A DNA stretch of 64,000 nt from Apibacter sp. B3706 (GTDB taxonomy: Bacteria; Bacteroidota; Bacteroidia; Flavobacteriales; Weeksellaceae). Where the stretch lies: contig NZ_CP049715.1 in NCBI RefSeq assembly GCF_011082725.1, positions 744,001-808,000 of the forward strand. Direction: 5' to 3'. Positions 1-64,000 of this stretch are shown one piece after another. Every line of letters starts with the position of its first letter. Positions within the stretch are counted from its first letter, which is position 1. A program made the position numbers and the translations under genes. The notes beneath the pieces are model-generated. The model made no database searches, had not been told where the DNA came from, and saw only the letters and a program-made list of their open reading frames with translations.

Positions 1-2
1 CT

Positions 3-977
3 TTCCATACCGGAGAATCTTCCGTTAATCCGGAAAGACGTATAGCTACTCAATTTTATTCTGGAGTCAAACTTGCACTGGATTCTTTGTCCAATAGAGG
101 AAAAAGAGTTCATGTAAAAATATTTGACACAAGTAATGATAATAAATTCAGAGAAATTGTAAATACCTATGATTTTTCGAATACCAATCTTATAATAGGC
201 CCTTTATTTAAATCGAACTTATTGACCCTAGCAGATAAAATTAAAAAAATTCCGATAATTTCTCCATTTTCTTCCAGCGATGACCTAGATGAACACGAAA
301 ATTTAATTTTATACAATACAAAAGATCAAATATTAGCTGAAAAAGTAACTGATGAAATGTTAAAAAAATATTCCAACGAAAAAATATATATAGTATATGA
401 TGAGGAACATTTTAAAACGGCTCAATTTATTCAATCATTAATTAAAGATAGAAAAAATAATGCTGAAGTAATTTTAACTAAAAATGCAGAAGATATTAAA
501 CCGGATCAGAATTTAGTTACTGAAGAATATAATAAAATTTATGCCCTATTAATTTCAAATCAAGATCCGGTAATAAATAAATATTTAGATACGATAACTA
601 GTTTTGAAACTAATCAAGTACAACCTATTTCTTTATTTTACTCTTCTTTGTTTGATAATAAAAAATACGAAGAAAAACTTATAAATTTCGGATTGTTATA
701 TTTAGATACAAATTATGTAAATGAATTTGGTTTTAATGAACAAAAAATGATGAATTTATATAAGAAAAAATATTGTCATATGCCGGATAAATATGCTATT
801 ACCGGTTTTGATGTAACCTATGATATTTTGAGTCGTGTTGATGAAAAAGGGAATTTATCTAACGCAATTATGAAAGCTGAAAGTAAACAAGTCAGCAATA
901 AATATTCTTTTAGAAGAATAAATAAAAATGGAGCTTGGGTTAATCAAGAAGCTAGAATTATTCAATTATTAAAATAA
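3..977 (+). CDS. LysM/periplasmic-binding-fold protein, 5'-truncated
   Basis: The reading frame is open to the left edge, so this is the C-terminal part of a longer gene; the first in-frame TTG at 87 is not needed as a start. The visible part resembles a type-1 periplasmic binding protein fold: alternating hydrophobic strands and helices, an early segment YSGVKLALDSL, and a later NLIIGPLFKSN. In flavobacteria this fold is often fused behind LysM peptidoglycan-binding repeats, which would lie outside the window. It probably acts in the periplasm on or near peptidoglycan. fabD follows 56 bp downstream. The family call is by pattern only. Confidence 0.6.
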   Translation, partial: FHTGESSVNPERRIATQFYSGVKLALDSLSNRGKRVHVKIFDTSNDNKFREIVNTYDFSNTNLIIGPLFKSNLLTLADKIKKIPIISPFSSSDDLDEHENLILYNTKDQILAEKVTDEMLKKYSNEKIYIVYDEEHFKTAQFIQSLIKDRKNNAEVILTKNAEDIKPDQNLVTEEYNKIYALLISNQDPVINKYLDTITSFETNQVQPISLFYSSLFDNKKYEEKLINFGLLYLDTNYVNEFGFNEQKMMNLYKKKYCHMPDKYAITGFDVTYDILSRVDEKGNLSNAIMKAESKQVSNKYSFRRINKNGAWVNQEARIIQLLK

Positions 978-1033
978 CTTAGAACAAACAAAATTACATT
1001 TAACAATAAAATACTTAATATTAAAAAAAATTA

Positions 1034-1921
1034 ATGAATTCATTAGTATTTCCCGGACAGGGTTCTCAGTTCCCAGGCATGGGAAAAGAAATATATGAGA
1101 GCAGAGCTGATATTAAAGAAATGATGAACTCTGCTAATGATATATTAGGGTTTAATATCATTGATATCATGTTTAAGGGAACCGAAGAACAACTAAAACA
1201 AACAAAAGTAACACAACCTGCAATTTTTATCTATTCCATCGCTTCTGCTAAAGTTAATGAAAATGCCCGAATTGAAATGGTAGCAGGGCATTCCTTAGGA
1301 GAATTTTCTGCATTAGTTGGAAATGGAGTCCTGTCTTTTGATAACGGTTTAAAATTAGTTTACGAAAGAGCCTTGGCGATGCAAGAAGCTTGTGAAGAAA
1401 ATCCTTCTTCGATGGCAGCGGTTATAGGTTTAGATGATGAAACTGTCGAAAAGGTATGTCAGGAGATATCCTCTGAAAATAATATTGTAGTTCCGGCAAA
1501 TTATAATTGTCCGGGGCAATTGGTTATATCAGGACACACAGAGGCAGTTAAACAAGCTTGTGAAACTTTAAAAGAAAAAGGGGCTAAAAGAGCAATTTTG
1601 CTGCCTGTTAGCGGGGCTTTCCATTCACCACTTATGAAAAGTGCCGAGAAAAGATTAGAAGAAGTTATTCTTAAAACTAAATTTAATACACCCAGTGTCC
1701 CAATATATCAGAATTATACTAGTAAAGCTGTTACCAATATTGAGAAAATAAAAGAAAATCTTATTAAACAATTGACCTCTCCGGTAAACTGGACAAAAAT
1801 AATTCGTAACATGATACAAGATAATTGTTCGGTATTTACAGAAACCGGTCCGGGAAAGGTTTTACAAGGATTAATTAAAAAAATTGACAGTTCCGTTGAA
1901 GTTTCCTCACTTTCTAATTAA
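1034..1921 (+). CDS. fabD: Malonyl-CoA:ACP transacylase
   Basis: FabD moves the malonyl group from CoA to acyl carrier protein, the entry step of type II fatty acid elongation in the cytoplasm. The 295-residue length is normal. The N-terminal FPGQGSQFPGMG motif, the nucleophile elbow GHSLGE with Ser87, and the catalytic His197 in GAFHSPL are all visible. The start at 1034 places the FPGQGSQ motif at residue 6, as in the family. A strong hairpin terminator follows 19 bp after the stop, so this is the last gene of its transcript. Confidence 0.96.
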   Translation: MNSLVFPGQGSQFPGMGKEIYESRADIKEMMNSANDILGFNIIDIMFKGTEEQLKQTKVTQPAIFIYSIASAKVNENARIEMVAGHSLGEFSALVGNGVLSFDNGLKLVYERALAMQEACEENPSSMAAVIGLDDETVEKVCQEISSENNIVVPANYNCPGQLVISGHTEAVKQACETLKEKGAKRAILLPVSGAFHSPLMKSAEKRLEEVILKTKFNTPSVPIYQNYTSKAVTNIEKIKENLIKQLTSPVNWTKIIRNMIQDNCSVFTETGPGKVLQGLIKKIDSSVEVSSLSN

Positions 1922-1939
1922 AAAAATTAAATAGAATAC

Positions 1940-1973
1940 AAAAAAGAGATCTTATATTAAGATCTCTTTTTTT
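1940..1973 (+). terminator. Rho-independent terminator after fabD
   Basis: A perfect 11-bp stem (1944-1954 with 1958-1968) has a 3-nt loop, is extended by flanking A-T pairs, and ends in a T-run. Confidence 0.9.
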
Positions 1974-2295
1974 ATGAAGAATATTTTTTAACGATAAATC
2001 ATTAACTTTTTTTAAAACAAAAAGATTTTAAATCTTTATATTATCACCATTTAGAATATATGTATATAAAAATTTTTAAAACAGATTAAACAAAAATTCA
2101 TTAAAGTTTTATACGGATATAATTAATTTGCTTTAGTAAAAGCTATAACTAACTAAACATTTAATTTAATTTATCGATCATTTTTAGTTTATATAGAATG
2201 TTAAACATATATTAAATAAACTGTTTCGATTTTGCGGTAATCTGTAACATTTAGTAGTTAAATTATACAAATTAGTAACTACAATTGCAAACGAC
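1974..2295. other. Intergenic region before the ABC operon
   Basis: Very AT-rich. I find no open reading frame of substance and no clean TAnnTTTG box. It presumably holds the promoter of the ABC transporter operon, but I cannot place it. Confidence 0.4.
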
Positions 2296-2991
2296 ATGAT
2301 TTCATTGAAAAACATACATAAGTATTATGACATAGGTCATAATAAATTACATGTATTAAAAGGAATTAATCTGGAAATAGGAGAAGGAGAAATGGTTGCT
2401 ATTATGGGATCTTCCGGATCAGGTAAATCTACCTTGTTAAATATTCTTGGAATATTGGATTACGCTGACGAAGGAGAATATCTATTAGATGGGGTTAAAA
2501 TTGAAAAAGATTTAAGCGAATCAAAAGCAGCAGATTATAGAAATAAATTTTTAGGCTTTGTTTTCCAGTCCTTTAACTTGATAAGCTTTAAAAATGCTAT
2601 GGAAAATGTCGCACTTCCTTTATATTATCAAAAAGTAAAACGTTCTCAAAGAAATTCCAGGGCCATGGAATATCTAAAAAGGGTAGGATTAGATGATAGA
2701 GCAGATCATATGCCTAATGAATTGTCGGGTGGACAAAAACAAAGGGTGGCAATTGCTCGCGCATTGGTAACACATCCTAAAGTTATTTTAGCCGATGAAC
2801 CTACAGGAGCACTTGACAGTCAAACCACTTATGACGTAATAAAATTTTTACAAAAAATTAATAACGAAGGAAAAACTATTTTAATAGTTACACATGAACC
2901 CGATGTGGCGAAACAATGCAAAAGGGTAGTTCATTTAAAAGATGGTATAATTGAAAGGGATGAATTTATTAATCAAGAAGTTTTAGTATAA
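2296..2991 (+). CDS. ABC transporter ATP-binding protein, MacB/LolD type
   Basis: This is the nucleotide-binding subunit of a MacB-like exporter. Walker A is GSSGSGKST at residues 38-46, the Q-loop glutamine is near 91, the signature LSGGQ is at 143-147, and Walker B ends in ILADEP with Glu168. The 231 residues contain one ATPase domain and no membrane segment. It is followed after 10 bp by one permease gene and then by a second, so the three genes form one operon. Substrate cannot be read from the sequence; relatives export peptides, macrolides or lipoproteins. Confidence 0.93.
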
Positions 2992-3001
2992 TTTATTAAC
3001 T

Positions 3002-4231
3002 ATGTTTAATATAGATCGCTGGCAGGAAATATTTTATTCCATCAAGCAAAATAAATTAAGAACTTTTCTTTCGGGTTTTACAATATCATTAGGATTATTT
3101 ATCTTCATTATACTTTTCGGTTTTGGAAATGGTTTAAAAAATGGCTTTTCACAAGCCTTCATATTGGATTCTTCCAGTACAATTAATATTATTCCGGGAA
3201 AAGCAACCGAAGCATATTTAGGTTTACAACAAAATAGGGATGTTACTCTTAAAAATGAAGATCTTGAACTTGTAAAGAAAGAATTTGATGAAAATTTAGA
3301 GTATAAAACAGCTACCATCACACAGCCTGAAAATGTTACTTACAGAACATCTTCAGGAATCTATACAGTTCAGGCAACTTACCCGGATAAGCAATATATA
3401 GAAAAAGCCATTATTACATCAGGACGTTTTTTAAATCAATCAGACATTATAAACAAAACTAAATTTGCCGTTATAGGTCGATTGGTAGAAAAAGATCTTT
3501 TTAAAAATGAAAAAGCCTTAGGTAAATATATAAATATAGGCGGAATCAATTATAAAGTTGTTGGTATATTCTACGATGAAGGAGGGGATAATGATGAAAG
3601 AATAATTTACATCCCTATATCCACTTTACAAAGTCTCAAAAAAAGTACAGATCATGTAAGCCAGATAGATGTTGCTTATTTATCGGACATGAAACCTAGC
3701 GTAGCTGTTAAATTAGGGGATGAGATTGAGAGAACTTTACGCTCCAAACTTAAAATTTCACCCACAGATAAAACCGGTTTGGTTATTCGAAACAGAGCCC
3801 AAAATATGGAAGATACCTACTCGTTTTTCACGGTGATTTCTTCTTTGGTTATGTTTATAGGATTTGGTACCATAATGGCCGGAATTATCGGTATTAGTAA
3901 TATTATGGTTTATATTGTAAAAGAAAGAACAAAAGAAATAGGAATTAGAAAAGCCTTAGGAGCAAAACCATTCAGTATAGTTTGGCTTATCTTGCAAGAA
4001 TCTATTTTCATTACAGTTATTTCCGGTATTTCAGGGGTTATTTTAGGTAGTCTGGCTCTTTATTTTATAGGTAATAATCTTTCCACCTATCTTATAGTAG
4101 ATCCTTCGGTAAGTAAAGAATTATTAATTTTTGCAACGGTATCCTTAATAACTTTTGGTACGGTAGCAGGATTTATTCCGGCAAGAAAAGCTGCAAAAAT
4201 AAAACCTATAGAAGCCTTAAGTTCAGATTAA
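3002..4231 (+). CDS. ABC transporter permease, MacB-PCD/FtsX family
   Basis: The 409-residue membrane subunit has the MacB layout: one N-terminal membrane helix (about residues 18-42), a large periplasmic MacB-PCD domain, and three C-terminal helices (from about 275) forming the FtsX domain. The segment KERTKEIGIRKALGAKP between the C-terminal helices is the cytoplasmic coupling motif of the family, and the C-terminus ends in IPARKAAKIKPIEAL. It starts 10 bp after the ATPase gene and is a paralogue of the next permease; the two probably form a heterodimer. Confidence 0.92.
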   Translation: MFNIDRWQEIFYSIKQNKLRTFLSGFTISLGLFIFIILFGFGNGLKNGFSQAFILDSSSTINIIPGKATEAYLGLQQNRDVTLKNEDLELVKKEFDENLEYKTATITQPENVTYRTSSGIYTVQATYPDKQYIEKAIITSGRFLNQSDIINKTKFAVIGRLVEKDLFKNEKALGKYINIGGINYKVVGIFYDEGGDNDERIIYIPISTLQSLKKSTDHVSQIDVAYLSDMKPSVAVKLGDEIERTLRSKLKISPTDKTGLVIRNRAQNMEDTYSFFTVISSLVMFIGFGTIMAGIIGISNIMVYIVKERTKEIGIRKALGAKPFSIVWLILQESIFITVISGISGVILGSLALYFIGNNLSTYLIVDPSVSKELLIFATVSLITFGTVAGFIPARKAAKIKPIEALSSD

Positions 4232-4262
4232 ACTATTTATTGAAATTTAATATCTTATACAA

Positions 4263-5513
4263 ATGCAAATTTTAGATAGAGAAACATGGGTTGAAATTTA
4301 CCATACTCTCAGCAAAAATAAGTTGCGCACCATTTTAACAATGATCGGTGTGGCATGGGGAATGTTTTTGTATGTATTTCTTTTAGGAGCTGCTAAAGGC
4401 GCTGAAAATGGTTTTTATAAAATATTTGACGGATATGCAACCAATAGTATATTTCTTTGGGGTGGATCTACAGGTGAACCCTATAAAGGATACCCGAGAG
4501 GAAGGGAGTTAGCTATACATTTGGATGATGTAGAATATTTGAAAAAACAAGTTCCTGAAATTGATTTTGTAGTACCTAGAAATGCTGCTTCCTCTGAACA
4601 AAGCGTTATAAACAGAAAAAATAAAAGTAAGAATTTCACCGTATTTGGTGATTTTGCTTCGGTATCCAAAGTTCAAAAGAAACAATTGATTACAGGAAGA
4701 TTACTAAATGAAGAAGATGATGTTCAGAAAAAAAAGGTTGCGATAATCGGTAAAGAGGTTTATGAACAATTATTCAATAATAAAGAAAATGCTATAGGTG
4801 AATATATCAAAATTAACGGAATTTATTTTCAAGTAGTTGGAGTTTACAGAAATCCAAATTCAGGATTTTTACCGGAAGATGTGGTATATATTCCTTTTAA
4901 TACCTATCAGAAAATCTACAATCAAGGAGATAAAGTAAATTGGATGGTAATTTCCATTAAACCACAATACAATGTTAATGTGGTCGAAGAAAAGATCAAA
5001 ACAGCTTTAAGAAAAAAATACGATGTAGCACCCACAGATGAAAAGGCTTTCGGTGCTTGGAATTTTGCTGAGAACTTTAGAAAATTAACCAATTTCTTAA
5101 AAGGATTGCAAATACTTACTTGGTTTGTGGGAGGTTTAACCATTCTTGCCGGAGTAGTTGCTATTTCCAATATTTTATTAATAACGGTGAAAGAAAGAAC
5201 CTTGGAAATAGGTATCCGAAGAGCTTTAGGAGCCAAACCGGGTGAGATAAGATCACAAATACTTATGGAAAGTGTGTTTTTAACTGTATTTTCCGGTCTA
5301 CTCGGTTTTATATTAGGAGTATTACTTTTAATAGGAATGAGTTCATTTATGGGCGATGCCAATCCTAAATTTCCGTTCTATAATCCAACCGTAAATATTT
5401 GGAACGTATTAGCAGCCTTGTTTTTAATGGTAAGTTTAGGTTTGTTTATTGGACTTATACCGGCCCAAAGAGCAGTTCAAATAAAACCGATTGAGGCTTT
5501 GCGAACAGAATAA
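4263..5513 (+). CDS. ABC transporter permease, MacB-PCD/FtsX family (second)
   Basis: This 416-residue paralogue has the same plan as the preceding permease: an N-terminal membrane helix, a periplasmic domain, and three C-terminal helices with KERTLEIGIRRALGAKPGEI as coupling segment. It also ends in a IPAQRAVQIKPIEAL-type tail. The gap to the first permease is 31 bp and a terminator follows, closing the operon. Related flavobacterial clusters usually also carry a HlyD-type adaptor gene; none is present here. Confidence 0.92.
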   Translation: MQILDRETWVEIYHTLSKNKLRTILTMIGVAWGMFLYVFLLGAAKGAENGFYKIFDGYATNSIFLWGGSTGEPYKGYPRGRELAIHLDDVEYLKKQVPEIDFVVPRNAASSEQSVINRKNKSKNFTVFGDFASVSKVQKKQLITGRLLNEEDDVQKKKVAIIGKEVYEQLFNNKENAIGEYIKINGIYFQVVGVYRNPNSGFLPEDVVYIPFNTYQKIYNQGDKVNWMVISIKPQYNVNVVEEKIKTALRKKYDVAPTDEKAFGAWNFAENFRKLTNFLKGLQILTWFVGGLTILAGVVAISNILLITVKERTLEIGIRRALGAKPGEIRSQILMESVFLTVFSGLLGFILGVLLLIGMSSFMGDANPKFPFYNPTVNIWNVLAALFLMVSLGLFIGLIPAQRAVQIKPIEALRTE

Positions 5514-5595
5514 TAGTCATATAAATTAGTTTAATTTTGGAAATTATGACTTTATCTAAAAAATCAGATAAGTGATAATACACAAAAGCAAATGC

Positions 5596-5630
5596 AATAG
5601 GATTTTCAAATTTTGAAAATCCTATTTTTA
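5596..5630 (+). terminator. Terminator after the ABC exporter operon
   Basis: A near-perfect palindrome, arms 5596-5610 and 5612-5626, is followed by a T-run. In RNA the central bases would form the loop. Confidence 0.85.
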
Positions 5631-5672
5631 TATCTAGTAATATAATTTTTTTAAAAAATTTTAATAAAATAC

Positions 5673-5680
5673 TACCTTTG
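5673..5680 (+). promoter_or_regulatory. Promoter -7 box for valS
   Basis: TACCTTTG matches the Bacteroidota TAnnTTTG consensus. It lies 26 bp before the valS start; no clear -33 element is visible. Confidence 0.65.
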
Positions 5681-5706
5681 TAGTCATTCTCAAAAAATAA
5701 GAATAC

Positions 5707-8325
5707 ATGTCAGAAATTACAGCAAAATATTCTCCTAAAAACGTTGAAGATAAATGGTATAAATTTTGGATGGATAACCACTTTTTTCATTCAGAACCGA
5801 ATGAGAAAAAACCGTATACTATTGTAATTCCTCCCCCTAATGTAACCGGTGTATTACACATGGGTCATATGCTTAATAATACAATTCAGGATGTATTAAT
5901 AAGACGTGCCCGAATGTTGGGATATAATGCTTGCTGGGTTCCCGGAACAGATCATGCTTCCATAGCCACTGAGGCCAAAGTAGTTAACAAGCTAAAAGAA
6001 CAGGGAATTAGTAAATTTGACATAGGAAGAGAAAAGTTTTTAGAACATGCATGGGAATGGACTCACACACATGGTGGAATCATATTAGAACAATTAAAAA
6101 AATTAGGTTGTTCTTGTGATTGGGATCGTACAAAATTTACCCTTGACGGTGATCTATATAATTCAGTAATTAAATGTTTCGTGGATCTTTATAATAGAGG
6201 ATATATTTATAAAGGGAACAAGATGATTAATTGGGATCCGGAAGCGAAAACCAATATATCCGATGAAGAAGTAATTTATAAAGAACATAACGGAAAACTA
6301 TATTTTTTGAGATATAAAGTAGCTCATGAAGACCATTATGTAATCGTAGCTACTACAAGGCCGGAAACTATATTCGGTGACACCGCTCTTTGTATAAATC
6401 CTAGTGATGAGCGTTATCAATTTTTAAAAGGAAAGAAAGTTATAGTACCGATCTGTAACCGAGAAATACCGGTCATTGAGGATGAATATGTAGATATGGA
6501 GTTTGGAACGGGAGTTTTAAAAATAACGCCTGCTCATGATGTGAATGATTATAATTTGGGTAAGAAGCACCAATTAGCTACCATTGATATTTTTAATGAT
6601 AATGCAACTCTAAATGATAATGGATTGCATTATAAAGGAAAAGACAGATTCATAGTTCGTAAGGAAATAACAAAAGAGCTTAAAGAAAAAAATCTTCTTG
6701 AAAAAGAAGAAAATTATGTAAATAAAGTGGGAACTTCTGAACGAACCGGAGCAGTTATTGAGCCTAAAATATCGGTACAGTGGTTTATGAAAATGAAGGA
6801 TTTTGCTAAACCGGCTCTTGATGCAGTATTAAATGAAGAGCTTAAACTGTATCCGGATAAGTTCGTTACTACTTACAAAAATTGGTTGGAAGACATTCAT
6901 GATTGGAATATCTCACGTCAGCTTTGGTGGGGACATAGAATACCTGCTTATTATTATGGAGAAGGCGAAAATGATTTTGTAATTGCAGAAACAAAAGAAG
7001 AGGCTCTAAAGTTAGCTCAAGAAAAAAACTCATCCATCACACCCGAAACCTTACGACAAGAAGAAGACGTATTAGATACCTGGTTTTCTTCCTGGTTATG
7101 GCCTATTTCAGTTTTCAACGGAATCAATGAACCGGACAATAAGGAAATTAATTATTATTATCCTACCCAAGATTTAGTTACCGGACCGGATATTATATTT
7201 TTCTGGGTAGCCAGAATGGTAATGGCAGGATATGCTTTCAGAAATGAAAAACCATTTTCTAACGTTTATTTCACCGGAATTGTACGAGATAAATTAAGAA
7301 GGAAAATGTCTAAGCAGCTCGGAAATTCTCCGGATCCTTTAAAATTGATTGAAGAATACGGAGCAGATGGTGTTCGAGTGGGGGTATTATTAAGTTCATC
7401 TGCCGGAAATGATCTTATGTTTGATGAAGATTTATGTTTACAAGGGAGAAACTTTTCAAATAAAATTTGGAATTCTTTCCGTTTAGTACAATCTTGGAAT
7501 GTAGATTCATCAAAACCTCAAACCATTGAAAGTAAAGAAGCTATATCTTGGCTAAAAAATAAAATAGCTAAAACAGTTACTTTAATAAATGGAGATTTTG
7601 AAAAATATCGAATTTCCGATGCATTAATGAATATTTATAAACTCATTTGGGATGACTATTGCTCTTGGTATTTAGAAGCTGTTAAACCCCCATTTGGTGA
7701 AGATATTGATGAAAAAACTTATATAGAAACAATAGCGATTTTAGAAGACCTGTTAAAATTGCTTCATCCATTCATGCCATTTATCTCTGAAGAGATTTGG
7801 CAAACAATTAAAAAAAGAGAAATACAAGAAAGCCTTATTATAACTTCATCAGTCTCTGAAAACGCATATAATGAATCCATTATATCCGATTTTGAAGTAA
7901 CCAAAGAAATTATTTCAAGTATTAGAAATTTCCGTTCTGAAAAAGGCCTTTCACCTAAAGAATCGTTAACGCTTATAGTTAAATCATCCGATAAATTGGA
8001 AAATATTGCTACCATAAAAAAATTAGCTAATATTTCACAAATAAAGGATCAACTGAATGAAAATGAGCCATCTTATACTTTTTTAGTTGGTAAATTGGAA
8101 TTTGCCATACCTTTTACACAAACAATCGATACAGAAGCAGAAAAAGCAAAAATATTGGAAGATATAGCTTATTTAGAAGGATTTTTAAAAAGCGTAAATG
8201 CAAAACTGTCTAATGAAAAATTTGTGAATGGAGCTCCTCAAAAAGTAGTCGAAATGGAAAGAAAGAAGCAATCCGATACACTGGAAAAATTAACTATTTT
8301 AAAAGAGAGCTTAAAAAAGTTATAA
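5707..8325 (+). CDS. valS: Valyl-tRNA synthetase
   Basis: This class I synthetase charges tRNA-Val in the cytoplasm. Its 872 residues match the family. The HIGH-type motif HMGH is at 51-54 within PPPNVTGVLHMGHML, the KMSKS-type motif KMSKQ is near residue 533, the CP1 editing domain lies between them (TTRPETIFGDTA), and the anticodon-binding region precedes a charged C-terminal coiled coil typical of ValS. The start at 5707 agrees with the promoter box just upstream. The gene stands alone. Confidence 0.97.
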   Translation: MSEITAKYSPKNVEDKWYKFWMDNHFFHSEPNEKKPYTIVIPPPNVTGVLHMGHMLNNTIQDVLIRRARMLGYNACWVPGTDHASIATEAKVVNKLKEQGISKFDIGREKFLEHAWEWTHTHGGIILEQLKKLGCSCDWDRTKFTLDGDLYNSVIKCFVDLYNRGYIYKGNKMINWDPEAKTNISDEEVIYKEHNGKLYFLRYKVAHEDHYVIVATTRPETIFGDTALCINPSDERYQFLKGKKVIVPICNREIPVIEDEYVDMEFGTGVLKITPAHDVNDYNLGKKHQLATIDIFNDNATLNDNGLHYKGKDRFIVRKEITKELKEKNLLEKEENYVNKVGTSERTGAVIEPKISVQWFMKMKDFAKPALDAVLNEELKLYPDKFVTTYKNWLEDIHDWNISRQLWWGHRIPAYYYGEGENDFVIAETKEEALKLAQEKNSSITPETLRQEEDVLDTWFSSWLWPISVFNGINEPDNKEINYYYPTQDLVTGPDIIFFWVARMVMAGYAFRNEKPFSNVYFTGIVRDKLRRKMSKQLGNSPDPLKLIEEYGADGVRVGVLLSSSAGNDLMFDEDLCLQGRNFSNKIWNSFRLVQSWNVDSSKPQTIESKEAISWLKNKIAKTVTLINGDFEKYRISDALMNIYKLIWDDYCSWYLEAVKPPFGEDIDEKTYIETIAILEDLLKLLHPFMPFISEEIWQTIKKREIQESLIITSSVSENAYNESIISDFEVTKEIISSIRNFRSEKGLSPKESLTLIVKSSDKLENIATIKKLANISQIKDQLNENEPSYTFLVGKLEFAIPFTQTIDTEAEKAKILEDIAYLEGFLKSVNAKLSNEKFVNGAPQKVVEMERKKQSDTLEKLTILKESLKKL

Positions 8326-8448
8326 GACTAGCTATTTTTATCAAATTTTAGTTTACAGAAAGAAATAAAACTATTGAAACATTTAAAAATGATTTATTTG
8401 AATTAATAAGTAAGTAGGAATAATCCTATCCATTAAATCTGAGAACGT

Positions 8449-9342
8449 ATGATGAAACTACCTAGACTTATTTTTTGTTTTGTTTCAATAGTTTTATATA
8501 GTCAGGTAGAGAAAAATATATTAGACTTATCCGAATATCCCGAAAAATATATATTGTCGTCTCAAATCAATGAAACTTCTACACTTGATTTTTATAATGA
8601 TTTCCTATATACCTGTAACGACAGCGGAGGAGAAGCCGAAATATATAAATTAAGCACTCAGGATGGAAAAATAGTAGAAACAATAAAAATCAAAGGAGTT
8701 AAAAATGTTGATTGGGAAGAATTGGCACGTAAAGGTGATACTCTTTTTATTGGTGATTTTGGAAATAATTTAGGCATTCGCAAAGATTTAACTGTATATC
8801 AAGTAGTTTTGCCTACCAATGCAACAAATTTAAAAGAAATAACTATAGTAGATCAGTTTCAATTTACGTTCGAAGATCAAATAGATTATGAAAACAAAGG
8901 AAATTTTAAGACAAACTTTGATTGCGAAGCATTTATCTATTATAAAAATAAGCTTCATTTATTTACTAAACGATGGGGTGATTTTCATACCGCACATTAC
9001 GAATTAGATTTAACTTCTGTATCAAAATCTAAAATTGCAAAAAAGATAGAAACTTTTAATACGGAATGTTTAATAACCGGAGCAGACATACACCAAGATA
9101 CATTATATTTGATAGGATATACCAAAGAAGCAGCCTATGTATGGAAATTTTATGATTTTGAAGATCATAATTTTTTTAAAGGTAAATCCAAACAAACCTT
9201 GATCGGTTTAACTGCTGCTATAGGTCAAACAGAAGTTATTGCCGTAACAGATTCCAAAATATATATAACCGCTGAAGAAATGAATTATTCGCTCTTTCAT
9301 GTTAAACCCACGCTATATATTCTCAATAAAGATGAACTCTAG
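8449..9342 (+). CDS. Secreted beta-propeller-like protein of unknown function
   Basis: The 297-residue product starts with a short hydrophobic segment (about residues 6-18, LIFCFVSIVLYSQ) that looks like a signal peptide, so it is probably exported. The body alternates short beta-like strands with acidic turns, as in propeller folds. The segments NVDWEELA and FIGDFGNNLGIR are motifs I associate with a conserved Bacteroidota secreted family without a known function. No catalytic residues can be assigned. It lies alone between valS and a gene-poor stretch. Confidence 0.6.
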   Translation: MMKLPRLIFCFVSIVLYSQVEKNILDLSEYPEKYILSSQINETSTLDFYNDFLYTCNDSGGEAEIYKLSTQDGKIVETIKIKGVKNVDWEELARKGDTLFIGDFGNNLGIRKDLTVYQVVLPTNATNLKEITIVDQFQFTFEDQIDYENKGNFKTNFDCEAFIYYKNKLHLFTKRWGDFHTAHYELDLTSVSKSKIAKKIETFNTECLITGADIHQDTLYLIGYTKEAAYVWKFYDFEDHNFFKGKSKQTLIGLTAAIGQTEVIAVTDSKIYITAEEMNYSLFHVKPTLYILNKDEL

Positions 9343-9649
9343 TTTAAATAATATTTTTTGATTTAAATTTATAACTGAAGATGGTTTTATTTAATATTAT
9401 TTTATAATCCATAATTTTATATCGTTTAATTTAAATAGAAGGTTGCTAATGCTCAAATTAATAATCCTCAAAGTTATACCTTCATAAAAAAATAGATGTT
9501 TCTATCTGTATTTATCCTTGTAATCAGTTTTTTCATTTTATATTAAAAATAAAATCTAATACTATATTTAGTGAAAATAAATTTCTATATTTTCAAAGTA
9601 ATAGAAGATAAAAAAATGAAAATATATGCTTTATTTTTAAAAATTATTT
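9343..9649. other. Intergenic region, no supported gene
   Basis: AT-rich sequence after the secreted protein gene. Only very short reading frames occur, including a hydrophobic 16-residue one at 9496-9546 that I do not call. No strong hairpin terminator is visible. Confidence 0.4.
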
Positions 9650-9657
9650 TATCTTTG
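9650..9657 (+). promoter_or_regulatory. Promoter -7 box for the 45-residue protein gene
   Basis: TATCTTTG matches TAnnTTTG and lies 25 bp before the ATG at 9683. Confidence 0.6.
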
Positions 9658-9682
9658 CCTATAAATCACAAAAATTAATACT

Positions 9683-9820
9683 ATGGCTAAAGAAAAAAAA
9701 ATAGTAAGGTACAGAGATGCCGAAACTGGACACTACACCACTAAAAAATATGCTGAAGAAAATCCTAAGACTACAGTAAGGGAAACTGATCGGGTTAGAC
9801 CCAGAACTAAGAAAAAATAA
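9683..9820 (+). CDS. Small basic conserved protein, 45 residues
   Basis: The frame encodes 45 residues, strongly basic at both ends. The central segment RDAETGHYTTKKYAEENPKT resembles small bacterial proteins of unknown function with the pattern RDxxTGxYxxxxxAxxNPxTT. A TAnnTTTG box at 9650-9657 is correctly placed for this start, and codon use is like its neighbours. No membrane segment or cysteine is present, so it is probably cytoplasmic. The function is unknown. The resemblance is from memory, but promoter, start and composition together make a real gene likely. Confidence 0.75.
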   Translation: MAKEKKIVRYRDAETGHYTTKKYAEENPKTTVRETDRVRPRTKKK

Positions 9821-9824
9821 TAGT

Positions 9825-9832
9825 TAATTTTG
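9825..9832 (+). promoter_or_regulatory. Promoter-like -7 box in front of a possible small RNA
   Basis: TAATTTTG matches TAnnTTTG and starts 5 bp after the stop of the small protein gene. No open reading frame of substance follows before the terminator near 10107. Confidence 0.4.
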
Positions 9833-9838
9833 CCTTTA

Positions 9839-10116
9839 TCTTTTTTGTCATCTTATTAATAAATTATGCAAATGTTGCATTTATTAAATGAAAGTTTATT
9901 CATTTTTCCTTAGTAACGTGGAAAAATCAAACCTTTATATATTGAAACTATCTGATTATTACAAAATTTCATTAATAGTTAGTTTGCATAAATAATAATG
10001 GCAAAAATAATAGATAAAATAATAATTAGTAGTATTCCGATACTATAATCTTATAATTTTCGAAACTAGTTATAGTACAGTTAATGCTCACATTAATTAA
10101 TGTGAGCTATTTTTTT
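9839..10116 (+). ncRNA. Candidate small RNA, about 280 nt
   Basis: Bounded by the -7 box at 9825-9832 and the strong terminator at 10086-10116, this stretch has no credible gene but several inverted repeats: 9858-9863/9880-9885 continued by 9867-9871/9875-9879, and 9887-9892/9899-9904. A 16-residue frame at 9998-10048 is the only translation option. It could instead be a long 3' untranslated region of the 45-residue protein gene. I do not recognise 6S, SRP, tmRNA or RNase P signatures. Confidence 0.35.
10086..10116 (+). terminator. Strong terminator without an adjacent gene
   Basis: A perfect 22-bp palindrome (10086-10107) is followed by a run of seven T. The orientation fits plus-strand transcription, while the next gene (hemN) lies on the minus strand and ends about 200 bp away. 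Confidence 0.85.
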
Positions 10117-10309
10117 GCAAACTTTATTTACTAATTTATAGTATATAACAAATTATAATTCAATCAATTAATCTATACAGTATAATGTAGGACTTATATA
10201 TGAGCCCTTTAAAAATAAATTTTACGTAATTTAACTATATATTGAATGCGATATATATTTACTTAAAATTCGTTGATAGTAAAATAAATCAAATCAAAAG
10301 ATTTAAAGA

Positions 10310-11674
10310 TTAAACCGTCATAGAAAATAATTTGGTTTGAGGTGCATTTTTCATCATTCTCAGATCAAAAGCCATACAAATATTACGAATAAACGAACGC
10401 CCATTTTCTTTTATAACTAAAGAATTTTCCGATAATTCAATAAGACCGTCTGCTTCAAACTCTCGTAATCTTTCGATGATTTCAGGATAATTTTTTTGAA
10501 TAATTCCATCTTCCCAGCGGGTTTCCAACAAACACATTAAATTAAGTATGTGTCTTCTAATAAATAAATCTTCCTCACTTAAGATATGCCCTCTAAAAAC
10601 AGGAAGTTCTTGATTATTAACTTTTTGGTAGTAATCTTCTATAGTTTTAACATTTTGAGCAAATGCATACCAATTATCTGAAATCGAAGAAACTCCTAAT
10701 CCGATCATTACTTGAGTGGAAGAGGAGGTATATCCCATAAAATTTCTATGTATTTTTCTATTTAGCATGGATTGGTACAAAGAATCTGATTTTAAGGAAA
10801 AATGATCCATTCCGATTTCAAAATATCCCATATTTTCCAATAACTCTTTACCTTTTTCATACAATTCTCTTTTTTCCTCACCGCTTGGCAAATCTCCATC
10901 TTTGAAACCCCTTTGTCCTACACCTTTAATCCACGGAACATGAGCATATGAATAAAATGCAATTCTATCGGGTTGCATTACTTCGGTCATCTTTATGGTA
11001 TGCTTCACTTTATTTAAATCTTGAAAAGGCAAACCAAAGACTAAATCATGACTTATACTTTCATATCCTATTTCACGAGCAATATCGGTTACTTTTTTAA
11101 CGTTTTCAAGGGGTTGAATACGATGTATCGCTTGTTGTACTTTAGGATCGTAATCTTGAACTCCAAAACTTACTCTTCTAAATCCTAGATTGTATAAGGA
11201 TTGAAGATGTTCACGAGTGGTATTATTAGGATGCCCTTCAAAACTAAATTCTTTTTCCGAATGAATTTCTGCTTTTGAGAAAATATTTTCTAATAAATAC
11301 GTTAGATTTTTAGGAGAAAAAAACGAGGGAGTTCCACCTCCTAAATGTAATTCTTTTATAATGGGTTTTTCAGGCAGTAAAGCTAGATACAACTGCCATT
11401 CTTTTAAAAGAGTTTCTATATATACTAACTCAACATTATGCTGTTTAGTAATACGCTTATTGCAGGCACAAAAAGTACATAAACTTTCACAAAAAGGAAG
11501 GTGAATATACAAACTAATGCCTTCTCTTTTATTACTTTCTTTAAAAGATTTTTGTAACGTTTGAATCCATTTTTCAGAAGAAAAATTTTTTTCATCCCAA
11601 TAAGGTACCGTAGGATAACTGGTATATCTGGGACCGGGTACATTATATTTTTGTATAAGAGTATTATTTTGCAT
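10310..11674 (-). CDS. hemN: Oxygen-independent coproporphyrinogen III oxidase
   Basis: HemN is a radical SAM enzyme that decarboxylates coproporphyrinogen III to protoporphyrinogen IX without oxygen in haem synthesis. The 454 residues match the family. Cys62, Cys66 and Cys69 form the CxxxCxxC iron-sulfur motif, and Cys71 follows as in the characterised HemN. The glycine-rich HLGGGTPSF motif follows. The N-terminal NVPGPRYTSYPTVPYW segment is diagnostic and supports the start. A minus-strand promoter box lies just upstream. It stands alone and suggests haem synthesis under low oxygen. Confidence 0.96.
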   Translation of the reverse strand: MQNNTLIQKYNVPGPRYTSYPTVPYWDEKNFSSEKWIQTLQKSFKESNKREGISLYIHLPFCESLCTFCACNKRITKQHNVELVYIETLLKEWQLYLALLPEKPIIKELHLGGGTPSFFSPKNLTYLLENIFSKAEIHSEKEFSFEGHPNNTTREHLQSLYNLGFRRVSFGVQDYDPKVQQAIHRIQPLENVKKVTDIAREIGYESISHDLVFGLPFQDLNKVKHTIKMTEVMQPDRIAFYSYAHVPWIKGVGQRGFKDGDLPSGEEKRELYEKGKELLENMGYFEIGMDHFSLKSDSLYQSMLNRKIHRNFMGYTSSSTQVMIGLGVSSISDNWYAFAQNVKTIEDYYQKVNNQELPVFRGHILSEEDLFIRRHILNLMCLLETRWEDGIIQKNYPEIIERLREFEADGLIELSENSLVIKENGRSFIRNICMAFDLRMMKNAPQTKLFSMTV

Positions 11675-11691
11675 ATTTCGTTTCGTTACTG

Positions 11692-11699
11692 CAAATTTA
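11692..11699 (-). promoter_or_regulatory. Promoter -7 box for hemN
   Basis: The minus strand reads TAAATTTG, matching TAnnTTTG, 18 bp before the hemN start. Confidence 0.6.
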
Positions 11700-11911
11700 T
11701 TGATAACAAAATATATGGCTTACATAATTCAATTACTTTGAATTATGTATTTATAAATCAAACCAATAAAGTTATTTTAAATTTTATTAAGATGGTAAAC
11801 CCAGGATAAAAAATTAATTAAAAAACAATGTCAAAATCAATAATAATCAATAAAAGATATGAAATGATTGATTTATATTGTATTAAATTAAAATCATTTT
11901 TTACCCAAATA

Positions 11912-12730
11912 CTAACTGATAGCTTTTCTTATTTTTACCAATTTTTCCAACAAGTTTTCCAGTAAATCCAGTTTTAACATATTTGCACCATCGGAAAGGG
12001 CAATTTCAGGATTCGGATGGGTTTCAATGAAAATTCCATCAGCTCCAACGGCAATACCTGCTTTAGCAATAGTTTCAATCATATCGGGTCTACCTCCCGT
12101 TACACCGGTTGTTTGATTGGGTTGTTGTAATGAATGCGTAACATCTAATATTACAGGAGCGTAGTTCCTCATAGTTGGTATTCCTCTGTAATCTACAATT
12201 AAATCATGATATCCAAAAGAAGTTCCTCGATCAATAATTGCATAGTTGGAATTTCCTGAATCTTTTATTTTTTGAGCGGCAAATTGCATGGCTTCTGGAG
12301 ACAAAAATTGACCTTTTTTTAAGGTAATATACTTTCCGGTTTTTGCAGCCGCAACTAACAAATCGGTTTGTCTAACCAAAAAAGCAGGAATTTGTAATAC
12401 ATCCACATATTTTGCAGCCCATTGAGCATGTTCGTTTTCATGAATATCGGTAGTGGTGGGTATTGAAAACGTATCACCAACTTTTTTTAATATTTCTAAA
12501 GATTTTTGCTCTCCAATTGTGGTGAAGCTGTCAACTCTTGATCGATTTGCCTTTTTGAAAGAACCTTTAAAGATATAAGGAATACCTAATTTATCAGTAA
12601 TTTCAACAATTTTTCCGGCAATATCCATAGCCATTTGCTCACCTTCAATAATACAAGGTCCTGCAATTAAAGTGAAATTATTAGTAGTTGTATTTTTTAT
12701 TTTAGGAATTGAATATAAGCTGTTTTTCAT
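11912..12730 (-). CDS. kdsA: 3-deoxy-8-phosphooctulonate (KDO-8-P) synthase
   Basis: KdsA condenses phosphoenolpyruvate with arabinose 5-phosphate to KDO 8-phosphate, the precursor of the inner core sugar of lipopolysaccharide. The 272-residue protein has the family landmarks AGPCIIEGE near the N-terminus, FKGSFKKANRSR, DVLQIPAFLVRQTDLL in the middle, and the C-terminal GADGIFIETHPNPEIALSDG. It stands alone with its own promoter box and shows the organism makes KDO-containing lipopolysaccharide. Confidence 0.96.
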   Translation of the reverse strand: MKNSLYSIPKIKNTTTNNFTLIAGPCIIEGEQMAMDIAGKIVEITDKLGIPYIFKGSFKKANRSRVDSFTTIGEQKSLEILKKVGDTFSIPTTTDIHENEHAQWAAKYVDVLQIPAFLVRQTDLLVAAAKTGKYITLKKGQFLSPEAMQFAAQKIKDSGNSNYAIIDRGTSFGYHDLIVDYRGIPTMRNYAPVILDVTHSLQQPNQTTGVTGGRPDMIETIAKAGIAVGADGIFIETHPNPEIALSDGANMLKLDLLENLLEKLVKIRKAIS

Positions 12731-12745
12731 GAGGAATCTTTTTTA

Positions 12746-12753
12746 CAAATTTA
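12746..12753 (-). promoter_or_regulatory. Promoter -7 box for kdsA
   Basis: The minus strand reads TAAATTTG, matching TAnnTTTG, 16 bp before the start codon. Confidence 0.6.
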
Positions 12754-12943
12754 GTATATATTTATGATCCATAGAAATTACCGATAGATCACTTTTATAA
12801 AAGGTTGAAATGAAATTACTTTCCAATAAAAAATGGTTATTTATATAAAATATATACCAATTAAAAGACGTAAAATTGTATAAAACACTTATAATTTTTA
12901 TGAAATTGATTTAAAAATACCAAATTAACAATTTACCTAAAAT

Positions 12944-13996
12944 TTATTGCGGTGTATTGAAATGAATATAAGATCTCCATTTTTCTATCACCTGTTTCAT
13001 ATCTTCAGGTAATTCAGATTCAAAAAACATTTCTTTTTTTGTTCTTGGATGAACGAAACCTAAGGTACGAGCATGCAAAGCTTGTCGCGGAAGAACTTGA
13101 AAGCAATTTTCAACAAATTGTTTATATTTTGTGAAAGTAGTTCCTTTTAGAACAATGTTTCCTCCGTATCTTTCATCATTAAAAAGAATATGCCCTAAGT
13201 ATTTCATATGGGCCCTAATTTGGTGAGTTCTTCCGGTCTCAAGTTGACATTCAACCAATGTAACATAACGGAATCTTTCTAAAACCTTGTAATGGGTTAC
13301 CGCATGTTTACCATGAGAACCATCAGGGAAAACAGCCATTTGCATACGGTCTTTCAAATCGCGTCCTATATGACCGTTTATAGTTCCTTCATTTTCCTCA
13401 AAATTACCCCAAACTAATGCATTATACACCCTTTTAGTAGTCTTATTAAAAAATTGCTTAGCTAAATGATTCATCGCAAATTCATTTTTAGCAATTACCA
13501 ATAATCCCGAAGTATCTTTATCAATCCTGTGAACTAGTCCGGGACGCTTGTCTAAGTCTGTTTGAAAATAGGGAAGAGTACTAAAATGGTAAGCCAAAGC
13601 ATTAACTAGGGTGCCTTCAAAATTTCCAAATCCGGGATGTACCACCATTCCGGCTTTCTTATTAACCACCAACAAATCTTCATCTTCATAGATAATATCT
13701 ATAGGAATATTTTGGGGAACAATACTCGTATCACGAGGAGGATGTGCTAAAACAATGGAAACGATATCATTAGGCTTAACCTTATAGTTAGATTTTACAG
13801 GTATATTATTAACTAAAACATTACCGGCAAGAGCAGCCTTTTGAATTTTATTTCTTGTAGAATTTTCTATTAAATTTACAAGATATTTATCAATACGTAC
13901 GGAACCTTGTCCTTTGTCTACAGTGATTTTAAAATGTTCATATAATTCATCCGCATCATTATTCTGATCAGTATCTAATATATCTTGCTTTTCCAT
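12944..13996 (-). CDS. rluD: Large-subunit rRNA pseudouridine synthase, RluD family
   Basis: RluD-type enzymes isomerise specific uridines of 23S rRNA to pseudouridine. The 350 residues contain an N-terminal S4 RNA-binding domain (about 33-80) and a catalytic domain with GLVHRIDKDTSGLLVIAKN; Asp159 is the expected catalytic residue. GRTHQIRAHMKYLGHILFND is the second conserved block. It follows the PASTA gene by 22 bp on the same strand, and ddl-coaD lie divergently, a familiar flavobacterial arrangement. Exact target positions are inferred from family membership. Confidence 0.93.
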   Translation of the reverse strand: MEKQDILDTDQNNDADELYEHFKITVDKGQGSVRIDKYLVNLIENSTRNKIQKAALAGNVLVNNIPVKSNYKVKPNDIVSIVLAHPPRDTSIVPQNIPIDIIYEDEDLLVVNKKAGMVVHPGFGNFEGTLVNALAYHFSTLPYFQTDLDKRPGLVHRIDKDTSGLLVIAKNEFAMNHLAKQFFNKTTKRVYNALVWGNFEENEGTINGHIGRDLKDRMQMAVFPDGSHGKHAVTHYKVLERFRYVTLVECQLETGRTHQIRAHMKYLGHILFNDERYGGNIVLKGTTFTKYKQFVENCFQVLPRQALHARTLGFVHPRTKKEMFFESELPEDMKQVIEKWRSYIHFNTPQ

Positions 13997-14018
13997 AATA
14001 TTTATAAATCTATCCTAA

Positions 14019-15023
14019 CTATTCCAATATTACTCTCTTAGGTTTTTTCGGAGCATCATCTTTTGGAAGATGAACAGGTTGAGCCGAATTTTCTTGAATG
14101 TTAGAACTATTATTAGTAGTGTTAGTAGTTTCGTTAGAAGAAGGAATATTTTGATGATGGTTAGAAGAATTATTAATATCATGAGAATAATTAACAGAGT
14201 TCAAAGAATCGGAATATTTATGAATGTTAAATGTTTGATCCAATTCTCTGATCTTTTCTCGTAAACTACTCAAAGGTTTATCACTAAGATATAAATCTAT
14301 GGGTTGACCTTGATCATAAATAAATGAAGGAGCAGGCACTTGATAATAAACACGATTGTTTTCTGTTTTGGCAGGATCATCATAGGTTATATTACCAATT
14401 GAAAACAGGTTTTCTGTAATCAGTTTCTTGGCTGTTTCTTCATTTAAACCAATAAAATTAGGTACGGAAACATTTTTGGCAAGGCTTTTTGCCAATACAA
14501 TAGTTAAAGGAGAAAAACGGGGTAACGTTAAACCCGGTTGTACTTCTTTACCTTTATATAATAATTTTAGAACCGTATTTGTTGCCAAACTTGGTTCATA
14601 AATCGTATCGGTAACTTTTAATCCGACTAAGTCTAATTGACTGAAAGCTAAATATTTATATTTTCCGATAACATTAGGTACCGTTACAGGTTTCCATGTT
14701 TTGGCATTGGCTCGGATAAATATTCTTCTGCCTTTTTTAACATGCGAACCTATTAGAGGATATATATCTAAAATTTGATATGATTTATATTTAGGATCAT
14801 ACTTAGAAGTATCAATCTCATATTCCAAGTCATTATCTTCAAGCTTAACTACTGCTTGATCCAGAGTTAAATTATTTAAATTAGGAACTTCCACTTGAAC
14901 ACCGTGATTTGTGTAAGCATTCAACCATAGAAAGGTTCCTTGTAAAAGTCCAAAAAATATTACTATAGCTAGAATAATGCTGACCCAAAATTGCCAAGAT
15001 CCTAACAGTTTTAAGAATTTCAT
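14019..15023 (-). CDS. PASTA domain-containing membrane protein
   Basis: A single membrane helix (about residues 12-32) is followed by three PASTA-like repeats (about 38-108, 112-180 and 188-250), each opening with a VPN motif (EVPNLNN, TVPNVIG, SVPNFIG). PASTA repeats bind peptidoglycan or its precursors. There is no kinase or penicillin-binding domain, the usual partners in other phyla. The last 75 residues are rich in Asn and Ser and look disordered. The gene is divergent from ddl and precedes rluD, so a role at the cell wall is likely but inferred. Confidence 0.9.
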   Translation of the reverse strand: MKFLKLLGSWQFWVSIILAIVIFFGLLQGTFLWLNAYTNHGVQVEVPNLNNLTLDQAVVKLEDNDLEYEIDTSKYDPKYKSYQILDIYPLIGSHVKKGRRIFIRANAKTWKPVTVPNVIGKYKYLAFSQLDLVGLKVTDTIYEPSLATNTVLKLLYKGKEVQPGLTLPRFSPLTIVLAKSLAKNVSVPNFIGLNEETAKKLITENLFSIGNITYDDPAKTENNRVYYQVPAPSFIYDQGQPIDLYLSDKPLSSLREKIRELDQTFNIHKYSDSLNSVNYSHDINNSSNHHQNIPSSNETTNTTNNSSNIQENSAQPVHLPKDDAPKKPKRVILE

Positions 15024-15040
15024 ACTTACATTTTACAAAG

Positions 15041-15048
15041 CAAATATA
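15041..15048 (-). promoter_or_regulatory. Promoter -7 box for the PASTA-rluD operon
   Basis: The minus strand reads TATATTTG, matching TAnnTTTG, 18 bp before the PASTA gene start. Confidence 0.6.
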
Positions 15049-15090
15049 TAAATAATAAAAATATTATGGTTTATTAGTTAAAAATATGTT

Positions 15091-15098
15091 TAATTTTG
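15091..15098 (+). promoter_or_regulatory. Promoter -7 box for ddl-coaD
   Basis: TAATTTTG matches TAnnTTTG and lies 60 bp before the ddl start, divergent from the PASTA promoter 43 bp away. Confidence 0.55.
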
Positions 15099-15157
15099 TA
15101 CGTTCTAACTCTAAATAACAATAAATAATTAATTACTATTATAATAATTGAAATTTT

Positions 15158-16141
15158 ATGATGACAGTCGGAATTGTAATGGGAGGCTATTCTGAAGAAA
15201 GTAACGTTTCTTTAAAAAGCGGTGATTATTTTTATTCTCAAATAAATAAATCAAAATATACTGTCTTTAAAATAACCATTTTAAAGGACGGATGGAATGT
15301 CATTATAAATGATCAATCATATCCTATAAATAAAGGAGATTTTAGTTTTCAGTTAAATGAAAAAAAAATCCATTTTGATGTGTTGTTAAATACAATACAT
15401 GGAAATCCGGGTGAAAACGGATTGATGCAAGCTTATTGGGAATTGCTGAATATTCCCTATTCAGGATGCTCTTTTTATAATTCTGCATTAACATTTAACA
15501 AAAGAGATACTTTATCCGTACTTAAAAAATTTAATGTTTCAGTAGCCAACTCAGTTTATTTAAATCAAGGAGATCATATAGATGTTGATTCTATTATTGA
15601 AGAAGTAGGTTTGCCTTGTTTTGTAAAACCCAATCAGTCGGGATCAAGTTTAGGAGTATCAAAAGTGAAAAAAAAGGAAGATTTTTTAACAGCCTTAGAT
15701 TTTGCATTTAAAGAAGATAAAGCCGTATTGATAGAAAGTTATTTAGAAGGTAGAGAAGTTCAAGTAGGAGTATTTAAAAATCAAGGAGAAGTGGTTGTAG
15801 TAAACACAACCGAAATAATTTCCAAAAATGAATTTTTTGATTACGAAGCCAAATATTTGGGAGCATCAGAAGAAATAACTCCCGCTCCTATTTCAGAAGA
15901 AGAAGATAAACGAATAAGAGAGGCTGCGGCCCATATATACAGATCTTTAGATATGACCGGGTTTTCAAGATTAGATTTCATAATAGTTGATGGAACTCCC
16001 TATTTCTTAGAAATTAATACAACTCCCGGATGCTCACCGGCCAGTATATTTCCACAACAAGTTAAACAAGCAGGGTTGGATTTTTCGGAATTATTAGACA
16101 ACGAAATTTCAATTGCATTACAAAGATTTGAAAATAAATAA
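15158..16141 (+). CDS. ddl: D-alanine--D-alanine ligase
   Basis: Ddl joins two D-alanines with ATP to make the dipeptide end of the peptidoglycan stem. The 327-residue ATP-grasp protein begins with GIVMGGYSEESNVSLKSG, where the family has the GGxSxE(xx)VS motif, and shows LPCFVKPNQSGSSLGVSKV in the ATP-binding core and FLEINTTPGCSPASI at the metal-binding end. Two adjacent ATG codons (15158, 15161) could each start it. coaD follows after 2 bp, so the pair is translated as one operon. Confidence 0.96.
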   Translation: MMTVGIVMGGYSEESNVSLKSGDYFYSQINKSKYTVFKITILKDGWNVIINDQSYPINKGDFSFQLNEKKIHFDVLLNTIHGNPGENGLMQAYWELLNIPYSGCSFYNSALTFNKRDTLSVLKKFNVSVANSVYLNQGDHIDVDSIIEEVGLPCFVKPNQSGSSLGVSKVKKKEDFLTALDFAFKEDKAVLIESYLEGREVQVGVFKNQGEVVVVNTTEIISKNEFFDYEAKYLGASEEITPAPISEEEDKRIREAAAHIYRSLDMTGFSRLDFIIVDGTPYFLEINTTPGCSPASIFPQQVKQAGLDFSELLDNEISIALQRFENK

Positions 16142-16143
16142 AC

Positions 16144-16605
16144 ATGGAAAGAGTAGCAGTATTTCCTGGTTCTTTTGATCCAATTACCTTAGGACATTCA
16201 AATATAATTGAAAGAGCTGTCCCATTATTTGATAAAATTATTGTTGCCATAGGAAATAATTCCAATAAACAATATATGTTTCCCTTAGAAAAAAGAATGG
16301 AATGGATACGTGAGACAGTTAAAATATTTCCTAATGTAGAAGTTGACTCTTTTGATGGGCTTACGATTGATTATTGTGCAAAAAGAAAAGCTCCTTATAT
16401 TATTAGAGGTCTTAGAAATCCAGCAGATTTTGAGTTTGAAAAAGCAATAGCACATACCAATCGCACATTGGCAAAAAAATCTGTAGAAACCGTATTCTTT
16501 TTAACATCATCCGGAAAATCTTTCATAAGTTCAAGCATTGTAAGAGAAATAATGAGATATAACGGAGATTATGAAATATTAGTGCCAAAAGCAGTTAGAA
16601 TATAA
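16144..16605 (+). CDS. coaD: Pantetheine-phosphate adenylyltransferase
   Basis: CoaD transfers AMP from ATP to 4'-phosphopantetheine in coenzyme A synthesis. The 153-residue protein shows FPGSFDPITLGHSNI with the nucleotidyltransferase TxGH motif (His18), YIIRGLRNPADFEFE in the middle, and the ISSSIVRE motif near the C-terminus. It starts 2 bp after ddl, an arrangement common in this class. Confidence 0.97.
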   Translation: MERVAVFPGSFDPITLGHSNIIERAVPLFDKIIVAIGNNSNKQYMFPLEKRMEWIRETVKIFPNVEVDSFDGLTIDYCAKRKAPYIIRGLRNPADFEFEKAIAHTNRTLAKKSVETVFFLTSSGKSFISSSIVREIMRYNGDYEILVPKAVRI

Positions 16606-16815
16606 ATTTATTATTAAAATAATATATAACTAAGAACGGCTGCTAAGATTTTTTGTGAAATCAATATTCTTAAAATAAATATAGTTCGATTAATGAAGGA
16701 AGAATGTTAATAATATCTAGTAAAACTTAGATAAAAATTATTGCTTAGTTAATTTTTTTGTATTTATTTTACGTGATATTTTTACGAATAGTTAAAAAAT
16801 TAATTTATATATCAG

Positions 16816-17631
16816 ATGGAAAAACAACAATTAACCCAAACAAATTCAAAGACTAGAGTAGGAGGATTAAATCCTTTTATTACGATCATTATTTTAATAG
16901 CTATAGGAGAATGCATTTATCACTTTGTACTAGGTGCACCTTCAAACTTTAAAGGTGATACTACCGATAGCGACCCTAAAACGTTTATGGGTATTATCCA
17001 TAAAGGGGGTGTGATTGTTCCTTTTTTGATTTCCTTTTTACTTATGGTTATCGTATTTTCAATTGAAAGATTTTTTATCATTGGAAAAGCGGAAGGAACA
17101 GACAGCTTAACAAAATTTGTAAATGATATCCGTGTATTATTAGATAAAAACGATATCAATAATGCCATTTCATTATGTGATAAACAAAAAGGTTCTATAG
17201 GAAATGTAGTAAAAGAAGGGTTAATTTCATATAGAGCATTAGCTAATGATACAACTTTAGATAAAGAACAAAAATTAGTTTCATTAAACAAAACATTAGA
17301 AGAAGCTACCTCATTGGAAATGCCAATGCTTGAGAAAAATATGACTATTTTAGCAACAATAGCATCAATCGGTACATTAGTTGCCTTAATGGGAACCGTA
17401 ATCGGTATGATCAAAGCATTCTTTGCATTAGGTGAAGGAGGTGGGTCTCCGGATGCAGCTGCTTTATCAGTAGGTATATCTGAAGCCTTAGTAAATACTG
17501 CATTAGGTATTGGTACTTCAGCACTTGCTATAATTGCTTATAACTATTTTACATCAAGAATAGATACTTTAACTTTCAAAATTGATGAAATAGGTTTAAG
17601 TATTCAACAGTCTTTTTCTGCTCACCATTAA
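16816..17631 (+). CDS. exbB: ExbB/TolQ-type proton channel subunit
   Basis: ExbB forms the pentameric inner-membrane motor that, with ExbD, uses the proton gradient to energise TonB. The 271-residue protein has an N-terminal helix (about 22-40), a second near 70-88, and two C-terminal helices (about 172-194 and 216-238) with the family block TIASIGTLVALMGTVIGMIKAF. It opens the exbB-exbD-exbD-tonB cluster. A hairpin without a T-run lies between it and exbD and may affect relative expression. Confidence 0.93.
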   Translation: MEKQQLTQTNSKTRVGGLNPFITIIILIAIGECIYHFVLGAPSNFKGDTTDSDPKTFMGIIHKGGVIVPFLISFLLMVIVFSIERFFIIGKAEGTDSLTKFVNDIRVLLDKNDINNAISLCDKQKGSIGNVVKEGLISYRALANDTTLDKEQKLVSLNKTLEEATSLEMPMLEKNMTILATIASIGTLVALMGTVIGMIKAFFALGEGGGSPDAAALSVGISEALVNTALGIGTSALAIIAYNYFTSRIDTLTFKIDEIGLSIQQSFSAHH

Positions 17632-17641
17632 TTAAGTTTCT

Positions 17642-17668
17642 AATTTTCTTTAAAGAGTAAAGAAAATT
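17642..17668 (+). other. Intercistronic hairpin between exbB and exbD
   Basis: A perfect 11-bp inverted repeat (17642-17652 with 17658-17668) has a 5-nt loop and no downstream T-run, so it is not a standard terminator. It could be an mRNA processing or stability element. Confidence 0.55.
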
Positions 17669-17712
17669 AAAAAGATAAGATTAAAAATTATTTTAAAAAC
17701 TTAAAAAATAAT

Positions 17713-18324
17713 ATGGCAAGAGTTAAACCAAAAAGACACGGGATACACATAGATATGACGCCAATGAGTGATTTGGCGTGGTTGCTGTTAACGTTCTTTA
17801 TCTTGACAACACAATTTAAGCCTAAAGAAACGGTAACCATTGATCCGCCTTCATCTATATCTCAAATTAAAGTCAGAGATCATGGAATGATGAAGATATC
17901 TATAACTTCAGATGGAAAATACTATTTCTCAATGGATGAGGAAAAATACAAAGTTCAATTGCTCGATGCAATGGGAAAGAAGTATGGCATCAATTTTACG
18001 GATAGAGAAAAAAGCGAATTTAAAAAATTAACGGATTTCGGGGTATCAATAACCGGTCTTAAGCAATATTTAAATATTCCGGAAGGACAAAGAGAATCTG
18101 TAAAAGTTCAGGGAATACCTGCAGACAGTGCAAAACCTGAAATTACCGATTGGGTTTTTGAAGCTAGAGAAATAGCTAAGAAAAATGGCGATTCATTAGA
18201 CTTAGGGATCAAAGGTGATGTTAATACGCAATATCCTGTATTTAAAAATCTTTTATCTAGATTACAGGAGAAGAATATGAATAAATTTCAATTAATTACG
18301 TCAGCCGAAAGTAAACCGGAATAA
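17713..18324 (+). CDS. exbD: ExbD/TolR-type biopolymer transport protein (first)
   Basis: This 203-residue subunit has a short cytoplasmic N-terminus, then HIDMTPMSDLAWLLLTFFIL (about residues 12-31), the single membrane helix with the conserved aspartate that carries protons, and a periplasmic domain. It is longer than classical ExbD (about 140 residues), as is usual in Bacteroidota. It lies 81 bp after exbB and 36 bp before a second exbD. Confidence 0.92.
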   Translation: MARVKPKRHGIHIDMTPMSDLAWLLLTFFILTTQFKPKETVTIDPPSSISQIKVRDHGMMKISITSDGKYYFSMDEEKYKVQLLDAMGKKYGINFTDREKSEFKKLTDFGVSITGLKQYLNIPEGQRESVKVQGIPADSAKPEITDWVFEAREIAKKNGDSLDLGIKGDVNTQYPVFKNLLSRLQEKNMNKFQLITSAESKPE

Positions 18325-18360
18325 TGTAATTAAATTAACCCATTAACGAAAAAGAAAAAT

Positions 18361-18897
18361 ATGTCAGCAGGCGTAGATACAAGTAATAGTGGAAAAGGGG
18401 ATGGAAAGGTAAGGGCTAAAAAAATGAACCTTAATGTGGATATGGCACCGATGTGTGATTTAGGTTTCCTTTTAATTACATTTTTCATGTTTACAACCAC
18501 ATTCAGTAAACCCAATATCATGCATTTAAACATGCCACCCAAGGTTGAAATCCCCCCTTCTAATATTCCTGAAATTAAAACAAAGAATTCGTTAACTATA
18601 ATTTTAGGAAAAGACGATAAAATATATTGGCATCAACAGGAACAACAGGATTTAAATGCTTCCACTCTGATAGAATCCGACTATTCAAAAGAAGGAATAC
18701 GTAAAGAAATATTACGAGCTCAGAAACAAGCAGATCAAAATAAATTCACTGTAATTATAAAACCTACCGATGATTCAAGTTATAAGAACTTGGTGGATAT
18801 ATTAGATGAAATGGAAATTACTAATTCTGATCGATACGGAATTAAAGAGCTTTCTTCAAAAGAAAAAGCAGTATATAAAGAAAAAGTTAATAACTAA
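18361..18897 (+). CDS. exbD: ExbD/TolR-type biopolymer transport protein (second)
   Basis: The second ExbD (178 residues) has the same plan: NVDMAPMCDLGFLLITFFMF is the membrane helix with its aspartate, followed by a periplasmic domain. It differs clearly from the first copy outside this motif, so the motor may contain an ExbD heterodimer. tonB starts 15 bp after its stop. Confidence 0.92.
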   Translation: MSAGVDTSNSGKGDGKVRAKKMNLNVDMAPMCDLGFLLITFFMFTTTFSKPNIMHLNMPPKVEIPPSNIPEIKTKNSLTIILGKDDKIYWHQQEQQDLNASTLIESDYSKEGIRKEILRAQKQADQNKFTVIIKPTDDSSYKNLVDILDEMEITNSDRYGIKELSSKEKAVYKEKVNN

Positions 18898-18912
18898 CGA
18901 AAAATTAAAAGA

Positions 18913-19755
18913 ATGGCAGAAAATAATATGAAGTCCTTAGACGACATAGTTTTTGAACATAAAAATAAAGACTATGGAGCCTATTGGATAAGAAATACAG
19001 AAAGAAAATATCTGACAAGAGCATTTATTATAGGAACGGCTATCTTTATTGCATTCGTTTTGTTATTATATTTTTATAACAGATGGCAAGCTAACAGCGG
19101 AGAAGTACAAAAGGCGGTAAATATTGAATTAACGGATATACAAACTCCTGAAGAGGAAAAAGAAGAAATCTTTGAACCTAAAGATGAACCGCCACCGCCA
19201 CCACCCGTGCAGCAAGATGAAGTAGCTCAAGTAAAAATGGTTATCCCTGAACCTAAAAAGGTTGTGGTTAAAGAAGAAACCGTTCCTAAAGTTCAAGATA
19301 CCAAAGACAAGGCAATTGGATTAGAAGATAAAGAGGGAAAAAATACAACAGATGCAGCCATATCTCATGGACCTAAAAATGATGTACCACCGGCACCACC
19401 ACCGCCAATCCCTCCAGCAGATCCTAACAAAGTATTTACTCAAGTAGATCAAGAAGCCGAATTTAAAGGAGGAGGATTGAAAGAAGTGAGTAAATTTATT
19501 GCCCGTTATATGGAATATACAGATCGAGCAATAGATAATGGAACTGAAGGGAAAATAACCGTACGTTTCGTGGTAGAAAAAGACGGTAGCGTAACCGATG
19601 TTCAGGTTGCCGGTAAAAAATTGGGTGACGGGTTAGATGAAGTAGCTATTGCAGCTATTAAGAAAACCAGTAAAATGTGGACTCCGGCCAAAGTAAATAA
19701 TCAACCGGTAAGATCTTATTTTAGAGTACCCGTAGCATTCAGATTGCCACAATAA
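18913..19755 (+). CDS. tonB: TonB family energy transducer
   Basis: TonB links the ExbB-ExbD motor to outer-membrane receptors across the periplasm. The 280-residue protein has one membrane helix (about 33-50), a proline-rich spacer with PPPPPPV near 98 and PPAPPPPIPP near 160, and a C-terminal TonB domain (about 190-280) containing EGKITVRFVVEKDGSVTDV. It closes the exbB-exbD-exbD operon and a strong terminator follows. It would energise receptors such as the one at 38561-41329. Confidence 0.94.
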   Translation: MAENNMKSLDDIVFEHKNKDYGAYWIRNTERKYLTRAFIIGTAIFIAFVLLLYFYNRWQANSGEVQKAVNIELTDIQTPEEEKEEIFEPKDEPPPPPPVQQDEVAQVKMVIPEPKKVVVKEETVPKVQDTKDKAIGLEDKEGKNTTDAAISHGPKNDVPPAPPPPIPPADPNKVFTQVDQEAEFKGGGLKEVSKFIARYMEYTDRAIDNGTEGKITVRFVVEKDGSVTDVQVAGKKLGDGLDEVAIAAIKKTSKMWTPAKVNNQPVRSYFRVPVAFRLPQ

Positions 19756-19780
19756 TTTTATAATTATTTACAATAATAGT

Positions 19781-19817
19781 AAAACTATCTCTTTTAGAAA
19801 GAGATAGTTTTTTTGTT
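19781..19817 (+). terminator. Terminator after tonB
   Basis: A perfect 13-bp stem (19782-19794 with 19798-19810), 3-nt loop and T-run. Confidence 0.88.
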
Positions 19818-19915
19818 TTTATATACAATTATATTCGGATGAAATAAATTATTTAGATGCATTCTAAAAGAACGAAAGGTGATATAAGTCATAACACACA
19901 GGGTTAGACGTTTTT

Positions 19916-19923
19916 TAAATTTG
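19916..19923 (+). promoter_or_regulatory. Promoter -7 box for sdhCAB
   Basis: TAAATTTG matches TAnnTTTG and lies 27 bp before the sdhC start. Confidence 0.65.
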
Positions 19924-19950
19924 TATTCCAAAATTAAACATTAAAGTATT

Positions 19951-20637
19951 ATGACAAGATTTTACTCTTCCTCCATAGGAAGAAAGTTTATGATGGCTTT
20001 AACAGGCTTTTTTCTCATGATTTTTTTACTGGTGCATTTAGGAATAAATTTAACTCTATTTGCAGGTAATACAGATAATGAAGGAAAATTATTGCCTAAA
20101 GAAGAAGTGATTTTTAATCAGGCGTCACATTTTATGGCAACTAATCCCTTAATCCAGATCATGCAATATGTACTGGCTTTTGGCTTTATCTATCACATCT
20201 TCTTAGGTATTATATTAACCTCCAGAAATCAAAAAGCAAGAGGAAAAGAACGTTATGCCGTAAATCAGTTTTCAGCAAACACTCCTTTTAATTCAAGAAC
20301 TATGATTTATACAGGGTTGTTAATTTTAATATTTTTATTATTACACCTTTATAATTATTTTGTTCCCATTAAATTCGGTACGGTAGGAGATGATTATTTA
20401 TTAGTGACAGAATTATTTAAAAGTCCGGTATATACCTTAATATACGTCTTGGCTTTTATATTTTTAGGATTGCATTTAAGTCACGGATTTGCATCTTCTT
20501 TCCAGTCAGTAGGATTTAATCATAAAATTTATACTCCTGTTATTAAAATACTGGGAAAAGCATATTTTATATTTATCGCAGTTGGATTTGCCGCAATTGC
20601 AATTTATTTTTACTTCAAAGGCAATGGTTTAATTTAA
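19951..20637 (+). CDS. sdhC: Succinate dehydrogenase/fumarate reductase cytochrome b subunit
   Basis: This 228-residue membrane anchor of complex II has five predicted helices (about 15-35, 62-82, 107-127, 152-172 and 196-218) and histidines within several of them (LVHLGINL, IYHIFLG, LLLHLYNY, LGLHLSHG) able to bind haem b. It is the single-subunit type that pairs with SdhA and SdhB in a three-gene operon, with sdhA 22 bp downstream. The complex moves electrons between succinate/fumarate and quinone; direction in vivo cannot be told. Confidence 0.93.
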   Translation: MTRFYSSSIGRKFMMALTGFFLMIFLLVHLGINLTLFAGNTDNEGKLLPKEEVIFNQASHFMATNPLIQIMQYVLAFGFIYHIFLGIILTSRNQKARGKERYAVNQFSANTPFNSRTMIYTGLLILIFLLLHLYNYFVPIKFGTVGDDYLLVTELFKSPVYTLIYVLAFIFLGLHLSHGFASSFQSVGFNHKIYTPVIKILGKAYFIFIAVGFAAIAIYFYFKGNGLI

Positions 20638-20659
20638 ATTATTTTAAGAAAATACTATT

Positions 20660-22675
20660 ATGGGTATAAAATTAGAATCAAAAATACCGGAAGGAGATAT
20701 CCATGAAAAATGGAAAAATCATAAAGATCATATGCGTTTGGTTGCGCCCAATAACCGAGGAAAAATAGATATAATTGTAATAGGTACAGGATTAGCGGGA
20801 GGTGCAGCAGCAGCATCGTTAGCAGAGATGGGGTATAATGTAAAAGCTTTCTGTTATCAAGATTCTCCACGACGTGCGCACTCCATTGCAGCTCAAGGAG
20901 GGATCAATGCAGCTAAAAATTATCAAAATGATGGCGACAGCGTTTACAGATTATTTTATGATACAATTAAAGGAGGAGATTACAGAGCGAGAGAAGCAAA
21001 CGTATACAGACTAGCTGAAGTTTCCAATTCAATCATAGACCAATGTGTGGCACAAGGAGTACCTTTTGCAAGAGAATACGGAGGATTATTAGATAACCGA
21101 TCATTCGGGGGTACACAGGTACAAAGAACCTTTTATGCAGCAGGACAAACCGGACAGCAACTATTATTAGGCGCTTATTCCGCAATGAACAGACAAATAG
21201 GTAAAGGGCGTTTACAAATGTTTAATAGACATGAAATGCTTGATCTAGTAGTGGTTGATGGAAAAGCTCGTGGAATAATAGCCAGAGATCTGGTTACCGG
21301 AGAAATACAAAGACACTCTGCTCACGCGGTTGTTATTGGATCGGGAGGATACGGAAATGTATTTTTCTTATCTACCAACGCCATGGGATCGAATGGAACA
21401 GCAGTTTGGAAAATACATAAAAAAGGAGCCGCCTTTGGTAATCCTTGTTTTACACAAATTCACCCAACTTGTATTCCGGTTCATGGTGATCAACAATCCA
21501 AATTAACCCTAATGTCAGAATCTTTAAGAAATGACGGGCGAATTTGGGTACCTAAAAAAATTGAAGATTCACAAGCTATACGTGCAGGAAAATTGAAACC
21601 TACTGAAATAGCTGAAGAAGACAGGGATTACTATTTGGAAAGAAGATATCCGGCTTTTGGAAATTTAGTTCCAAGAGATGTGGCTTCACGTGCAGCAAAA
21701 GAACGATGTGATGCAGGATACGGAATCGAAAATAATGCTACAGGAGAAGGAGTTTATTTGGATTTTTCTTCATCTTTTGTAAAATATGGTAAAGAAAAAG
21801 CAAATGAGCTGGATATTCACAATCCATCACAAGAAGAAATTATTAAATTAGGAAAAAAAGTAGTTGAAGAAAAATATGGAAACTTATTTACCATGTATGA
21901 AAAAATTACGGGTGATAATCCATACGAAACTCCAATGAAAATATATCCTGCAGTACACTATACAATGGGAGGAATTTGGGTTGATTATAACCTAATGAGT
22001 ACCATTCCCGGTTGTTTTGTAACGGGTGAAGCTAATTTCTCTGATCATGGAGCTAACCGCTTAGGAGCGTCAGCCTTAATGCAAGGGTTAGCCGATGGGT
22101 ATTTTGTTTTGCCGTATACTATTGCTGACTATTTAGCCGATGATATACGTACCGGACCGATATCAACAGACTTACCGGAATTCGTAGAAGCTGAAAAACA
22201 AGTCAAAGATAGAATTCAACATTTTCTAACCAATAAAGGAACTAAAACCGTTGATTATTTCCATAAAAAATTAGGTCGTGTCATGTGGAACAAAGTAGGT
22301 ATGGCTCGGGATGAAAAAGGATTAAAAGAAGCAATCTCTGAAATAGAAGAAATCAGAAAAGAATTTTGGAGAGATGTTAAAGTACCGGGTTCCGATAATA
22401 CGATTAATATGGAACTTGAAAAAGCGGGTAGAGTGGCAGATTTCCTTGAATTAGGTCAATTGATGGCCATGGATGCATTAAATAGAAATGAATCATGCGG
22501 AGGACATTTCCGAATTGAATACCAAACAGAAGACGGTGAAACGCTGCGTAATGATGAAGAATATTCTTATGTAGCCGTTTGGGAGTATAATGGTGAAGAT
22601 TTAAATAAAGAAATTCTGCATAAGGAAGATCTAAATTACAAATACATTAAAATAGCAGCAAGAAATTATAAATAA
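20660..22675 (+). CDS. sdhA: Succinate dehydrogenase/fumarate reductase flavoprotein subunit
   Basis: The 671-residue catalytic subunit carries the FAD-binding motif [20 protein letters not shown] near residues 36-55, the covalent-FAD region [14 protein letters not shown], and the substrate block [15 protein letters not shown]. Length and the [19 protein letters not shown]-like middle fit the Bacteroidota form. It sits between sdhC and sdhB in an operon with gaps of about 20 bp. Confidence 0.96.
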
Positions 22676-22696
22676 CCTGTAAATAAAAATAAAAAA

Positions 22697-23473
22697 ATGG
22701 CAGGAAAATTATTAAACCTAACACTAAAAGTTTGGAAACAAGCAGGTAGGGGACAAAAAGGAAAATTTGAAGAATATAAATTAGAAGGAGTATCTACTGA
22801 AAGTTCATTTTTAGAAATGTTAGATATGCTAAATGAGCAATTAGTAGAACAAGATAAAGAACCCGTTGCATTCGATCATGATTGTCGTGAAGGAATATGC
22901 GGAATGTGTTCACTATATATAAATGGAAGGGCTCATGGTCCGGATCGAGGAATAACCACTTGTCAATTACACATGAGAATGTTTAATGATGGTGACACTA
23001 TTGTTATTGAACCTTGGAGATCAGCAGCTTTTCCTGTAATTAAAGATTTAATTGTTGATAGAACTGCATTTGACAGAATTCAACATGCCGGAGGATTTGT
23101 TTCTGTGAATACTTCAGGAAATACAATTGATGCCAATGCGATACCAATTGAAAAAGAAAAAGCAGATAAAGCATTTGCTGCAGCCGCTTGCATTGGTTGT
23201 GGAGCTTGTGTGGCTACTTGTAAAAATGGATCAGCCATGTTGTTTGTTTCTGCTAAAGTTTCTCAATATGCATTATTACCTCAAGGTAAAATAGAAGCTA
23301 CCCGCAGGGTATTAAATATGGTTAGAAAAATGGATGAAGAAGGATTTGGTAACTGCACCAATACAGGAGCTTGTGAGGTTGAATGTCCTAAAGGAATTTC
23401 TCTTGAAAATATAGCCAGAATGAACAGAGAATTTCTACATGCCAGTATTGTAAATGATATTAAGGCAGAATAA
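22697..23473 (+). CDS. sdhB: Succinate dehydrogenase/fumarate reductase iron-sulfur subunit
   Basis: The 258-residue subunit relays electrons from FAD to quinone. The 2Fe-2S cysteines are in CREGICGMC and the later TTCQLH, the 4Fe-4S motif is [11 protein letters not shown], and the last cluster cysteines include those in [15 protein letters not shown]. It ends the sdhCAB operon, followed by a terminator. Confidence 0.96.
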
Positions 23474-23499
23474 TTGTCAAATATTTTTAAGTATAATTT

Positions 23500-23532
23500 A
23501 CAGTTCGAAGCGTACGTTTCGAACTGTTTTTT
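23500..23532 (+). terminator. Terminator after sdhB
   Basis: A 10-bp stem (23500-23509 with 23518-23527), 8-nt loop and T-run. Confidence 0.88.
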
Positions 23533-23710
23533 ATTTTATAATTTAATCTACTATACTAATATTGTATATCAATACTAACCCGAAAACTATTTATCCCAAA
23601 AAATTTTAAAGGTATATTACAAGCTTAATTGATCCGTAAACGTTAATAATTTTTCATAATTATTATAATTCAGAATTACCTTTGGTAAAATTTCAAATAA
23701 ATTGAAAATA

Positions 23711-24835
23711 TTATATTTCCTTATAATATGTTTTCCTCCTTTTATGATTAATAGGATTATAATCCTTCCATAATAATTGAATACTTTTATTATCTGCTAA
23801 TTCAGGATTAGTTTCCAAATATTTAACTCCTTTATTGTTAAATAAATCAAAGAATTCTTTCAAAACAATGGCAGTAATTCCTTTCTTTTGATAATCGGGA
23901 TGGATTCCTATCAAATAAAAATTAGCCCATTCATTATTTTTGGAAGCTCTAAGTAAATGATACCATCCGAAAGGAAATAATTTCCCTTTCGCTTTTTGTA
24001 AGGCTACTGAATAGGAAGGCATGGTTATGGCAAAACCCACTAAATTATTACTTTCATCTGCAATACAGATTACATAATCCTTATTTATAAATGGAATGTA
24101 TTTTTCCTTATAATATTGTATTTGCTTATCTGAAAAGGGAACATAAGTAGGTAAAACCTTGTAAGTATCTTCTAACAATTTAAAAATTTCGTCCGCTCGC
24201 TCAATTAATTCATCTTTCGTTTTAAACTGTAGAGATTTTAGTTTATATTTTTGCTTTAATAAGTCGGAGAACCGAATGACTTTATCCGGTAATTCTTTAA
24301 CTACTTCAATGTAAAATTCAACCCATTCATTAGCTTCAGTAAAACCTAATTTTTTAAAATGATCATGATAATAAGGAAAATTATAAATACCAATCATAGT
24401 TGCTAATTTATCATATCCTTTACTTAAAAATCCCGCCTTATCAAGGTTAGTAAAACCAACAGGTCCTTCAACTCGTTGAATACCCTTTTCCTCAGCCATT
24501 TCATAAGCTTTATCTAAAAGTCTTTTGGTAACTTCAAGATCATCTATAACATCAAACCAACCAAATCGTAGTTTCTTTATACCGGAAAATTTTTCCTCAT
24601 TTTTATTGATAATCAAAGCAATTCTTCCAACGATTTCATTATCCCTGTAGGCAAGAAATTTTTTACATGTTGAAAATTCAAAAACAGGATTTTTAGTTTC
24701 GTCGAAAATTGCCATTTCTTCAGAAATTAGCGCCGGTACATAATAAGGATTATTCTTATAGAGTTTAGTTGGAAATGTTACAAAATTTTTTAAATCTGAT
24801 TTCGTGACAACCTCGTTAATACTAATTTTGTTCAT
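23711..24835 (-). CDS. GNAT-fold N-acetyltransferase-like protein
   Basis: This 374-residue protein is a conserved Bacteroidota family with an acetyltransferase-like fold. The C-terminal part has the acyl-CoA-binding pattern IGIHPDYQKKGITAIVLKE (about residues 309-327), and the N-terminal half has NEIVGRIALIINK, suggesting two GNAT-like halves. No signal peptide or membrane helix is seen. Substrate is unknown. It stands alone, divergent from the membrane protease gene. Confidence 0.78.
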   Translation of the reverse strand: MNKISINEVVTKSDLKNFVTFPTKLYKNNPYYVPALISEEMAIFDETKNPVFEFSTCKKFLAYRDNEIVGRIALIINKNEEKFSGIKKLRFGWFDVIDDLEVTKRLLDKAYEMAEEKGIQRVEGPVGFTNLDKAGFLSKGYDKLATMIGIYNFPYYHDHFKKLGFTEANEWVEFYIEVVKELPDKVIRFSDLLKQKYKLKSLQFKTKDELIERADEIFKLLEDTYKVLPTYVPFSDKQIQYYKEKYIPFINKDYVICIADESNNLVGFAITMPSYSVALQKAKGKLFPFGWYHLLRASKNNEWANFYLIGIHPDYQKKGITAIVLKEFFDLFNNKGVKYLETNPELADNKSIQLLWKDYNPINHKRRKTYYKEI

Positions 24836-24891
24836 GTACTGTTAGATTTACAAGTCTTTTTGGTTTTACAACTAAAAAGTTATAATTTTAG

Positions 24892-24899
24892 CAAATATA
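24892..24899 (-). promoter_or_regulatory. Promoter -7 box for the GNAT-like gene
   Basis: The minus strand reads TATATTTG, matching TAnnTTTG, 57 bp before the start. Confidence 0.5.
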
Positions 24900-24961
24900 C
24901 TTAGTATAAATTAATTTTAAAATTTACAAGAATAATAAGTCTATAAAGAATTTAAACAATT

Positions 24962-25666
24962 ATGGTAAACGATCCCATTTATTTATTAATAACAGCAATT
25001 ATTTTCATAGTAAGTACGATTGTTCAAGGACAATTAAAATCAAAATTTGAAAAATATTCCAAAACAAGGTTATCCAATGGTTTGAGCGGAAAAGAAATTG
25101 CAGAAAAGATGTTACGAGATAATGGAATAACCGATGTTAAAGTTACATCAACTCCCGGAATGTTAACAGATCATTACAATCCGGTAAATAAAACCGTCAA
25201 TTTATCTGAAGGTGTTTATAACCAGCGGTCTACAGCCGCAGCAGCGGTTGCTGCTCATGAATGCGGACATGCCGTACAACATGCCGTTGGATATTCCATG
25301 TTACAATTACGTTCCCAACTAGTTCCCATAGTTAGTATTAGTTCTAAATTTCTACAATGGGTATTATTAGCAGGGTTAGCTATTATGGTGTTTTCAGGAA
25401 ATACGATTGTATTAGGAGTTGGAATAGGTTTATTTGCCATAACTACCCTTTTTGCATTTATCACCTTACCGGTAGAATATGATGCCAGTAACAGAGCATT
25501 AAAGTGGTTAGAAAATAATCATGTCGTTCAACCCGGTGAATATGATGAATGTAATGATGCTTTGAAATGGGCAGCAAGAACTTATTTAGTATCAGCTGCC
25601 GGGTCTTTAGCTCAATTAATTTATTTTGTCATGATATTTTTAGGAAATAATCGAAGAAATGACTAA
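24962..25666 (+). CDS. Membrane zinc metallopeptidase, YugP-like
   Basis: The 234-residue protein has an N-terminal membrane helix (about 5-22), the zinc-binding motif HECGH at residues 99-103 inside AAAAVAAHECGHAVQHA, and further helices (about 127-165 and 208-230). The segment LPVEYDASNRAL matches the third-ligand region of the YugP-like (PF04298) family. These are inner-membrane proteases of largely unknown substrate. aroB follows after 24 bp, probably by shared transcription rather than shared function. Confidence 0.88.
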   Translation: MVNDPIYLLITAIIFIVSTIVQGQLKSKFEKYSKTRLSNGLSGKEIAEKMLRDNGITDVKVTSTPGMLTDHYNPVNKTVNLSEGVYNQRSTAAAAVAAHECGHAVQHAVGYSMLQLRSQLVPIVSISSKFLQWVLLAGLAIMVFSGNTIVLGVGIGLFAITTLFAFITLPVEYDASNRALKWLENNHVVQPGEYDECNDALKWAARTYLVSAAGSLAQLIYFVMIFLGNNRRND

Positions 25667-25690
25667 CTAATAAGCCAATCATAACGAGTT

Positions 25691-26740
25691 ATGAATTTTA
25701 TAAATCCTATATATTACGGAGTTGAAGGAATCAAAGAAATCAATAAGTATATTCAAAGCTATCAACCTTCCAAAATAGTTTTTTTGGTGGATGAAAATAC
25801 GCATGAGGTATGCTACCCGAAAATTATTACTGAAATTGAAAGTTCTGCTGAAATTGAAATTTTGGAAATTGATTCAGGAGAACATAATAAAAATTTATAT
25901 ATATGTATAAATTTATGGGAGGCTTTAACAGAACTCAAAATAGATAGAAAAGCCTTGCTGATAAATGTTGGAGGGGGAGTACTTACGGATATGGGAGGAT
26001 TTGTAGCAAACTGTTACAAGAGAGGAATTCCTTTCATAAATATTCCAACCACACTTTTAGCAATGGTGGATGCCTCCATTGGAGGAAAAACGGGCGTTGA
26101 TTTAGGCAGTCATAAAAATCAAATAGGTAACTTTGTTTTACCTCAATTAGTCCACGTAGATGTTGGTTTCCTTACTACGCTTCCTACCGAGCAAATTTTA
26201 AGCGGTTTTGCAGAAATTATTAAGCACGGACTAATTGCAGATAAAAAATACTGGGAAGAAATAATTCGCTTAGATGATCGTAATCCGGATTATTTAGAAC
26301 CATTGATAAAAACTAATATTGAAATAAAAAAGAAAGTAGTTTCAAATGATTTTACCGAATCAGGATTAAGGAAAATATTAAATTTTGGTCATACCGTAGG
26401 TCATGCAGTAGAAAGTTTCTTTTTAGAAAATAACACCCCTATTTTGCATGGAGAAGGGGTAGCCATGGGAATGATTGTAGAAAGTTATATTTCCATGAAA
26501 AAAGGCTTTCTTTCTTATCCCGAATATGAAGAGATTAAGCTATATATTTCCTCCTTGTATCCTAAATTAAATCTCAAGAAAGACTATTTTGATGATATTT
26601 TTTCATTCATGCAAAACGATAAAAAAAATGTGAATCGGGAAATTAAATTTGTTTTGTTGGAAAAAATAGGACAAGCAGTTTATGATATTTCTGTGGAAAA
26701 AGAACTTATTAAAGAGGCAATTTATTTATATATAGAGTAA
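25691..26740 (+). CDS. aroB: 3-dehydroquinate synthase
   Basis: AroB cyclises DAHP to 3-dehydroquinate, the second step of the shikimate pathway, using NAD and a divalent metal. The 349 residues include the NAD-binding block LLINVGGGVLTDMGGFVA, PTTLLAMVDASIGGKTGVD, the metal-ligand glutamate in SGFAEIIKHGLI and the histidine block NFGHTVGHAVE. aroC, the last pathway step, is elsewhere in the window (46746). Confidence 0.96.
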   Translation: MNFINPIYYGVEGIKEINKYIQSYQPSKIVFLVDENTHEVCYPKIITEIESSAEIEILEIDSGEHNKNLYICINLWEALTELKIDRKALLINVGGGVLTDMGGFVANCYKRGIPFINIPTTLLAMVDASIGGKTGVDLGSHKNQIGNFVLPQLVHVDVGFLTTLPTEQILSGFAEIIKHGLIADKKYWEEIIRLDDRNPDYLEPLIKTNIEIKKKVVSNDFTESGLRKILNFGHTVGHAVESFFLENNTPILHGEGVAMGMIVESYISMKKGFLSYPEYEEIKLYISSLYPKLNLKKDYFDDIFSFMQNDKKNVNREIKFVLLEKIGQAVYDISVEKELIKEAIYLYIE

Positions 26741-26840
26741 GAAGGTTGAATATGGTTTAATTAACCAATTGAGAAAATATAATGAAATTAGCTAACTCTA
26801 ATAGGTATCACTTTTTTCGATCCATATATGTAGATTTCAT

Positions 26841-26871
26841 TTTGCAAAACCAATAAAAATCTATATATTTG
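26841..26871 (+). promoter_or_regulatory. Full consensus promoter for rpsF-rpsR-rplI
   Basis: TTTG at 26841-26844, a 19-bp spacer and TATATTTG at 26864-26871 match the Bacteroidota -33/-7 promoter in both boxes and spacing. This is the best promoter in the window. The 5' untranslated region would be about 28 nt, with no obvious leader structure. Confidence 0.85.
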
Positions 26872-26905
26872 CACTTCGAAAAAAATAATTAAAAAATTTT
26901 GATCT

Positions 26906-27247
26906 ATGAATCATTACGAAACTGTTTTCATTTTAACTCCCGTTCTGTCTGATTCTCAGGTAGAGGAAGCAGTTAAATCATTTGAGGCTTTACTCAAAGA
27001 AAACAATGCAACTATTGTAAACCAGGAAAACTGGGGATTAAAAAAATTAGCATATCCAATTCAACTTAAAAGAAATGGATTTTACAATCTGATTGAGTTT
27101 CAAGCTCCCGGAGAAATTGTTAATACATTAGAATTAGCATTCAAGAGAGATGAAAGAGTATTAAGATTCTTAACTGTGAAATTAGACAAGCACGGGGTAG
27201 AATGGGCTAGAAAAAGAGAAGAAAAAGTTAAATCATTAAAAAAATAA
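26906..27247 (+). CDS. rpsF: Small ribosomal subunit protein bS6
   Basis: S6 binds 16S rRNA together with S18 in the platform of the 30S subunit. The 113-residue protein starts with the typical [12 protein letters not shown] and contains [19 protein letters not shown]. It heads the rpsF-rpsR-rplI operon, with rpsR 3 bp downstream. Confidence 0.97.
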
Positions 27248-27250
27248 GAC

Positions 27251-27556
27251 ATGGCAATTGATGAATTAGCAAAACAGGCAGCAGGAGGAAATGTCAGTGA
27301 AGTAAAATTCTTAAGTCAATTAGATATTGAGACTAAGACAGAAAAAAAATATTGCCGTTTTAAAAAATACGGTATAAAATACGTTGATTATAAAGATCCT
27401 GATTTCTTATTGAAATTTGTAAATGAGCAAGGTAAAATCCTTCCAAGAAGACTTACCGGAACATCTTTAAAATTTCAAAGAAAAGTATCTCAAGCAATTA
27501 AAAGAGCAAGACATTTAGCATTATTGCCATATGTTGGAGATCAATTAAAACCTTAA
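27251..27556 (+). CDS. rpsR: Small ribosomal subunit protein bS18
   Basis: S18 partners S6 in the 30S platform. The 101-residue protein has the core [14 protein letters not shown] and [19 protein letters not shown]; an N-terminal extension of about 25 residues relative to proteobacterial S18 is common in Bacteroidota. It lies between rpsF and rplI. Confidence 0.97.
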
Positions 27557-27576
27557 TTTAAAGAAAAAAAGAGATC

Positions 27577-28041
27577 ATGGAAGTAATTCTTAAACAAGAC
27601 GTTGAAAATTTAGGACTAGAGTTTGACGTGGTTAGCGTAAAACCGGGTTATGCTCGTAACTTTTTAATACCAAAAGGATTTGCTTTATTAGCAACTCCTA
27701 AAAATAAAGCAGCATTAGAAGCTACTTTAAAAGAAAGAGAAGCAGAAGAAGCAGCTCAAGTTAAAGCAGCTAACGATATCGTTGCAAAATTAAAAGAAGT
27801 AGTAGTTTCTATTCCTGCAAAAGTAGGTGCCGGAGATAAATTGTTCGGTTCTATTAACAATTCAGACTTAGCAGAAGCATTAGCAAAAGCCGGAGTTAAT
27901 GTAGATAAGAAATACATCAAAATTCCTGGAAATACTATTAAAAGATTAGGAAAATATACTGCAAAAATTCGTTTACACAGAACCGTTGAGTATGACTATT
28001 CCTTTGATGTAGTTTCCGATGGAGTTGCTGCAGAAGAATAA
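27577..28041 (+). CDS. rplI: Large ribosomal subunit protein bL9
   Basis: L9 binds 23S rRNA near the L1 stalk. The 154-residue protein has the diagnostic N-terminal VKPGYARNFLIPKGFA block, a long charged connecting helix, and the C-terminal domain with LFGSINNSDLAEAL. It ends the operon before a terminator. Confidence 0.97.
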   Translation: MEVILKQDVENLGLEFDVVSVKPGYARNFLIPKGFALLATPKNKAALEATLKEREAEEAAQVKAANDIVAKLKEVVVSIPAKVGAGDKLFGSINNSDLAEALAKAGVNVDKKYIKIPGNTIKRLGKYTAKIRLHRTVEYDYSFDVVSDGVAAEE

Positions 28042-28069
28042 TATACTTGTAGAAAGTAAATACAATAAA

Positions 28070-28101
28070 AAAAACTGTCAGTTTAACTGACAGTTTTTTT
28101 T
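28070..28101 (+). terminator. Terminator after rplI
   Basis: Palindrome with arms 28073-28083 and 28085-28095 followed by a T-run; in RNA the central GTTTAAC forms the loop. Confidence 0.88.
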
Positions 28102-28114
28102 ATTGCTTAAATTC

Positions 28115-28145
28115 TTGGCTTATTTTATTTCTTATCTTATCTTTG
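28115..28145 (+). promoter_or_regulatory. Promoter for the Nif3-like gene
   Basis: TTG at 28115-28117, a 20-bp spacer and TATCTTTG at 28138-28145. It lies inside the upstream extension of the reading frame and so fixes the start at 28166. Confidence 0.75.
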
Positions 28146-28165
28146 ATAAGAAAAATTATTTAAAT

Positions 28166-29266
28166 ATGAAAGTAGCAGATGTTGCAGAACTTTTAAAACA
28201 ACTGGCGCCTGAGTCCAATGCAGAAAACTTTGATAATGTTGGTTTATTAGTTGGAGACCTTCAAGCTGAAATATCAAGCATTTTAATAACCCTGGATTGT
28301 TTAGATGAAGTAGTAGACGAAGCAATTCAAAAAAATTGCAATATGATTGTTACCTTTCATCCCATAATTTTTTCGGGTATGAAATCAATTACCGGTAAAA
28401 ATTACGTTGAAAAAGCAGTTATTAAAGCCATCAAAAATGATATAGCAATCTATGCCATTCATACGAATTTAGATATAGCTAAAGAAGGTGTTAATTATGA
28501 AATATGTAAGCGTTTACATATTAAAAACAGTAAACCGTTAATTCCTAAAATTAGAAGCATTAAAAAGCTGCAAACATTTGTTCCTTTGACACATTTTACC
28601 CAAGTGCAACAAGCATTATTTAAATCCGGGGCAGGAGAAGTAGGGAATTATAAAAATTGCAGTTTTAGAGTTGAAGGAACCGGCACATTTTTACCAACAG
28701 AAAATTCTAATCCTTTTATTGGCAAAAAAAATGTAATTGAAGAAGTACAAGAGGTATTGATTAGTGTAATATTTGAGGATTTTAAACAAGCAACCGTTTT
28801 GGAAGCATTACGAAGATCTCATCCTTACGAAGAAATTGCTTATGAAATTTTCACTTTAGATAATGTAAATCAAGAATTAGGAATGGGTAGAATAGGAGAA
28901 TTGGAAACCTCATTATCTCAAGAACAATTCTTATCATATCTTAAAGAAAATTTGCCTACCTCATGTATTCGCCATTCCAATTTAAAAAATAAACAAGTCA
29001 AAAAGGTAGCAGTTCTAGGGGGAGCAGGTAGCTTTGCAATAAAAAACGCGTTAAATGCCGGAGCAGATGTTTTTGTGACGGCAGATATAAAATATCATGA
29101 ATTTTTCCAAGCAGAAGGAAAAATTCTTCTGGCAGATATCGGACATTATGAAAGCGAGCAGTTCACTAAAAATTTATTGCATAATTATTTACGTGAAAAA
29201 TTAAATAATATCGATATTTTACTCTCTGAAATAAATACAAATCCGATAAACTATTACTTTAAATAA
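28166..29266 (+). CDS. Nif3-like dinuclear metal-centre protein
   Basis: The frame is open from 28103, but the terminator of rplI and a good promoter lie in that part, so the start is the ATG at 28166, giving 366 residues beginning KVADVAELL. The protein has NFDNVGLLVGD, the metal-ligand block TFHPIIFSG and AIYAIHTNLDIA, an inserted PII-like domain in the middle, and ADVFVTADIKYHEFF with GHYESEQF at the end. Nif3/YbgI proteins form hexameric rings with two metals per subunit; GTP cyclohydrolase-like activity has been proposed but the role is unsettled. The zinc-ribbon family gene follows, a usual pairing. Confidence 0.93.
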   Translation: MKVADVAELLKQLAPESNAENFDNVGLLVGDLQAEISSILITLDCLDEVVDEAIQKNCNMIVTFHPIIFSGMKSITGKNYVEKAVIKAIKNDIAIYAIHTNLDIAKEGVNYEICKRLHIKNSKPLIPKIRSIKKLQTFVPLTHFTQVQQALFKSGAGEVGNYKNCSFRVEGTGTFLPTENSNPFIGKKNVIEEVQEVLISVIFEDFKQATVLEALRRSHPYEEIAYEIFTLDNVNQELGMGRIGELETSLSQEQFLSYLKENLPTSCIRHSNLKNKQVKKVAVLGGAGSFAIKNALNAGADVFVTADIKYHEFFQAEGKILLADIGHYESEQFTKNLLHNYLREKLNNIDILLSEINTNPINYYFK

Positions 29267-29510
29267 TAGTTGAGTTTTAAAACTCCTTTTTATAAAATTG
29301 TGACAATTAATTTAGATCTATCATAAAATATGATATTACAAGATTAATCAACTATATTGTAAATAATAGATGCTAAAAGACTAATTTTTTTCCTTAAGCA
29401 TATTTTTAATATAAAGAAACTATATTAAATAATAAATTAATAATTTAACTAACCAATGAATGTTCGTTAAGCAAATACCTCATGCTATTGAAACATATTA
29501 TAAAATTTAG
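29267..29510. other. Intergenic region between the Nif3-like and coiled-coil genes
   Basis: AT-rich, no supported gene or terminator. The promoter box of the downstream gene follows at 29511. Confidence 0.4.
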
Positions 29511-29518
29511 TAACTTTG
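29511..29518 (+). promoter_or_regulatory. Promoter -7 box for the coiled-coil gene
   Basis: TAACTTTG matches TAnnTTTG, 55 bp before the start. Confidence 0.6.
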
Positions 29519-29573
29519 TAAACTTTAATAAGATATAAAAACATAAATTCCAAAAATAATTATAATCAACCCT

Positions 29574-30353
29574 ATGATAAAGAAAAAAGCAGATAATACT
29601 ACTGTTGAAGAAAAGTTGAGAGCATTATATGATTTACAAATCATAGATTCCCGCCTGGATGAATTGAGAAACTTAAGAGGAGAATTACCTATTGAAGTGG
29701 AAGATTTAGAAAACGATATAGCCGGATTGGAGAAACGAATAGGGAAAATGGAAGATGAAGTAGTTCATCTGAATAATGAGATTAAAGTAAAAAATGAATT
29801 AAACAAAAATTCAGAAGCTCAAATAAAAAAATATAAAGTACAGCAAGATAATGTACGTAACAATCGTGAATTTGAAGCATTAACAAAAGAAATAGAGTAT
29901 CAAGAATTAGAAATTCAATTACAAAATAAAAAAATAAAAGAAATTAATGCTAAAATTGAGTTTAAAAAAACTCAGATAGAAGAACAACGTACCAAATTAT
30001 CTAATTTCCAAGAACATCTTAAATTTAAAAATTCCGAATTGTCCAATTTGATAAAAGAAACTGAAAAAGAAGAAAATTTCTTATTGGAAAAATCGGAAGA
30101 ATTTGCTTCTAAAATTGACGAAAGATTATTAAATAGCTATCGTCGTATTAGAAAAAGTTCTAAAAATGGTTTAGCTATAACCAGCATTGATCGTGGTGCT
30201 GTAGTAGGATCATTCTTTACCGTTCCTCCTCAAAAACAAGTTGAAATTGCTTCCAGAAAAAAAATTATTCTGGACGAACATAGCGGAAAGATTCTTGTAG
30301 ATGAATATTTAGCAGGAGAAGAACAACAAAAAATGAAAGACTTATTAAAATAA
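29574..30353 (+). CDS. Coiled-coil protein of the C4-type zinc-ribbon family, cysteines absent
   Basis: About 170 of 259 residues form a long antiparallel coiled coil rich in Glu, Lys and Leu. The C-terminal domain has the family framework GAVVGSFFTVPPQKQ, then ASRKKIILDEHSGKILVD. In most relatives this domain carries four cysteines (GACxGCF and CEHCGR); here all four positions are other residues, so no zinc ribbon can form. It is cytoplasmic. The family neighbours Nif3-like genes in many bacteria. Function is not established. Confidence 0.85.
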   Translation: MIKKKADNTTVEEKLRALYDLQIIDSRLDELRNLRGELPIEVEDLENDIAGLEKRIGKMEDEVVHLNNEIKVKNELNKNSEAQIKKYKVQQDNVRNNREFEALTKEIEYQELEIQLQNKKIKEINAKIEFKKTQIEEQRTKLSNFQEHLKFKNSELSNLIKETEKEENFLLEKSEEFASKIDERLLNSYRRIRKSSKNGLAITSIDRGAVVGSFFTVPPQKQVEIASRKKIILDEHSGKILVDEYLAGEEQQKMKDLLK

Positions 30354-30373
30354 GATAACAATATCTTTTAAAT

Positions 30374-30409
30374 AAAAAGGCCTATTTCATGTGAAATAGG
30401 CCTTTTTTT
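30374..30409 (+). terminator. Terminator after the coiled-coil gene
   Basis: A perfect 16-bp stem (30374-30389 with 30392-30407), tight loop and T-run. Confidence 0.92.
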
Positions 30410-30591
30410 ATTTTAGATAAAATTTTAATTGAAAGAGTTTAAAATGTAAAGAAAATAATTTTTTAAACGTAAAATAGTGGATATTTACACATTAAATCTT
30501 ATTTTATATTTTATTTATAAAATATATTGGTCTATTATTTGACAATAATTAAATATTATAAAAAAATAAAATAGGTTTTAAAATATTTTTA
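30410..30591. other. Intergenic region before cysE
   Basis: Part of a 321-bp gap. Beyond the terminator and the cysE promoter box I see nothing in it. Confidence 0.4.
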
Positions 30592-30599
30592 TAGATTTG
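30592..30599 (+). promoter_or_regulatory. Promoter -7 box for cysE-cysM
   Basis: TAGATTTG matches TAnnTTTG; the leader to the cysE start would be about 70 nt. Confidence 0.5.
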
Positions 30600-30674
30600 T
30601 TTATCGCAATAATAGGATAGCAAAGATTTATTTAAGGTTCTCTTTCATAAATCAACTATAATCCAAAAATAGTC

Positions 30675-31496
30675 ATGAAAAAGAAAATAAATGAACTTAT
30701 TGATCGATTAGAACTTCATCCAATCTGTTTACCTATAAATAAAAAAGAATTAGAGCAGGTAGTAAAAATACTATTTTCCAAAATGTTTCCGGTCTGTGAG
30801 AGAAAAAATCGACGTAAAATAGAGCAAGAACTTACAACCGTTTATAATATCTTATTGGAAAATATTTCCAAAATTATTAATACTAAGGCTGCAGAATCAA
30901 TAGTAAATACTTTTTTTGATAAAATACCTTCGATTCAGGAAGCATTATATAAGGATGCAAATGCCTTTTATAAGAATGATCCGGCAGCAGACTCATTGGA
31001 AGAAGTCGTATTGGCATATCCCGGTTTTTTTGCGTTGGCAGCTTATCGTATTGCCCATGAATTTCACAGGTTGGAGGTTCCTATAATTCCTCGTATTTTT
31101 TCTGAATATGCACATGCTAAAGTAGGTATAGATATACATCCCGGAGCACAAATAGGAGAGAGTTTTTTTTTAGATCACGGTACGGGAACAGTCATTGGAG
31201 AAACAACCATTATCGGAAACAATGTTAAAATATATCAGGGAGTAACTTTAGGAGCTTTGTATGTAACCAAGAATCTGTCTAAAGTTAAAAGACATCCTAC
31301 CGTTGAAGATAATGTGGTGATTTATGCAGGAGCTACCATTTTAGGAGGAGATACAGTTATAGGCCATGATTCGATTATCGGAGGTAATGTATGGATAACA
31401 AAATCCATACTTCCTTACACATTGGTGTATTATTCTTCGGAAATGAAAATTAAAACCGTGAAGGATTTTAAAGAACCTATTAATTACGTAATTTAA
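30675..31496 (+). CDS. cysE: Serine O-acetyltransferase
   Basis: CysE acetylates serine with acetyl-CoA, the committed step of cysteine synthesis. The 273-residue protein has an N-terminal helical domain and a C-terminal left-handed beta-helix of hexapeptide repeats (from about residue 150) with [24 protein letters not shown], containing the catalytic histidines, and [15 protein letters not shown]. It is of the EpsC-like type. cysM starts 38 bp downstream and uses its product. Confidence 0.94.
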
Positions 31497-31534
31497 AACA
31501 TATAATAACCATAAAATTTCAAAAGCATATTGTC

Positions 31535-32449
31535 ATGAAAATAAATAGCATTTTAGAAGCCATAGGAAATACTCCTCATGTGAGATTACCCAAAATATTT
31601 CCTGATCATGAAGTATATATTAAATTAGAAAAACAAAACCCCGGAGGAAGTATCAAGGACAGAATTGCTTTGGCAATGATAGAAGATGCTGAAAAAAGAG
31701 GAATTCTTAAACCCGGTGGAACCATTATAGAACCGACTTCGGGAAATACAGGAGTGGGATTAGCATGGGTTGGAACGGTTAAAGGGTATAAGGTTATATT
31801 AGTTATGCCGGAATCCATGTCAATTGAACGCAGAAGACTTGCAGCCGCTTATGGTGCTGAATTGGTATTGACTCCCAGAGAAAAAGGAATGAAAGGAGCT
31901 ATTGAAAAAGCGGAAGAGTTACAAAAAAATACACCAAATTCATTTGTTCCTCAGCAATTTAAAAATCAAGCCAATCCTAAAATACATGCACAAACAACCG
32001 CTAAAGAAATTGTTCAGGATTTTCCGGATGGAATAGATGTTCTAATTACCGGAGTGGGAACAGGAGGACATATAACCGGAGTAGGCGAAGTATTAAAACA
32101 AAAATTTCCTTCTGTAAAAATCTTTGCAGTAGAACCTACTGAATCTCCTGTTATTGCAGGAGGAAATCCGGGGCCTCATGCAATTCAAGGAATTGGTGCA
32201 GGATTTATACCGGAAACTTTAGATACAAAAATTCTTGACGGTTCCATACAAATTACAAAAGATGAAGCATTTAATTATGCAAAGCTTTTAGCTAAAAAAG
32301 AAGGAATTTTAGGAGGTATATCCACCGGAGCTTCTTTGGCTGCTGTTGCTAAAAAAATACAAGAATTGAATCTTCCTTCAAATGCTAAAATTTTAACATT
32401 CAATTACGATACCGGAGAAAGATATTTTTCCGTAGAAGGTTTATTTTAA
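31535..32449 (+). CDS. cysM: Cysteine synthase (O-acetylserine sulfhydrylase)
   Basis: This PLP enzyme makes cysteine from O-acetylserine and sulfide. The 304 residues include [12 protein letters not shown] with the PLP lysine at 41, the substrate loop [12 protein letters not shown], the phosphate-binding [13 protein letters not shown] and a C-terminal [11 protein letters not shown]. cysM versus cysK naming is by overall look and is not certain. It forms an operon with cysE. A hairpin shared with the converging mutase gene follows. Confidence 0.93.
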
Positions 32450-32477
32450 AGCGTTTTTATCAAAAAAATAAATGCAA

Positions 32478-32511
32478 AAAAAATTCCGATAAATACTTAT
32501 CGGAATTTTTA
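32478..32511. terminator. Bidirectional terminator between cysM and the phosphohexomutase
   Basis: A 14-bp stem (32479-32492 with 32497-32510) has a 4-nt loop, an A-run on the left and a T-run on the right, so it can end transcripts from both converging genes. Confidence 0.85.
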
Positions 32512-32521
32512 TTTAAATTTT

Positions 32522-34228
32522 TTATTTTTCTAAAAACTCTTTGATCTTTTGAATTTTATTTTGAGCATGGCTCAATTTGCTTTCAAATTCATCTTTAGAA
32601 GATAACGTATCTTGCACGGAGAAATAGAATTTTATTTTCGGTTCAGTTCCTGAAGGTCTACAAGCTAATTTAGTTCCTTTATCTGTGTAGAATATTAATA
32701 CATTTGATTTGGGAATATCGATTGGTGTTTTTTCACCCGTAATCAAATTTAAAGAAGTGGAAGATTGGTAATCATCTAGTTTAACAATTTTCTCACCTAC
32801 TAATTCTTTAGGAGGATTACTTCTAAATTCTTCCATCATTTTCGCGATTTGTTCTGCTCCATCTTTACCTTTTTTAACGATTGAAACCAATTCTTCATAA
32901 TAGTATCCTACTTTGGTGTATATTTCAATCAATTTATCAAATAAAGTTTTACCTTCATTTTTAGCTTCCTGAGCTGCTTCACAAGCAACTAAAATTGATG
33001 AAATGGAATCTTTATCACGAACATAATCACTTGGCATAAAACCAAAACTTTCCTCACCGCCGCAAATAAATTTTTCTTTACCTTCAGCTTTTCTAATCAA
33101 ATCGGCAATCCATTTAAAACCGGTTAAACCTACTTTACATTCTACACCATAATATTTAGCTAAAGGAAAAAAAATGTCAGAAGTAACAATAGTTGAACCG
33201 ATAAATTGTTTACCGTCTATTTTACCGTTTTCTTTCCATTTTCCTAAAATATAGTCAGTAATAACCGTGTTAGTTTGATTCCCGTTTAAAAGTACTAATT
33301 TACCGTCTAAACCGCGTACGGCCACTCCTAAACGGTCTGCATCGGGGTCGGTACCGAATACGATATCAGCATTTTGTTCTTCGGCATATTTTAAAGCTAA
33401 CGATAAAGCTTCCGGTTCTTCCGGATTTGGGGATTTTACAGTAGGAAAATCTCCATCGGGATTTTTTTGTTCCGGTACAATAAATACATTTTCAAAACCT
33501 GCTTCGGCCAAAGCATCAGGCAATATTTTTATGGAAGTTCCGTGTAAGGAAGTATAAACAATTTTTAAGTCTTTTTTACCTTTTAAATAGGAAGTATTTT
33601 CAACTGCGGCATGGATAAATTTTTTATCTTCTTCTTCCCCTAAATAGGTAATTTTGGAATCATCACCGTCAAATTTAATATCGGCAAAATCAACCGAACG
33701 AACTTCTTTTATAATAGCAGAATCATGAGGAGGAACAATTTGAGCTCCATCATTCCAATATACTTTATAACCGTTATATTCCGGTGGATTATGAGAAGCT
33801 GTCAATACAATCCCTGCATCGCATTTTAAATTACGCACGGTGAAGGACAGTTCCGGTGTGGGACGAAATTCTTTATATAAATAAACATATATACCATTGG
33901 CAGTAAGAACATCAGCTACCAATTTAGCAAACGTGTCGCTGTTATGTCTCACGTCAAAAGCTATGGCTACTGTAATTTTTTTATCAGGAAATTGCTGATG
34001 CAGGTAGTTAGCCAAACCTTGGGTTGCTTGACCATAGGTATATTTATTCAACCGATTTGTACCTATACCCATAATTCCACGCATTCCTCCCGTTCCAAAT
34101 TCGAGGTTTTTATAAAAAGCATCATCCAATTCTTTTGGATTAGAATTAATTAAGTTTTGTACAGCCTTTTGAGTTTCTTCATCAAAAGGAGGTTGTAACC
34201 ATGTTTTTGCAATTTCTAATGAATTCAT
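32522..34228 (-). CDS. Phosphoglucomutase/phosphomannomutase family
   Basis: The enzyme moves phosphate between C1 and C6 of hexoses through a phosphoserine. The 568-residue protein has the active-site loop LTASHNPP with Ser145, the metal-binding loop GTDPDADRLG near residue 292, the sugar-binding GGEESFGF near 395, and the phosphate-binding RPSGTEPKIKFY at the C-terminus. Length and sequence fit the PgcA-like alpha-phosphoglucomutase group. It is last in a four-gene envelope operon, 24 bp after the DUF2807 lipoprotein gene. Confidence 0.94.
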   Translation of the reverse strand: MNSLEIAKTWLQPPFDEETQKAVQNLINSNPKELDDAFYKNLEFGTGGMRGIMGIGTNRLNKYTYGQATQGLANYLHQQFPDKKITVAIAFDVRHNSDTFAKLVADVLTANGIYVYLYKEFRPTPELSFTVRNLKCDAGIVLTASHNPPEYNGYKVYWNDGAQIVPPHDSAIIKEVRSVDFADIKFDGDDSKITYLGEEEDKKFIHAAVENTSYLKGKKDLKIVYTSLHGTSIKILPDALAEAGFENVFIVPEQKNPDGDFPTVKSPNPEEPEALSLALKYAEEQNADIVFGTDPDADRLGVAVRGLDGKLVLLNGNQTNTVITDYILGKWKENGKIDGKQFIGSTIVTSDIFFPLAKYYGVECKVGLTGFKWIADLIRKAEGKEKFICGGEESFGFMPSDYVRDKDSISSILVACEAAQEAKNEGKTLFDKLIEIYTKVGYYYEELVSIVKKGKDGAEQIAKMMEEFRSNPPKELVGEKIVKLDDYQSSTSLNLITGEKTPIDIPKSNVLIFYTDKGTKLACRPSGTEPKIKFYFSVQDTLSSKDEFESKLSHAQNKIQKIKEFLEK

Positions 34229-34252
34229 ATAATAATAATGTTAATTTTATAA

Positions 34253-34963
34253 TTATTTAAAATTGATAACCGCGAGATCTTTTTGTTGAATGTTCTTAGC
34301 GGGATTACCTATTACTGTTATTTTCGTATTGTCGGATATTCTTCCAACCAATTTGCTTTTTACATTTATTTCTGCAGTGGCAACATCGGAAAGCTCAACA
34401 TTTGCTTCAGATACTTCTAAAAACGGCGCAGTAAAGTCACTTGTATCACTGGCAGTTAAATGTAATGTATTACTAGTCCCTTTTAAATTTATCTTGGAAA
34501 CATCGCTCACATTTACATTTAATTCATAGGTAATCACTGTGTTGGCTATAAGTTTAGAAACATCATTTAAATTAATGGATAATTTTGAAACTCGTAATTG
34601 AGAGTTTATGTCAACATTAACAAGATCATGAATGTCAAATTTTTCGATCTGAGGATTGTAAACATAGACATTATAGAGATCAGGATCTTTAACGTTATCA
34701 ATTTCAGAGATAGTTAATTTTCCGTTGGAATCATCAATTTTTAAGTTATCGATCAAGTTCTTATAAGATTCTATTACAATTCTCGGATTATTGCTGTCAT
34801 ATAAATAAATCAATCTATAGGAGCCATTGGCTAAAATTTCTTTTACAGGTCTAATTTTAAGTTCCTTGGTGGTTACTTCTCCTTCTCCTTTAATTGAACG
34901 AGAACAAGAAAGTAAAACGATAGATAGTAAACATAAAATGCTATAATGTACTAATTTTTTCAT
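34253..34963 (-). CDS. DUF2807 (GIN domain) lipoprotein
   Basis: The 236-residue product starts with a lipoprotein signal; the lipobox ends at Cys20 (IVLLSC), so it should be anchored to a membrane by lipid. The rest is a repetitive beta structure typical of head-GIN/DUF2807 proteins, with alternating hydrophobic residues and conserved Asp and Ser (for example LTASDTSDFTAP). The function of the family is unknown; an adhesin-like surface role is sometimes proposed. It starts 1 bp after the GT2 stop. Confidence 0.88.
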   Translation of the reverse strand: MKKLVHYSILCLLSIVLLSCSRSIKGEGEVTTKELKIRPVKEILANGSYRLIYLYDSNNPRIVIESYKNLIDNLKIDDSNGKLTISEIDNVKDPDLYNVYVYNPQIEKFDIHDLVNVDINSQLRVSKLSINLNDVSKLIANTVITYELNVNVSDVSKINLKGTSNTLHLTASDTSDFTAPFLEVSEANVELSDVATAEINVKSKLVGRISDNTKITVIGNPAKNIQQKDLAVINFK

Positions 34964-34964
34964 G

Positions 34965-35927
34965 TTAATTAATATTTAGATATTGTGAAACCGTATAATC
35001 ATCTTTTTTTCCTCGCTTTAATTGTACGATTAATTCTCCTAAAAATCCGGCAATAAATAACAAAGTACCTAAAATCATCATAGTTAAAGCTATGTAAAAC
35101 AAAGGATCATTAGTAACCAGTTGAGCAGGAATTTTTTTCCATACTTTTATTAATTTATTGATGCCTATCCAAGCGGAGGATATAAAACCGATAATAAACA
35201 TTAAAGTACCAATAAAACCAAAAAAATGCATAGGTCTTGTTCCAAAGGTGGACATAAACCAAACGGTAATTAAATCTAAAAATCCGCGTACGAATCGATT
35301 GGCACCAAATTTTGATTTTCCATATAGTCGCGCTTGATGAGGTACTTCCTTTTCAGTTATTTTAGTAAATCCCTCATTTTTCGCCAATACAGGTATGTAA
35401 CGATGCATATCGCCGTGTACGTCGATGGCTTTAGCTACTTCATTTCTATAAGCTTTTAACCCATTATTAAAATCATGCAATTTGACCCCTGAAGTTATTT
35501 GAGCGGCTTTATTAAATAATTTAGAAGGAAGGTTTTTTGTTAGAACATTGTCGTATCTTTTCTTCTTCCAACCGGAAACAAGGTCAAATCCATCTTCAAC
35601 AATCATTTTCCTAAGTGCAGGAATTTCTTCGGGAAAATCTTGTAAATCGGCATCCATAGTAATGATTACTTCTCCTTTCACTACTTTAAAAGCAGCATTT
35701 AAAGCTTGAGATTTTCCGTAATTTTTAGCAAATTTAATACCTTTTACTTCCGCATATTGTTGGCTGAATTCTGAAATGATTTTCCAGGATAAGTCGGTGC
35801 TTCCATCATCTACGAAAATGATTTCATAAGTATAGTTTTCTTTTTCACATACGGTTTGTATGCGATTCAATAATTCTTGCAATGATTCTGCTTCATTGAG
35901 CAGGGGAATGACTATAGATAGTTGCAT
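34965..35927 (-). CDS. Family 2 glycosyltransferase, DPM1/GtrB-like
   Basis: The N-terminal GT-A domain (about 1-225) has IVIPLLNEAESL, FVDDGSTD and TMDADLQD, the nucleotide-sugar and metal-binding motifs. Two membrane helices follow (about 232-254 and 280-304). This layout belongs to polyprenyl-phosphate glycosyltransferases that load a sugar on undecaprenyl phosphate at the inner membrane. The 320-residue gene overlaps the end of the DUF4199 gene by 35 bp, showing translational linkage. Confidence 0.92.
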   Translation of the reverse strand: MQLSIVIPLLNEAESLQELLNRIQTVCEKENYTYEIIFVDDGSTDLSWKIISEFSQQYAEVKGIKFAKNYGKSQALNAAFKVVKGEVIITMDADLQDFPEEIPALRKMIVEDGFDLVSGWKKKRYDNVLTKNLPSKLFNKAAQITSGVKLHDFNNGLKAYRNEVAKAIDVHGDMHRYIPVLAKNEGFTKITEKEVPHQARLYGKSKFGANRFVRGFLDLITVWFMSTFGTRPMHFFGFIGTLMFIIGFISSAWIGINKLIKVWKKIPAQLVTNDPLFYIALTMMILGTLLFIAGFLGELIVQLKRGKKDDYTVSQYLNIN

Positions 35928-36480
35928 TAGGTTTTCTGGTTCTAAAAAATATTGACAAAAGTACGGATATTATAAAGTAAAAAAAGTATAGCACACTTAA
36001 AATTATGCAGGAATTTTTAAACGTGAAAAAAGATTCCTTTTCAGTTATTCTTGTTTGAATATTGTTTACGTATTCCTTATATTTTAAGGTAATTTCTTCA
36101 GTTGGGTGTTCAATGGATGCATATTCGGAAGTAAGATTTTCCAACATTTTATTTAATCCTTGATTTTGCAGAAGTTGTTGTGCATCTTGATCTATATAAT
36201 TGAAAAATAAAGCTATAAAAAGGAAGGAAAGAGTACCTCCTATAAACATCGTCGTAAATGAATATTGTAAACACGTTAGAAAAGAAAGTTTTTCATAATT
36301 AGTCAGTTTATATAGCAAAAGTATCGATGCCAACGTATAAAGAGCAGGAAGAACAAAAAAATTTACCTGAATACTAATTATATAATAATTAAATCCTATA
36401 AAGTAAAAATATACAGCAAAAAATAAAATAAGAGTAATTGCTGCCAATAATAATCCGTAATGCGTAGGTTTATTTTTCAT
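35893..36480 (-). CDS. DUF4199 membrane protein
   Basis: The 195-residue protein has four predicted membrane helices (about 8-30, 38-58, 72-92 and 155-177) and a charged extracytoplasmic loop (about 95-150), the standard DUF4199 plan. This family commonly sits directly before a GtrB-like glycosyltransferase gene in Bacteroidota, as here. Function is unknown. It heads the operon, with a promoter box just before the start. Confidence 0.87.
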   Translation of the reverse strand: MKNKPTHYGLLLAAITLILFFAVYFYFIGFNYYIISIQVNFFVLPALYTLASILLLYKLTNYEKLSFLTCLQYSFTTMFIGGTLSFLFIALFFNYIDQDAQQLLQNQGLNKMLENLTSEYASIEHPTEEITLKYKEYVNNIQTRITEKESFFTFKNSCIILSVLYFFYFIISVLLSIFFRTRKPNATIYSHSPAQ

Positions 36481-36493
36481 ATCGATATGAAAG

Positions 36494-36501
36494 CAAATTT
36501 A
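36494..36501 (-). promoter_or_regulatory. Promoter -7 box for the DUF4199-GT2-DUF2807-mutase operon
   Basis: The minus strand reads TAAATTTG, 14 bp before the DUF4199 start. Confidence 0.6.
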
Positions 36502-36569
36502 ACGTTTTTTGCCATAATCGAAAAAATATCCTTTATTTATGCTTATAAATCGATTAGATTCCTAAGGAT

Positions 36570-36628
36570 AAAAAATATACACCTGTAGAAATTTTCAATG
36601 AAATTTTTTAAAAATTAAAACAGGTGTA
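36570..36628 (-). terminator. Terminator-like structure after the C45 hydrolase gene
   Basis: A 9-bp stem (36578-36586 with 36620-36628) encloses a 33-nt loop that can fold further. On the minus strand a U-run follows (36570-36576). Confidence 0.6.
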
Positions 36629-36665
36629 ATAAAAAATAATTAGCCGGATTGAAAAAAAGAGGTTT

Positions 36666-37844
36666 TTATCGTGTTAACGGATAATATTTATCATGGATGT
36701 ATTTATCAATCCAAGAGTAAAAATTAATTAATTCTTTAGTATTAATTTTACCCTCATTTCTCCATTCATTAAGAAGTATGCCCGATTGTTCCAATATTTC
36801 ATTTTCAATCGATATGAGTTTAGGATAAACCGATACTAAAGTAGGAACATGAATATAATCTGATCCTTCTCCTTTTTGTATGGGAAATAATTTCTTTTTT
36901 ATTGTAGTGGCCCATTCATCCATTGGTGTCGAATTATTTGAATCAGCGGTTAAAACTTTGGGAAATATTTGATTGGAATTTAACCATAAAGGAATACATA
37001 CAGAGCCCAACGAAGAACCTAAAATAGTCCAGGCAGTAGTTAGCAAAGGCGTTTCATTAGGTTTAACTCCCTGAATAACTACCACGGATGCTGTATAATA
37101 ACGAGGTATAAAATCTCTGAAAGCTGAAAATTGTTCAGGATATTTAGTCAAGTCAACTTTGGTCAAACCATGAACTAAAGATCTGGAAACATTTTGTAAA
37201 AAGTATTTCGGAGTAAGAGAGTTAGTAAGAGAGGCAGAATATAACAATTCCTGTGCGTGAAGGAATCTACTATATCCTTTACCATCTTCAGGTTTGCCTG
37301 AAAAAGAATAATTCGTACGTATCAGATATCCAAACGGTGCTACATCAGGATTATTAGCATCGTATTTAACAAATCCCTGATTTCCTGTTTCATAATAAGC
37401 AGCACCACCGTGTGCGTCAATAACTCCGAAATTGGAACTTAAGCGCAAGGGCTTAGGAAGATGAGAAAGTAAGTTTTCAAAATCTTCAAGAGTGGAACAA
37501 GTTTCCAGTGCAAGTCTCATTATTTCTCCATCTTGTCTTTGATCCTCTTTCAATTCAGGATAATTGAGGTTATAGCTGTCAGAATTCATGATGGCAAATC
37601 CCGCACTATTATGTCCGTTCAGTATATTTTTATTTTCTTTATCCTCGGGGTTAGTCATTCCTATAAAAGAATATTTTCCACGATTGGAATAAACCATTCG
37701 ACTATGTAGGGTGGTCGTGTCCCTGTTTTTATATAATAAAGGTCTTCCGTCAGGAGTGGCTTTACCGGATATCACGGCAGTTGTACAGCCGGATCCTATT
37801 GCCATTGAAAAAATTAAAATAGTTATAAGAAAATATTCTTTCAT
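36666..37844 (-). CDS. C45-type Ntn-hydrolase (carcinine hydrolase/acyltransferase family), exported
   Basis: The 392-residue protein begins with a hydrophobic signal segment (about 4-17), directly followed by GSGCTTAVISGKATPDGRPL. In this family a cysteine exposed at the new N-terminus is the nucleophile that cleaves linear amide bonds; here that is Cys20. KNRDT and the later NGHNSAGFAIMNSDSYNL match the family core. The same cysteine could be read as a lipobox. It is the last gene of an operon with a secreted rhodanese-thioredoxin (10 bp gap) and a TonB-dependent receptor. Substrate is unknown. Confidence 0.85.
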   Translation of the reverse strand: MKEYFLITILIFSMAIGSGCTTAVISGKATPDGRPLLYKNRDTTTLHSRMVYSNRGKYSFIGMTNPEDKENKNILNGHNSAGFAIMNSDSYNLNYPELKEDQRQDGEIMRLALETCSTLEDFENLLSHLPKPLRLSSNFGVIDAHGGAAYYETGNQGFVKYDANNPDVAPFGYLIRTNYSFSGKPEDGKGYSRFLHAQELLYSASLTNSLTPKYFLQNVSRSLVHGLTKVDLTKYPEQFSAFRDFIPRYYTASVVVIQGVKPNETPLLTTAWTILGSSLGSVCIPLWLNSNQIFPKVLTADSNNSTPMDEWATTIKKKLFPIQKGEGSDYIHVPTLVSVYPKLISIENEILEQSGILLNEWRNEGKINTKELINFYSWIDKYIHDKYYPLTR

Positions 37845-37854
37845 AGGTAAGATT

Positions 37855-38547
37855 TTAATTTATTAATTTTTCAATACTTTGTATAAGATCTTCTTCATCG
37901 ATCAATCCTACTTTTTCCCATTGCGTTTTTTGGTTTTTATAAGCTATTAATTTTGGAAAACCATCTTTAATATAGGGTTTAGCTAAATTTTTATTTTCAT
38001 CGCTGTTTATTTTAATAATCTTTACTTTGTTTCTATATTTTTCGGCTAAATTTTTAAACATAGGTTCCATTTTCAAACAAGGTCCGCACCACGGAGCATA
38101 AAAATCAATTAAAACTATGCGATCAGAAGAAATCATTTTTTTAAATTCTTCTTTAGTTATTTTGTCTTCGGCTTCACCCACCACCGGTAGATTTTCAGTT
38201 TTCCAAGCATTGATTCCCCCTTTAAGGTCGTATAGATGAGTAAACCCTAAGTTTTTTAGAGAGTCAACCGTTGAAGCGGAACGTTTTCCTGATCTACAAT
38301 AGATCATGTATGTTTTAGAAGGATCCAGCTTACGAATTTTATCACTAAAAGAAGCATTTCTGTAATCTAAGTCGATAGCATTTTTGATATGTCCGGTTTC
38401 GAATTCTTCAGGTGTGCGAACATCAATCAATATACTATTTGAATTTTTTAATTTTTGTAAAAAATCTTTGGGCTCTAAAACCGAATTCACTTGTGCGGAT
38501 ATATACCATCCAAAAAGTAAGTTAATGGTTAAAATAATTTTTTTCAT
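37855..38547 (-). CDS. Secreted rhodanese-thioredoxin fusion
   Basis: A signal peptide (about residues 1-18, cleavage near ISAQ) is followed by a rhodanese domain (about 24-125) with active-site loop CRSGKRS, Cys84, and a thioredoxin domain (about 128-230) with WCGPC, Cys154 and Cys157. Both active sites are intact. In the periplasm it could carry persulfide sulfur or reduce disulfides. It sits between the receptor gene (13 bp gap) and the C45 hydrolase gene, so it is cotranscribed with them. Confidence 0.92.
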   Translation of the reverse strand: MKKIILTINLLFGWYISAQVNSVLEPKDFLQKLKNSNSILIDVRTPEEFETGHIKNAIDLDYRNASFSDKIRKLDPSKTYMIYCRSGKRSASTVDSLKNLGFTHLYDLKGGINAWKTENLPVVGEAEDKITKEEFKKMISSDRIVLIDFYAPWCGPCLKMEPMFKNLAEKYRNKVKIIKINSDENKNLAKPYIKDGFPKLIAYKNQKTQWEKVGLIDEEDLIQSIEKLIN

Positions 38548-38560
38548 GGTTTTATTATAA

Positions 38561-41329
38561 TTATAGATTAAAATTTAATCGAGTAAAAATATAACGACCA
38601 TTAAAACCAAATTGACTGACATATCGAGAATAAACGAATTGTCCTTGGTTACTGTTGGCTTTTTTGGCTACTTTTTCGGGGTAGCAATTAAACAAATTAT
38701 TTGCTCCTACGGTAAGTTTTAAAAAATCAGTTAATTTATAGGCTATAGAAGCATCCGTAATCCATCTTGGATTATAGTATTGTTGATTTGAAAGTATATT
38801 AGAAGGTTCCGTTACGCCTCCAAAATAATTATTTCGTAAAAATAAGTTCCATTTTTGGATAGCATAAGTAAGTGAAATATTAAATTTCTGATTAGGAATT
38901 ACATTTTCTAAATACACTTTACTGGAGTTGCTGAAATATATATCTTTTTTATCTTTTAATAAACGGGAAGTATGAATCGAACCCACTTGTTGAGTATAGG
39001 AGATCGTTCCGGCTAAATCTATAAACAGTTTTCCATTTCCTAAAAGAGTATTATAGGAAAGGACAGCATCTATACCTTTAGTTTCCGTGTCAACAGCATT
39101 GGCAAAAAATCTAGCTTTTTGAGCTCCTGCTTGTTGCAATATTTGATAGATTTCTTTTTCTGAAGAGGAACCGTTGGGATCTCCGCTAAACAAATCAGTA
39201 TATACAATTTTATCATTAATTCGAGTAAAATATCCGTCAAGGCTGAAATGGAATCTTCCAACCTTAGCCGAAAGTCCTGCACTCAAACTCCTGGATTTTT
39301 CCGGTTTGAGTTTGGGTATACCCAGAAGTTGAGCTACTTTACTGTCATTCGTAAAAGTTCCAACCTCATACATATTTCCGTTTACATATGAAGTCCCCGT
39401 ACTGGAATAGTAACGTTGTTGTAAGGACGGAGCACGAAATCCGGTACTTCCCGAACCTCTGAAATTAAAAGAATTGGAAATTTTGTAACGAAGAGCTATT
39501 TTACCGTTAACGGTCGATCCGAAATCATTGTAATATTCATATCTTCCGGCCAAGTCCACCAGGAATGATTGGTTAAAATTGATTTCAACATCTGTATAAG
39601 CGGCCAGAGAGTTTCTTTGAGAGTCCGTTGCATTTTGCGGAGAAAATCCTGCATTTCCTTGTGCTCCGCCCGGTATCGGTGTTTTACCGTCCGGTCCAAA
39701 CTTCATAGGTATAGTGCCATTAATATCGGGTACGAGGGAAATACTGCCATCGGGATTGACTATTTCTCTGCCCATAGCATAATTGGCATAAGAAGCTTCT
39801 TCGCCGGCAATAATTTGGTATCTTTCATATCTGTATTCACCTCCCCATGCTATTCCTACTTCGGAAAGCCAATTAAATTTTTTAGACATATCTACATTGA
39901 CCACGTTTTGTGTAAATTGTAATTTTCCCCCTCGGAAGGAGGTTGGAGACAGTTCGCCTAAAGAAGCATTTAACGTGTTTTTCGCTTTATTAGTAAATGT
40001 ATTTTGCCCGAAAGTATTGCTGACTTCCATTTTCCAACCTATGAACATTCCTTTTACCCCGAGAGTGGCAGATTTGTCATAAATGCTTACTTCGGCTTGC
40101 GGTCTAAAACCTAAGGGATATATGGATGGTACATTATTTTCAGAATTTGGATATCTGTAAAATTGAGAAGCAGTGCTGTTTCTATATCCGAAAATTCCAA
40201 ATGAATATACTTCCGTTTGAGTATTTAAGGGTAAAGAAGCATTATAAGCAATTTGCCCGTTTAATGCCTTAGATTGGCCGATAATTAAACTATAATCGCG
40301 ACGATTGGTATACGTAGTTTCTAAAAATTCATCGGTTTTATCTACAGGTGCACCCGATGTATACTCTTTATAAATACTACCTTGATACATTCCGCCTCTG
40401 TTTGTCGGGTTTCTTCGGTCGAAAGTTGCCGAAAAGTTGATATATCCTCCTTTTTCACTCAATGGAATACCATAATTTAAACCCACCTGTACAGCTTCTC
40501 CATCTTTGGAAGTTTTACCTTGAGCGCTATTTTTACTTATATATTCTCCACCTGTAATTGTTGCACTAAATCTATTAATAGAAGTTTTTAGGATAATGTT
40601 AATCACTCCCGCTACGGCATCACTCCCGTATTGAGCAGCAGCTGCGTCTCTCAATATTTCGATTCGATCAATTGATGAAACGGGAATTGAATTTAAGTCA
40701 GTACCTACAGTACCCTTACCAAAAGTTCCGTTGACATTCAATAAAGCAGAATTATATCTACGTTTGCCGTTTACTAAAACTAATACCTGATCAGGAGTTA
40801 AACCTCGTAAGGATATGGGATCAGTCATATCCGTTCCGCCTCCTAACGATTGAGTGGTAGAGGTAAATGAAGGTGCTACATAATTTAATATTTGATTGAC
40901 ACTAACTTGTGCTCCGGTTTCTGCTATTTTTTTAACATCAATAATGTCCACAGGAGTAGGGGATTCCAATAATGTTCTAGGTTTAGAGCGTGTACCCGTT
41001 ACCACAACATTCTCAATCGTAAATGTTTTTATGGTAAAATCTACAATTTTTTGTTTTTCATTATTGATAGGTATTATTTCCGAAATTTCATCGTGATCGG
41101 GCGTGGTAATAATAAATTTATATTTACCATTCGGTAGGGTGATTTCATACCTTCCATGATCATCAGTTGATGTTTCCATACCTATTTCTTCCACATTAAT
41201 TTGTGCTCCTTTTATTTTTTCTTTTTTATCATTTTGTACCGTTCCTTTAACAAGGGTTTGAGCAGATAGAAACGAATAAAAGATGCTAATAACCGCTACC
41301 AAAGTCTTACTGGTTAATTTTTTTTTCAT
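38561..41329 (-). CDS. TonB-dependent outer-membrane receptor
   Basis: The 922-residue protein has a signal peptide (cleavage near LSAQ, residue 23), a carboxypeptidase-regulatory-like beta domain (about 28-105), a TonB-box-like stretch ENVVVTGTR, a plug domain with DPISLRGLTPDQVLVLVNGKRR and IEILRDAAAAQYGSDAVAGV, and a long beta-barrel ending in an aromatic-rich strand with terminal FNL. No SusD partner gene is present, so it is not a typical glycan-uptake pair. It heads an operon with two exported enzymes. Ligand unknown. Confidence 0.94.
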   Translation of the reverse strand: MKKKLTSKTLVAVISIFYSFLSAQTLVKGTVQNDKKEKIKGAQINVEEIGMETSTDDHGRYEITLPNGKYKFIITTPDHDEISEIIPINNEKQKIVDFTIKTFTIENVVVTGTRSKPRTLLESPTPVDIIDVKKIAETGAQVSVNQILNYVAPSFTSTTQSLGGGTDMTDPISLRGLTPDQVLVLVNGKRRYNSALLNVNGTFGKGTVGTDLNSIPVSSIDRIEILRDAAAAQYGSDAVAGVINIILKTSINRFSATITGGEYISKNSAQGKTSKDGEAVQVGLNYGIPLSEKGGYINFSATFDRRNPTNRGGMYQGSIYKEYTSGAPVDKTDEFLETTYTNRRDYSLIIGQSKALNGQIAYNASLPLNTQTEVYSFGIFGYRNSTASQFYRYPNSENNVPSIYPLGFRPQAEVSIYDKSATLGVKGMFIGWKMEVSNTFGQNTFTNKAKNTLNASLGELSPTSFRGGKLQFTQNVVNVDMSKKFNWLSEVGIAWGGEYRYERYQIIAGEEASYANYAMGREIVNPDGSISLVPDINGTIPMKFGPDGKTPIPGGAQGNAGFSPQNATDSQRNSLAAYTDVEINFNQSFLVDLAGRYEYYNDFGSTVNGKIALRYKISNSFNFRGSGSTGFRAPSLQQRYYSSTGTSYVNGNMYEVGTFTNDSKVAQLLGIPKLKPEKSRSLSAGLSAKVGRFHFSLDGYFTRINDKIVYTDLFSGDPNGSSSEKEIYQILQQAGAQKARFFANAVDTETKGIDAVLSYNTLLGNGKLFIDLAGTISYTQQVGSIHTSRLLKDKKDIYFSNSSKVYLENVIPNQKFNISLTYAIQKWNLFLRNNYFGGVTEPSNILSNQQYYNPRWITDASIAYKLTDFLKLTVGANNLFNCYPEKVAKKANSNQGQFVYSRYVSQFGFNGRYIFTRLNFNL

Positions 41330-41362
41330 GAAAAATTAAAATAATTACTACACTAAAAATAT

Positions 41363-41383
41363 TTCCTACTTAACAGGTAGGAA
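41363..41383. promoter_or_regulatory. Inverted repeat at the start of the receptor transcript
   Basis: A perfect 7-bp inverted repeat (41363-41369 TTCCTAC with 41377-41383 GTAGGAA, 7-nt gap) lies between the -7 box and the start codon of the receptor gene, near the expected transcription start. It could be an operator or an RNA hairpin. Confidence 0.5.
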
Positions 41384-41389
41384 TAATGT

Positions 41390-41397
41390 CAAATGTA
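41390..41397 (-). promoter_or_regulatory. Promoter -7 box for the receptor operon
   Basis: The minus strand reads TACATTTG, matching TAnnTTTG, 61 bp before the start codon. Confidence 0.6.
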
Positions 41398-41766
41398 AAA
41401 AATTTATTTTATATTATTATACCTTTATAATTAAAATTTTATATTATTTTATTATTATTAACATATATAACTGATAATCAGTATTATATATCTATTTAAA
41501 ATTACTATTATTTATTTAAATAATTTAATTTTAAATATTTGTAAAAAATATAATTATAGTATGTATTTATGGTAATATTAAATATTTAAATAATTTTATT
41601 CTTTTATTTAAACATGATATCCTTCCTGAAAAAAATGAGTATAATAAATGAGTTGAAAATTTTATATTCTTTTTTTATATCTGATGATACGAAATTTTTA
41701 AAGTAAACGAATGTTTATGGTTTCGCATTATTAATAATTTGAGAGAGTAATAATAGTATCTGATTT
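41398..41766. other. AT-rich intergenic region upstream of the receptor operon
   Basis: Almost entirely A and T, with no supported gene. It belongs to a 669-bp gap whose right part holds a possible gene relic and a terminator. Confidence 0.4.
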
Positions 41767-41946
41767 ATGAAATCTGTGGTAACGATTTTTTATATACTAT
41801 TTTTTTAATTACTTAAAGGTAATGGTTGTGATACTTAGGAAGAAATATTTAATCCTTACCAGGTTTCAATAACTAAAGGAAGAACTTTATGGAATCAAGT
41901 TTGGTGTATATATAAAAAATTCAGAAAAAAAGAATACTCAATTTAA
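41767..41946 (+). pseudogene. Possible relic of a LysM-like lipoprotein gene
   Basis: One frame of 60 codons from an ATG reads like protein but has two internal stops (codons 14 and 22). It begins with a hydrophobic stretch MKSVVTIFYILFF, then a Gly-Asn-Gly-Cys segment like a lipobox, then YQVSITKGRTLWNQVWCIYK (about 41857-41916), which resembles the LysM start YxVxxGDTLWxIAxxY with two extra residues. It ends at a stop at 41944. This is suggestive only; in such AT-rich DNA chance is not excluded. Confidence 0.25.
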
Positions 41947-41977
41947 ATAAAAAATCCGGTTACGATCTAACCGGATT
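41947..41977 (-). terminator. Terminator after the peptidyl-prolyl isomerase gene
   Basis: A 10-bp stem (41953-41962 with 41968-41977) with a 5-nt loop; on the minus strand it is followed by a U-run. Confidence 0.85.
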
Positions 41978-41998
41978 GATTTATAAAAAAAGATTTTT

Positions 41999-43162
41999 TT
42001 ATTTAGCTTTCACAAGTTCAACTTTGAAAATAAGCCAAGCATTCGGAGGAATAACTCCACCTCCGGCACCTTGAGCACCATAACCTAAAGAAGGTGGAAT
42101 TAAAAAGGTAGCTTTATCGCCTTCATTTAATAATGAAATACCTTCTTCCCAACCTTTAATTACCATTCCTTTGCCCAAAGGAAATTCAATAGGTTCATTT
42201 CTTGCAAAGGAAGAATCAAATACACTTCCATTAGCTAAAGATCCTTCATAATGAACGGAAACAGTATCACCCGATTTTGCTTTTGCTCCTGAGCCTTTTT
42301 CATTAATTTTATAAAATAATCCACTAGGCGTTTCAGTCATATCGGCTTTTAATTCATCCAACTTGGCTGCAATTTGCTTTTGTTTTTCCTCAAGATATTT
42401 TTTATTTCTTTCGGAAATCAAATCTTTATTGTCTTTAAAAAATTGTGCAGCATCATAATTTTTATATTCATCACCTTTGGTAATTATAGAAACTTTTTCC
42501 ATAATTACAGGATCAATCGGTTTATCTTGAGCTCCGGTTTTAACACTAGCAATAACGTTAACGGTTTCTAAACCTTTAATAACTTCTCCAAAAATAGTAT
42601 GTCGTCCATCCAGCCACGGGGTAGGTACTTCTGTTATAAAAAACTGGCTTCCGTTGGTATTAGGACCGGAATTAGCCATTGATAAAATTCCTGTTCCGGT
42701 ATGCTTTAAATCATTTTTCTCGTCTTCAAATCTGTATCCCGGGCCTCCCATTCCTGTTCCCTGAGGATCTCCGGTTTGAATCATAAAATCTTTAATGACT
42801 CTGTGAAATATAATTCCGTCATAGAAGGGTTCTCCCGGTTTTTTGGCATCATTAGGAATTTTACCTTCTGCCAATCCTATAAAGTTTGCGACAGTAACCG
42901 GAGATTCATGATCAAAAAATTTAACCAACATATCTCCTTTATTGGTTTTAATATTTGCATATAAACCGCTTTGCAGCCCGTCATACGTTTGTTTGTCTAT
43001 TTCCAATGTTTTACAATTTATAAAGGTTAGTATTAATAAACAATATATTACGATTTTATGTATCTTACGTATACTGTCATTTAGAAAATTCAAATTTACT
43101 AAATTAATTAGTATCTTATATTTTAAAGTTGATAAGAACGGAAATTCTTCAGCCATATGCAT
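41999..43162 (-). CDS. Cyclophilin-FKBP fusion peptidyl-prolyl isomerase (lipoprotein)
   Basis: The protein joins a cyclophilin domain (about residues 65-230, with FYDGIIFHRVIKDFMIQTGD and NGSQFFI) to an FKBP domain (about 290-387, with VSVHYEGSLANGSVFDSS and GYGAQGAGGGVIPP). Both catalyse proline isomerisation during folding. A lipoprotein signal ends at Cys50 (LTFINC). The first 30 residues before that signal are unusual: a good promoter box sits at 43091-43098 inside them, and no ATG, GTG or TTG lies between it and the signal. The start given is the first ATG; the true start may be near 43072. A terminator follows the gene. Confidence 0.85.
   Translation of the reverse strand: MHMAEEFPFLSTLKYKILINLVNLNFLNDSIRKIHKIVIYCLLILTFINCKTLEIDKQTYDGLQSGLYANIKTNKGDMLVKFFDHESPVTVANFIGLAEGKIPNDAKKPGEPFYDGIIFHRVIKDFMIQTGDPQGTGMGGPGYRFEDEKNDLKHTGTGILSMANSGPNTNGSQFFITEVPTPWLDGRHTIFGEVIKGLETVNVIASVKTGAQDKPIDPVIMEKVSIITKGDEYKNYDAAQFFKDNKDLISERNKKYLEEKQKQIAAKLDELKADMTETPSGLFYKINEKGSGAKAKSGDTVSVHYEGSLANGSVFDSSFARNEPIEFPLGKGMVIKGWEEGISLLNEGDKATFLIPPSLGYGAQGAGGGVIPPNAWLIFKVELVKAK
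43091..43098 (-). promoter_or_regulatory. Promoter-like -7 box inside the 5' end of the isomerase frame
   Basis: The minus strand reads TAAATTTG, matching TAnnTTTG. It lies just before the lipoprotein signal and argues for a later start than 43162. Confidence 0.45.
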
Positions 43163-43481
43163 GAATTCAATATATTATTTATTTATATAAACAGCTATAT
43201 TAACAAATTTTATTTTATACGATATTTTTTTTCGATCAATTAAACATATAAAGTTATTGATAAACAATATAGATAAGCTAAATTTTCATACAATCATTAA
43301 CTATAAAAAAACAAATTGTATAGAAAAATAAACATTTTACTATACGAAAGCAGAAATGTAATAATATAAAATTATTTTATTGTTATAAATTTATAATAAT
43401 ATTGATATAATTGATATTTTAATTGAATAATTTTTAAAAATTAAAAATAATAAAATAAAATAAAACTAGATAAATGGTATG
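43163..43481. other. AT-rich intergenic region
   Basis: No supported gene. It belongs to a 584-bp gap between the divergent isomerase and pheS genes. Confidence 0.4.
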
Positions 43482-43608
43482 GTGTTTGTTTATTAAATTA
43501 ATGATTACAAACACACTAAAATAGTTTATATTAAAAAAGGCATTATTTTAATGTTTATTTAGTTTTTATTTCTTTAAAAACCTTGGCCTCTGTAAAAGGA
43601 GGCTTTTT
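43482..43608 (+). other. Inverted repeat and terminator-like hairpin with no gene upstream
   Basis: An 8-bp inverted repeat (43482-43489 GTGTTTGT with 43507-43514 ACAAACAC) is followed by a GC-containing hairpin (stem CCTC/GAGG region 43584-43603) and a T-run. The terminator points in the plus direction, but the nearest plus-strand gene upstream is over 11 kb away. It could end a small RNA or be part of a long pheS leader; a separate pheS promoter box lies downstream. Confidence 0.4.
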
Positions 43609-43691
43609 TATTGAATCTACTTTCTGTTTAATTGATCTAAAATTATTTATGATATCTTTTATTTAAATTAATAATAGTATTTTTGTTTTAT

Positions 43692-43699
43692 TATTTTTG
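43692..43699 (+). promoter_or_regulatory. Promoter -7 box for pheS
   Basis: TATTTTTG matches TAnnTTTG, 47 bp before the start; a second match lies at 43678-43685. Confidence 0.6.
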
Positions 43700-43746
43700 C
43701 AAGAAGATAAAAATCTTTATAAAATAGAAAATATTAAAGATAACTA

Positions 43747-44763
43747 ATGATTAATACTATCAAAAAATATTTAGAAGAAGTAGAATCTTTTACTTCTCAA
43801 AAAACTGAGGATGTTGAACAGTTTAGAATCAAGTATTTAGGTAAAAAAGGAATTTTGAACGATCTGTTTCAAAAATTTAAAGAAGTACCTAATGAAAATA
43901 AAAAAGAATTTGGACAATTGATCAATAATTTAAAACAATCGGTTGCTCAAAAAATAAATACGTTAAAAGAGAATGTCGGCGAGTCTGCAAATGTCGGTTT
44001 GCAAGAAGATTTAACCCGTCCGGGACTAGCCTTGAATTTAGGCAGCAGACATCCCATTAACATTGTTAAGCATAAAATCATAAACATATTTAAAAAAATA
44101 GGTTTTTCAGTAGCTGATGGTCCTGAAATTGAAGATGATTGGCATAATTTCACCGCCTTAAATATGTCTGAGTATCACCCTGCAAGAGATATGCAAGATA
44201 CTTTTTTCATAGAGAAAAATCCGGATAGAGTATTGAGAACTCACACTTCTTCTGTACAAATACGGTATATGGAGCAAAATGAGCCTCCCATTCGTATATT
44301 ATCTCCTGGACGAGTTTACAGGAATGAAGATATATCGTCTCGATCTCATTGTATGTTCCACCAAATAGAGGGGTTATATATTGATACGGACGTATCCTTT
44401 GCAGATTTAAAACAAACCTTACAATATTTTACTTCAGAATTATTCGGTAAATCCGAAATTCGAATGAGACCTTCATATTTTCCCTTTACAGAGCCCAGTG
44501 CAGAAGTAGATGTATATTGGGGATTGGAGACAGAAACCGATTATCGCATCACTAAAGGAACGGGTTGGTTGGAAATTCTAGGATGCGGAATGGTTGATCC
44601 TAATGTTCTAAAAAATGTTAATATAAATCCTGAAAAATACAGCGGTTTTGCATTTGGTATGGGTATTGAAAGAATTGTCATGCTGATGTATCAAATTGGC
44701 GACATTCGAATTTTTACTGAAAATGATATACGAATGCTACAGCAATTTAAATATGAATTTTAA
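43747..44763 (+). CDS. pheS: Phenylalanyl-tRNA synthetase alpha subunit
   Basis: PheS is the catalytic class II subunit of the alpha2-beta2 enzyme that charges tRNA-Phe. The 338 residues have an N-terminal coiled coil (about 1-85), motif 1 around GRHPIN-like [12 protein letters not shown], motif 2 [10 protein letters not shown], and motif 3 [10 protein letters not shown]. pheT is not adjacent; in flavobacteria the two genes are usually apart. Confidence 0.97.
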
Positions 44764-44899
44764 ATTAAGCTAAATTTATAACTATTTGTAGATGTATCAT
44801 ATAAATAATAATTTTTAAATTTATTAATAAAGTATATTTACCTGGAACAAATTTTGAGCATTCTGTATCTAAATATACTTTATAAATTTAAAAATTATT

Positions 44900-46636
44900 A
44901 TGGAAAAAAAAGTAGCAGATCAATTAGTTGAAATACTAGTTGATGCCGGTATAAAAAGGATTTATGCTGTAACAGGCGATAGTTTAAATGAGCTTAACAG
45001 GGCCATTAAAAAAAACGGAAAAATACAATGGATCCATGTTAGGAATGAAGAAGCCGGAGCCTTTGCTGCCGCAGCCGAAGCTGAATTGGAAGGCATTGCT
45101 TGTTGTGCCGGTAGTTCCGGACCCGGGCATGTACATTTAATTAATGGATTGTATGAAGCAAACAGGGCAAATGTACCTGTTATCGCTATTGCATCCACTT
45201 GTGGAACAAGAGAATTTGGTACAGATTATTTTCAAGAAACTAATATAACCAAACTATTTGATGATTGCAGTGTATACAACCAAATTGCAACATTACCGGA
45301 ACAAGCCCCTAGAATGTTACAAAGAGCAATTCAAAATGCTATATCTAAAAAAGGCGTAGCCGTTTTCGGGTTACCCGGTGATTTAGAATCAAAACCGGCG
45401 GAAGATATTTTAAGTTCTTTAAAAGTTTATCAAAACGAACCTATTTTAAGACCATCCGATAAAGAACTACAAGAGTTGGCAGATGTTCTTAATGAACATG
45501 ATAAAGTTACCATTTATTGCGGTATTGGTGCTTCTAAAGCTCACAAAGACTTGGTAAAACTTGCAGGTAAATTGAAAGCTCCTGTAGGATATTCTTTTAG
45601 AGGTAAAATGGGCATACAATATGATAATCCTTATGAAGTGGGCATGACCGGATTGTTAGGGTTACCTTCTGCTTTTCAAAGTATGCACGAAGCAGATGTA
45701 GTACTACTTTTGGGTACAGATTTTCCGTATGCGAATTTTATGCCTTCCAATAAAAAAATAATTCAGATTGATGAAAGGGCAGACCGTTTAGGCAGAAGAG
45801 CTAAAGTAGATATGGGATTCTGCGGTAAAATTGAAGATACTTTATCTGTATTATTGCCTTTGATTGAAGAAAAACAAGATGATTCTTTTCTTAAAAAACA
45901 GCTGAAAAAATACGATAAAGTTAAAGAAGATTTAGATGTATATGTTAAAGATCCGGGAAAAGAAAATTTAATTCATCCCGAATATGTAGCCTCAGTTATT
46001 AATAATCTAACAGCTAAAGATGCCATATTTACCGTAGATACCGGTATGTGCTGTGTATGGGGAGCGCGATATATTCATGCCACAGGAGAAAGAAAAATGT
46101 TAGGTTCTTTCAGTCACGGTACGATGGCCAATGCCATGCCGATGTCCATAGGAGCATCCTTATCTCATCCTGACAGACAAATTATAGCTTTTTGCGGAGA
46201 TGGTGGTATTTCAATGCTTTTAGGGGATTTAGCCACTATATATCAATATAAATTGCCTGTCAAATTATTTGTGTTTAATAATCGATCATTAGGAATGGTA
46301 AAACTTGAAATGGAAGTGGATGGTATCCCTGACAATGAAACCGATATGGTAAATCCTGATTTTGCCATGATAGCAATGGCTATGGGCTTTAAAGGAATAA
46401 ATGTCAATAAGCCTGAAGAGGTTGAAGGAGCTGTAAAAGAAGCATTTTCAACGGAAGGACCGGTTTTAGTTAATGTAATGACCGATCCAAATTCACTTGC
46501 TTTACCGCCTAAAATTGAATGGAGCCAAATTAAAGGTATGACAACTTCCATGACTAAAATGATGCTTGGAGGAAATATTAAAGAAGTGGTTGACACAATT
46601 CAAAGCAATATTAAACATATAAAATCCTTAATTTAA
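44900..46636 (+). CDS. poxB: Thiamine-dependent pyruvate dehydrogenase (quinone), PoxB type
   Basis: PoxB decarboxylates pyruvate to acetate and CO2 and passes electrons through FAD to quinone at the membrane. The 578-residue protein follows the E. coli enzyme nearly end to end: RIYAVTGDSLNEL, the thiamine-activating Glu50 in HVRNEEAGAFAA, AGSSGPGHVHLINGLY, VGMTGLLG, and the ThDP-binding GDGGISMLLGDL. The C-terminal 25 residues, which bind the membrane in E. coli, are present but differ. It stands alone with its own terminator. Confidence 0.93.
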   Translation: MEKKVADQLVEILVDAGIKRIYAVTGDSLNELNRAIKKNGKIQWIHVRNEEAGAFAAAAEAELEGIACCAGSSGPGHVHLINGLYEANRANVPVIAIASTCGTREFGTDYFQETNITKLFDDCSVYNQIATLPEQAPRMLQRAIQNAISKKGVAVFGLPGDLESKPAEDILSSLKVYQNEPILRPSDKELQELADVLNEHDKVTIYCGIGASKAHKDLVKLAGKLKAPVGYSFRGKMGIQYDNPYEVGMTGLLGLPSAFQSMHEADVVLLLGTDFPYANFMPSNKKIIQIDERADRLGRRAKVDMGFCGKIEDTLSVLLPLIEEKQDDSFLKKQLKKYDKVKEDLDVYVKDPGKENLIHPEYVASVINNLTAKDAIFTVDTGMCCVWGARYIHATGERKMLGSFSHGTMANAMPMSIGASLSHPDRQIIAFCGDGGISMLLGDLATIYQYKLPVKLFVFNNRSLGMVKLEMEVDGIPDNETDMVNPDFAMIAMAMGFKGINVNKPEEVEGAVKEAFSTEGPVLVNVMTDPNSLALPPKIEWSQIKGMTTSMTKMMLGGNIKEVVDTIQSNIKHIKSLI

Positions 46637-46662
46637 AGGATAAGCAACCGAATATCTTAATG

Positions 46663-46696
46663 AAACAGAAAATCTAATTTAGATTTTCTGTTTTTA
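46663..46696 (+). terminator. Terminator after poxB
   Basis: A perfect 14-bp stem (46663-46676 with 46680-46693), 3-nt loop and T-run. Confidence 0.9.
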
Positions 46697-46730
46697 TAAT
46701 TAACGCTAGGTATACATTTACTTTATTTCT

Positions 46731-46738
46731 TACATTTG
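46731..46738 (+). promoter_or_regulatory. Promoter -7 box for aroC
   Basis: TACATTTG matches TAnnTTTG and ends only 7 bp before the ATG, so the mRNA would be leaderless or nearly so. Confidence 0.6.
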
Positions 46739-46745
46739 TAAGCAT

Positions 46746-47807
46746 ATGTTCAACGAATTCGGTAAATTTATTAAGCTTACTACCTTTGGTGAAAGTCATG
46801 GACCGGCACTGGGAGGCGTAATTGATGGTTTTCCAGCAGGATTATCCGTTAATTTTGATGAAATACAAAAAGAATTGGATCGCAGAAAACCCGGACAATC
46901 GAAAATTGTAACTCAACGAAAAGAAGACGATAAGGTAGAGTTTCTTTCCGGCATTTTTGAAGGAAAAACAACAGGACAAGCGATTGGATTTGTTATTAAA
47001 AATACCAATCAAAAATCCAATGATTACGATCATAATACCGGTATTTTCAGACCTTCACATGCAGACTTCACTTATTTTCAAAAATATGGAATCAGAGACC
47101 ATCGAGGCGGGGGGAGAACCTCAGCAAGGGAAACAGCTAACTGGGTTGTTGCCGGAGCTTTAGCTAAACAATTACTATCCTCAATATCTATCCATGCATT
47201 TGTTTCTTCAGTAGGGGAAATTACTTTGAAAAAGAATATCCATGAACTGGATTTAAGCCAAACGGAATCTAATATAGTCCGATGTCCTGATTGGGAAACT
47301 GCTGAACAAATGATTCAGAAAATAGCTGAAATTAAAAAGGATGGTGATACTATTGGCGGAGTCATAACCTGTATGATTAAAAATGTTCCAACGGGTTTAG
47401 GCGAACCGATTTTTGATAAATTATCTGCCAGATTGGCTCAAGGAATGATGAGTATAAATGCAGCTAAAGGTTTTGAAATTGGCAGCGGCTTTGCAGGTAC
47501 TCGATTAAAAGGTTCTGAACATAATGATATTTTTACTCAAGGAGGAAAAACACTGACGAATAATTCGGGAGGTATACAAGGGGGAATATCCAACGGTATG
47601 GATATTGTTTTTAAAGTTGCCTTTAAGCCGGTTGCTACCATTATGAAAGAGCAACAAACGATAGATGAAAACGGAAATGTATGTTCAATTAAAGGGAAGG
47701 GAAGACATGATCCTTGTGTGGTTCCCAGGGCGGTTCCTATTGTAGAAGCTATTGCAGCTTTTATTTTGGCTGACTTTTGGTTAATGAATAAAGTTAGAAA
47801 AATGTAA
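46746..47807 (+). CDS. aroC: Chorismate synthase
   Basis: AroC makes chorismate from EPSP using reduced FMN, the last shikimate step. The 353 residues include [18 protein letters not shown] at the N-terminus, the RRPGQS-like [35 protein letters not shown] and [17 protein letters not shown], all family signatures. The TTFGESHG position supports the start. Confidence 0.97.
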
Positions 47808-48013
47808 TTTTTAATTTTAAAATAAACCTTTACATACAATTGGCAATAACTATCCTTTACCGGTCAAAAATACTATTTGAAGATATCTTTCGTTTAACTA
47901 ACCAAGAATATACATAACTATATTTTCAATTTATCGGTTAAATAAAGAATATATAAAATTATGTATTTGAAAACATGTAATTTTATAATTAATAAAGATT
48001 ACCAAACTATATA

Positions 48014-48640
48014 ATGGTAACAGCTAATAAATATACGATGGATTCAATAAAATTAGAAAACTATTGGGACAAAGGGGTGTCTTACAATGAATATAAAGAT
48101 ATTATAGAGATTCAAGCAAAAGAAGGTTTACTTTCTAAAAATGAAGATATTAAAAAACTTGCTGAATACACACGTTTAAATTTGAGCCGAATACATAGGA
48201 ATGATAAAACGCTCGTATTGGATGAATCAGTGAGTTCGGGCTTGAAGAAAATTAGTCGTAAAATTCATATATTAGTCATATCCGAAGGATGGTGTGGAGA
48301 TGCAGCGCAAATAGTGCCGGTAGTCAATAAAATTTGCGAATCATCCAAGAGGCTGGACATGAGAATTTTTTTTAGAGATCAAGATGAATTATTGATTAAT
48401 CAATATCTTACTAATGGAGGAAAGGCAATTCCCATTGTAATTTTTATTGATGCGGAAACTTCCGAAGAAATTGCTCATTGGGGGCCTAGACCTAAACCTT
48501 GTGCACCTTTCCTAAAAAAATATAAAACAGATCCTGAAAACTATACCCATGATGATTTTGCAAAAGATATTCAAGGATTCTATAATAAGGATAAAGGCCG
48601 AACCATTTCAGAAGAATTGTTAGAAAAGATTTTACAGTAA
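48014..48640 (+). CDS. Thioredoxin-like protein with a single active-site cysteine
   Basis: This 208-residue protein matches a Bacteroidota thioredoxin-like family (Thioredoxin_9 type). The expected CxxC site reads SEGWCGDAAQ: the first cysteine is present, the second is Ala. GGKAIPIVIFID gives the cis-proline region and HWGPRPKPC follows. No signal peptide is visible, so it is probably cytoplasmic. ATG codons at 48014 and 48038 are both possible. With one cysteine it cannot act as an ordinary disulfide reductase. Confidence 0.82.
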   Translation: MVTANKYTMDSIKLENYWDKGVSYNEYKDIIEIQAKEGLLSKNEDIKKLAEYTRLNLSRIHRNDKTLVLDESVSSGLKKISRKIHILVISEGWCGDAAQIVPVVNKICESSKRLDMRIFFRDQDELLINQYLTNGGKAIPIVIFIDAETSEEIAHWGPRPKPCAPFLKKYKTDPENYTHDDFAKDIQGFYNKDKGRTISEELLEKILQ

Positions 48641-48849
48641 AAATGTTTAATTTTTTCGAAAATCTATAGTATTCTTTTTACATAAGTTATTATTAATCTT
48701 TATTTTTTTAATTGGGCAAAAGTTCTTGTCTAATGCTATCCTTTCTGTGTATAATATTTATTTCAGCAATGTTTTAGTAGGATATTAGTTTTTTCGTATA
48801 CACAAATTTTGATTTAAATAGCCTGTTCTTAGGCTAAATTATAATTTTA

Positions 48850-48857
48850 TATATTTG
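48850..48857 (+). promoter_or_regulatory. Promoter -7 box for ychF
   Basis: TATATTTG matches TAnnTTTG, 17 bp before the start. Confidence 0.65.
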
Positions 48858-48874
48858 TCACAAATTTTTCGAGT

Positions 48875-49966
48875 ATGAAATGTGGAATTGTTGGTCTACC
48901 CAATGTAGGGAAATCTACTTTATTTAATTGTTTATCTAATGCAAAAGCACAATCGGCTAATTATCCGTTCTGTACCATCGAACCGAATGTAGGTACAGTT
49001 TCTGTGCCTGATTTAAGGTTAAATAAACTTGAAGAATTAGTAGTGCCGGAAAGGGTAGTGCCTGCCGTAGTGGAAATAGTAGATATTGCCGGTTTAGTTA
49101 AAGGTGCCAGTAAAGGAGAAGGTTTGGGAAATCAATTTTTAGCTAATATCAGAGAAACCCATGCAATAATCCATGTGTTGCGTTGTTTTCAAAATGATAA
49201 TATTACCCATGTTGAAGGAACTATAGATCCGGTTAGAGATAAAGAAATTATTGATATTGAGCTGCAACTTAAAGATTTGGAAACCATTGAAAAAAAATTG
49301 GATAAATCTAAAAGAGCAGCTAAAGCAGGAAATAAAGAAGAGCAGCAAATTGTGTCTGTGTTGGAAAAGTTGAGAGCTTTTATTGAAGAAGGTAAAAATG
49401 CACGAGAATTCGAAACAGATTCTATTTCAGAGCCGATTATTGCAGAATTACAACTCTTGACCTTTAAACCTATCATGTATGTGTGTAATGTAGATGAAAA
49501 ATCAGCAAAAGAGGGCAATGAATTTGTTGAAAAGGTAAAAGAAAAGGTAAAAAACGAAAAGGCGGAAGTGATCGTATTAGCGGCTCAAATTGAGGCAGAC
49601 ATTTCTGAATTGGAAACCTATGAAGAGCGTAAAATATTTTTAGAAGAATTAAATTTAGAAGAACCGGGAGTAAATCGCTTGATTCGCCAAGCATACAAAC
49701 TCTTAAATTTACAAACTTATTTTACTGCCGGAGTTAAAGAAGTTAGAGCTTGGACAATTGAAAAAGGATGGACAGCTCCTCAAGCTGCCGGAGTAATACA
49801 TTCTGATTTCGAAAAAGGATTTATTAGAGCTGAGGTTATTTCCTATCAAGATTTTGTAACTTACGGATCGGAAGCTAAGGTTAAAGAAGCCGGAAAATTA
49901 TCAGTTGAAGGTAAAGAATATATCGTTAACGATGGGGATATTATTCATTTCCGATTTAATGTTTAA
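48875..49966 (+). CDS. ychF: Ribosome-binding ATPase YchF (Obg family)
   Basis: YchF is an Obg-family P-loop protein that prefers ATP and binds ribosomes. The 363 residues begin with the G1 loop GLPNVGKSTLFN (7-18), then DIAGLVKGASKGEGLGNQFL as G3 region, the NVDE motif in place of NKxD that explains ATP preference, and a C-terminal TGS domain (about 280-363). It is monocistronic. Confidence 0.96.
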   Translation: MKCGIVGLPNVGKSTLFNCLSNAKAQSANYPFCTIEPNVGTVSVPDLRLNKLEELVVPERVVPAVVEIVDIAGLVKGASKGEGLGNQFLANIRETHAIIHVLRCFQNDNITHVEGTIDPVRDKEIIDIELQLKDLETIEKKLDKSKRAAKAGNKEEQQIVSVLEKLRAFIEEGKNAREFETDSISEPIIAELQLLTFKPIMYVCNVDEKSAKEGNEFVEKVKEKVKNEKAEVIVLAAQIEADISELETYEERKIFLEELNLEEPGVNRLIRQAYKLLNLQTYFTAGVKEVRAWTIEKGWTAPQAAGVIHSDFEKGFIRAEVISYQDFVTYGSEAKVKEAGKLSVEGKEYIVNDGDIIHFRFNV

Positions 49967-50161
49967 GCTATATTAATGTCAATTGTTTAGTTTTAAACTA
50001 TATTTTTAAAACACGTCTCCTTTATTTAGCATAGATTATAAATAAAGAAACACATATTTGAATACATTATAAAATTATTCAGCTATTTGTTATAAAACTT
50101 TTTAGTATTTAAAAGAATTTTAAATTTACGTATAGTATTTGTACAATTAAATAAGAATTAT

Positions 50162-50169
50162 TAATTTTG
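50162..50169 (+). promoter_or_regulatory. Promoter -7 box for rplS
   Basis: TAATTTTG followed by C matches TAnnTTTG. It puts the transcription start near 50175, at the base of a stem-loop. Confidence 0.65.
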
Positions 50170-50174
50170 CACCC

Positions 50175-50216
50175 AATTGATTAACCTCTGACGAAAGACG
50201 TGAATGTTATTCAATT
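50175..50216 (+). ncRNA. Probable ribosomal protein L19 leader stem-loop
   Basis: Arms 50175-50185 and 50206-50216 pair at 10 of 11 positions with one internal mismatch, around a 20-nt loop (50186-50205) that is unusually GC-rich for this DNA. The stem would form the very 5' end of the rplS mRNA. Ribosomal protein genes often carry such autoregulatory leaders, and a flavobacterial L19 leader motif has been described; I cannot check the match here. Confidence 0.55.
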
Positions 50217-50238
50217 TTATAACTGTTATATTTTTTAA

Positions 50239-50592
50239 ATGGAACCATTAATTAAGTACGTACAGGATAAGTACATCGCAAAAAAAGAATTTCCAAAATT
50301 TGGAGCCGGGGATACCCTAACTGTTTATTACGAAATTAAAGAAGGTAATAAAACTAGAACCCAGTATTTTAAAGGGGTAGTTATTCAGGTTAAAGGAACC
50401 GGAGCAACCAAAACATTCACTATCAGAAAAATGAGCGGTGATGTAGGGGTTGAAAGAGTTTTTCCTATTAATATGCCTGCGCTTCAAAATATTGAAGTTA
50501 ACAGAAGAGGAAAAGTACGTAGAGCAAGAATTTACTATTTTAGAGATCTACGCGGTAAAAAAGCAAGAATTAAAGATGCTAGAGTTAAATAA
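50239..50592 (+). CDS. rplS: Large ribosomal subunit protein bL19
   Basis: L19 sits at the 30S-50S interface. The 117-residue protein has FGAGDTLTVYYEIKEGNKTR near the start, YFKGVVIQVKGTGATKTFTIRK-like core, GVERVFPINMP and the basic end RGKVRRARIYYFRDLRGKKARI. It stands alone with a leader stem upstream and a strong terminator downstream. Confidence 0.97.
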   Translation: MEPLIKYVQDKYIAKKEFPKFGAGDTLTVYYEIKEGNKTRTQYFKGVVIQVKGTGATKTFTIRKMSGDVGVERVFPINMPALQNIEVNRRGKVRRARIYYFRDLRGKKARIKDARVK

Positions 50593-50619
50593 TATTACAT
50601 TTAGCATTTATTTTAAAAT

Positions 50620-50653
50620 AAAAGAGGAAAATTTAAATTTTCCTCTTTTTTTT
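50620..50653. terminator. Terminator between rplS and the XRE regulator gene
   Basis: A perfect 30-bp palindrome (50620-50649) followed by a T-run; an A-rich left flank lets it also serve the converging regulator gene. Confidence 0.88.
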
Positions 50654-50676
50654 GGTTTTTACTTTCCTTTTAAAAA

Positions 50677-51186
50677 TTAATTTTCGAATACTTCAAACGT
50701 ATGATCTTCGTATATAATTAAGATTTTTTCTATTTTTTTCTTGTTATTTTTCGTTTTCTGCAGGATTGAATTTTTAATTATTTGATCTTCTGTCTGAGAA
50801 TTTTCTTTTACGCGATTCTCAGGCGCTTGAATAGTATTAACACTATTAGAGTATGAAGAATCTTTTTGTTTTTGATCTATTTCATCTAAAGAAAAGAGTG
50901 TAGGGGATGGTTGTTCCTGAACCGTTTTATTTTCTAAATCTAAACTTTCCTTTTTATTATTTTCCAATTGAGATTTCAAAGGTTTTCCTTTTCCTAAAAT
51001 GAGCCATTCAGAATTTATTTCAGGAAAAACTGATAGAGTTCTTTCTAAAAAATCTAATGAAGGTTTATTTCGAGCAGAAGTGATATGCGAAATACTCGAT
51101 CGTTGGACATTTATCTTATCTGCAAATTCTCCTGATGTTAAACCTAATATTTCTATGAGTGTAGCTATTCTTTTATCAATTTCCAT
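50677..51186 (-). CDS. XRE-family helix-turn-helix regulator
   Basis: The N-terminal 65 residues form a lambda-Cro/XRE helix-turn-helix: LTSGEFADKINVQRSSISHI is the helix-turn-helix core, followed by PSLDFLERTLSVFPEINSEWLILG, the usual tail. A charged linker of about 80 residues leads to a short C-terminal motif YEDHTFEVFEN seen in flavobacterial relatives. It lacks a membrane or peptidase domain. Two operator-like repeats lie directly before its start and two more before the divergent M14 peptidase gene, suggesting that it represses itself and that gene. Confidence 0.88.
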   Translation of the reverse strand: MEIDKRIATLIEILGLTSGEFADKINVQRSSISHITSARNKPSLDFLERTLSVFPEINSEWLILGKGKPLKSQLENNKKESLDLENKTVQEQPSPTLFSLDEIDQKQKDSSYSNSVNTIQAPENRVKENSQTEDQIIKNSILQKTKNNKKKIEKILIIYEDHTFEVFEN

Positions 51187-51188
51187 GA

Positions 51189-51202
51189 TTTACAAATGTT
51201 AA
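51189..51202. promoter_or_regulatory. Operator-like repeat 1 (XRE gene)
   Basis: TTTACAAATGTTAA fits TTTACA-NN-TGTAAA with one mismatch. It lies 3 bp upstream of the regulator's start codon. Confidence 0.55.
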
Positions 51203-51205
51203 CTA

Positions 51206-51219
51206 TTTACATATGTGAA
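51206..51219. promoter_or_regulatory. Operator-like repeat 2 (XRE gene)
   Basis: TTTACATATGTGAA fits TTTACA-NN-TGTAAA with one mismatch, centred 17 bp from repeat 1, between the -7 box and the start codon. Confidence 0.55.
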
Positions 51220-51234
51220 ATAGAGTAATAAATA

Positions 51235-51242
51235 CAAAGTTA
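51235..51242 (-). promoter_or_regulatory. Promoter -7 box for the XRE regulator
   Basis: The minus strand reads TAACTTTG, 49 bp before the start codon, with both operator-like repeats downstream of it. Confidence 0.6.
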
Positions 51243-51424
51243 CTAAAAATACCATAGATTCTGTCAAAAAATAACTTAAAGTTAACTTCAATAAAAACAT
51301 TAAATAAATATATATAAAATACTGGTAAATAAATAATTAAATATTTTTTAATAAGAAAATTAAATAAATTACTTATAATTATATGACACAATATCAGGAC
51401 TAATAAATTATAAGAAAAGATTGT

Positions 51425-51438
51425 TTTACAAATGTAAA
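51425..51438. promoter_or_regulatory. Operator-like repeat 3 (M14 gene)
   Basis: TTTACAAATGTAAA is a perfect TTTACA-NN-TGTAAA inverted repeat, about 50 bp upstream of the M14 promoter's -7 box. Confidence 0.6.
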
Positions 51439-51451
51439 TTACAAATGTAAA
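51438..51451. promoter_or_regulatory. Operator-like repeat 4 (M14 gene)
   Basis: ATTACAAATGTAAA fits the same pattern with one mismatch and abuts repeat 3. It reaches the expected -33 region of the M14 promoter. Confidence 0.6.
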
Positions 51452-51475
51452 TCAAGAAAACTGTGTATAATTGAA

Positions 51476-51483
51476 TATCTTTG
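51476..51483 (+). promoter_or_regulatory. Promoter -7 box for the M14 peptidase gene
   Basis: TATCTTTG matches TAnnTTTG. It overlaps the 5' part of the longer open frame, so translation must start downstream, at 51498. Confidence 0.7.
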
Positions 51484-51497
51484 TAAAAAATATAATT

Positions 51498-52679
51498 ATG
51501 TCTGCAGAGTTTAAAATCTTTGATTTAAATGAAAATTTAAGTATCGAAGAAAATTTTAAAAATAGATATGTAAACCCTTCGGAGCTTTCCGATTTTTTAA
51601 TGAAAAATTATAAAAGTTTACTTACAGAAATTGGAAGATCGGAACTTAATAAACCTATATATAAATTGACTTTAGGAAAAGGACCTAAAAATATATTACT
51701 ATGGACCCAAATGCACGGGAACGAAACAACGGGTACCTTAAGTTGTCTAGATTTGCTTAAATTTTTTGAAAGTGAAAATAATTGCTCTCATGAAATTCTC
51801 AGCAAGTTTACCCTCGATATTATTTTCATGTTAAATCCGGATGGAGCTGAAATTTGGACACGAAGAAATCGTTTAGGAATTGATATTAATCGGGATTTTT
51901 TAGCCGTTTCATCAATAGAAATGCAAATATTAAAAAAAACTGCAAGTGAAAAAAAATATGATTTAGCGTTTAATCTACACGATCAAAGAACTATATTCGG
52001 AGTAGAAGGAAAAAAAGAACCGGCTACACTGGCTTTTTTATCGCCATCGGAATCGGTTGACAGAAAAGTGACTGAAACCCGAAAAAAATCGATGGGATTA
52101 ATAGCTGATATTTATCAAGAAATTTCAAAACTTCTACCTAATAAGATATCAAGGTTTACCGATGAATTTTATCCAAGATCAGTCGGTGATAATTTTCAAA
52201 AATTAGGAATTCCTACTATATTGTTTGAAGGAGGGCATTTTCCCAAAGATTATTATCGTCAAATAACCAGACGATATTTTACATTATCGTTGATTACTGC
52301 TCTATATTATGCCTCTGTTAAGGATGAATGGCAAAAGGGGTATGAATTATATAATGAAATACCTAATAATTCTTTATCATTTTTTGATATTATATATAGA
52401 AATGTACGCATACGTGAAGATAAAAAAGAAACAGTTGATATTGGTATACAATATGTAGAAAAGATTACTAAGGGAGAAAATGAACTTTCATTTATTGCCA
52501 AAATAGAAGACATTGGAGACCTTACATTCATGTATGGACATGAAGAAATTGATGCAGATGGAAGATGTATCGTTTTCGCGGACTCTGCCATACAGTTTCC
52601 TAAAATAGGCATCTTGGCTGATTTTAAATTAGATGAGTGGATTATTGTAAATGGAAAAAAATTGGATTCATTTGCTTAG
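51498..52679 (+). CDS. M14-family zinc carboxypeptidase-like protein
   Basis: The frame is open from 51471, but the promoter box there makes the ATG at 51498 the start, giving 393 residues. Zinc ligands of the M14 fold are His73 and Glu76 in QMHGNETTG and His161 in NLHDQR; NPDGAEIWTRRNRLGIDINRDF is the substrate-binding block, and Glu244 in LFEGGHF is the likely general base. There is no signal peptide, so it acts in the cytoplasm. The C-terminal third is a separate beta-rich domain. The gene is divergent from the XRE regulator, with shared operator-like repeats. Confidence 0.88.
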   Translation: MSAEFKIFDLNENLSIEENFKNRYVNPSELSDFLMKNYKSLLTEIGRSELNKPIYKLTLGKGPKNILLWTQMHGNETTGTLSCLDLLKFFESENNCSHEILSKFTLDIIFMLNPDGAEIWTRRNRLGIDINRDFLAVSSIEMQILKKTASEKKYDLAFNLHDQRTIFGVEGKKEPATLAFLSPSESVDRKVTETRKKSMGLIADIYQEISKLLPNKISRFTDEFYPRSVGDNFQKLGIPTILFEGGHFPKDYYRQITRRYFTLSLITALYYASVKDEWQKGYELYNEIPNNSLSFFDIIYRNVRIREDKKETVDIGIQYVEKITKGENELSFIAKIEDIGDLTFMYGHEEIDADGRCIVFADSAIQFPKIGILADFKLDEWIIVNGKKLDSFA

Positions 52680-52844
52680 CAGTTACTTAACAATACATTA
52701 AAACATTACAATTTATTTTTAATATTAGCGGAAAAAAATGCTTAATACTTGAAATAATTCATTTACGGCCTTTTAGATAGTAAATCATAATAGTATTATA
52801 TAGAGTTTACATAGGCTTACACACAGTCTCAAAGATAAATTTAG

Positions 52845-52852
52845 TAACTTTG
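52845..52852 (+). promoter_or_regulatory. Promoter -7 box for trxB
   Basis: TAACTTTG matches TAnnTTTG, 24 bp before the start. Confidence 0.65.
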
Positions 52853-52876
52853 CCCGGTTAATTATATATTATAAAG

Positions 52877-53833
52877 ATGACAGAAAACACAGATATATTA
52901 GAAACTATTATTATAGGTTCCGGTCCTGCAGGATTTACGGCTGCAATTTATGCTGCCAGAGCCGAAATGAATCCTCTTATGATCACCGGTTTAGAATTAG
53001 GAGGACAGCTAACGACTACCACCGAAGTTGAAAATTTTCCCGGATATCCCGACGGGATTACCGGTCCTGAAATGATGATTCAGTTACAAAAACAAGCCGA
53101 AAAATTCGGTACACAAGTTATCATCGATACCGTATCAGAGGTTGAATTAGGAAAAAATGTAGGAGACATACATATTGTAAAAACTATATCGGGAAAAGAA
53201 TTTAAAACTAAAACTATTATCATTTCAACGGGTGCAAGTGCAAAATATTTAGGTAAAGATTTTGAAAAAACCTATAGAGGAGGCGGAGTTTCTGCTTGTG
53301 CCACTTGTGACGGATTTTTTTACAGAGGTAAAAATGTGGTAGTTGTAGGAGGCGGAGATACGGCAGCTGAAGAAGCAACGTACTTAGCAAAAATATGTAA
53401 GACTGTTTATATGCTTGTACGTAAAGATTATTTAAAAGCTTCTAAAATTATGCAAGATCGAGTAGACCTCACCTCTAATATTGTACTTATGTATAATACC
53501 GAATTGCAAGATTTAAAAGGCGATAATAACTTGGTTTCTCAAGCCGTGGTTATTGATAATTTAAACAACGAAGAAAAAGTATTGGATGTAGACGGAATAT
53601 TTATTGCTATCGGACACAAACCCAATACCGAGATATTTAAAGGTAAATTGGAAATGGACGAAACCGGATATTTACATGTTAAGCCATTTAGTACAGAAAC
53701 AAATATTCCGGGAGTTTTTGCGGCGGGTGATGTTGCCGATAAAAAATACAGACAAGCAATTACTGCCGCAGGAGCAGGTTGTATGGCTGCTTTGGATGCA
53801 GAAAAATATGTATCGTCCCTAGATCATCATTAA
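52877..53833 (+). CDS. trxB: Thioredoxin-disulfide reductase
   Basis: TrxB passes electrons from NADPH through FAD to thioredoxin. The 318 residues have the FAD motif IIGSGPAGFTAAIYAARAE (12-30), the redox pair Cys141-Ala-Thr-Cys144 in ACATCDGFFYRG, the NADPH-binding VVVVGGGDTAAEEA and the C-terminal GVFAAGDVADKKYRQAITAAG. recR follows after 24 bp and then a glycosyltransferase, probably one transcript. Confidence 0.97.
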   Translation: MTENTDILETIIIGSGPAGFTAAIYAARAEMNPLMITGLELGGQLTTTTEVENFPGYPDGITGPEMMIQLQKQAEKFGTQVIIDTVSEVELGKNVGDIHIVKTISGKEFKTKTIIISTGASAKYLGKDFEKTYRGGGVSACATCDGFFYRGKNVVVVGGGDTAAEEATYLAKICKTVYMLVRKDYLKASKIMQDRVDLTSNIVLMYNTELQDLKGDNNLVSQAVVIDNLNNEEKVLDVDGIFIAIGHKPNTEIFKGKLEMDETGYLHVKPFSTETNIPGVFAAGDVADKKYRQAITAAGAGCMAALDAEKYVSSLDHH

Positions 53834-53857
53834 ATTTAAGCAGGTCTTGATGATTGT

Positions 53858-54472
53858 ATGAATTATCCCAGCAAAATATTAGAAAAAGCAGTTGAAGAAA
53901 TTTCACAACTTCCGGGTATTGGTAGGAGGACGGCCCTACGTTTAGCCTTGCATTTATTGGATATACCTGAAATTCAGGCAGATAATTTATCAAAATCAAT
54001 TAGTCAGTTAGTACATGAAATAAAACACTGTAAACTGTGCAACAATCTATCGGATACTGAGATCTGTACCATCTGTGCAAATCCGTATAGAAATGAAAAA
54101 ATTATCTGTGTGGTTGAAGATGTAAGAGATGTAATGGCTATAGAAAGTACCCAACAGTTCAATGGAAAGTATCATGTATTGGGGGGAAGAATTTCTCCTA
54201 TGGAAGGAGTCAGCGCAACCGATTTGTGTATCAATCCGCTAATTGAAAGAGTTAAAGAACAGGGAACAGAGGAAATTATATTTGCATTAAGTGCTACTAT
54301 AGAAGGAGACACAACCATGTTTTATTTATATAAAATATTGAATGATCCTCATATAAAATTCACGGCAATAGCAAGGGGAATAGGAGTAGGTGATGAACTT
54401 GAATATACAGATGAGTTAACTTTAATACGTTCCATACAAAACAGAGTACCTTATAAACAAGGGATTAAATAG
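53858..54472 (+). CDS. recR: Recombination mediator RecR
   Basis: RecR with RecO helps load RecA at single-strand gaps. The 204-residue protein has the N-terminal helix-hairpin-helix ([17 protein letters not shown]), the C4 zinc finger (Cys58, Cys61, Cys70, Cys73) and a Toprim domain with [13 protein letters not shown] and the [15 protein letters not shown] block. Confidence 0.97.
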
Positions 54473-54498
54473 TTCTTATAGTAATTAAAAAATAATTA

Positions 54499-55362
54499 AT
54501 GAATTTGAAACAACTTTCAATTATTATTGTTAATTATAATGTAAAAGATCTTTTAAAAAATTGCATTCAAAGTTGTTTACATGCAATAAAAACAATTGAT
54601 GCAGAAATTATTATTGTAGACAATAATTCCAATGACGGAAGCAAAGAATTTATAACGCGACTATTTCCTCAAGTTAAATGGATACAAAACTCGGCAAATT
54701 TAGGTTTCTCTAAAGCAAATAATATAGGTGTTACGTATTCAAAGGGAAACTATTTACTAATTCTCAATCCCGATACTATTGTTAAGCCGGATGTTTTTGA
54801 AAAAATTATACCTTTTGCCGAACATGCAAAAAAATTTGGAGCCTTAGGGGTTCGAATTACCGATGAACACAACCAATATCGACCGGAATCAAAAAGAAAT
54901 TATCCGAATCCTAAAAATACATTTGATAAGTTATTCAGCCAATTATTTTTTAGTAAATCAAAAAAATCTAAAGGATATTATAATACGGAATTGGGTGAAT
55001 ATGATATTGGAAAAGTGGAAATTTTAACAGGATGCTTTTTCTTTACTACCAAAAAAATATATACTGAAGTTGGAGGTTTCGATGAATCTTATTTTATGTA
55101 TGGTGAAGATATCGATCTAAGTTATACTATTTTAAAAGCCGGTTATCAAAATTATTATTACGGGAAAACTTCCATAATACATTATAAAGGAGCAGCAACT
55201 AAAATAGATAAATTGTATTACAAAAATTTCTATAATGCTATGGAAATTTTTGTAAGAAAATATTTTAAAAAGCCTTTTGTAATGTATATTTTCTTATTGT
55301 TCGGATTAAAAATAAGATATTATTTAGCTTTATTAATATTTAGCATGCAAAGAAAAAAATAA
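54499..55362 (+). CDS. Family 2 glycosyltransferase
   Basis: The 287-residue GT-A enzyme has SIIIVNYNVKDLL at the start, IVDNNSNDGS and the metal-binding LILNPDT, GGFDESYFMYGEDIDLSYTI with the catalytic acidic residues, and a hydrophobic C-terminal segment (about 258-282) likely to hold it at the membrane. It resembles rhamnosyltransferase-like envelope enzymes of WbbL type. Acceptor and donor are unknown. It follows recR by 26 bp. Confidence 0.9.
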   Translation: MNLKQLSIIIVNYNVKDLLKNCIQSCLHAIKTIDAEIIIVDNNSNDGSKEFITRLFPQVKWIQNSANLGFSKANNIGVTYSKGNYLLILNPDTIVKPDVFEKIIPFAEHAKKFGALGVRITDEHNQYRPESKRNYPNPKNTFDKLFSQLFFSKSKKSKGYYNTELGEYDIGKVEILTGCFFFTTKKIYTEVGGFDESYFMYGEDIDLSYTILKAGYQNYYYGKTSIIHYKGAATKIDKLYYKNFYNAMEIFVRKYFKKPFVMYIFLLFGLKIRYYLALLIFSMQRKK

Positions 55363-55380
55363 CACAATATTTATAAAACA

Positions 55381-55421
55381 ATGCTCATAAATTTATTCAA
55401 ATTTATGAGCATTATTTTTTT
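55381..55421 (+). terminator. Terminator after the glycosyltransferase gene
   Basis: A perfect 14-bp stem (55381-55394 with 55399-55412), 4-nt loop and T-run. Confidence 0.9.
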
Positions 55422-55436
55422 GGAAAACTACTTATT

Positions 55437-56624
55437 TTAATCTTTAAAAACTTTTAAATTAGAAGATAGTATAAAAATACAAATTCCAAAAATACCTATT
55501 AAAGCAAAGGAAAATCTAAGATTAAGAGCTTCGGATATGTAACCTATAACCGGAGGACCTAATAAAAAACCTATAAATCCTATGCTGGAAACTATAGTCA
55601 ATGCCATGCCGGTTGGAATTTTAGTTTTCTGTCCTGATAAGCTATAAATAGTGGGTATTATGCTGGATACTCCTAAACCGATAATCATAAAAGACAAGGT
55701 GGTGATAATCAAATTAGGAAAGGCAACAGAAATAAATAAGCCCAATGATATCAGTATTCCACTTAGTTGAACTACAAGTTTTCTTCCCCATTTTTGTATG
55801 GCATGATCAGCAATAAAACGACCGCTTGCCATCATAATCATAAACGAGGTAAAACCTAAAGGAGCCCAATTTTTGGAAGCTTTAACGATTTCTTCAAAAT
55901 ATATTCCACTCCAATCAAACATGGCACCTTCGGAAGCCATACCACAAAAAGCAGTAATTCCCAAGAGAAATAAAAATTTTTCAGGTTTTTGCTTCTCTTT
56001 TGTACTTTTTGTTTCTGAATTTTTATCAGAAATATTTTTTGCGTCTATTTGTAGATATTTGAAATTAAACAAAATAAGTACTCCTACTGTAAAAAGAATA
56101 AACAAATAATGTTGAAAAGGCGATAACCCTAAGTTTACCATTACTAAACCTATTAAAGAACCGGTAAATCCGGCTATACTCCATCCTCCATGAAAAGAAG
56201 ACATGATGGATTTTTTGTATAGATTTTCAACAAGTATTCCTTGAGTATTAACGGAAATATTGCAAAAATTACCAAAAAAGCCAAACAAAATTAAAGTAAG
56301 AATTAACATTAATTCGGTTTGTGAACATCCTATTAATAATAAACTTAAGGCATAGCAAGGCAGAGAAGCTATCAATATTTTTTTACTTCCCATTTTAGAT
56401 ATTAAAAATCCCGATAGGGTCATCCCTAAAATTTGACCAACCGGCAGCATTAGTAAAATAGTTCCCCAGGAAGCATCCCCTAATTTCAAAAAGTTTTTAA
56501 TGTCAGGAATTCTGCTGGCCCAGCTGGAAAAACAGATTCCTTGTGAAAAGTAAAAAGCAAATACCCCCAAACGGATTCTTTTGGGCGATAGATTGTTAGG
56601 CTTCGAATCAATAGCGTTAGTCAT
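55437..56624 (-). CDS. Major facilitator superfamily transporter
   Basis: The frame is open from 56687, but a promoter box at 56658-56665 places the start at the ATG at 56624, giving 395 residues. Twelve membrane helices are predicted in two halves with a charged central loop (about 190-210). The segment SFHGGWSIAGFTGSL in the first half and FSQGICFSSWASRIPDIK after helix 1 fit a bacterial MFS group often annotated as sugar or drug transporters. Substrate is unknown. It stands alone. Confidence 0.88.
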   Translation of the reverse strand: MTNAIDSKPNNLSPKRIRLGVFAFYFSQGICFSSWASRIPDIKNFLKLGDASWGTILLMLPVGQILGMTLSGFLISKMGSKKILIASLPCYALSLLLIGCSQTELMLILTLILFGFFGNFCNISVNTQGILVENLYKKSIMSSFHGGWSIAGFTGSLIGLVMVNLGLSPFQHYLFILFTVGVLILFNFKYLQIDAKNISDKNSETKSTKEKQKPEKFLFLLGITAFCGMASEGAMFDWSGIYFEEIVKASKNWAPLGFTSFMIMMASGRFIADHAIQKWGRKLVVQLSGILISLGLFISVAFPNLIITTLSFMIIGLGVSSIIPTIYSLSGQKTKIPTGMALTIVSSIGFIGFLLGPPVIGYISEALNLRFSFALIGIFGICIFILSSNLKVFKD

Positions 56625-56657
56625 GAATGAAATTTTGTTTTTTTTGAAAATTAGCTG

Positions 56658-56665
56658 CAAATTTA
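56658..56665 (-). promoter_or_regulatory. Promoter -7 box for the MFS transporter
   Basis: The minus strand reads TAAATTTG, 34 bp before the ATG at 56624. Confidence 0.65.
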
Positions 56666-56779
56666 ATTCGCAAGTTTGTAAAATCATAAAATATTATGTA
56701 AAGCTCTTAAATGAGGACATTTTGTTTTAAATTAAACTAATTAACAAAAATTTAACATTTATATTGTTTCATGGTTCTA

Positions 56780-56787
56780 TAATTTTG
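56780..56787 (+). promoter_or_regulatory. Promoter -7 box for the carbonic anhydrase
   Basis: TAATTTTG matches TAnnTTTG, 25 bp before the start. Confidence 0.65.
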
Positions 56788-56811
56788 TGCTAAATTATAA
56801 TAGATAAAACA

Positions 56812-57546
56812 ATGAAAAAAGTATTTTTATTTTTAAGTATACTTGCTGCAAGTATGAGCTATTCTCAAAATCATCATTGGGGATATGAAGGAGAATCTTC
56901 TCCGGAACATTGGGGAGAATTGGAAGAAGGAAAACAATGCGGTATAGGTAAATTTCAATCACCAATTAACATTTCAAAATCTAACTATAAAAAAGATTTA
57001 TCGCCTATACAATTTAATTACGGATCCGGAGAAATCGAGGATATCGAAGACAATGGGCATTCTCTTCAATTTGATTTTAAATCAGGAAGCACCATTACGT
57101 ACAACAAAAAAGTTTATACCTTAGTTCAATTCCATGCTCATGAAGAATCTGAACATACCATTGATAGAGTGAGATACCCTTTGGAATTACATTTTGTTCA
57201 TAAAGCAGAAGATGGTTCAGTATTGGTAATTGGTGTTATGGTAAAAGAGGGAAATTTAAATTCTTATTTTGAAAAACTCGAAATTTTTAAAACATTAAAA
57301 GGGTTAGGAAAAATTAATACAGTTATAAAATTTAACCCTGAAAATTTATATCCAAAAGATAAATCCTATTACACATATTTAGGATCTTTGACTACCCCTC
57401 CTTGTGCAGAAAATGTAACTTGGATCGTATTTAAAAATCCAATAACTATGAGCGAAGAAGAAATTGATGAAATAAAATATCATTTACCAAAATCAAATAA
57501 CAGACCTCTTCAACCTTTAAACGGTAGAAAAATATTTAATAATTAA
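56812..57546 (+). CDS. Periplasmic alpha-type carbonic anhydrase
   Basis: The enzyme interconverts CO2 and bicarbonate. A signal peptide (about 1-18, cleavage near MSYSQ) exports it. The zinc ligands are His108 and His110 in QFHAHEESEH and His127 in LELHFVH; Cys43 and the cysteine in TTPPCAENV can form the usual disulfide. QSPINIS is the conserved N-terminal block. Length (244) is normal for bacterial alpha enzymes. The gene is monocistronic with its own promoter and terminator. Confidence 0.95.
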   Translation: MKKVFLFLSILAASMSYSQNHHWGYEGESSPEHWGELEEGKQCGIGKFQSPINISKSNYKKDLSPIQFNYGSGEIEDIEDNGHSLQFDFKSGSTITYNKKVYTLVQFHAHEESEHTIDRVRYPLELHFVHKAEDGSVLVIGVMVKEGNLNSYFEKLEIFKTLKGLGKINTVIKFNPENLYPKDKSYYTYLGSLTTPPCAENVTWIVFKNPITMSEEEIDEIKYHLPKSNNRPLQPLNGRKIFNN

Positions 57547-57565
57547 AAAAATATAGTCATATCTT

Positions 57566-57605
57566 AAATTCCCTGATTATACTTTTAATAATCAGGGAAT
57601 TTTAA
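57566..57605 (+). terminator. Terminator after the carbonic anhydrase gene
   Basis: A perfect 14-bp stem (57566-57579 with 57589-57602) with a 9-nt loop; the T-run is short. Confidence 0.82.
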
Positions 57606-57665
57606 TAAAATCATAAAAATTATTTAATACTAATTATATTAATTTCAGTAAATAAATTAAATACG

Positions 57666-57673
57666 TAATTTTG
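57666..57673 (+). promoter_or_regulatory. Promoter -7 box for mtaB
   Basis: TAATTTTG followed by C matches TAnnTTTG and ends 4 bp before the ATG, so transcription should begin at or next to the start codon. Confidence 0.65.
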
Positions 57674-57677
57674 CACT

Positions 57678-59012
57678 ATGCTAAACGAAATCAGGAAATC
57701 CGTAGCTTTTCATACCATAGGATGTAAATTAAATTTTGCTGAAACTTCTACAATTGCTCGACAATTAATAGAGGAAGGATTTGTAAAGGTATCTTTTGAA
57801 GAAACAGCAGATGTTTATATTATTAACACATGTTCGGTAACCGATAATGCCGATAAAGAGTGTAAAACTATCGTTAAAAGAGCGTTACATTTAAATCCTG
57901 ATGCTCTGATTTGTATTATTGGATGTTATGCTCAATTAAAACCGCATGAAATCAGTAAGATTGACGGGGTAGATTTAGTTTTGGGTGCAAAAGAAAAGTT
58001 TAATATCCACAAGTATATTATGGATCTTAAAAAAGATTCTGAAGTAAAAGTTCATTCTTGTGAGGTTGATCAAGCTGATTTTTTTGTAGGTTCCTATTCA
58101 ATTGGAGACAGAACACGTGCTTTTTTAAAAGTACAGGATGGTTGTGATTATAAATGTACGTATTGTACTATTCCTTTAGCAAGAGGAATTTCACGTTCTG
58201 CAGAGCTTGAAACCATTATTAAACAAGCCGAAGAAATTTCTGAAAAAGGAATTAAAGAAGTTGTACTTACAGGCGTGAATATTGGCGATTATGGAAAAGG
58301 AGAGTTTGGAAATAAAAAACATCAACATACTTTTTTAGAATTAATACAGAATTTAGATAGGGTAGAAGCCATAGAACGCATACGAATATCTTCAATTGAA
58401 CCAAATTTGCTTAAGGATGAGATTATTGATTATGTTGCTGATTCGAAAATTTTCGTTCCTCATTTCCATATTCCTTTACAATCCGGCTGCGATGATTTAT
58501 TGAAGAAAATGAAGAGAAGATATCTGACTCATTTATACGACGAGAGAATCCATAAGATACATTCTGTAATCAAAGATGCTTGCATAGGAGTTGATGTAAT
58601 TGTAGGTTTTCCAGGAGAAACAGAAGAAAAATTCTTAGAAACGTATAATTTTTTACAAAATCTGCCGATTAGTTATTTACATGTTTTCACTTATTCGGAG
58701 AGGGATAATACAGAAGCTGTTCATATGGAAGACAGGGTACCTTATTCTGAGCGCAAAAAAAGGAATAAAATGTTAAAAATCCTGTCTGAAAAAAAACGCC
58801 ATGCATTTTATGAATCTCAATTAGGCAAAGTTAAAACGGTCCTTTGGGAGCATGAGAACAAAAATGGGATGATGTTCGGATATACTGAAAATTACGTACG
58901 CGTTAGCCAGCCTTATAATCCTAAACTTATTAACCAATTAGAAGAAGTTTACCTGGAAAAGCTTGATTCTTTTGGAAATGTGCTGGTAAGATCTACCATT
59001 GCAGCTTACTAA
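57678..59012 (+). CDS. mtaB: tRNA t6A37 methylthiotransferase
   Basis: MtaB is a radical SAM enzyme that adds a methylthio group to t6A at position 37 of ANN-decoding tRNAs. The 444 residues carry the three N-terminal cluster cysteines (HTIGCKLN, NTCSVTD, IIGCYAQ), the radical SAM motif CDYKCTYC, and a C-terminal TRAM-like region. The start matches the family (the block AFHTIGCKLNFAETST begins at residue 10). Confidence 0.95.
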   Translation: MLNEIRKSVAFHTIGCKLNFAETSTIARQLIEEGFVKVSFEETADVYIINTCSVTDNADKECKTIVKRALHLNPDALICIIGCYAQLKPHEISKIDGVDLVLGAKEKFNIHKYIMDLKKDSEVKVHSCEVDQADFFVGSYSIGDRTRAFLKVQDGCDYKCTYCTIPLARGISRSAELETIIKQAEEISEKGIKEVVLTGVNIGDYGKGEFGNKKHQHTFLELIQNLDRVEAIERIRISSIEPNLLKDEIIDYVADSKIFVPHFHIPLQSGCDDLLKKMKRRYLTHLYDERIHKIHSVIKDACIGVDVIVGFPGETEEKFLETYNFLQNLPISYLHVFTYSERDNTEAVHMEDRVPYSERKKRNKMLKILSEKKRHAFYESQLGKVKTVLWEHENKNGMMFGYTENYVRVSQPYNPKLINQLEEVYLEKLDSFGNVLVRSTIAAY

Positions 59013-59049
59013 GCTAAGAAATTTAATCTAAGTATTAAAATTGTACACA

Positions 59050-59064
59050 TAAACCGTTGGTTTA
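59050..59064. terminator. Weak hairpin between converging mtaB and serB
   Basis: A 6-bp stem (59050-59055 with 59059-59064) with a 3-nt loop; no strong T-run on either side. Confidence 0.3.
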
Positions 59065-59091
59065 CGTTTAATTTAACTTTACAATCAAATG

Positions 59092-60324
59092 TTAAGAAAT
59101 AGAAGTCATTTCTATATCTTCGGAAGAATCTTTATATCCTAAGAAATATAAAATTCCATCTAATCCAATGGTAGATAACGAATGATTCGCATTTTGTTTG
59201 ACCGTTGGCTTCGCATGAAATGCAATTCCGAGTCCGGCTATGGATAACATAGGTAAATCATTTGCTCCATCTCCAACCGCAACAGTTTGTTGTATATCTA
59301 TATTTTCAAAAGTTGAAATTAATTTTAAATATTCGGCTTTCTTTTTGCCATCCACAATATCTCCAATGTAATTACCTGTTAACTTTCCATCAATAATTTC
59401 CAATTTATTGGCAAATACATAATCAAATCCGAATTTTTCTTTGAGATAGTCTCCGAAATAGGTAAATCCTCCGGATATAATTGCTGTTTTAAATCCACTT
59501 TTCTTAAGAACTCCCATTAATCGTTCAAGCCCTTCAGTAATAGGTAAATTTTCTGCTATCTCTCTTAAAACATTTTCATTCAAGCCTTTTAATAACTTTA
59601 TTCTTCTTTTAAAACTTTCGGAAAAATCTATTTCTCCGTTCATGGCAGACTCAGTGATGGCTCTAACTTCATTTCCAACTCCGGCTTTTTCTGCAAGTTC
59701 ATCGATAACTTCAGTTTGAATTAAGGTTGAATCCATATCAAAGCAGATCAAGCGTCTCATTCTTCGGTACCTGTTTTCTTCCTGTAAGGCAATATCAATA
59801 TTTAAATCAGATGATAAGGATAAGAATTTATTTTGTATTTCTTTTAGGTTAGATAGATTACCTCTTACAGCAAATTCAAAGCAAGTTCGATCAATATTTC
59901 GATCTAAAGGTATGCGTTGAGTTAAACGTATAATCCGTTCGATATTAAGTTTAAAATCCAATAAAACTTTAGAAACTTCAGAAATTTGGTTAGCACTGAT
60001 TTCTTTACCTAAAATATTTATTATATATCTGTTTTTACCCTGAACTTTAACCCAATTGCTGTATTCTTCTTTGGTTAAGGCTGAAAATCTAACATTAATT
60101 TCTAATGAATTGGCTTTAAATAAAATTTCTTTTAAAATGTTTCCGGAACTTCCGTTTTCAGACATGAAAATAATAGCTAAGGATAAAGAATGATGTATAT
60201 TGGCTTGTCCAATGTCAAGTATTTTAGCATTATATTTTCCTAAGATATGAGTGATTGCTGTTGTTATCCCCGGTTTATCAACTCCTGATATGCTGACTAA
60301 AATTATTTCTGATGAATTTTTCAT
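59092..60324 (-). CDS. serB: Phosphoserine phosphatase with N-terminal ACT region
   Basis: SerB removes phosphate from phosphoserine, the last step of serine synthesis. The C-terminal HAD domain (about 190-395) has CFDMDSTLI with nucleophile Asp196 and general acid Asp198, AIISGGFTYF as motif II, and VAVGDGANDLPML as motif III. The first 180 residues look like two ACT-type regulatory domains (ISGVDKPGITTAITHILG), which may sense amino acids. folP lies 32 bp upstream on the same strand. Serine made here would feed CysE. Confidence 0.94.
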   Translation of the reverse strand: MKNSSEIILVSISGVDKPGITTAITHILGKYNAKILDIGQANIHHSLSLAIIFMSENGSSGNILKEILFKANSLEINVRFSALTKEEYSNWVKVQGKNRYIINILGKEISANQISEVSKVLLDFKLNIERIIRLTQRIPLDRNIDRTCFEFAVRGNLSNLKEIQNKFLSLSSDLNIDIALQEENRYRRMRRLICFDMDSTLIQTEVIDELAEKAGVGNEVRAITESAMNGEIDFSESFKRRIKLLKGLNENVLREIAENLPITEGLERLMGVLKKSGFKTAIISGGFTYFGDYLKEKFGFDYVFANKLEIIDGKLTGNYIGDIVDGKKKAEYLKLISTFENIDIQQTVAVGDGANDLPMLSIAGLGIAFHAKPTVKQNANHSLSTIGLDGILYFLGYKDSSEDIEMTSIS

Positions 60325-60356
60325 GTGAAAATTAATTTTTTTAAATCATTTAATTA

Positions 60357-61178
60357 TTAATTTAACATTTTCCACAGTTTAATCATTTGTTTTGCTTCTT
60401 TCACATCATGAACACGTAAAATATGAGCACCTTTTTGTAAGGCGTACAAATTTAATGCGGAAGTACCTATCAATGCATCTTCAGCAGAAGTTTCTAAACA
60501 TTTATAAATCATACTCTTTCTGGAAATTCCTATATATAAGGGAAGATTAAATATTTTGAATTTATCCATATTTTTCAGCAAATCGTAATTTTGTTGTAAA
60601 GTCTTACTGAATCCAAATCCCGGATCTAATAAAATATCATTGACACCAAATTCTCGTAATTCACTAATTTTTTTAGAAAAGTAATAATTAATATCGGTGA
60701 TTAGATTTTCATAATTTGTATAATTTCCCATAGTTTGTGGAGTTCCTCTCATATGCATTAAAACATAAGGAACGTTGAGTTTTCCCATAGTTTCAAACAT
60801 TTTATTATCTAAAGTGCCTCCCGAAATATCATTAATCATTCCCACACCTTCATTGACACTTTCAATGGCAACTTTAGACCAAAAGGTATCGATCGATAAT
60901 TTTACCCGAGGAAATTCTTTTTTAATAGCTTTAATTACAGGAATTACTATGCTTAGTTCTGTTTCATCAGATAAAAATTCGGAATCCGGACGAGTGGATT
61001 GTCCGCCAATATCAATGAAATCAGCGCCTTCATCTATTAATTTTTCTGTTTGTTTTAAAGCTTTATCAATAGTGGAATACCTACCACCATCAAAGAAAGA
61101 ATCCGGAGTAACATTTAGTATTCCAGCTACTTTAGGCTCATTACAATCGACCAAATCACCATTAATATTAATTATCAT
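60357..61178 (-). CDS. folP: Dihydropteroate synthase
   Basis: FolP joins p-aminobenzoate to the pterin pyrophosphate in folate synthesis and is the sulfonamide target. The 273 residues show AGILNVTPDSFFDGGRYS, DIGGQSTRPDS, the NDISGG segment, LMHMRGTP and DILLDPGFGFSKT, all in the expected order of the TIM barrel. serB follows it on the same strand. The acyltransferase gene lies divergently. Confidence 0.96.
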   Translation of the reverse strand: MIININGDLVDCNEPKVAGILNVTPDSFFDGGRYSTIDKALKQTEKLIDEGADFIDIGGQSTRPDSEFLSDETELSIVIPVIKAIKKEFPRVKLSIDTFWSKVAIESVNEGVGMINDISGGTLDNKMFETMGKLNVPYVLMHMRGTPQTMGNYTNYENLITDINYYFSKKISELREFGVNDILLDPGFGFSKTLQQNYDLLKNMDKFKIFNLPLYIGISRKSMIYKCLETSAEDALIGTSALNLYALQKGAHILRVHDVKEAKQMIKLWKMLN

Positions 61179-61622
61179 ATATCTTATTTGAATCTGTAAA
61201 TTTAAAAAAATAAATAAAGTTTAAAGTAAATATAGTTACACAGTTTAATAGCTTTCGTTTTTTATATTAATGAAGTTTAGTTGAAAATTATATTTTCACA
61301 AATGTTTCAAAATTGTTTAAAATATAAATGCTACTGAATAAACTTTCTACAATTTTTATAGTATTATATCTCTAAATTTACATAATAGCATATTTTTTAC
61401 TAAATAATAAATTTTATTGATGTAAAATAATTTTTAAATTTATTAAATTAGTATAACAAATTATATTGTAACAATTTTTTGAAATGATAGACAAATAGGT
61501 TTTTATATTTAATCTTAAAATAAAGAGATAAAATGAATAAATTTTTTATCTGTTATGTAACTAATATTATAGTCAACTAGTAAACAAGTATTAATATAAA
61601 GATATAGTAATTAAAATTAATT
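61179..61622. other. AT-rich intergenic region between folP and the acyltransferase
   Basis: No supported gene. A weak A-T hairpin (61526-61533 with 61544-61551) overlaps a 15-codon frame that I do not call. Confidence 0.4.
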
Positions 61623-61630
61623 TATTTTTG
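61623..61630 (+). promoter_or_regulatory. Promoter -7 box for the acyltransferase-DUF1599-DoxX genes
   Basis: TATTTTTG followed by CG matches TAnnTTTG, 21 bp before the acyltransferase start. Confidence 0.6.
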
Positions 61631-61651
61631 CGCTCTTAAAATTAGGATTAA

Positions 61652-62689
61652 ATGAAAGAATCTGTGAATACAAATAAAATCATATGGATTGATAATCTTA
61701 GGGCTGTTTCAGCTATAGGAATTATTTTAATACATGTGTCCGCCATAATGAGTCATCATTATGGAAGTATTCCAAATAAAAGTTGGTGGATATCAAACTT
61801 TTATATTAATATAGCTCGGTTTGGTGTACCGGTTTTTGTTATGATGACCGGTATGTTATCTTTAGGAAAACAATACACTTTTAAACATTTTACCAAAAAA
61901 TTATGGAGAATATTAATACCTTTTGTGTTTTGGAGCTTAATATATATTTTCTTTAAAATACTAGATATTCATTATAAAGATCATGTAGATCTGGGATATA
62001 GATTTGTTATAGACTATACGTATCTAGAATTGGTTTCGGGAGCGAGCTACCATATGTGGTATATTTACATGATTATAAGAATTTATCTATTATATCCCAT
62101 AATTAATCAATGGATTTTAGATAGTAATCCAAGACAACAATTATATTTTATAGTCGTTTGTTTTATAATATTTTTAATTTTCTACACTTTTTTTAGTACG
62201 GTTTATTTAGTAAACTATATAAAACTATATTCTGAATTTCTGGGATATTTAGTATTGGGATATTATTTAGTAAGAAGAAAATATGAATATAGTGTTAAAT
62301 ATTACGTATATGTATGTTTTATTATTTATTTATTATCCCTTTTTGGAATTTGCTTTGATACTTATATCACATCTAAAATGAACAATTTTTATATAGAGCA
62401 ATATAAGCCCTGGGATTTATTTCAAGCTCTTTCCGTTTTTTTACTTTTCTTTTTAGTTCCGGTATTCAATAAAAAAAGTAAAATATTATCTTTTATAAGT
62501 GAATACAGTTACGGAATATATTTAATACATGTATTAGTCATGAGATTAATTGAACATTTTGGTTTAAACGCATATTCTTTTAATCCTTTATTTTCTATTC
62601 CAATTACTACTTTTTGTACTTTACTTATATCAATTATCATATTATATACTTTAGATAAGATACCTTTAGGAAAATATATAGTTAAATAG
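61652..62689 (+). CDS. Acyltransferase_3-family membrane O-acyltransferase
   Basis: The 345-residue protein has about ten membrane helices. The N-terminal WIDNLRAVSAIGIILIHVSA carries the conserved Arg and His of the acyltransferase-3 family, and FGVPVFVMMTGMLSL is its second block. Such enzymes move acetyl or other acyl groups onto cell-surface sugars. The substrate is unknown. It lies between folP and DUF1599, which are direct neighbours in many Bacteroidota, and may be a later insertion at this spot. Confidence 0.9.
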   Translation: MKESVNTNKIIWIDNLRAVSAIGIILIHVSAIMSHHYGSIPNKSWWISNFYINIARFGVPVFVMMTGMLSLGKQYTFKHFTKKLWRILIPFVFWSLIYIFFKILDIHYKDHVDLGYRFVIDYTYLELVSGASYHMWYIYMIIRIYLLYPIINQWILDSNPRQQLYFIVVCFIIFLIFYTFFSTVYLVNYIKLYSEFLGYLVLGYYLVRRKYEYSVKYYVYVCFIIYLLSLFGICFDTYITSKMNNFYIEQYKPWDLFQALSVFLLFFLVPVFNKKSKILSFISEYSYGIYLIHVLVMRLIEHFGLNAYSFNPLFSIPITTFCTLLISIIILYTLDKIPLGKYIVK

Positions 62690-62714
62690 TACATTTGTAG
62701 GTATTAATGGAATA

Positions 62715-63257
62715 ATGGAAAAAACATCAGAACAATTTGATTCAGTAATTTCAGTTTGTAAGGAATTATTTATAAAAAAAATGATTGATTATGGATCGGC
62801 TTGGAGAATATTACGATTGCCTTCCTTAACAGATCAGATATATATCAAAGCCAATCGAATTAGAACTATTCAGGAAAAAGGAAATCAAAAAATTTCAGAA
62901 GGAATCGACGAAGAATTTTTAGCGATAGTTAATTATTCTATTATGGCATTGATTCAATTGGAAAAAGGAATTGCAGAAAATCCTGATTTAAATTTAGAAG
63001 AGGCTGTACAGCTTTACGATGAAAAGGTTAGCCGGGCTAAAAACTTAATGATGCGTAAGAACCATGACTATGGAGAAGCTTGGAGGGATCTGAGAATAAG
63101 TTCTATTACAGATTTAATTTTGCAAAAATTATTGCGTATAAAACAAATTGAAAACAATGAAGGCAAAACATTAGTTTCCGAAGGTTTAGACGCCAATTAT
63201 TTTGATATTCTAAATTATTCTGTATTTGCTTTAATTCTTCATCAGGAAATTAATTAA
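62715..63257 (+). CDS. DUF1599 protein with internal duplication
   Basis: The 180-residue protein consists of two similar halves (about 8-84 and 100-178). Paired motifs are KKMIDYGSAWRILRLPSLTD and RKNHDYGEAWRDLRISSITD, then NRIRTIQ with LRIKQIE, SEGIDEEFLAIVNYSIMAL with SEGLDANYFDILNYSVFAL. This is the DUF1599 plan, listed in some resources as a nucleotide-modification-associated domain; function is not proven. It starts 25 bp after the acyltransferase and ends 10 bp before the DoxX gene. Confidence 0.9.
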   Translation: MEKTSEQFDSVISVCKELFIKKMIDYGSAWRILRLPSLTDQIYIKANRIRTIQEKGNQKISEGIDEEFLAIVNYSIMALIQLEKGIAENPDLNLEEAVQLYDEKVSRAKNLMMRKNHDYGEAWRDLRISSITDLILQKLLRIKQIENNEGKTLVSEGLDANYFDILNYSVFALILHQEIN

Positions 63258-63267
63258 TTGTTGTTAC

Positions 63268-64000
63268 ATGAAATTTTTAACTCAATTTTTTAGAATACTT
63301 GTTGGAGTAGTTTTCATAATTTCCGGTTATGTTAAAACTATTGATCCCATTGGATTTTCATATAAATTGGAAGAATATTTTGGAGAAAGTGTGTTTAATC
63401 TGCCGAGCTTACATCATTTAGCACTTCCGTTGTCTATTTTTTTTGTGGTTTTTGAAGTCATGTTGGGTGTATTTCTTTTATTGGGAATTTGGAAAAAATT
63501 TACACTTTCTTCTTTGTTATTATTAATAATTTTCTTTTCATTTTTAACTTTTTATTCTGCATATTTCCACAAAGTAACTGATTGTGGTTGCTTTGGAGAT
63601 GCGCTTAAATTAACGCCGTGGACTTCATTTGGAAAAGATATTGTCCTTTTGGTAATGATTTTAATCTTAGTTTTCGGTTCAAAATACATCCGTTCTGTAT
63701 TTTCTGTAAAAATTAATTGGTTAATCATAAGTGTTTCTTTTGCTATCTGCTTATGGACTGTTTATCAAGGGATTGCCCATTTACCCATCATTGATTTTAG
63801 ACCTTATGCTGTGGGAAAAAATCTTAAAGTAGGTATGAATGACGGTGAACCGGAGCAAAATATAATTATATACACACTCAAGAATACATCCAATAATGAG
63901 ATTAAAAAAATGAACTCCGAGGAATATATCAGTTCCGGAATTTGGAAAGACACCTTAACGTGGAAGATCAACGATACTTCGGTTAAAATTTTAAAAGAGG
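63268..64000 (+). CDS. BT_3928-like DoxX family membrane protein, 3'-truncated
   Basis: An open frame runs from the ATG at 63268 to the right edge (244 codons visible). It has four membrane helices in the first 150 residues (about 9-27, 50-70, 75-97 and 118-136), then a fifth near 152-170, a DoxX-like pattern, and TDCGCFGDAL between helices three and four, a cysteine pair typical of this MauE/DoxX group. A soluble domain begins about residue 190. The family usually follows DUF1599 in Bacteroidota and may take part in envelope redox reactions (inference). Confidence 0.85.
   Translation, partial: MKFLTQFFRILVGVVFIISGYVKTIDPIGFSYKLEEYFGESVFNLPSLHHLALPLSIFFVVFEVMLGVFLLLGIWKKFTLSSLLLLIIFFSFLTFYSAYFHKVTDCGCFGDALKLTPWTSFGKDIVLLVMILILVFGSKYIRSVFSVKINWLIISVSFAICLWTVYQGIAHLPIIDFRPYAVGKNLKVGMNDGEPEQNIIIYTLKNTSNNEIKKMNSEEYISSGIWKDTLTWKINDTSVKILKE

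Follow-up and report, generated by a model that had tools for sequence, protein, structure and literature searches.

A divergent gene pair in Apibacter sp. B3706, an XRE-type regulator gene (- strand) and an M14 metallocarboxypeptidase gene (+ strand), carries repeated operator-like sites at both of its promoters, and the XRE protein is probably a dedicated, loop-forming autorepressor of its own gene and of the peptidase gene. The two genes are separated by a 311-bp gap, at positions 51187-51497 of the window (the whole 64,000-nucleotide stretch of DNA that was analyzed). In the proposed mechanism, dimers of the XRE protein would recognize the palindrome TTTACA-NN-TGTAAA, copies of which are clustered both at the start of the regulator gene and at the peptidase promoter. 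The two clusters, separated by about 200 bp, would face the same side of the helix, and contact between the proteins bound there could loop out the DNA spanning both promoters. One site per cluster coincides with the -7 box in Flavobacteriaceae, where binding would directly exclude sigma-A. In the window, the regulator's sites lie just downstream of the inferred transcription start, and those of the peptidase a short way upstream of its -7 box. In deeper relatives, extra in-frame copies are present within the regulator coding sequence. On the basis of the sequences compared here, we consider the sites, their conservation, their link with the regulator, their overlap with the -7 box and the constraint on codons to be established.

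Organization of the divergent locus

The regulator gene (50677-51186, - strand) encodes a 169-aa protein with an XRE-type helix-turn-helix (HTH) domain, assigned by a Pfam HTH_3 match and an AlphaFold model, and with no recognized effector domain. Two operator-like sites lie beside its start, X1 (TTTACAAATGTTAA, 51189-51202), which is 2 bp off the start codon, and X2 (TTTACATATGTGAA, 51206-51219), each with one mismatch and each kept in relatives. An exact -7 box, TAACTTTG, is found at 51235-51242 on the - strand, 56 bp upstream of the regulator ATG; its putative role is based on the TAnnTTTG consensus as given in a passage of PMC9723704. On the peptidase side, site M1 (TTTACAAATGTAAA, 51425-51438) has no mismatches and is the only exact match in the genome, while M2 (ATTACAAATGTAAA, 51438-51451) has one mismatch and is retained at this place in the six Apibacter-like loci; base 51438 is common to both. 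All four sites were thus present as originally predicted, with 1, 1, 0 and 1 mismatches. The spacer between the two clusters (51220-51424) would form the proposed DNA loop, a role based on distances quantized by ∼10-11 bp over the relatives; in the window X2 and M1 are 219 bp apart, start to start, which corresponds to 20.9 turns of 10.5 bp.

The 393-aa M14 metallocarboxypeptidase is encoded at 51498-52679 on the + strand and was recognized by its match to Pfam Peptidase_M14, its AlphaFold model and the structural similarity of this model to carboxypeptidases. The original prediction had placed sites just before the -7 box of this gene. They do lie upstream of the box, but the conserved exact box is TATCTTTG (51476-51483, + strand), 22 bp upstream of the peptidase ATG, and 24 bp separate it from M2. 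In an alignment of the six Apibacter-like loci a TAnnTTTG box was found at this place in all six, while the one-mismatch box TATAATTG at 51466-51473 was less conserved.

Conservation of the gene pair and its sites

The closest named relatives are Apibacter, the peptidase being 83 percent identical to that of A. mensalis. A scan of named genomes identified a related peptidase at 80 loci, 54 of which also contain a relative of the regulator. Matches to the regulator profile were obtained in 187 of 296 genomes from the order of the window, in 41 of 296 from a phylum sample, and in 235 of 249 from one large family, Flavobacteriaceae by inference (the labels Flavobacteriaceae, Weeksellaceae and Flavobacteriales were inferred for the sampled genomes from named relatives). 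A second set was comprised of 110 stretches picked by the regulator instead of the peptidase. It contained 103 adjacent divergent pairs, two pairs located farther apart and five stretches without a peptidase, and a site was present in 101 of the 103 adjacent pairs. Only six of these pairs repeated gaps of the first set, and 95 of the 97 new ones had a site.

Both sets together provided 179 distinct divergent XRE-M14 gaps (of 192, identical ones having been dropped), and 170 of them had a site with at most one mismatch. When two mismatches were allowed, a site was found on the regulator side in 172 gaps, on the peptidase side in 174 and on both sides in 167. In total, 505 sites with at most one mismatch were counted in the 179 gaps, compared to 4.3 expected from first-order shuffles. 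Identical proteins were likewise dropped, leaving 255 distinct regulators, and XRE genes containing N, as well as three loci that repeat the window (L085, L088, L198), were left out of the counts. The predicted conservation of the sites in relatives was borne out by the 167 of 179 distinct gaps with sites on both sides, and on these comparisons the gene pair and its sites are old.

The distribution of the sites among the 80 peptidase loci was then compared with that of the regulator. Of the 46 peptidase upstream regions with an adjacent regulator, 43 contained a site with at most one mismatch (110 sites, compared to 0.9 expected); none was found in the 19 regions with no regulator within at least 2.4 kb. 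The remaining loci either have a gene between the two (a site in four of eight) or little upstream DNA (one of seven). Judged by this distribution, the sites track the regulator and not the peptidase.

At many loci with a gene between the regulator and the peptidase, sites persist at both promoters. In Chryseobacterium-like genomes, the regulator has kept its sites, and others lie at a distance of some 46 bp from the peptidase. Such an insertion was observed in L010 (a TerC family gene), L099 and L104-L120, and many of these loci have a further site at least ∼280 bp ahead of the peptidase, so that the inserted gene may have become part of the regulon. No site was found at the peptidase in L054, L064, L066 and L072, and three loci with an XRE and an M14 gene within 1.5 kb (L149, L151, L152) contain no such sites. 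The regulators of the latter differ around the HTH, with IKRPIVSH or IKRPIISH instead of VQRSSISH, and these loci constitute a natural test of which regulator residues read the site. The proposal that the regulator governs itself and the peptidase as a small regulon is favored by the presence of sites at both promoters in 167 of 179 gaps, by the contrast of 43/46 with 0/19, and by the retention of sites despite an inserted gene.

Frequency of the sites in the window and in whole genomes

Five matches with at most one mismatch were identified in the 64-kb window, compared to 0.78 expected (100 dinucleotide shuffles, largest count 3); with up to two mismatches there were 23, compared to 15.4. 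The fifth match is a lone one-mismatch site at 53319-53332 within the next ORF (52877-53833), probably a chance occurrence. The original prediction had stated that no such cluster was found elsewhere in the window.

Across the whole genome, a single contig of 2.30 Mb, 56 places match with at most one mismatch, compared to 41 for the reversed pattern, and exact sites occur once, compared to twice. A lone one-mismatch site therefore means little, since the genome count is close to background. For the exact tandem pattern, this gap is the only match in the genome, and the reversed control gave none. Among 38 genomes, exact tandem sites were found in 13, at one place each and always at this regulator (the reversed control matched in one genome of 38); in one of the 13, G004, the tandem site falls inside the regulator coding sequence. 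The possibility that the motif occurs at background frequency genome-wide, put forward with the original prediction as grounds for rejecting it, thus holds approximately for single sites and fails for tandem ones. It is clustering, not single sites, that sets this gap apart.

Exact single sites numbered 54 over 25 genomes, compared to 14 for the reversed pattern. By our count of the matches listed, 23 of the 54 are located at the regulator and 31 elsewhere, and with these 31 sites a few further targets of the regulator are possible. Twenty of the 31 were examined, in six genomes; 14 were inside ORFs and six between genes. Related neighbor genes were seen among these 20 only in L309 (position 1570) and L315 (position 1484), where an exact site precedes a carboxyl-transferase gene by ∼62-64 bp. 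As this only recurrent context comes from two close relatives (their proteins are 98.6 percent identical), the 20 sites revealed no conserved further target, and on this sample a wider regulon was rejected. No site with up to two mismatches was found in the stretches examined around two other HTH genes of one genome (L086, L087).

Spacing of the two clusters

The distances between the clusters recur in steps of 10-11 bp and so suggest a DNA loop. In the first set, with one representative per cluster of related gaps (n = 58), the best period among those tried (7 to 15 bp) was 10.6 bp (R = 0.58), a phasing matched by none of 5000 jittered sets. In the later set (cluster-edge distances, n = 99) the best period was 11.3-11.4 bp (R = 0.62 at 11.3 bp), with R of only 0.39-0.41 at 10.5 bp. 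Such distances can be taken only where sites are present on both sides, as in 58 of the 69 clusters of the first set and 99 of the 103 rows of the later one. When the distance was measured from the second regulator site to the first site of a peptidase-side pair spaced by 24 bp (119 of 179 gaps, pooled), the best period was 10.4 bp (R = 0.74). These distances fall into classes near 203, 213, 223, 233 and 243 bp, and the intervals between the classes are empty. Strictly new gaps (n = 72) gave a best period of 10.5 bp (R = 0.79). It should be noted that these pooled tests, with periods of 10.4-11.4 bp, do not remove shared descent.

An appreciable, though clearly smaller, probability belongs to loop-free local repression, in which the clusters act separately, each on its own promoter, and the regularity of the distances reflects inheritance or a constraint other than looping. 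The distances are indeed common by descent, and this was addressed with 67 phylogenetically independent pairs (drawn from the 139 of 192 rows with the 24-bp pair). In 41 of them the distance had changed by less than 4 bp, and in 26 by 4 bp or more. The best period of these 26 independent changes was 11.6 bp, equaled by 301 of 20000 uniform null sets (only about the 1.5 percent level), with almost no signal at 10.5 bp. Passages of PMC8501960 describe an in vivo helical repeat of about 11 bp per turn in repression loops. Local repression alone is at odds with the discrete classes and their empty intervals, which are seen also in the strictly new gaps. We regard the loop as likely, and the two clusters may be bridged by the bound regulator.

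Overlap of the putative operator with the -7 box

The Bacteroidota sigma-A -7 box is given as TAnnTTTG in a passage of PMC7366714, and a passage of PMC9723704 places it at -12 to -5. The sequence TTTACATTTGTAAA includes TACATTTG, and among the 128 distinct gaps with a 24-bp-spaced pair, 118 have a TAnnTTTG whose first base is the third of the last peptidase-side site. The centre of the site reads TT on the strand of the gene in 120 of these 128 last peptidase-side sites, and likewise in 149 of the 161 sites that are second on the regulator side. The remaining peptidase-side sites have a mixed centre (AT, TT or AA), and the site on the regulator's start mostly has AT; in many relatives this latter site spans the ATG itself, so that the protein begins with MIN or MVN. 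Outside the window's family, most relatives have one copy of the site per promoter that is itself the sigma-A -7 box, and the bound protein should therefore block RNA polymerase.

The window differs in that its sites are located beside the -7 boxes, not on them. The regulator's box TAACTTTG is upstream of its two sites, which would occupy about +12 to +42 relative to an inferred start. Autorepression fits both layouts, the -7 overlap and the window type, and the XRE protein very probably binds the sites and represses its own gene.

The sign of peptidase control in the window is less sure, because the sites lie upstream of the -7 box. It is conceivable, but unlikely, that the XRE protein, while repressing itself, is an activator of the peptidase, at least in the family to which the window belongs. 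With the transcription start inferred by the -12 to -5 rule (as given in a passage of PMC9723704), the peptidase-side pair is centred about 44 and 57 bp upstream of it, an activator-like position, and in the window and five Apibacter-like relatives the peptidase sites are at least 24 bp from the conserved -7 box. Activation would, however, require a switch of sign within one orthologous pair, since the coincidence of the last peptidase-side site with the -7 box in 118 of 128 gaps fits repression in the other relatives. For this genus too, repression of the peptidase is the reading that we tentatively prefer.

Sites within the regulator coding sequence

In deeper relatives (Cryomorphaceae-like, Owenweeksia-like and some others), sites were found within the regulator's own gene. 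Counting those located beyond codon 10 and with no more than one mismatch, there are 23 such coding sites, all in frame 0, and they are distributed over 14 of 255 distinct regulator genes. Synonymous codon permutation per gene gave a mean of 8.4 coding sites, with a largest value of 14 in 300 permutations. The encoded peptide is x-T-N-V-x in 19 of the 23 cases, most commonly FTNVN, the others being FTDVN (twice), FANVK and FPNVN. The Thr-Asn-Val (TNV) tripeptide starts at residues 52 or 56, where the HTH ends, in the linker and tail at residues 71-78 and 116-167, and in one case at residue 2. In-frame coding copies, mostly Thr-Asn-Val, were seen in L053, L064, L098, L115, L146, L147, L150 and L171. 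A double site with 12-bp spacing lies within the regulator coding sequence (ITNVYTNVN) in L054, L066, L072 and L089-L094, and in L066, L072 and L090 a 12-bp-spaced double site is also present upstream of the regulator gene.

All 46 TNV tripeptides, spread over 17 of 66 clusters at 60 percent identity, use ACA-AAT-GTA (35) or ACA-AAT-GTT (11), and codon usage at the loci predicts 1.96 occurrences of the GTA form. The simplest reading is that these codons are under selection at the DNA level. It is quite improbable that the repeats are kept for the sake of the protein, with codons merely following usage. The first copy (residue 55) does fall on a turn, [FY]-x-x-[VI]-[ND], that is conserved among the regulators, and TNV in neighboring ORFs shows a mild excess of the same codons (GTA form in 5 of 22, compared to 1.41 expected). 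Against this reading, ACA-AAT is used in 46 of 46 tripeptides, while outside the tripeptides the codons of these genes are ACA for 26 percent of Thr and AAT for 70 percent of Asn. Moreover, among 40 conserved amino-acid columns in 15 such proteins, T and N are the only ones encoded by one and the same codon in all 15 (the V column has two), and the further TNV copies are located in the linker or tail at varying positions. The coding copies look as if they partly replace the upstream ones, a site being present in the 60 bp upstream of six of the 14 genes with coding sites and of 165 of the 241 genes without.

Finally, that another regulator binds the sites, such as the Lrp/AsnC protein whose gene directly follows that of the peptidase in many Flavobacteriaceae (named in L027), is highly improbable and was rejected: sites are absent from loci that have the peptidase and Lrp and no XRE gene (L013, L015), they are present at loci that have XRE and lack an adjacent Lrp (the window, L053, L064), and they occur inside the XRE genes as well.

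Properties of the two proteins

The regulator matched Pfam HTH_3 (PF01381) with 25.6 bits, above the cut-off of 23. In the AlphaFold model, the HTH (residues 1-70, block means of pLDDT above 90) is followed by a low-confidence linker and a C-terminal beta hairpin (155-167) with a consensus of about I-V-I-F-Y-x-D-G-T-F, which is kept across the regulator alignment. In the model this hairpin could be the contact that closes the loop. No ligand domain was recognized by Pfam. The suggestion that the system responds to a particular peptide or acyl-amino acid is therefore unsupported, the protein being comprised only of the HTH, the linker and the short hairpin.

The peptidase matched Pfam Peptidase_M14 (PF00246) with 45.1 bits, above the cut-off of 21.6, and its AlphaFold model (pLDDT 94) has a carboxypeptidase fold over residues about 18-277 only (Z = 26.4 and 2.5 Å over 241 residues to 3l2n; Z = 26.0 to carboxypeptidase B, 1z5r). 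The M14 motif consists of the zinc ligands HxxE...H, a substrate-binding NR pair and a catalytic Glu. Residues H73, E76, N131, R132, H161 and E244, assigned by motif and not by superposed residues, are invariant in 34 of 34 peptidase sequences. Inspection by eye revealed no signal peptide. Many Flavobacteriaceae loci have genes for an M1 aminopeptidase, an Lrp/AsnC protein and a 2-oxoacid dehydrogenase E1 as neighbors (one representative of each was named). Gammaproteobacterial relatives of the peptidase (L070, L071, L074, L075 and L076; Pseudidiomarina is among them) adjoin a glycoside hydrolase family 3 gene, named in L070. These lineage-specific neighbors suggest a role of the peptidase in peptide use or in the recycling of wall peptides, and settle nothing.

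Comparison with known systems

No description of this regulator-peptidase pair was found in our searches of open-licence PMC papers. The system is of a known kind, an autorepressor with a divergent target and multiple operators, and what is new is the merging of the operator with the -7 box and with the regulator's own codons. We give roughly even weight to the fuller reading that one 14-bp word serves three codes (operator, -7 box and, in deeper relatives, in-frame codons, mostly F/Y-T-N-V-N), which together with the helically phased clusters would make a self-looping autorepressor, kept across almost a whole family, whose TNV repeats were gained because the DNA needs operators there. The locus would offer a natural case of selection on DNA overriding codon choice inside a regulator, as well as one of an operator and a promoter box merged into a single word, with helical phasing made visible by genome comparison.

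The Lac and Gal repressors are looping repressors with an operator inside a structural gene. The present system would resemble them in having several operators on one helical face, with a phasing of about 10-11 bp, and extra operators in coding sequence. It differs in the XRE fold, in the lack of a recognized sugar-binding domain, in an operator that doubles as the -7 box, and in coding copies that lie within the regulator's own gene as in-frame peptide repeats. An N-terminal HTH_3 domain and divergent promoters with palindromic, putative operator sites at both are shared with XRE autorepressors of the phage CI/RstR, PuuR and HigA types. In contrast to RstR, HigA and PuuR, the regulator falls far below the respective NCBIfam cut-offs (21 of 80, 17.2 of 47.7 and 13.2 of 211 bits), and it is chromosomal and nearly universal in one family. 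A phage origin was rejected, there being only two weak phage matches.

MpaA, a murein tripeptide amidase, is controlled by PgrR, a LysR-type protein. Common to both systems are an apparently cytoplasmic M14 enzyme and a dedicated regulator, but the present peptidase scored 25.6 bits with the NCBIfam MpaA model, below the cut-off of 157, and its regulator is of the XRE type. Finally, as in a Bacteroidota sigma-A promoter, the operator read on the strand of the gene contains TAnnTTTG exactly in most gaps outside the window's family. Unlike a plain -7 box, this one is extended to a 14-bp palindrome and repeated several times.
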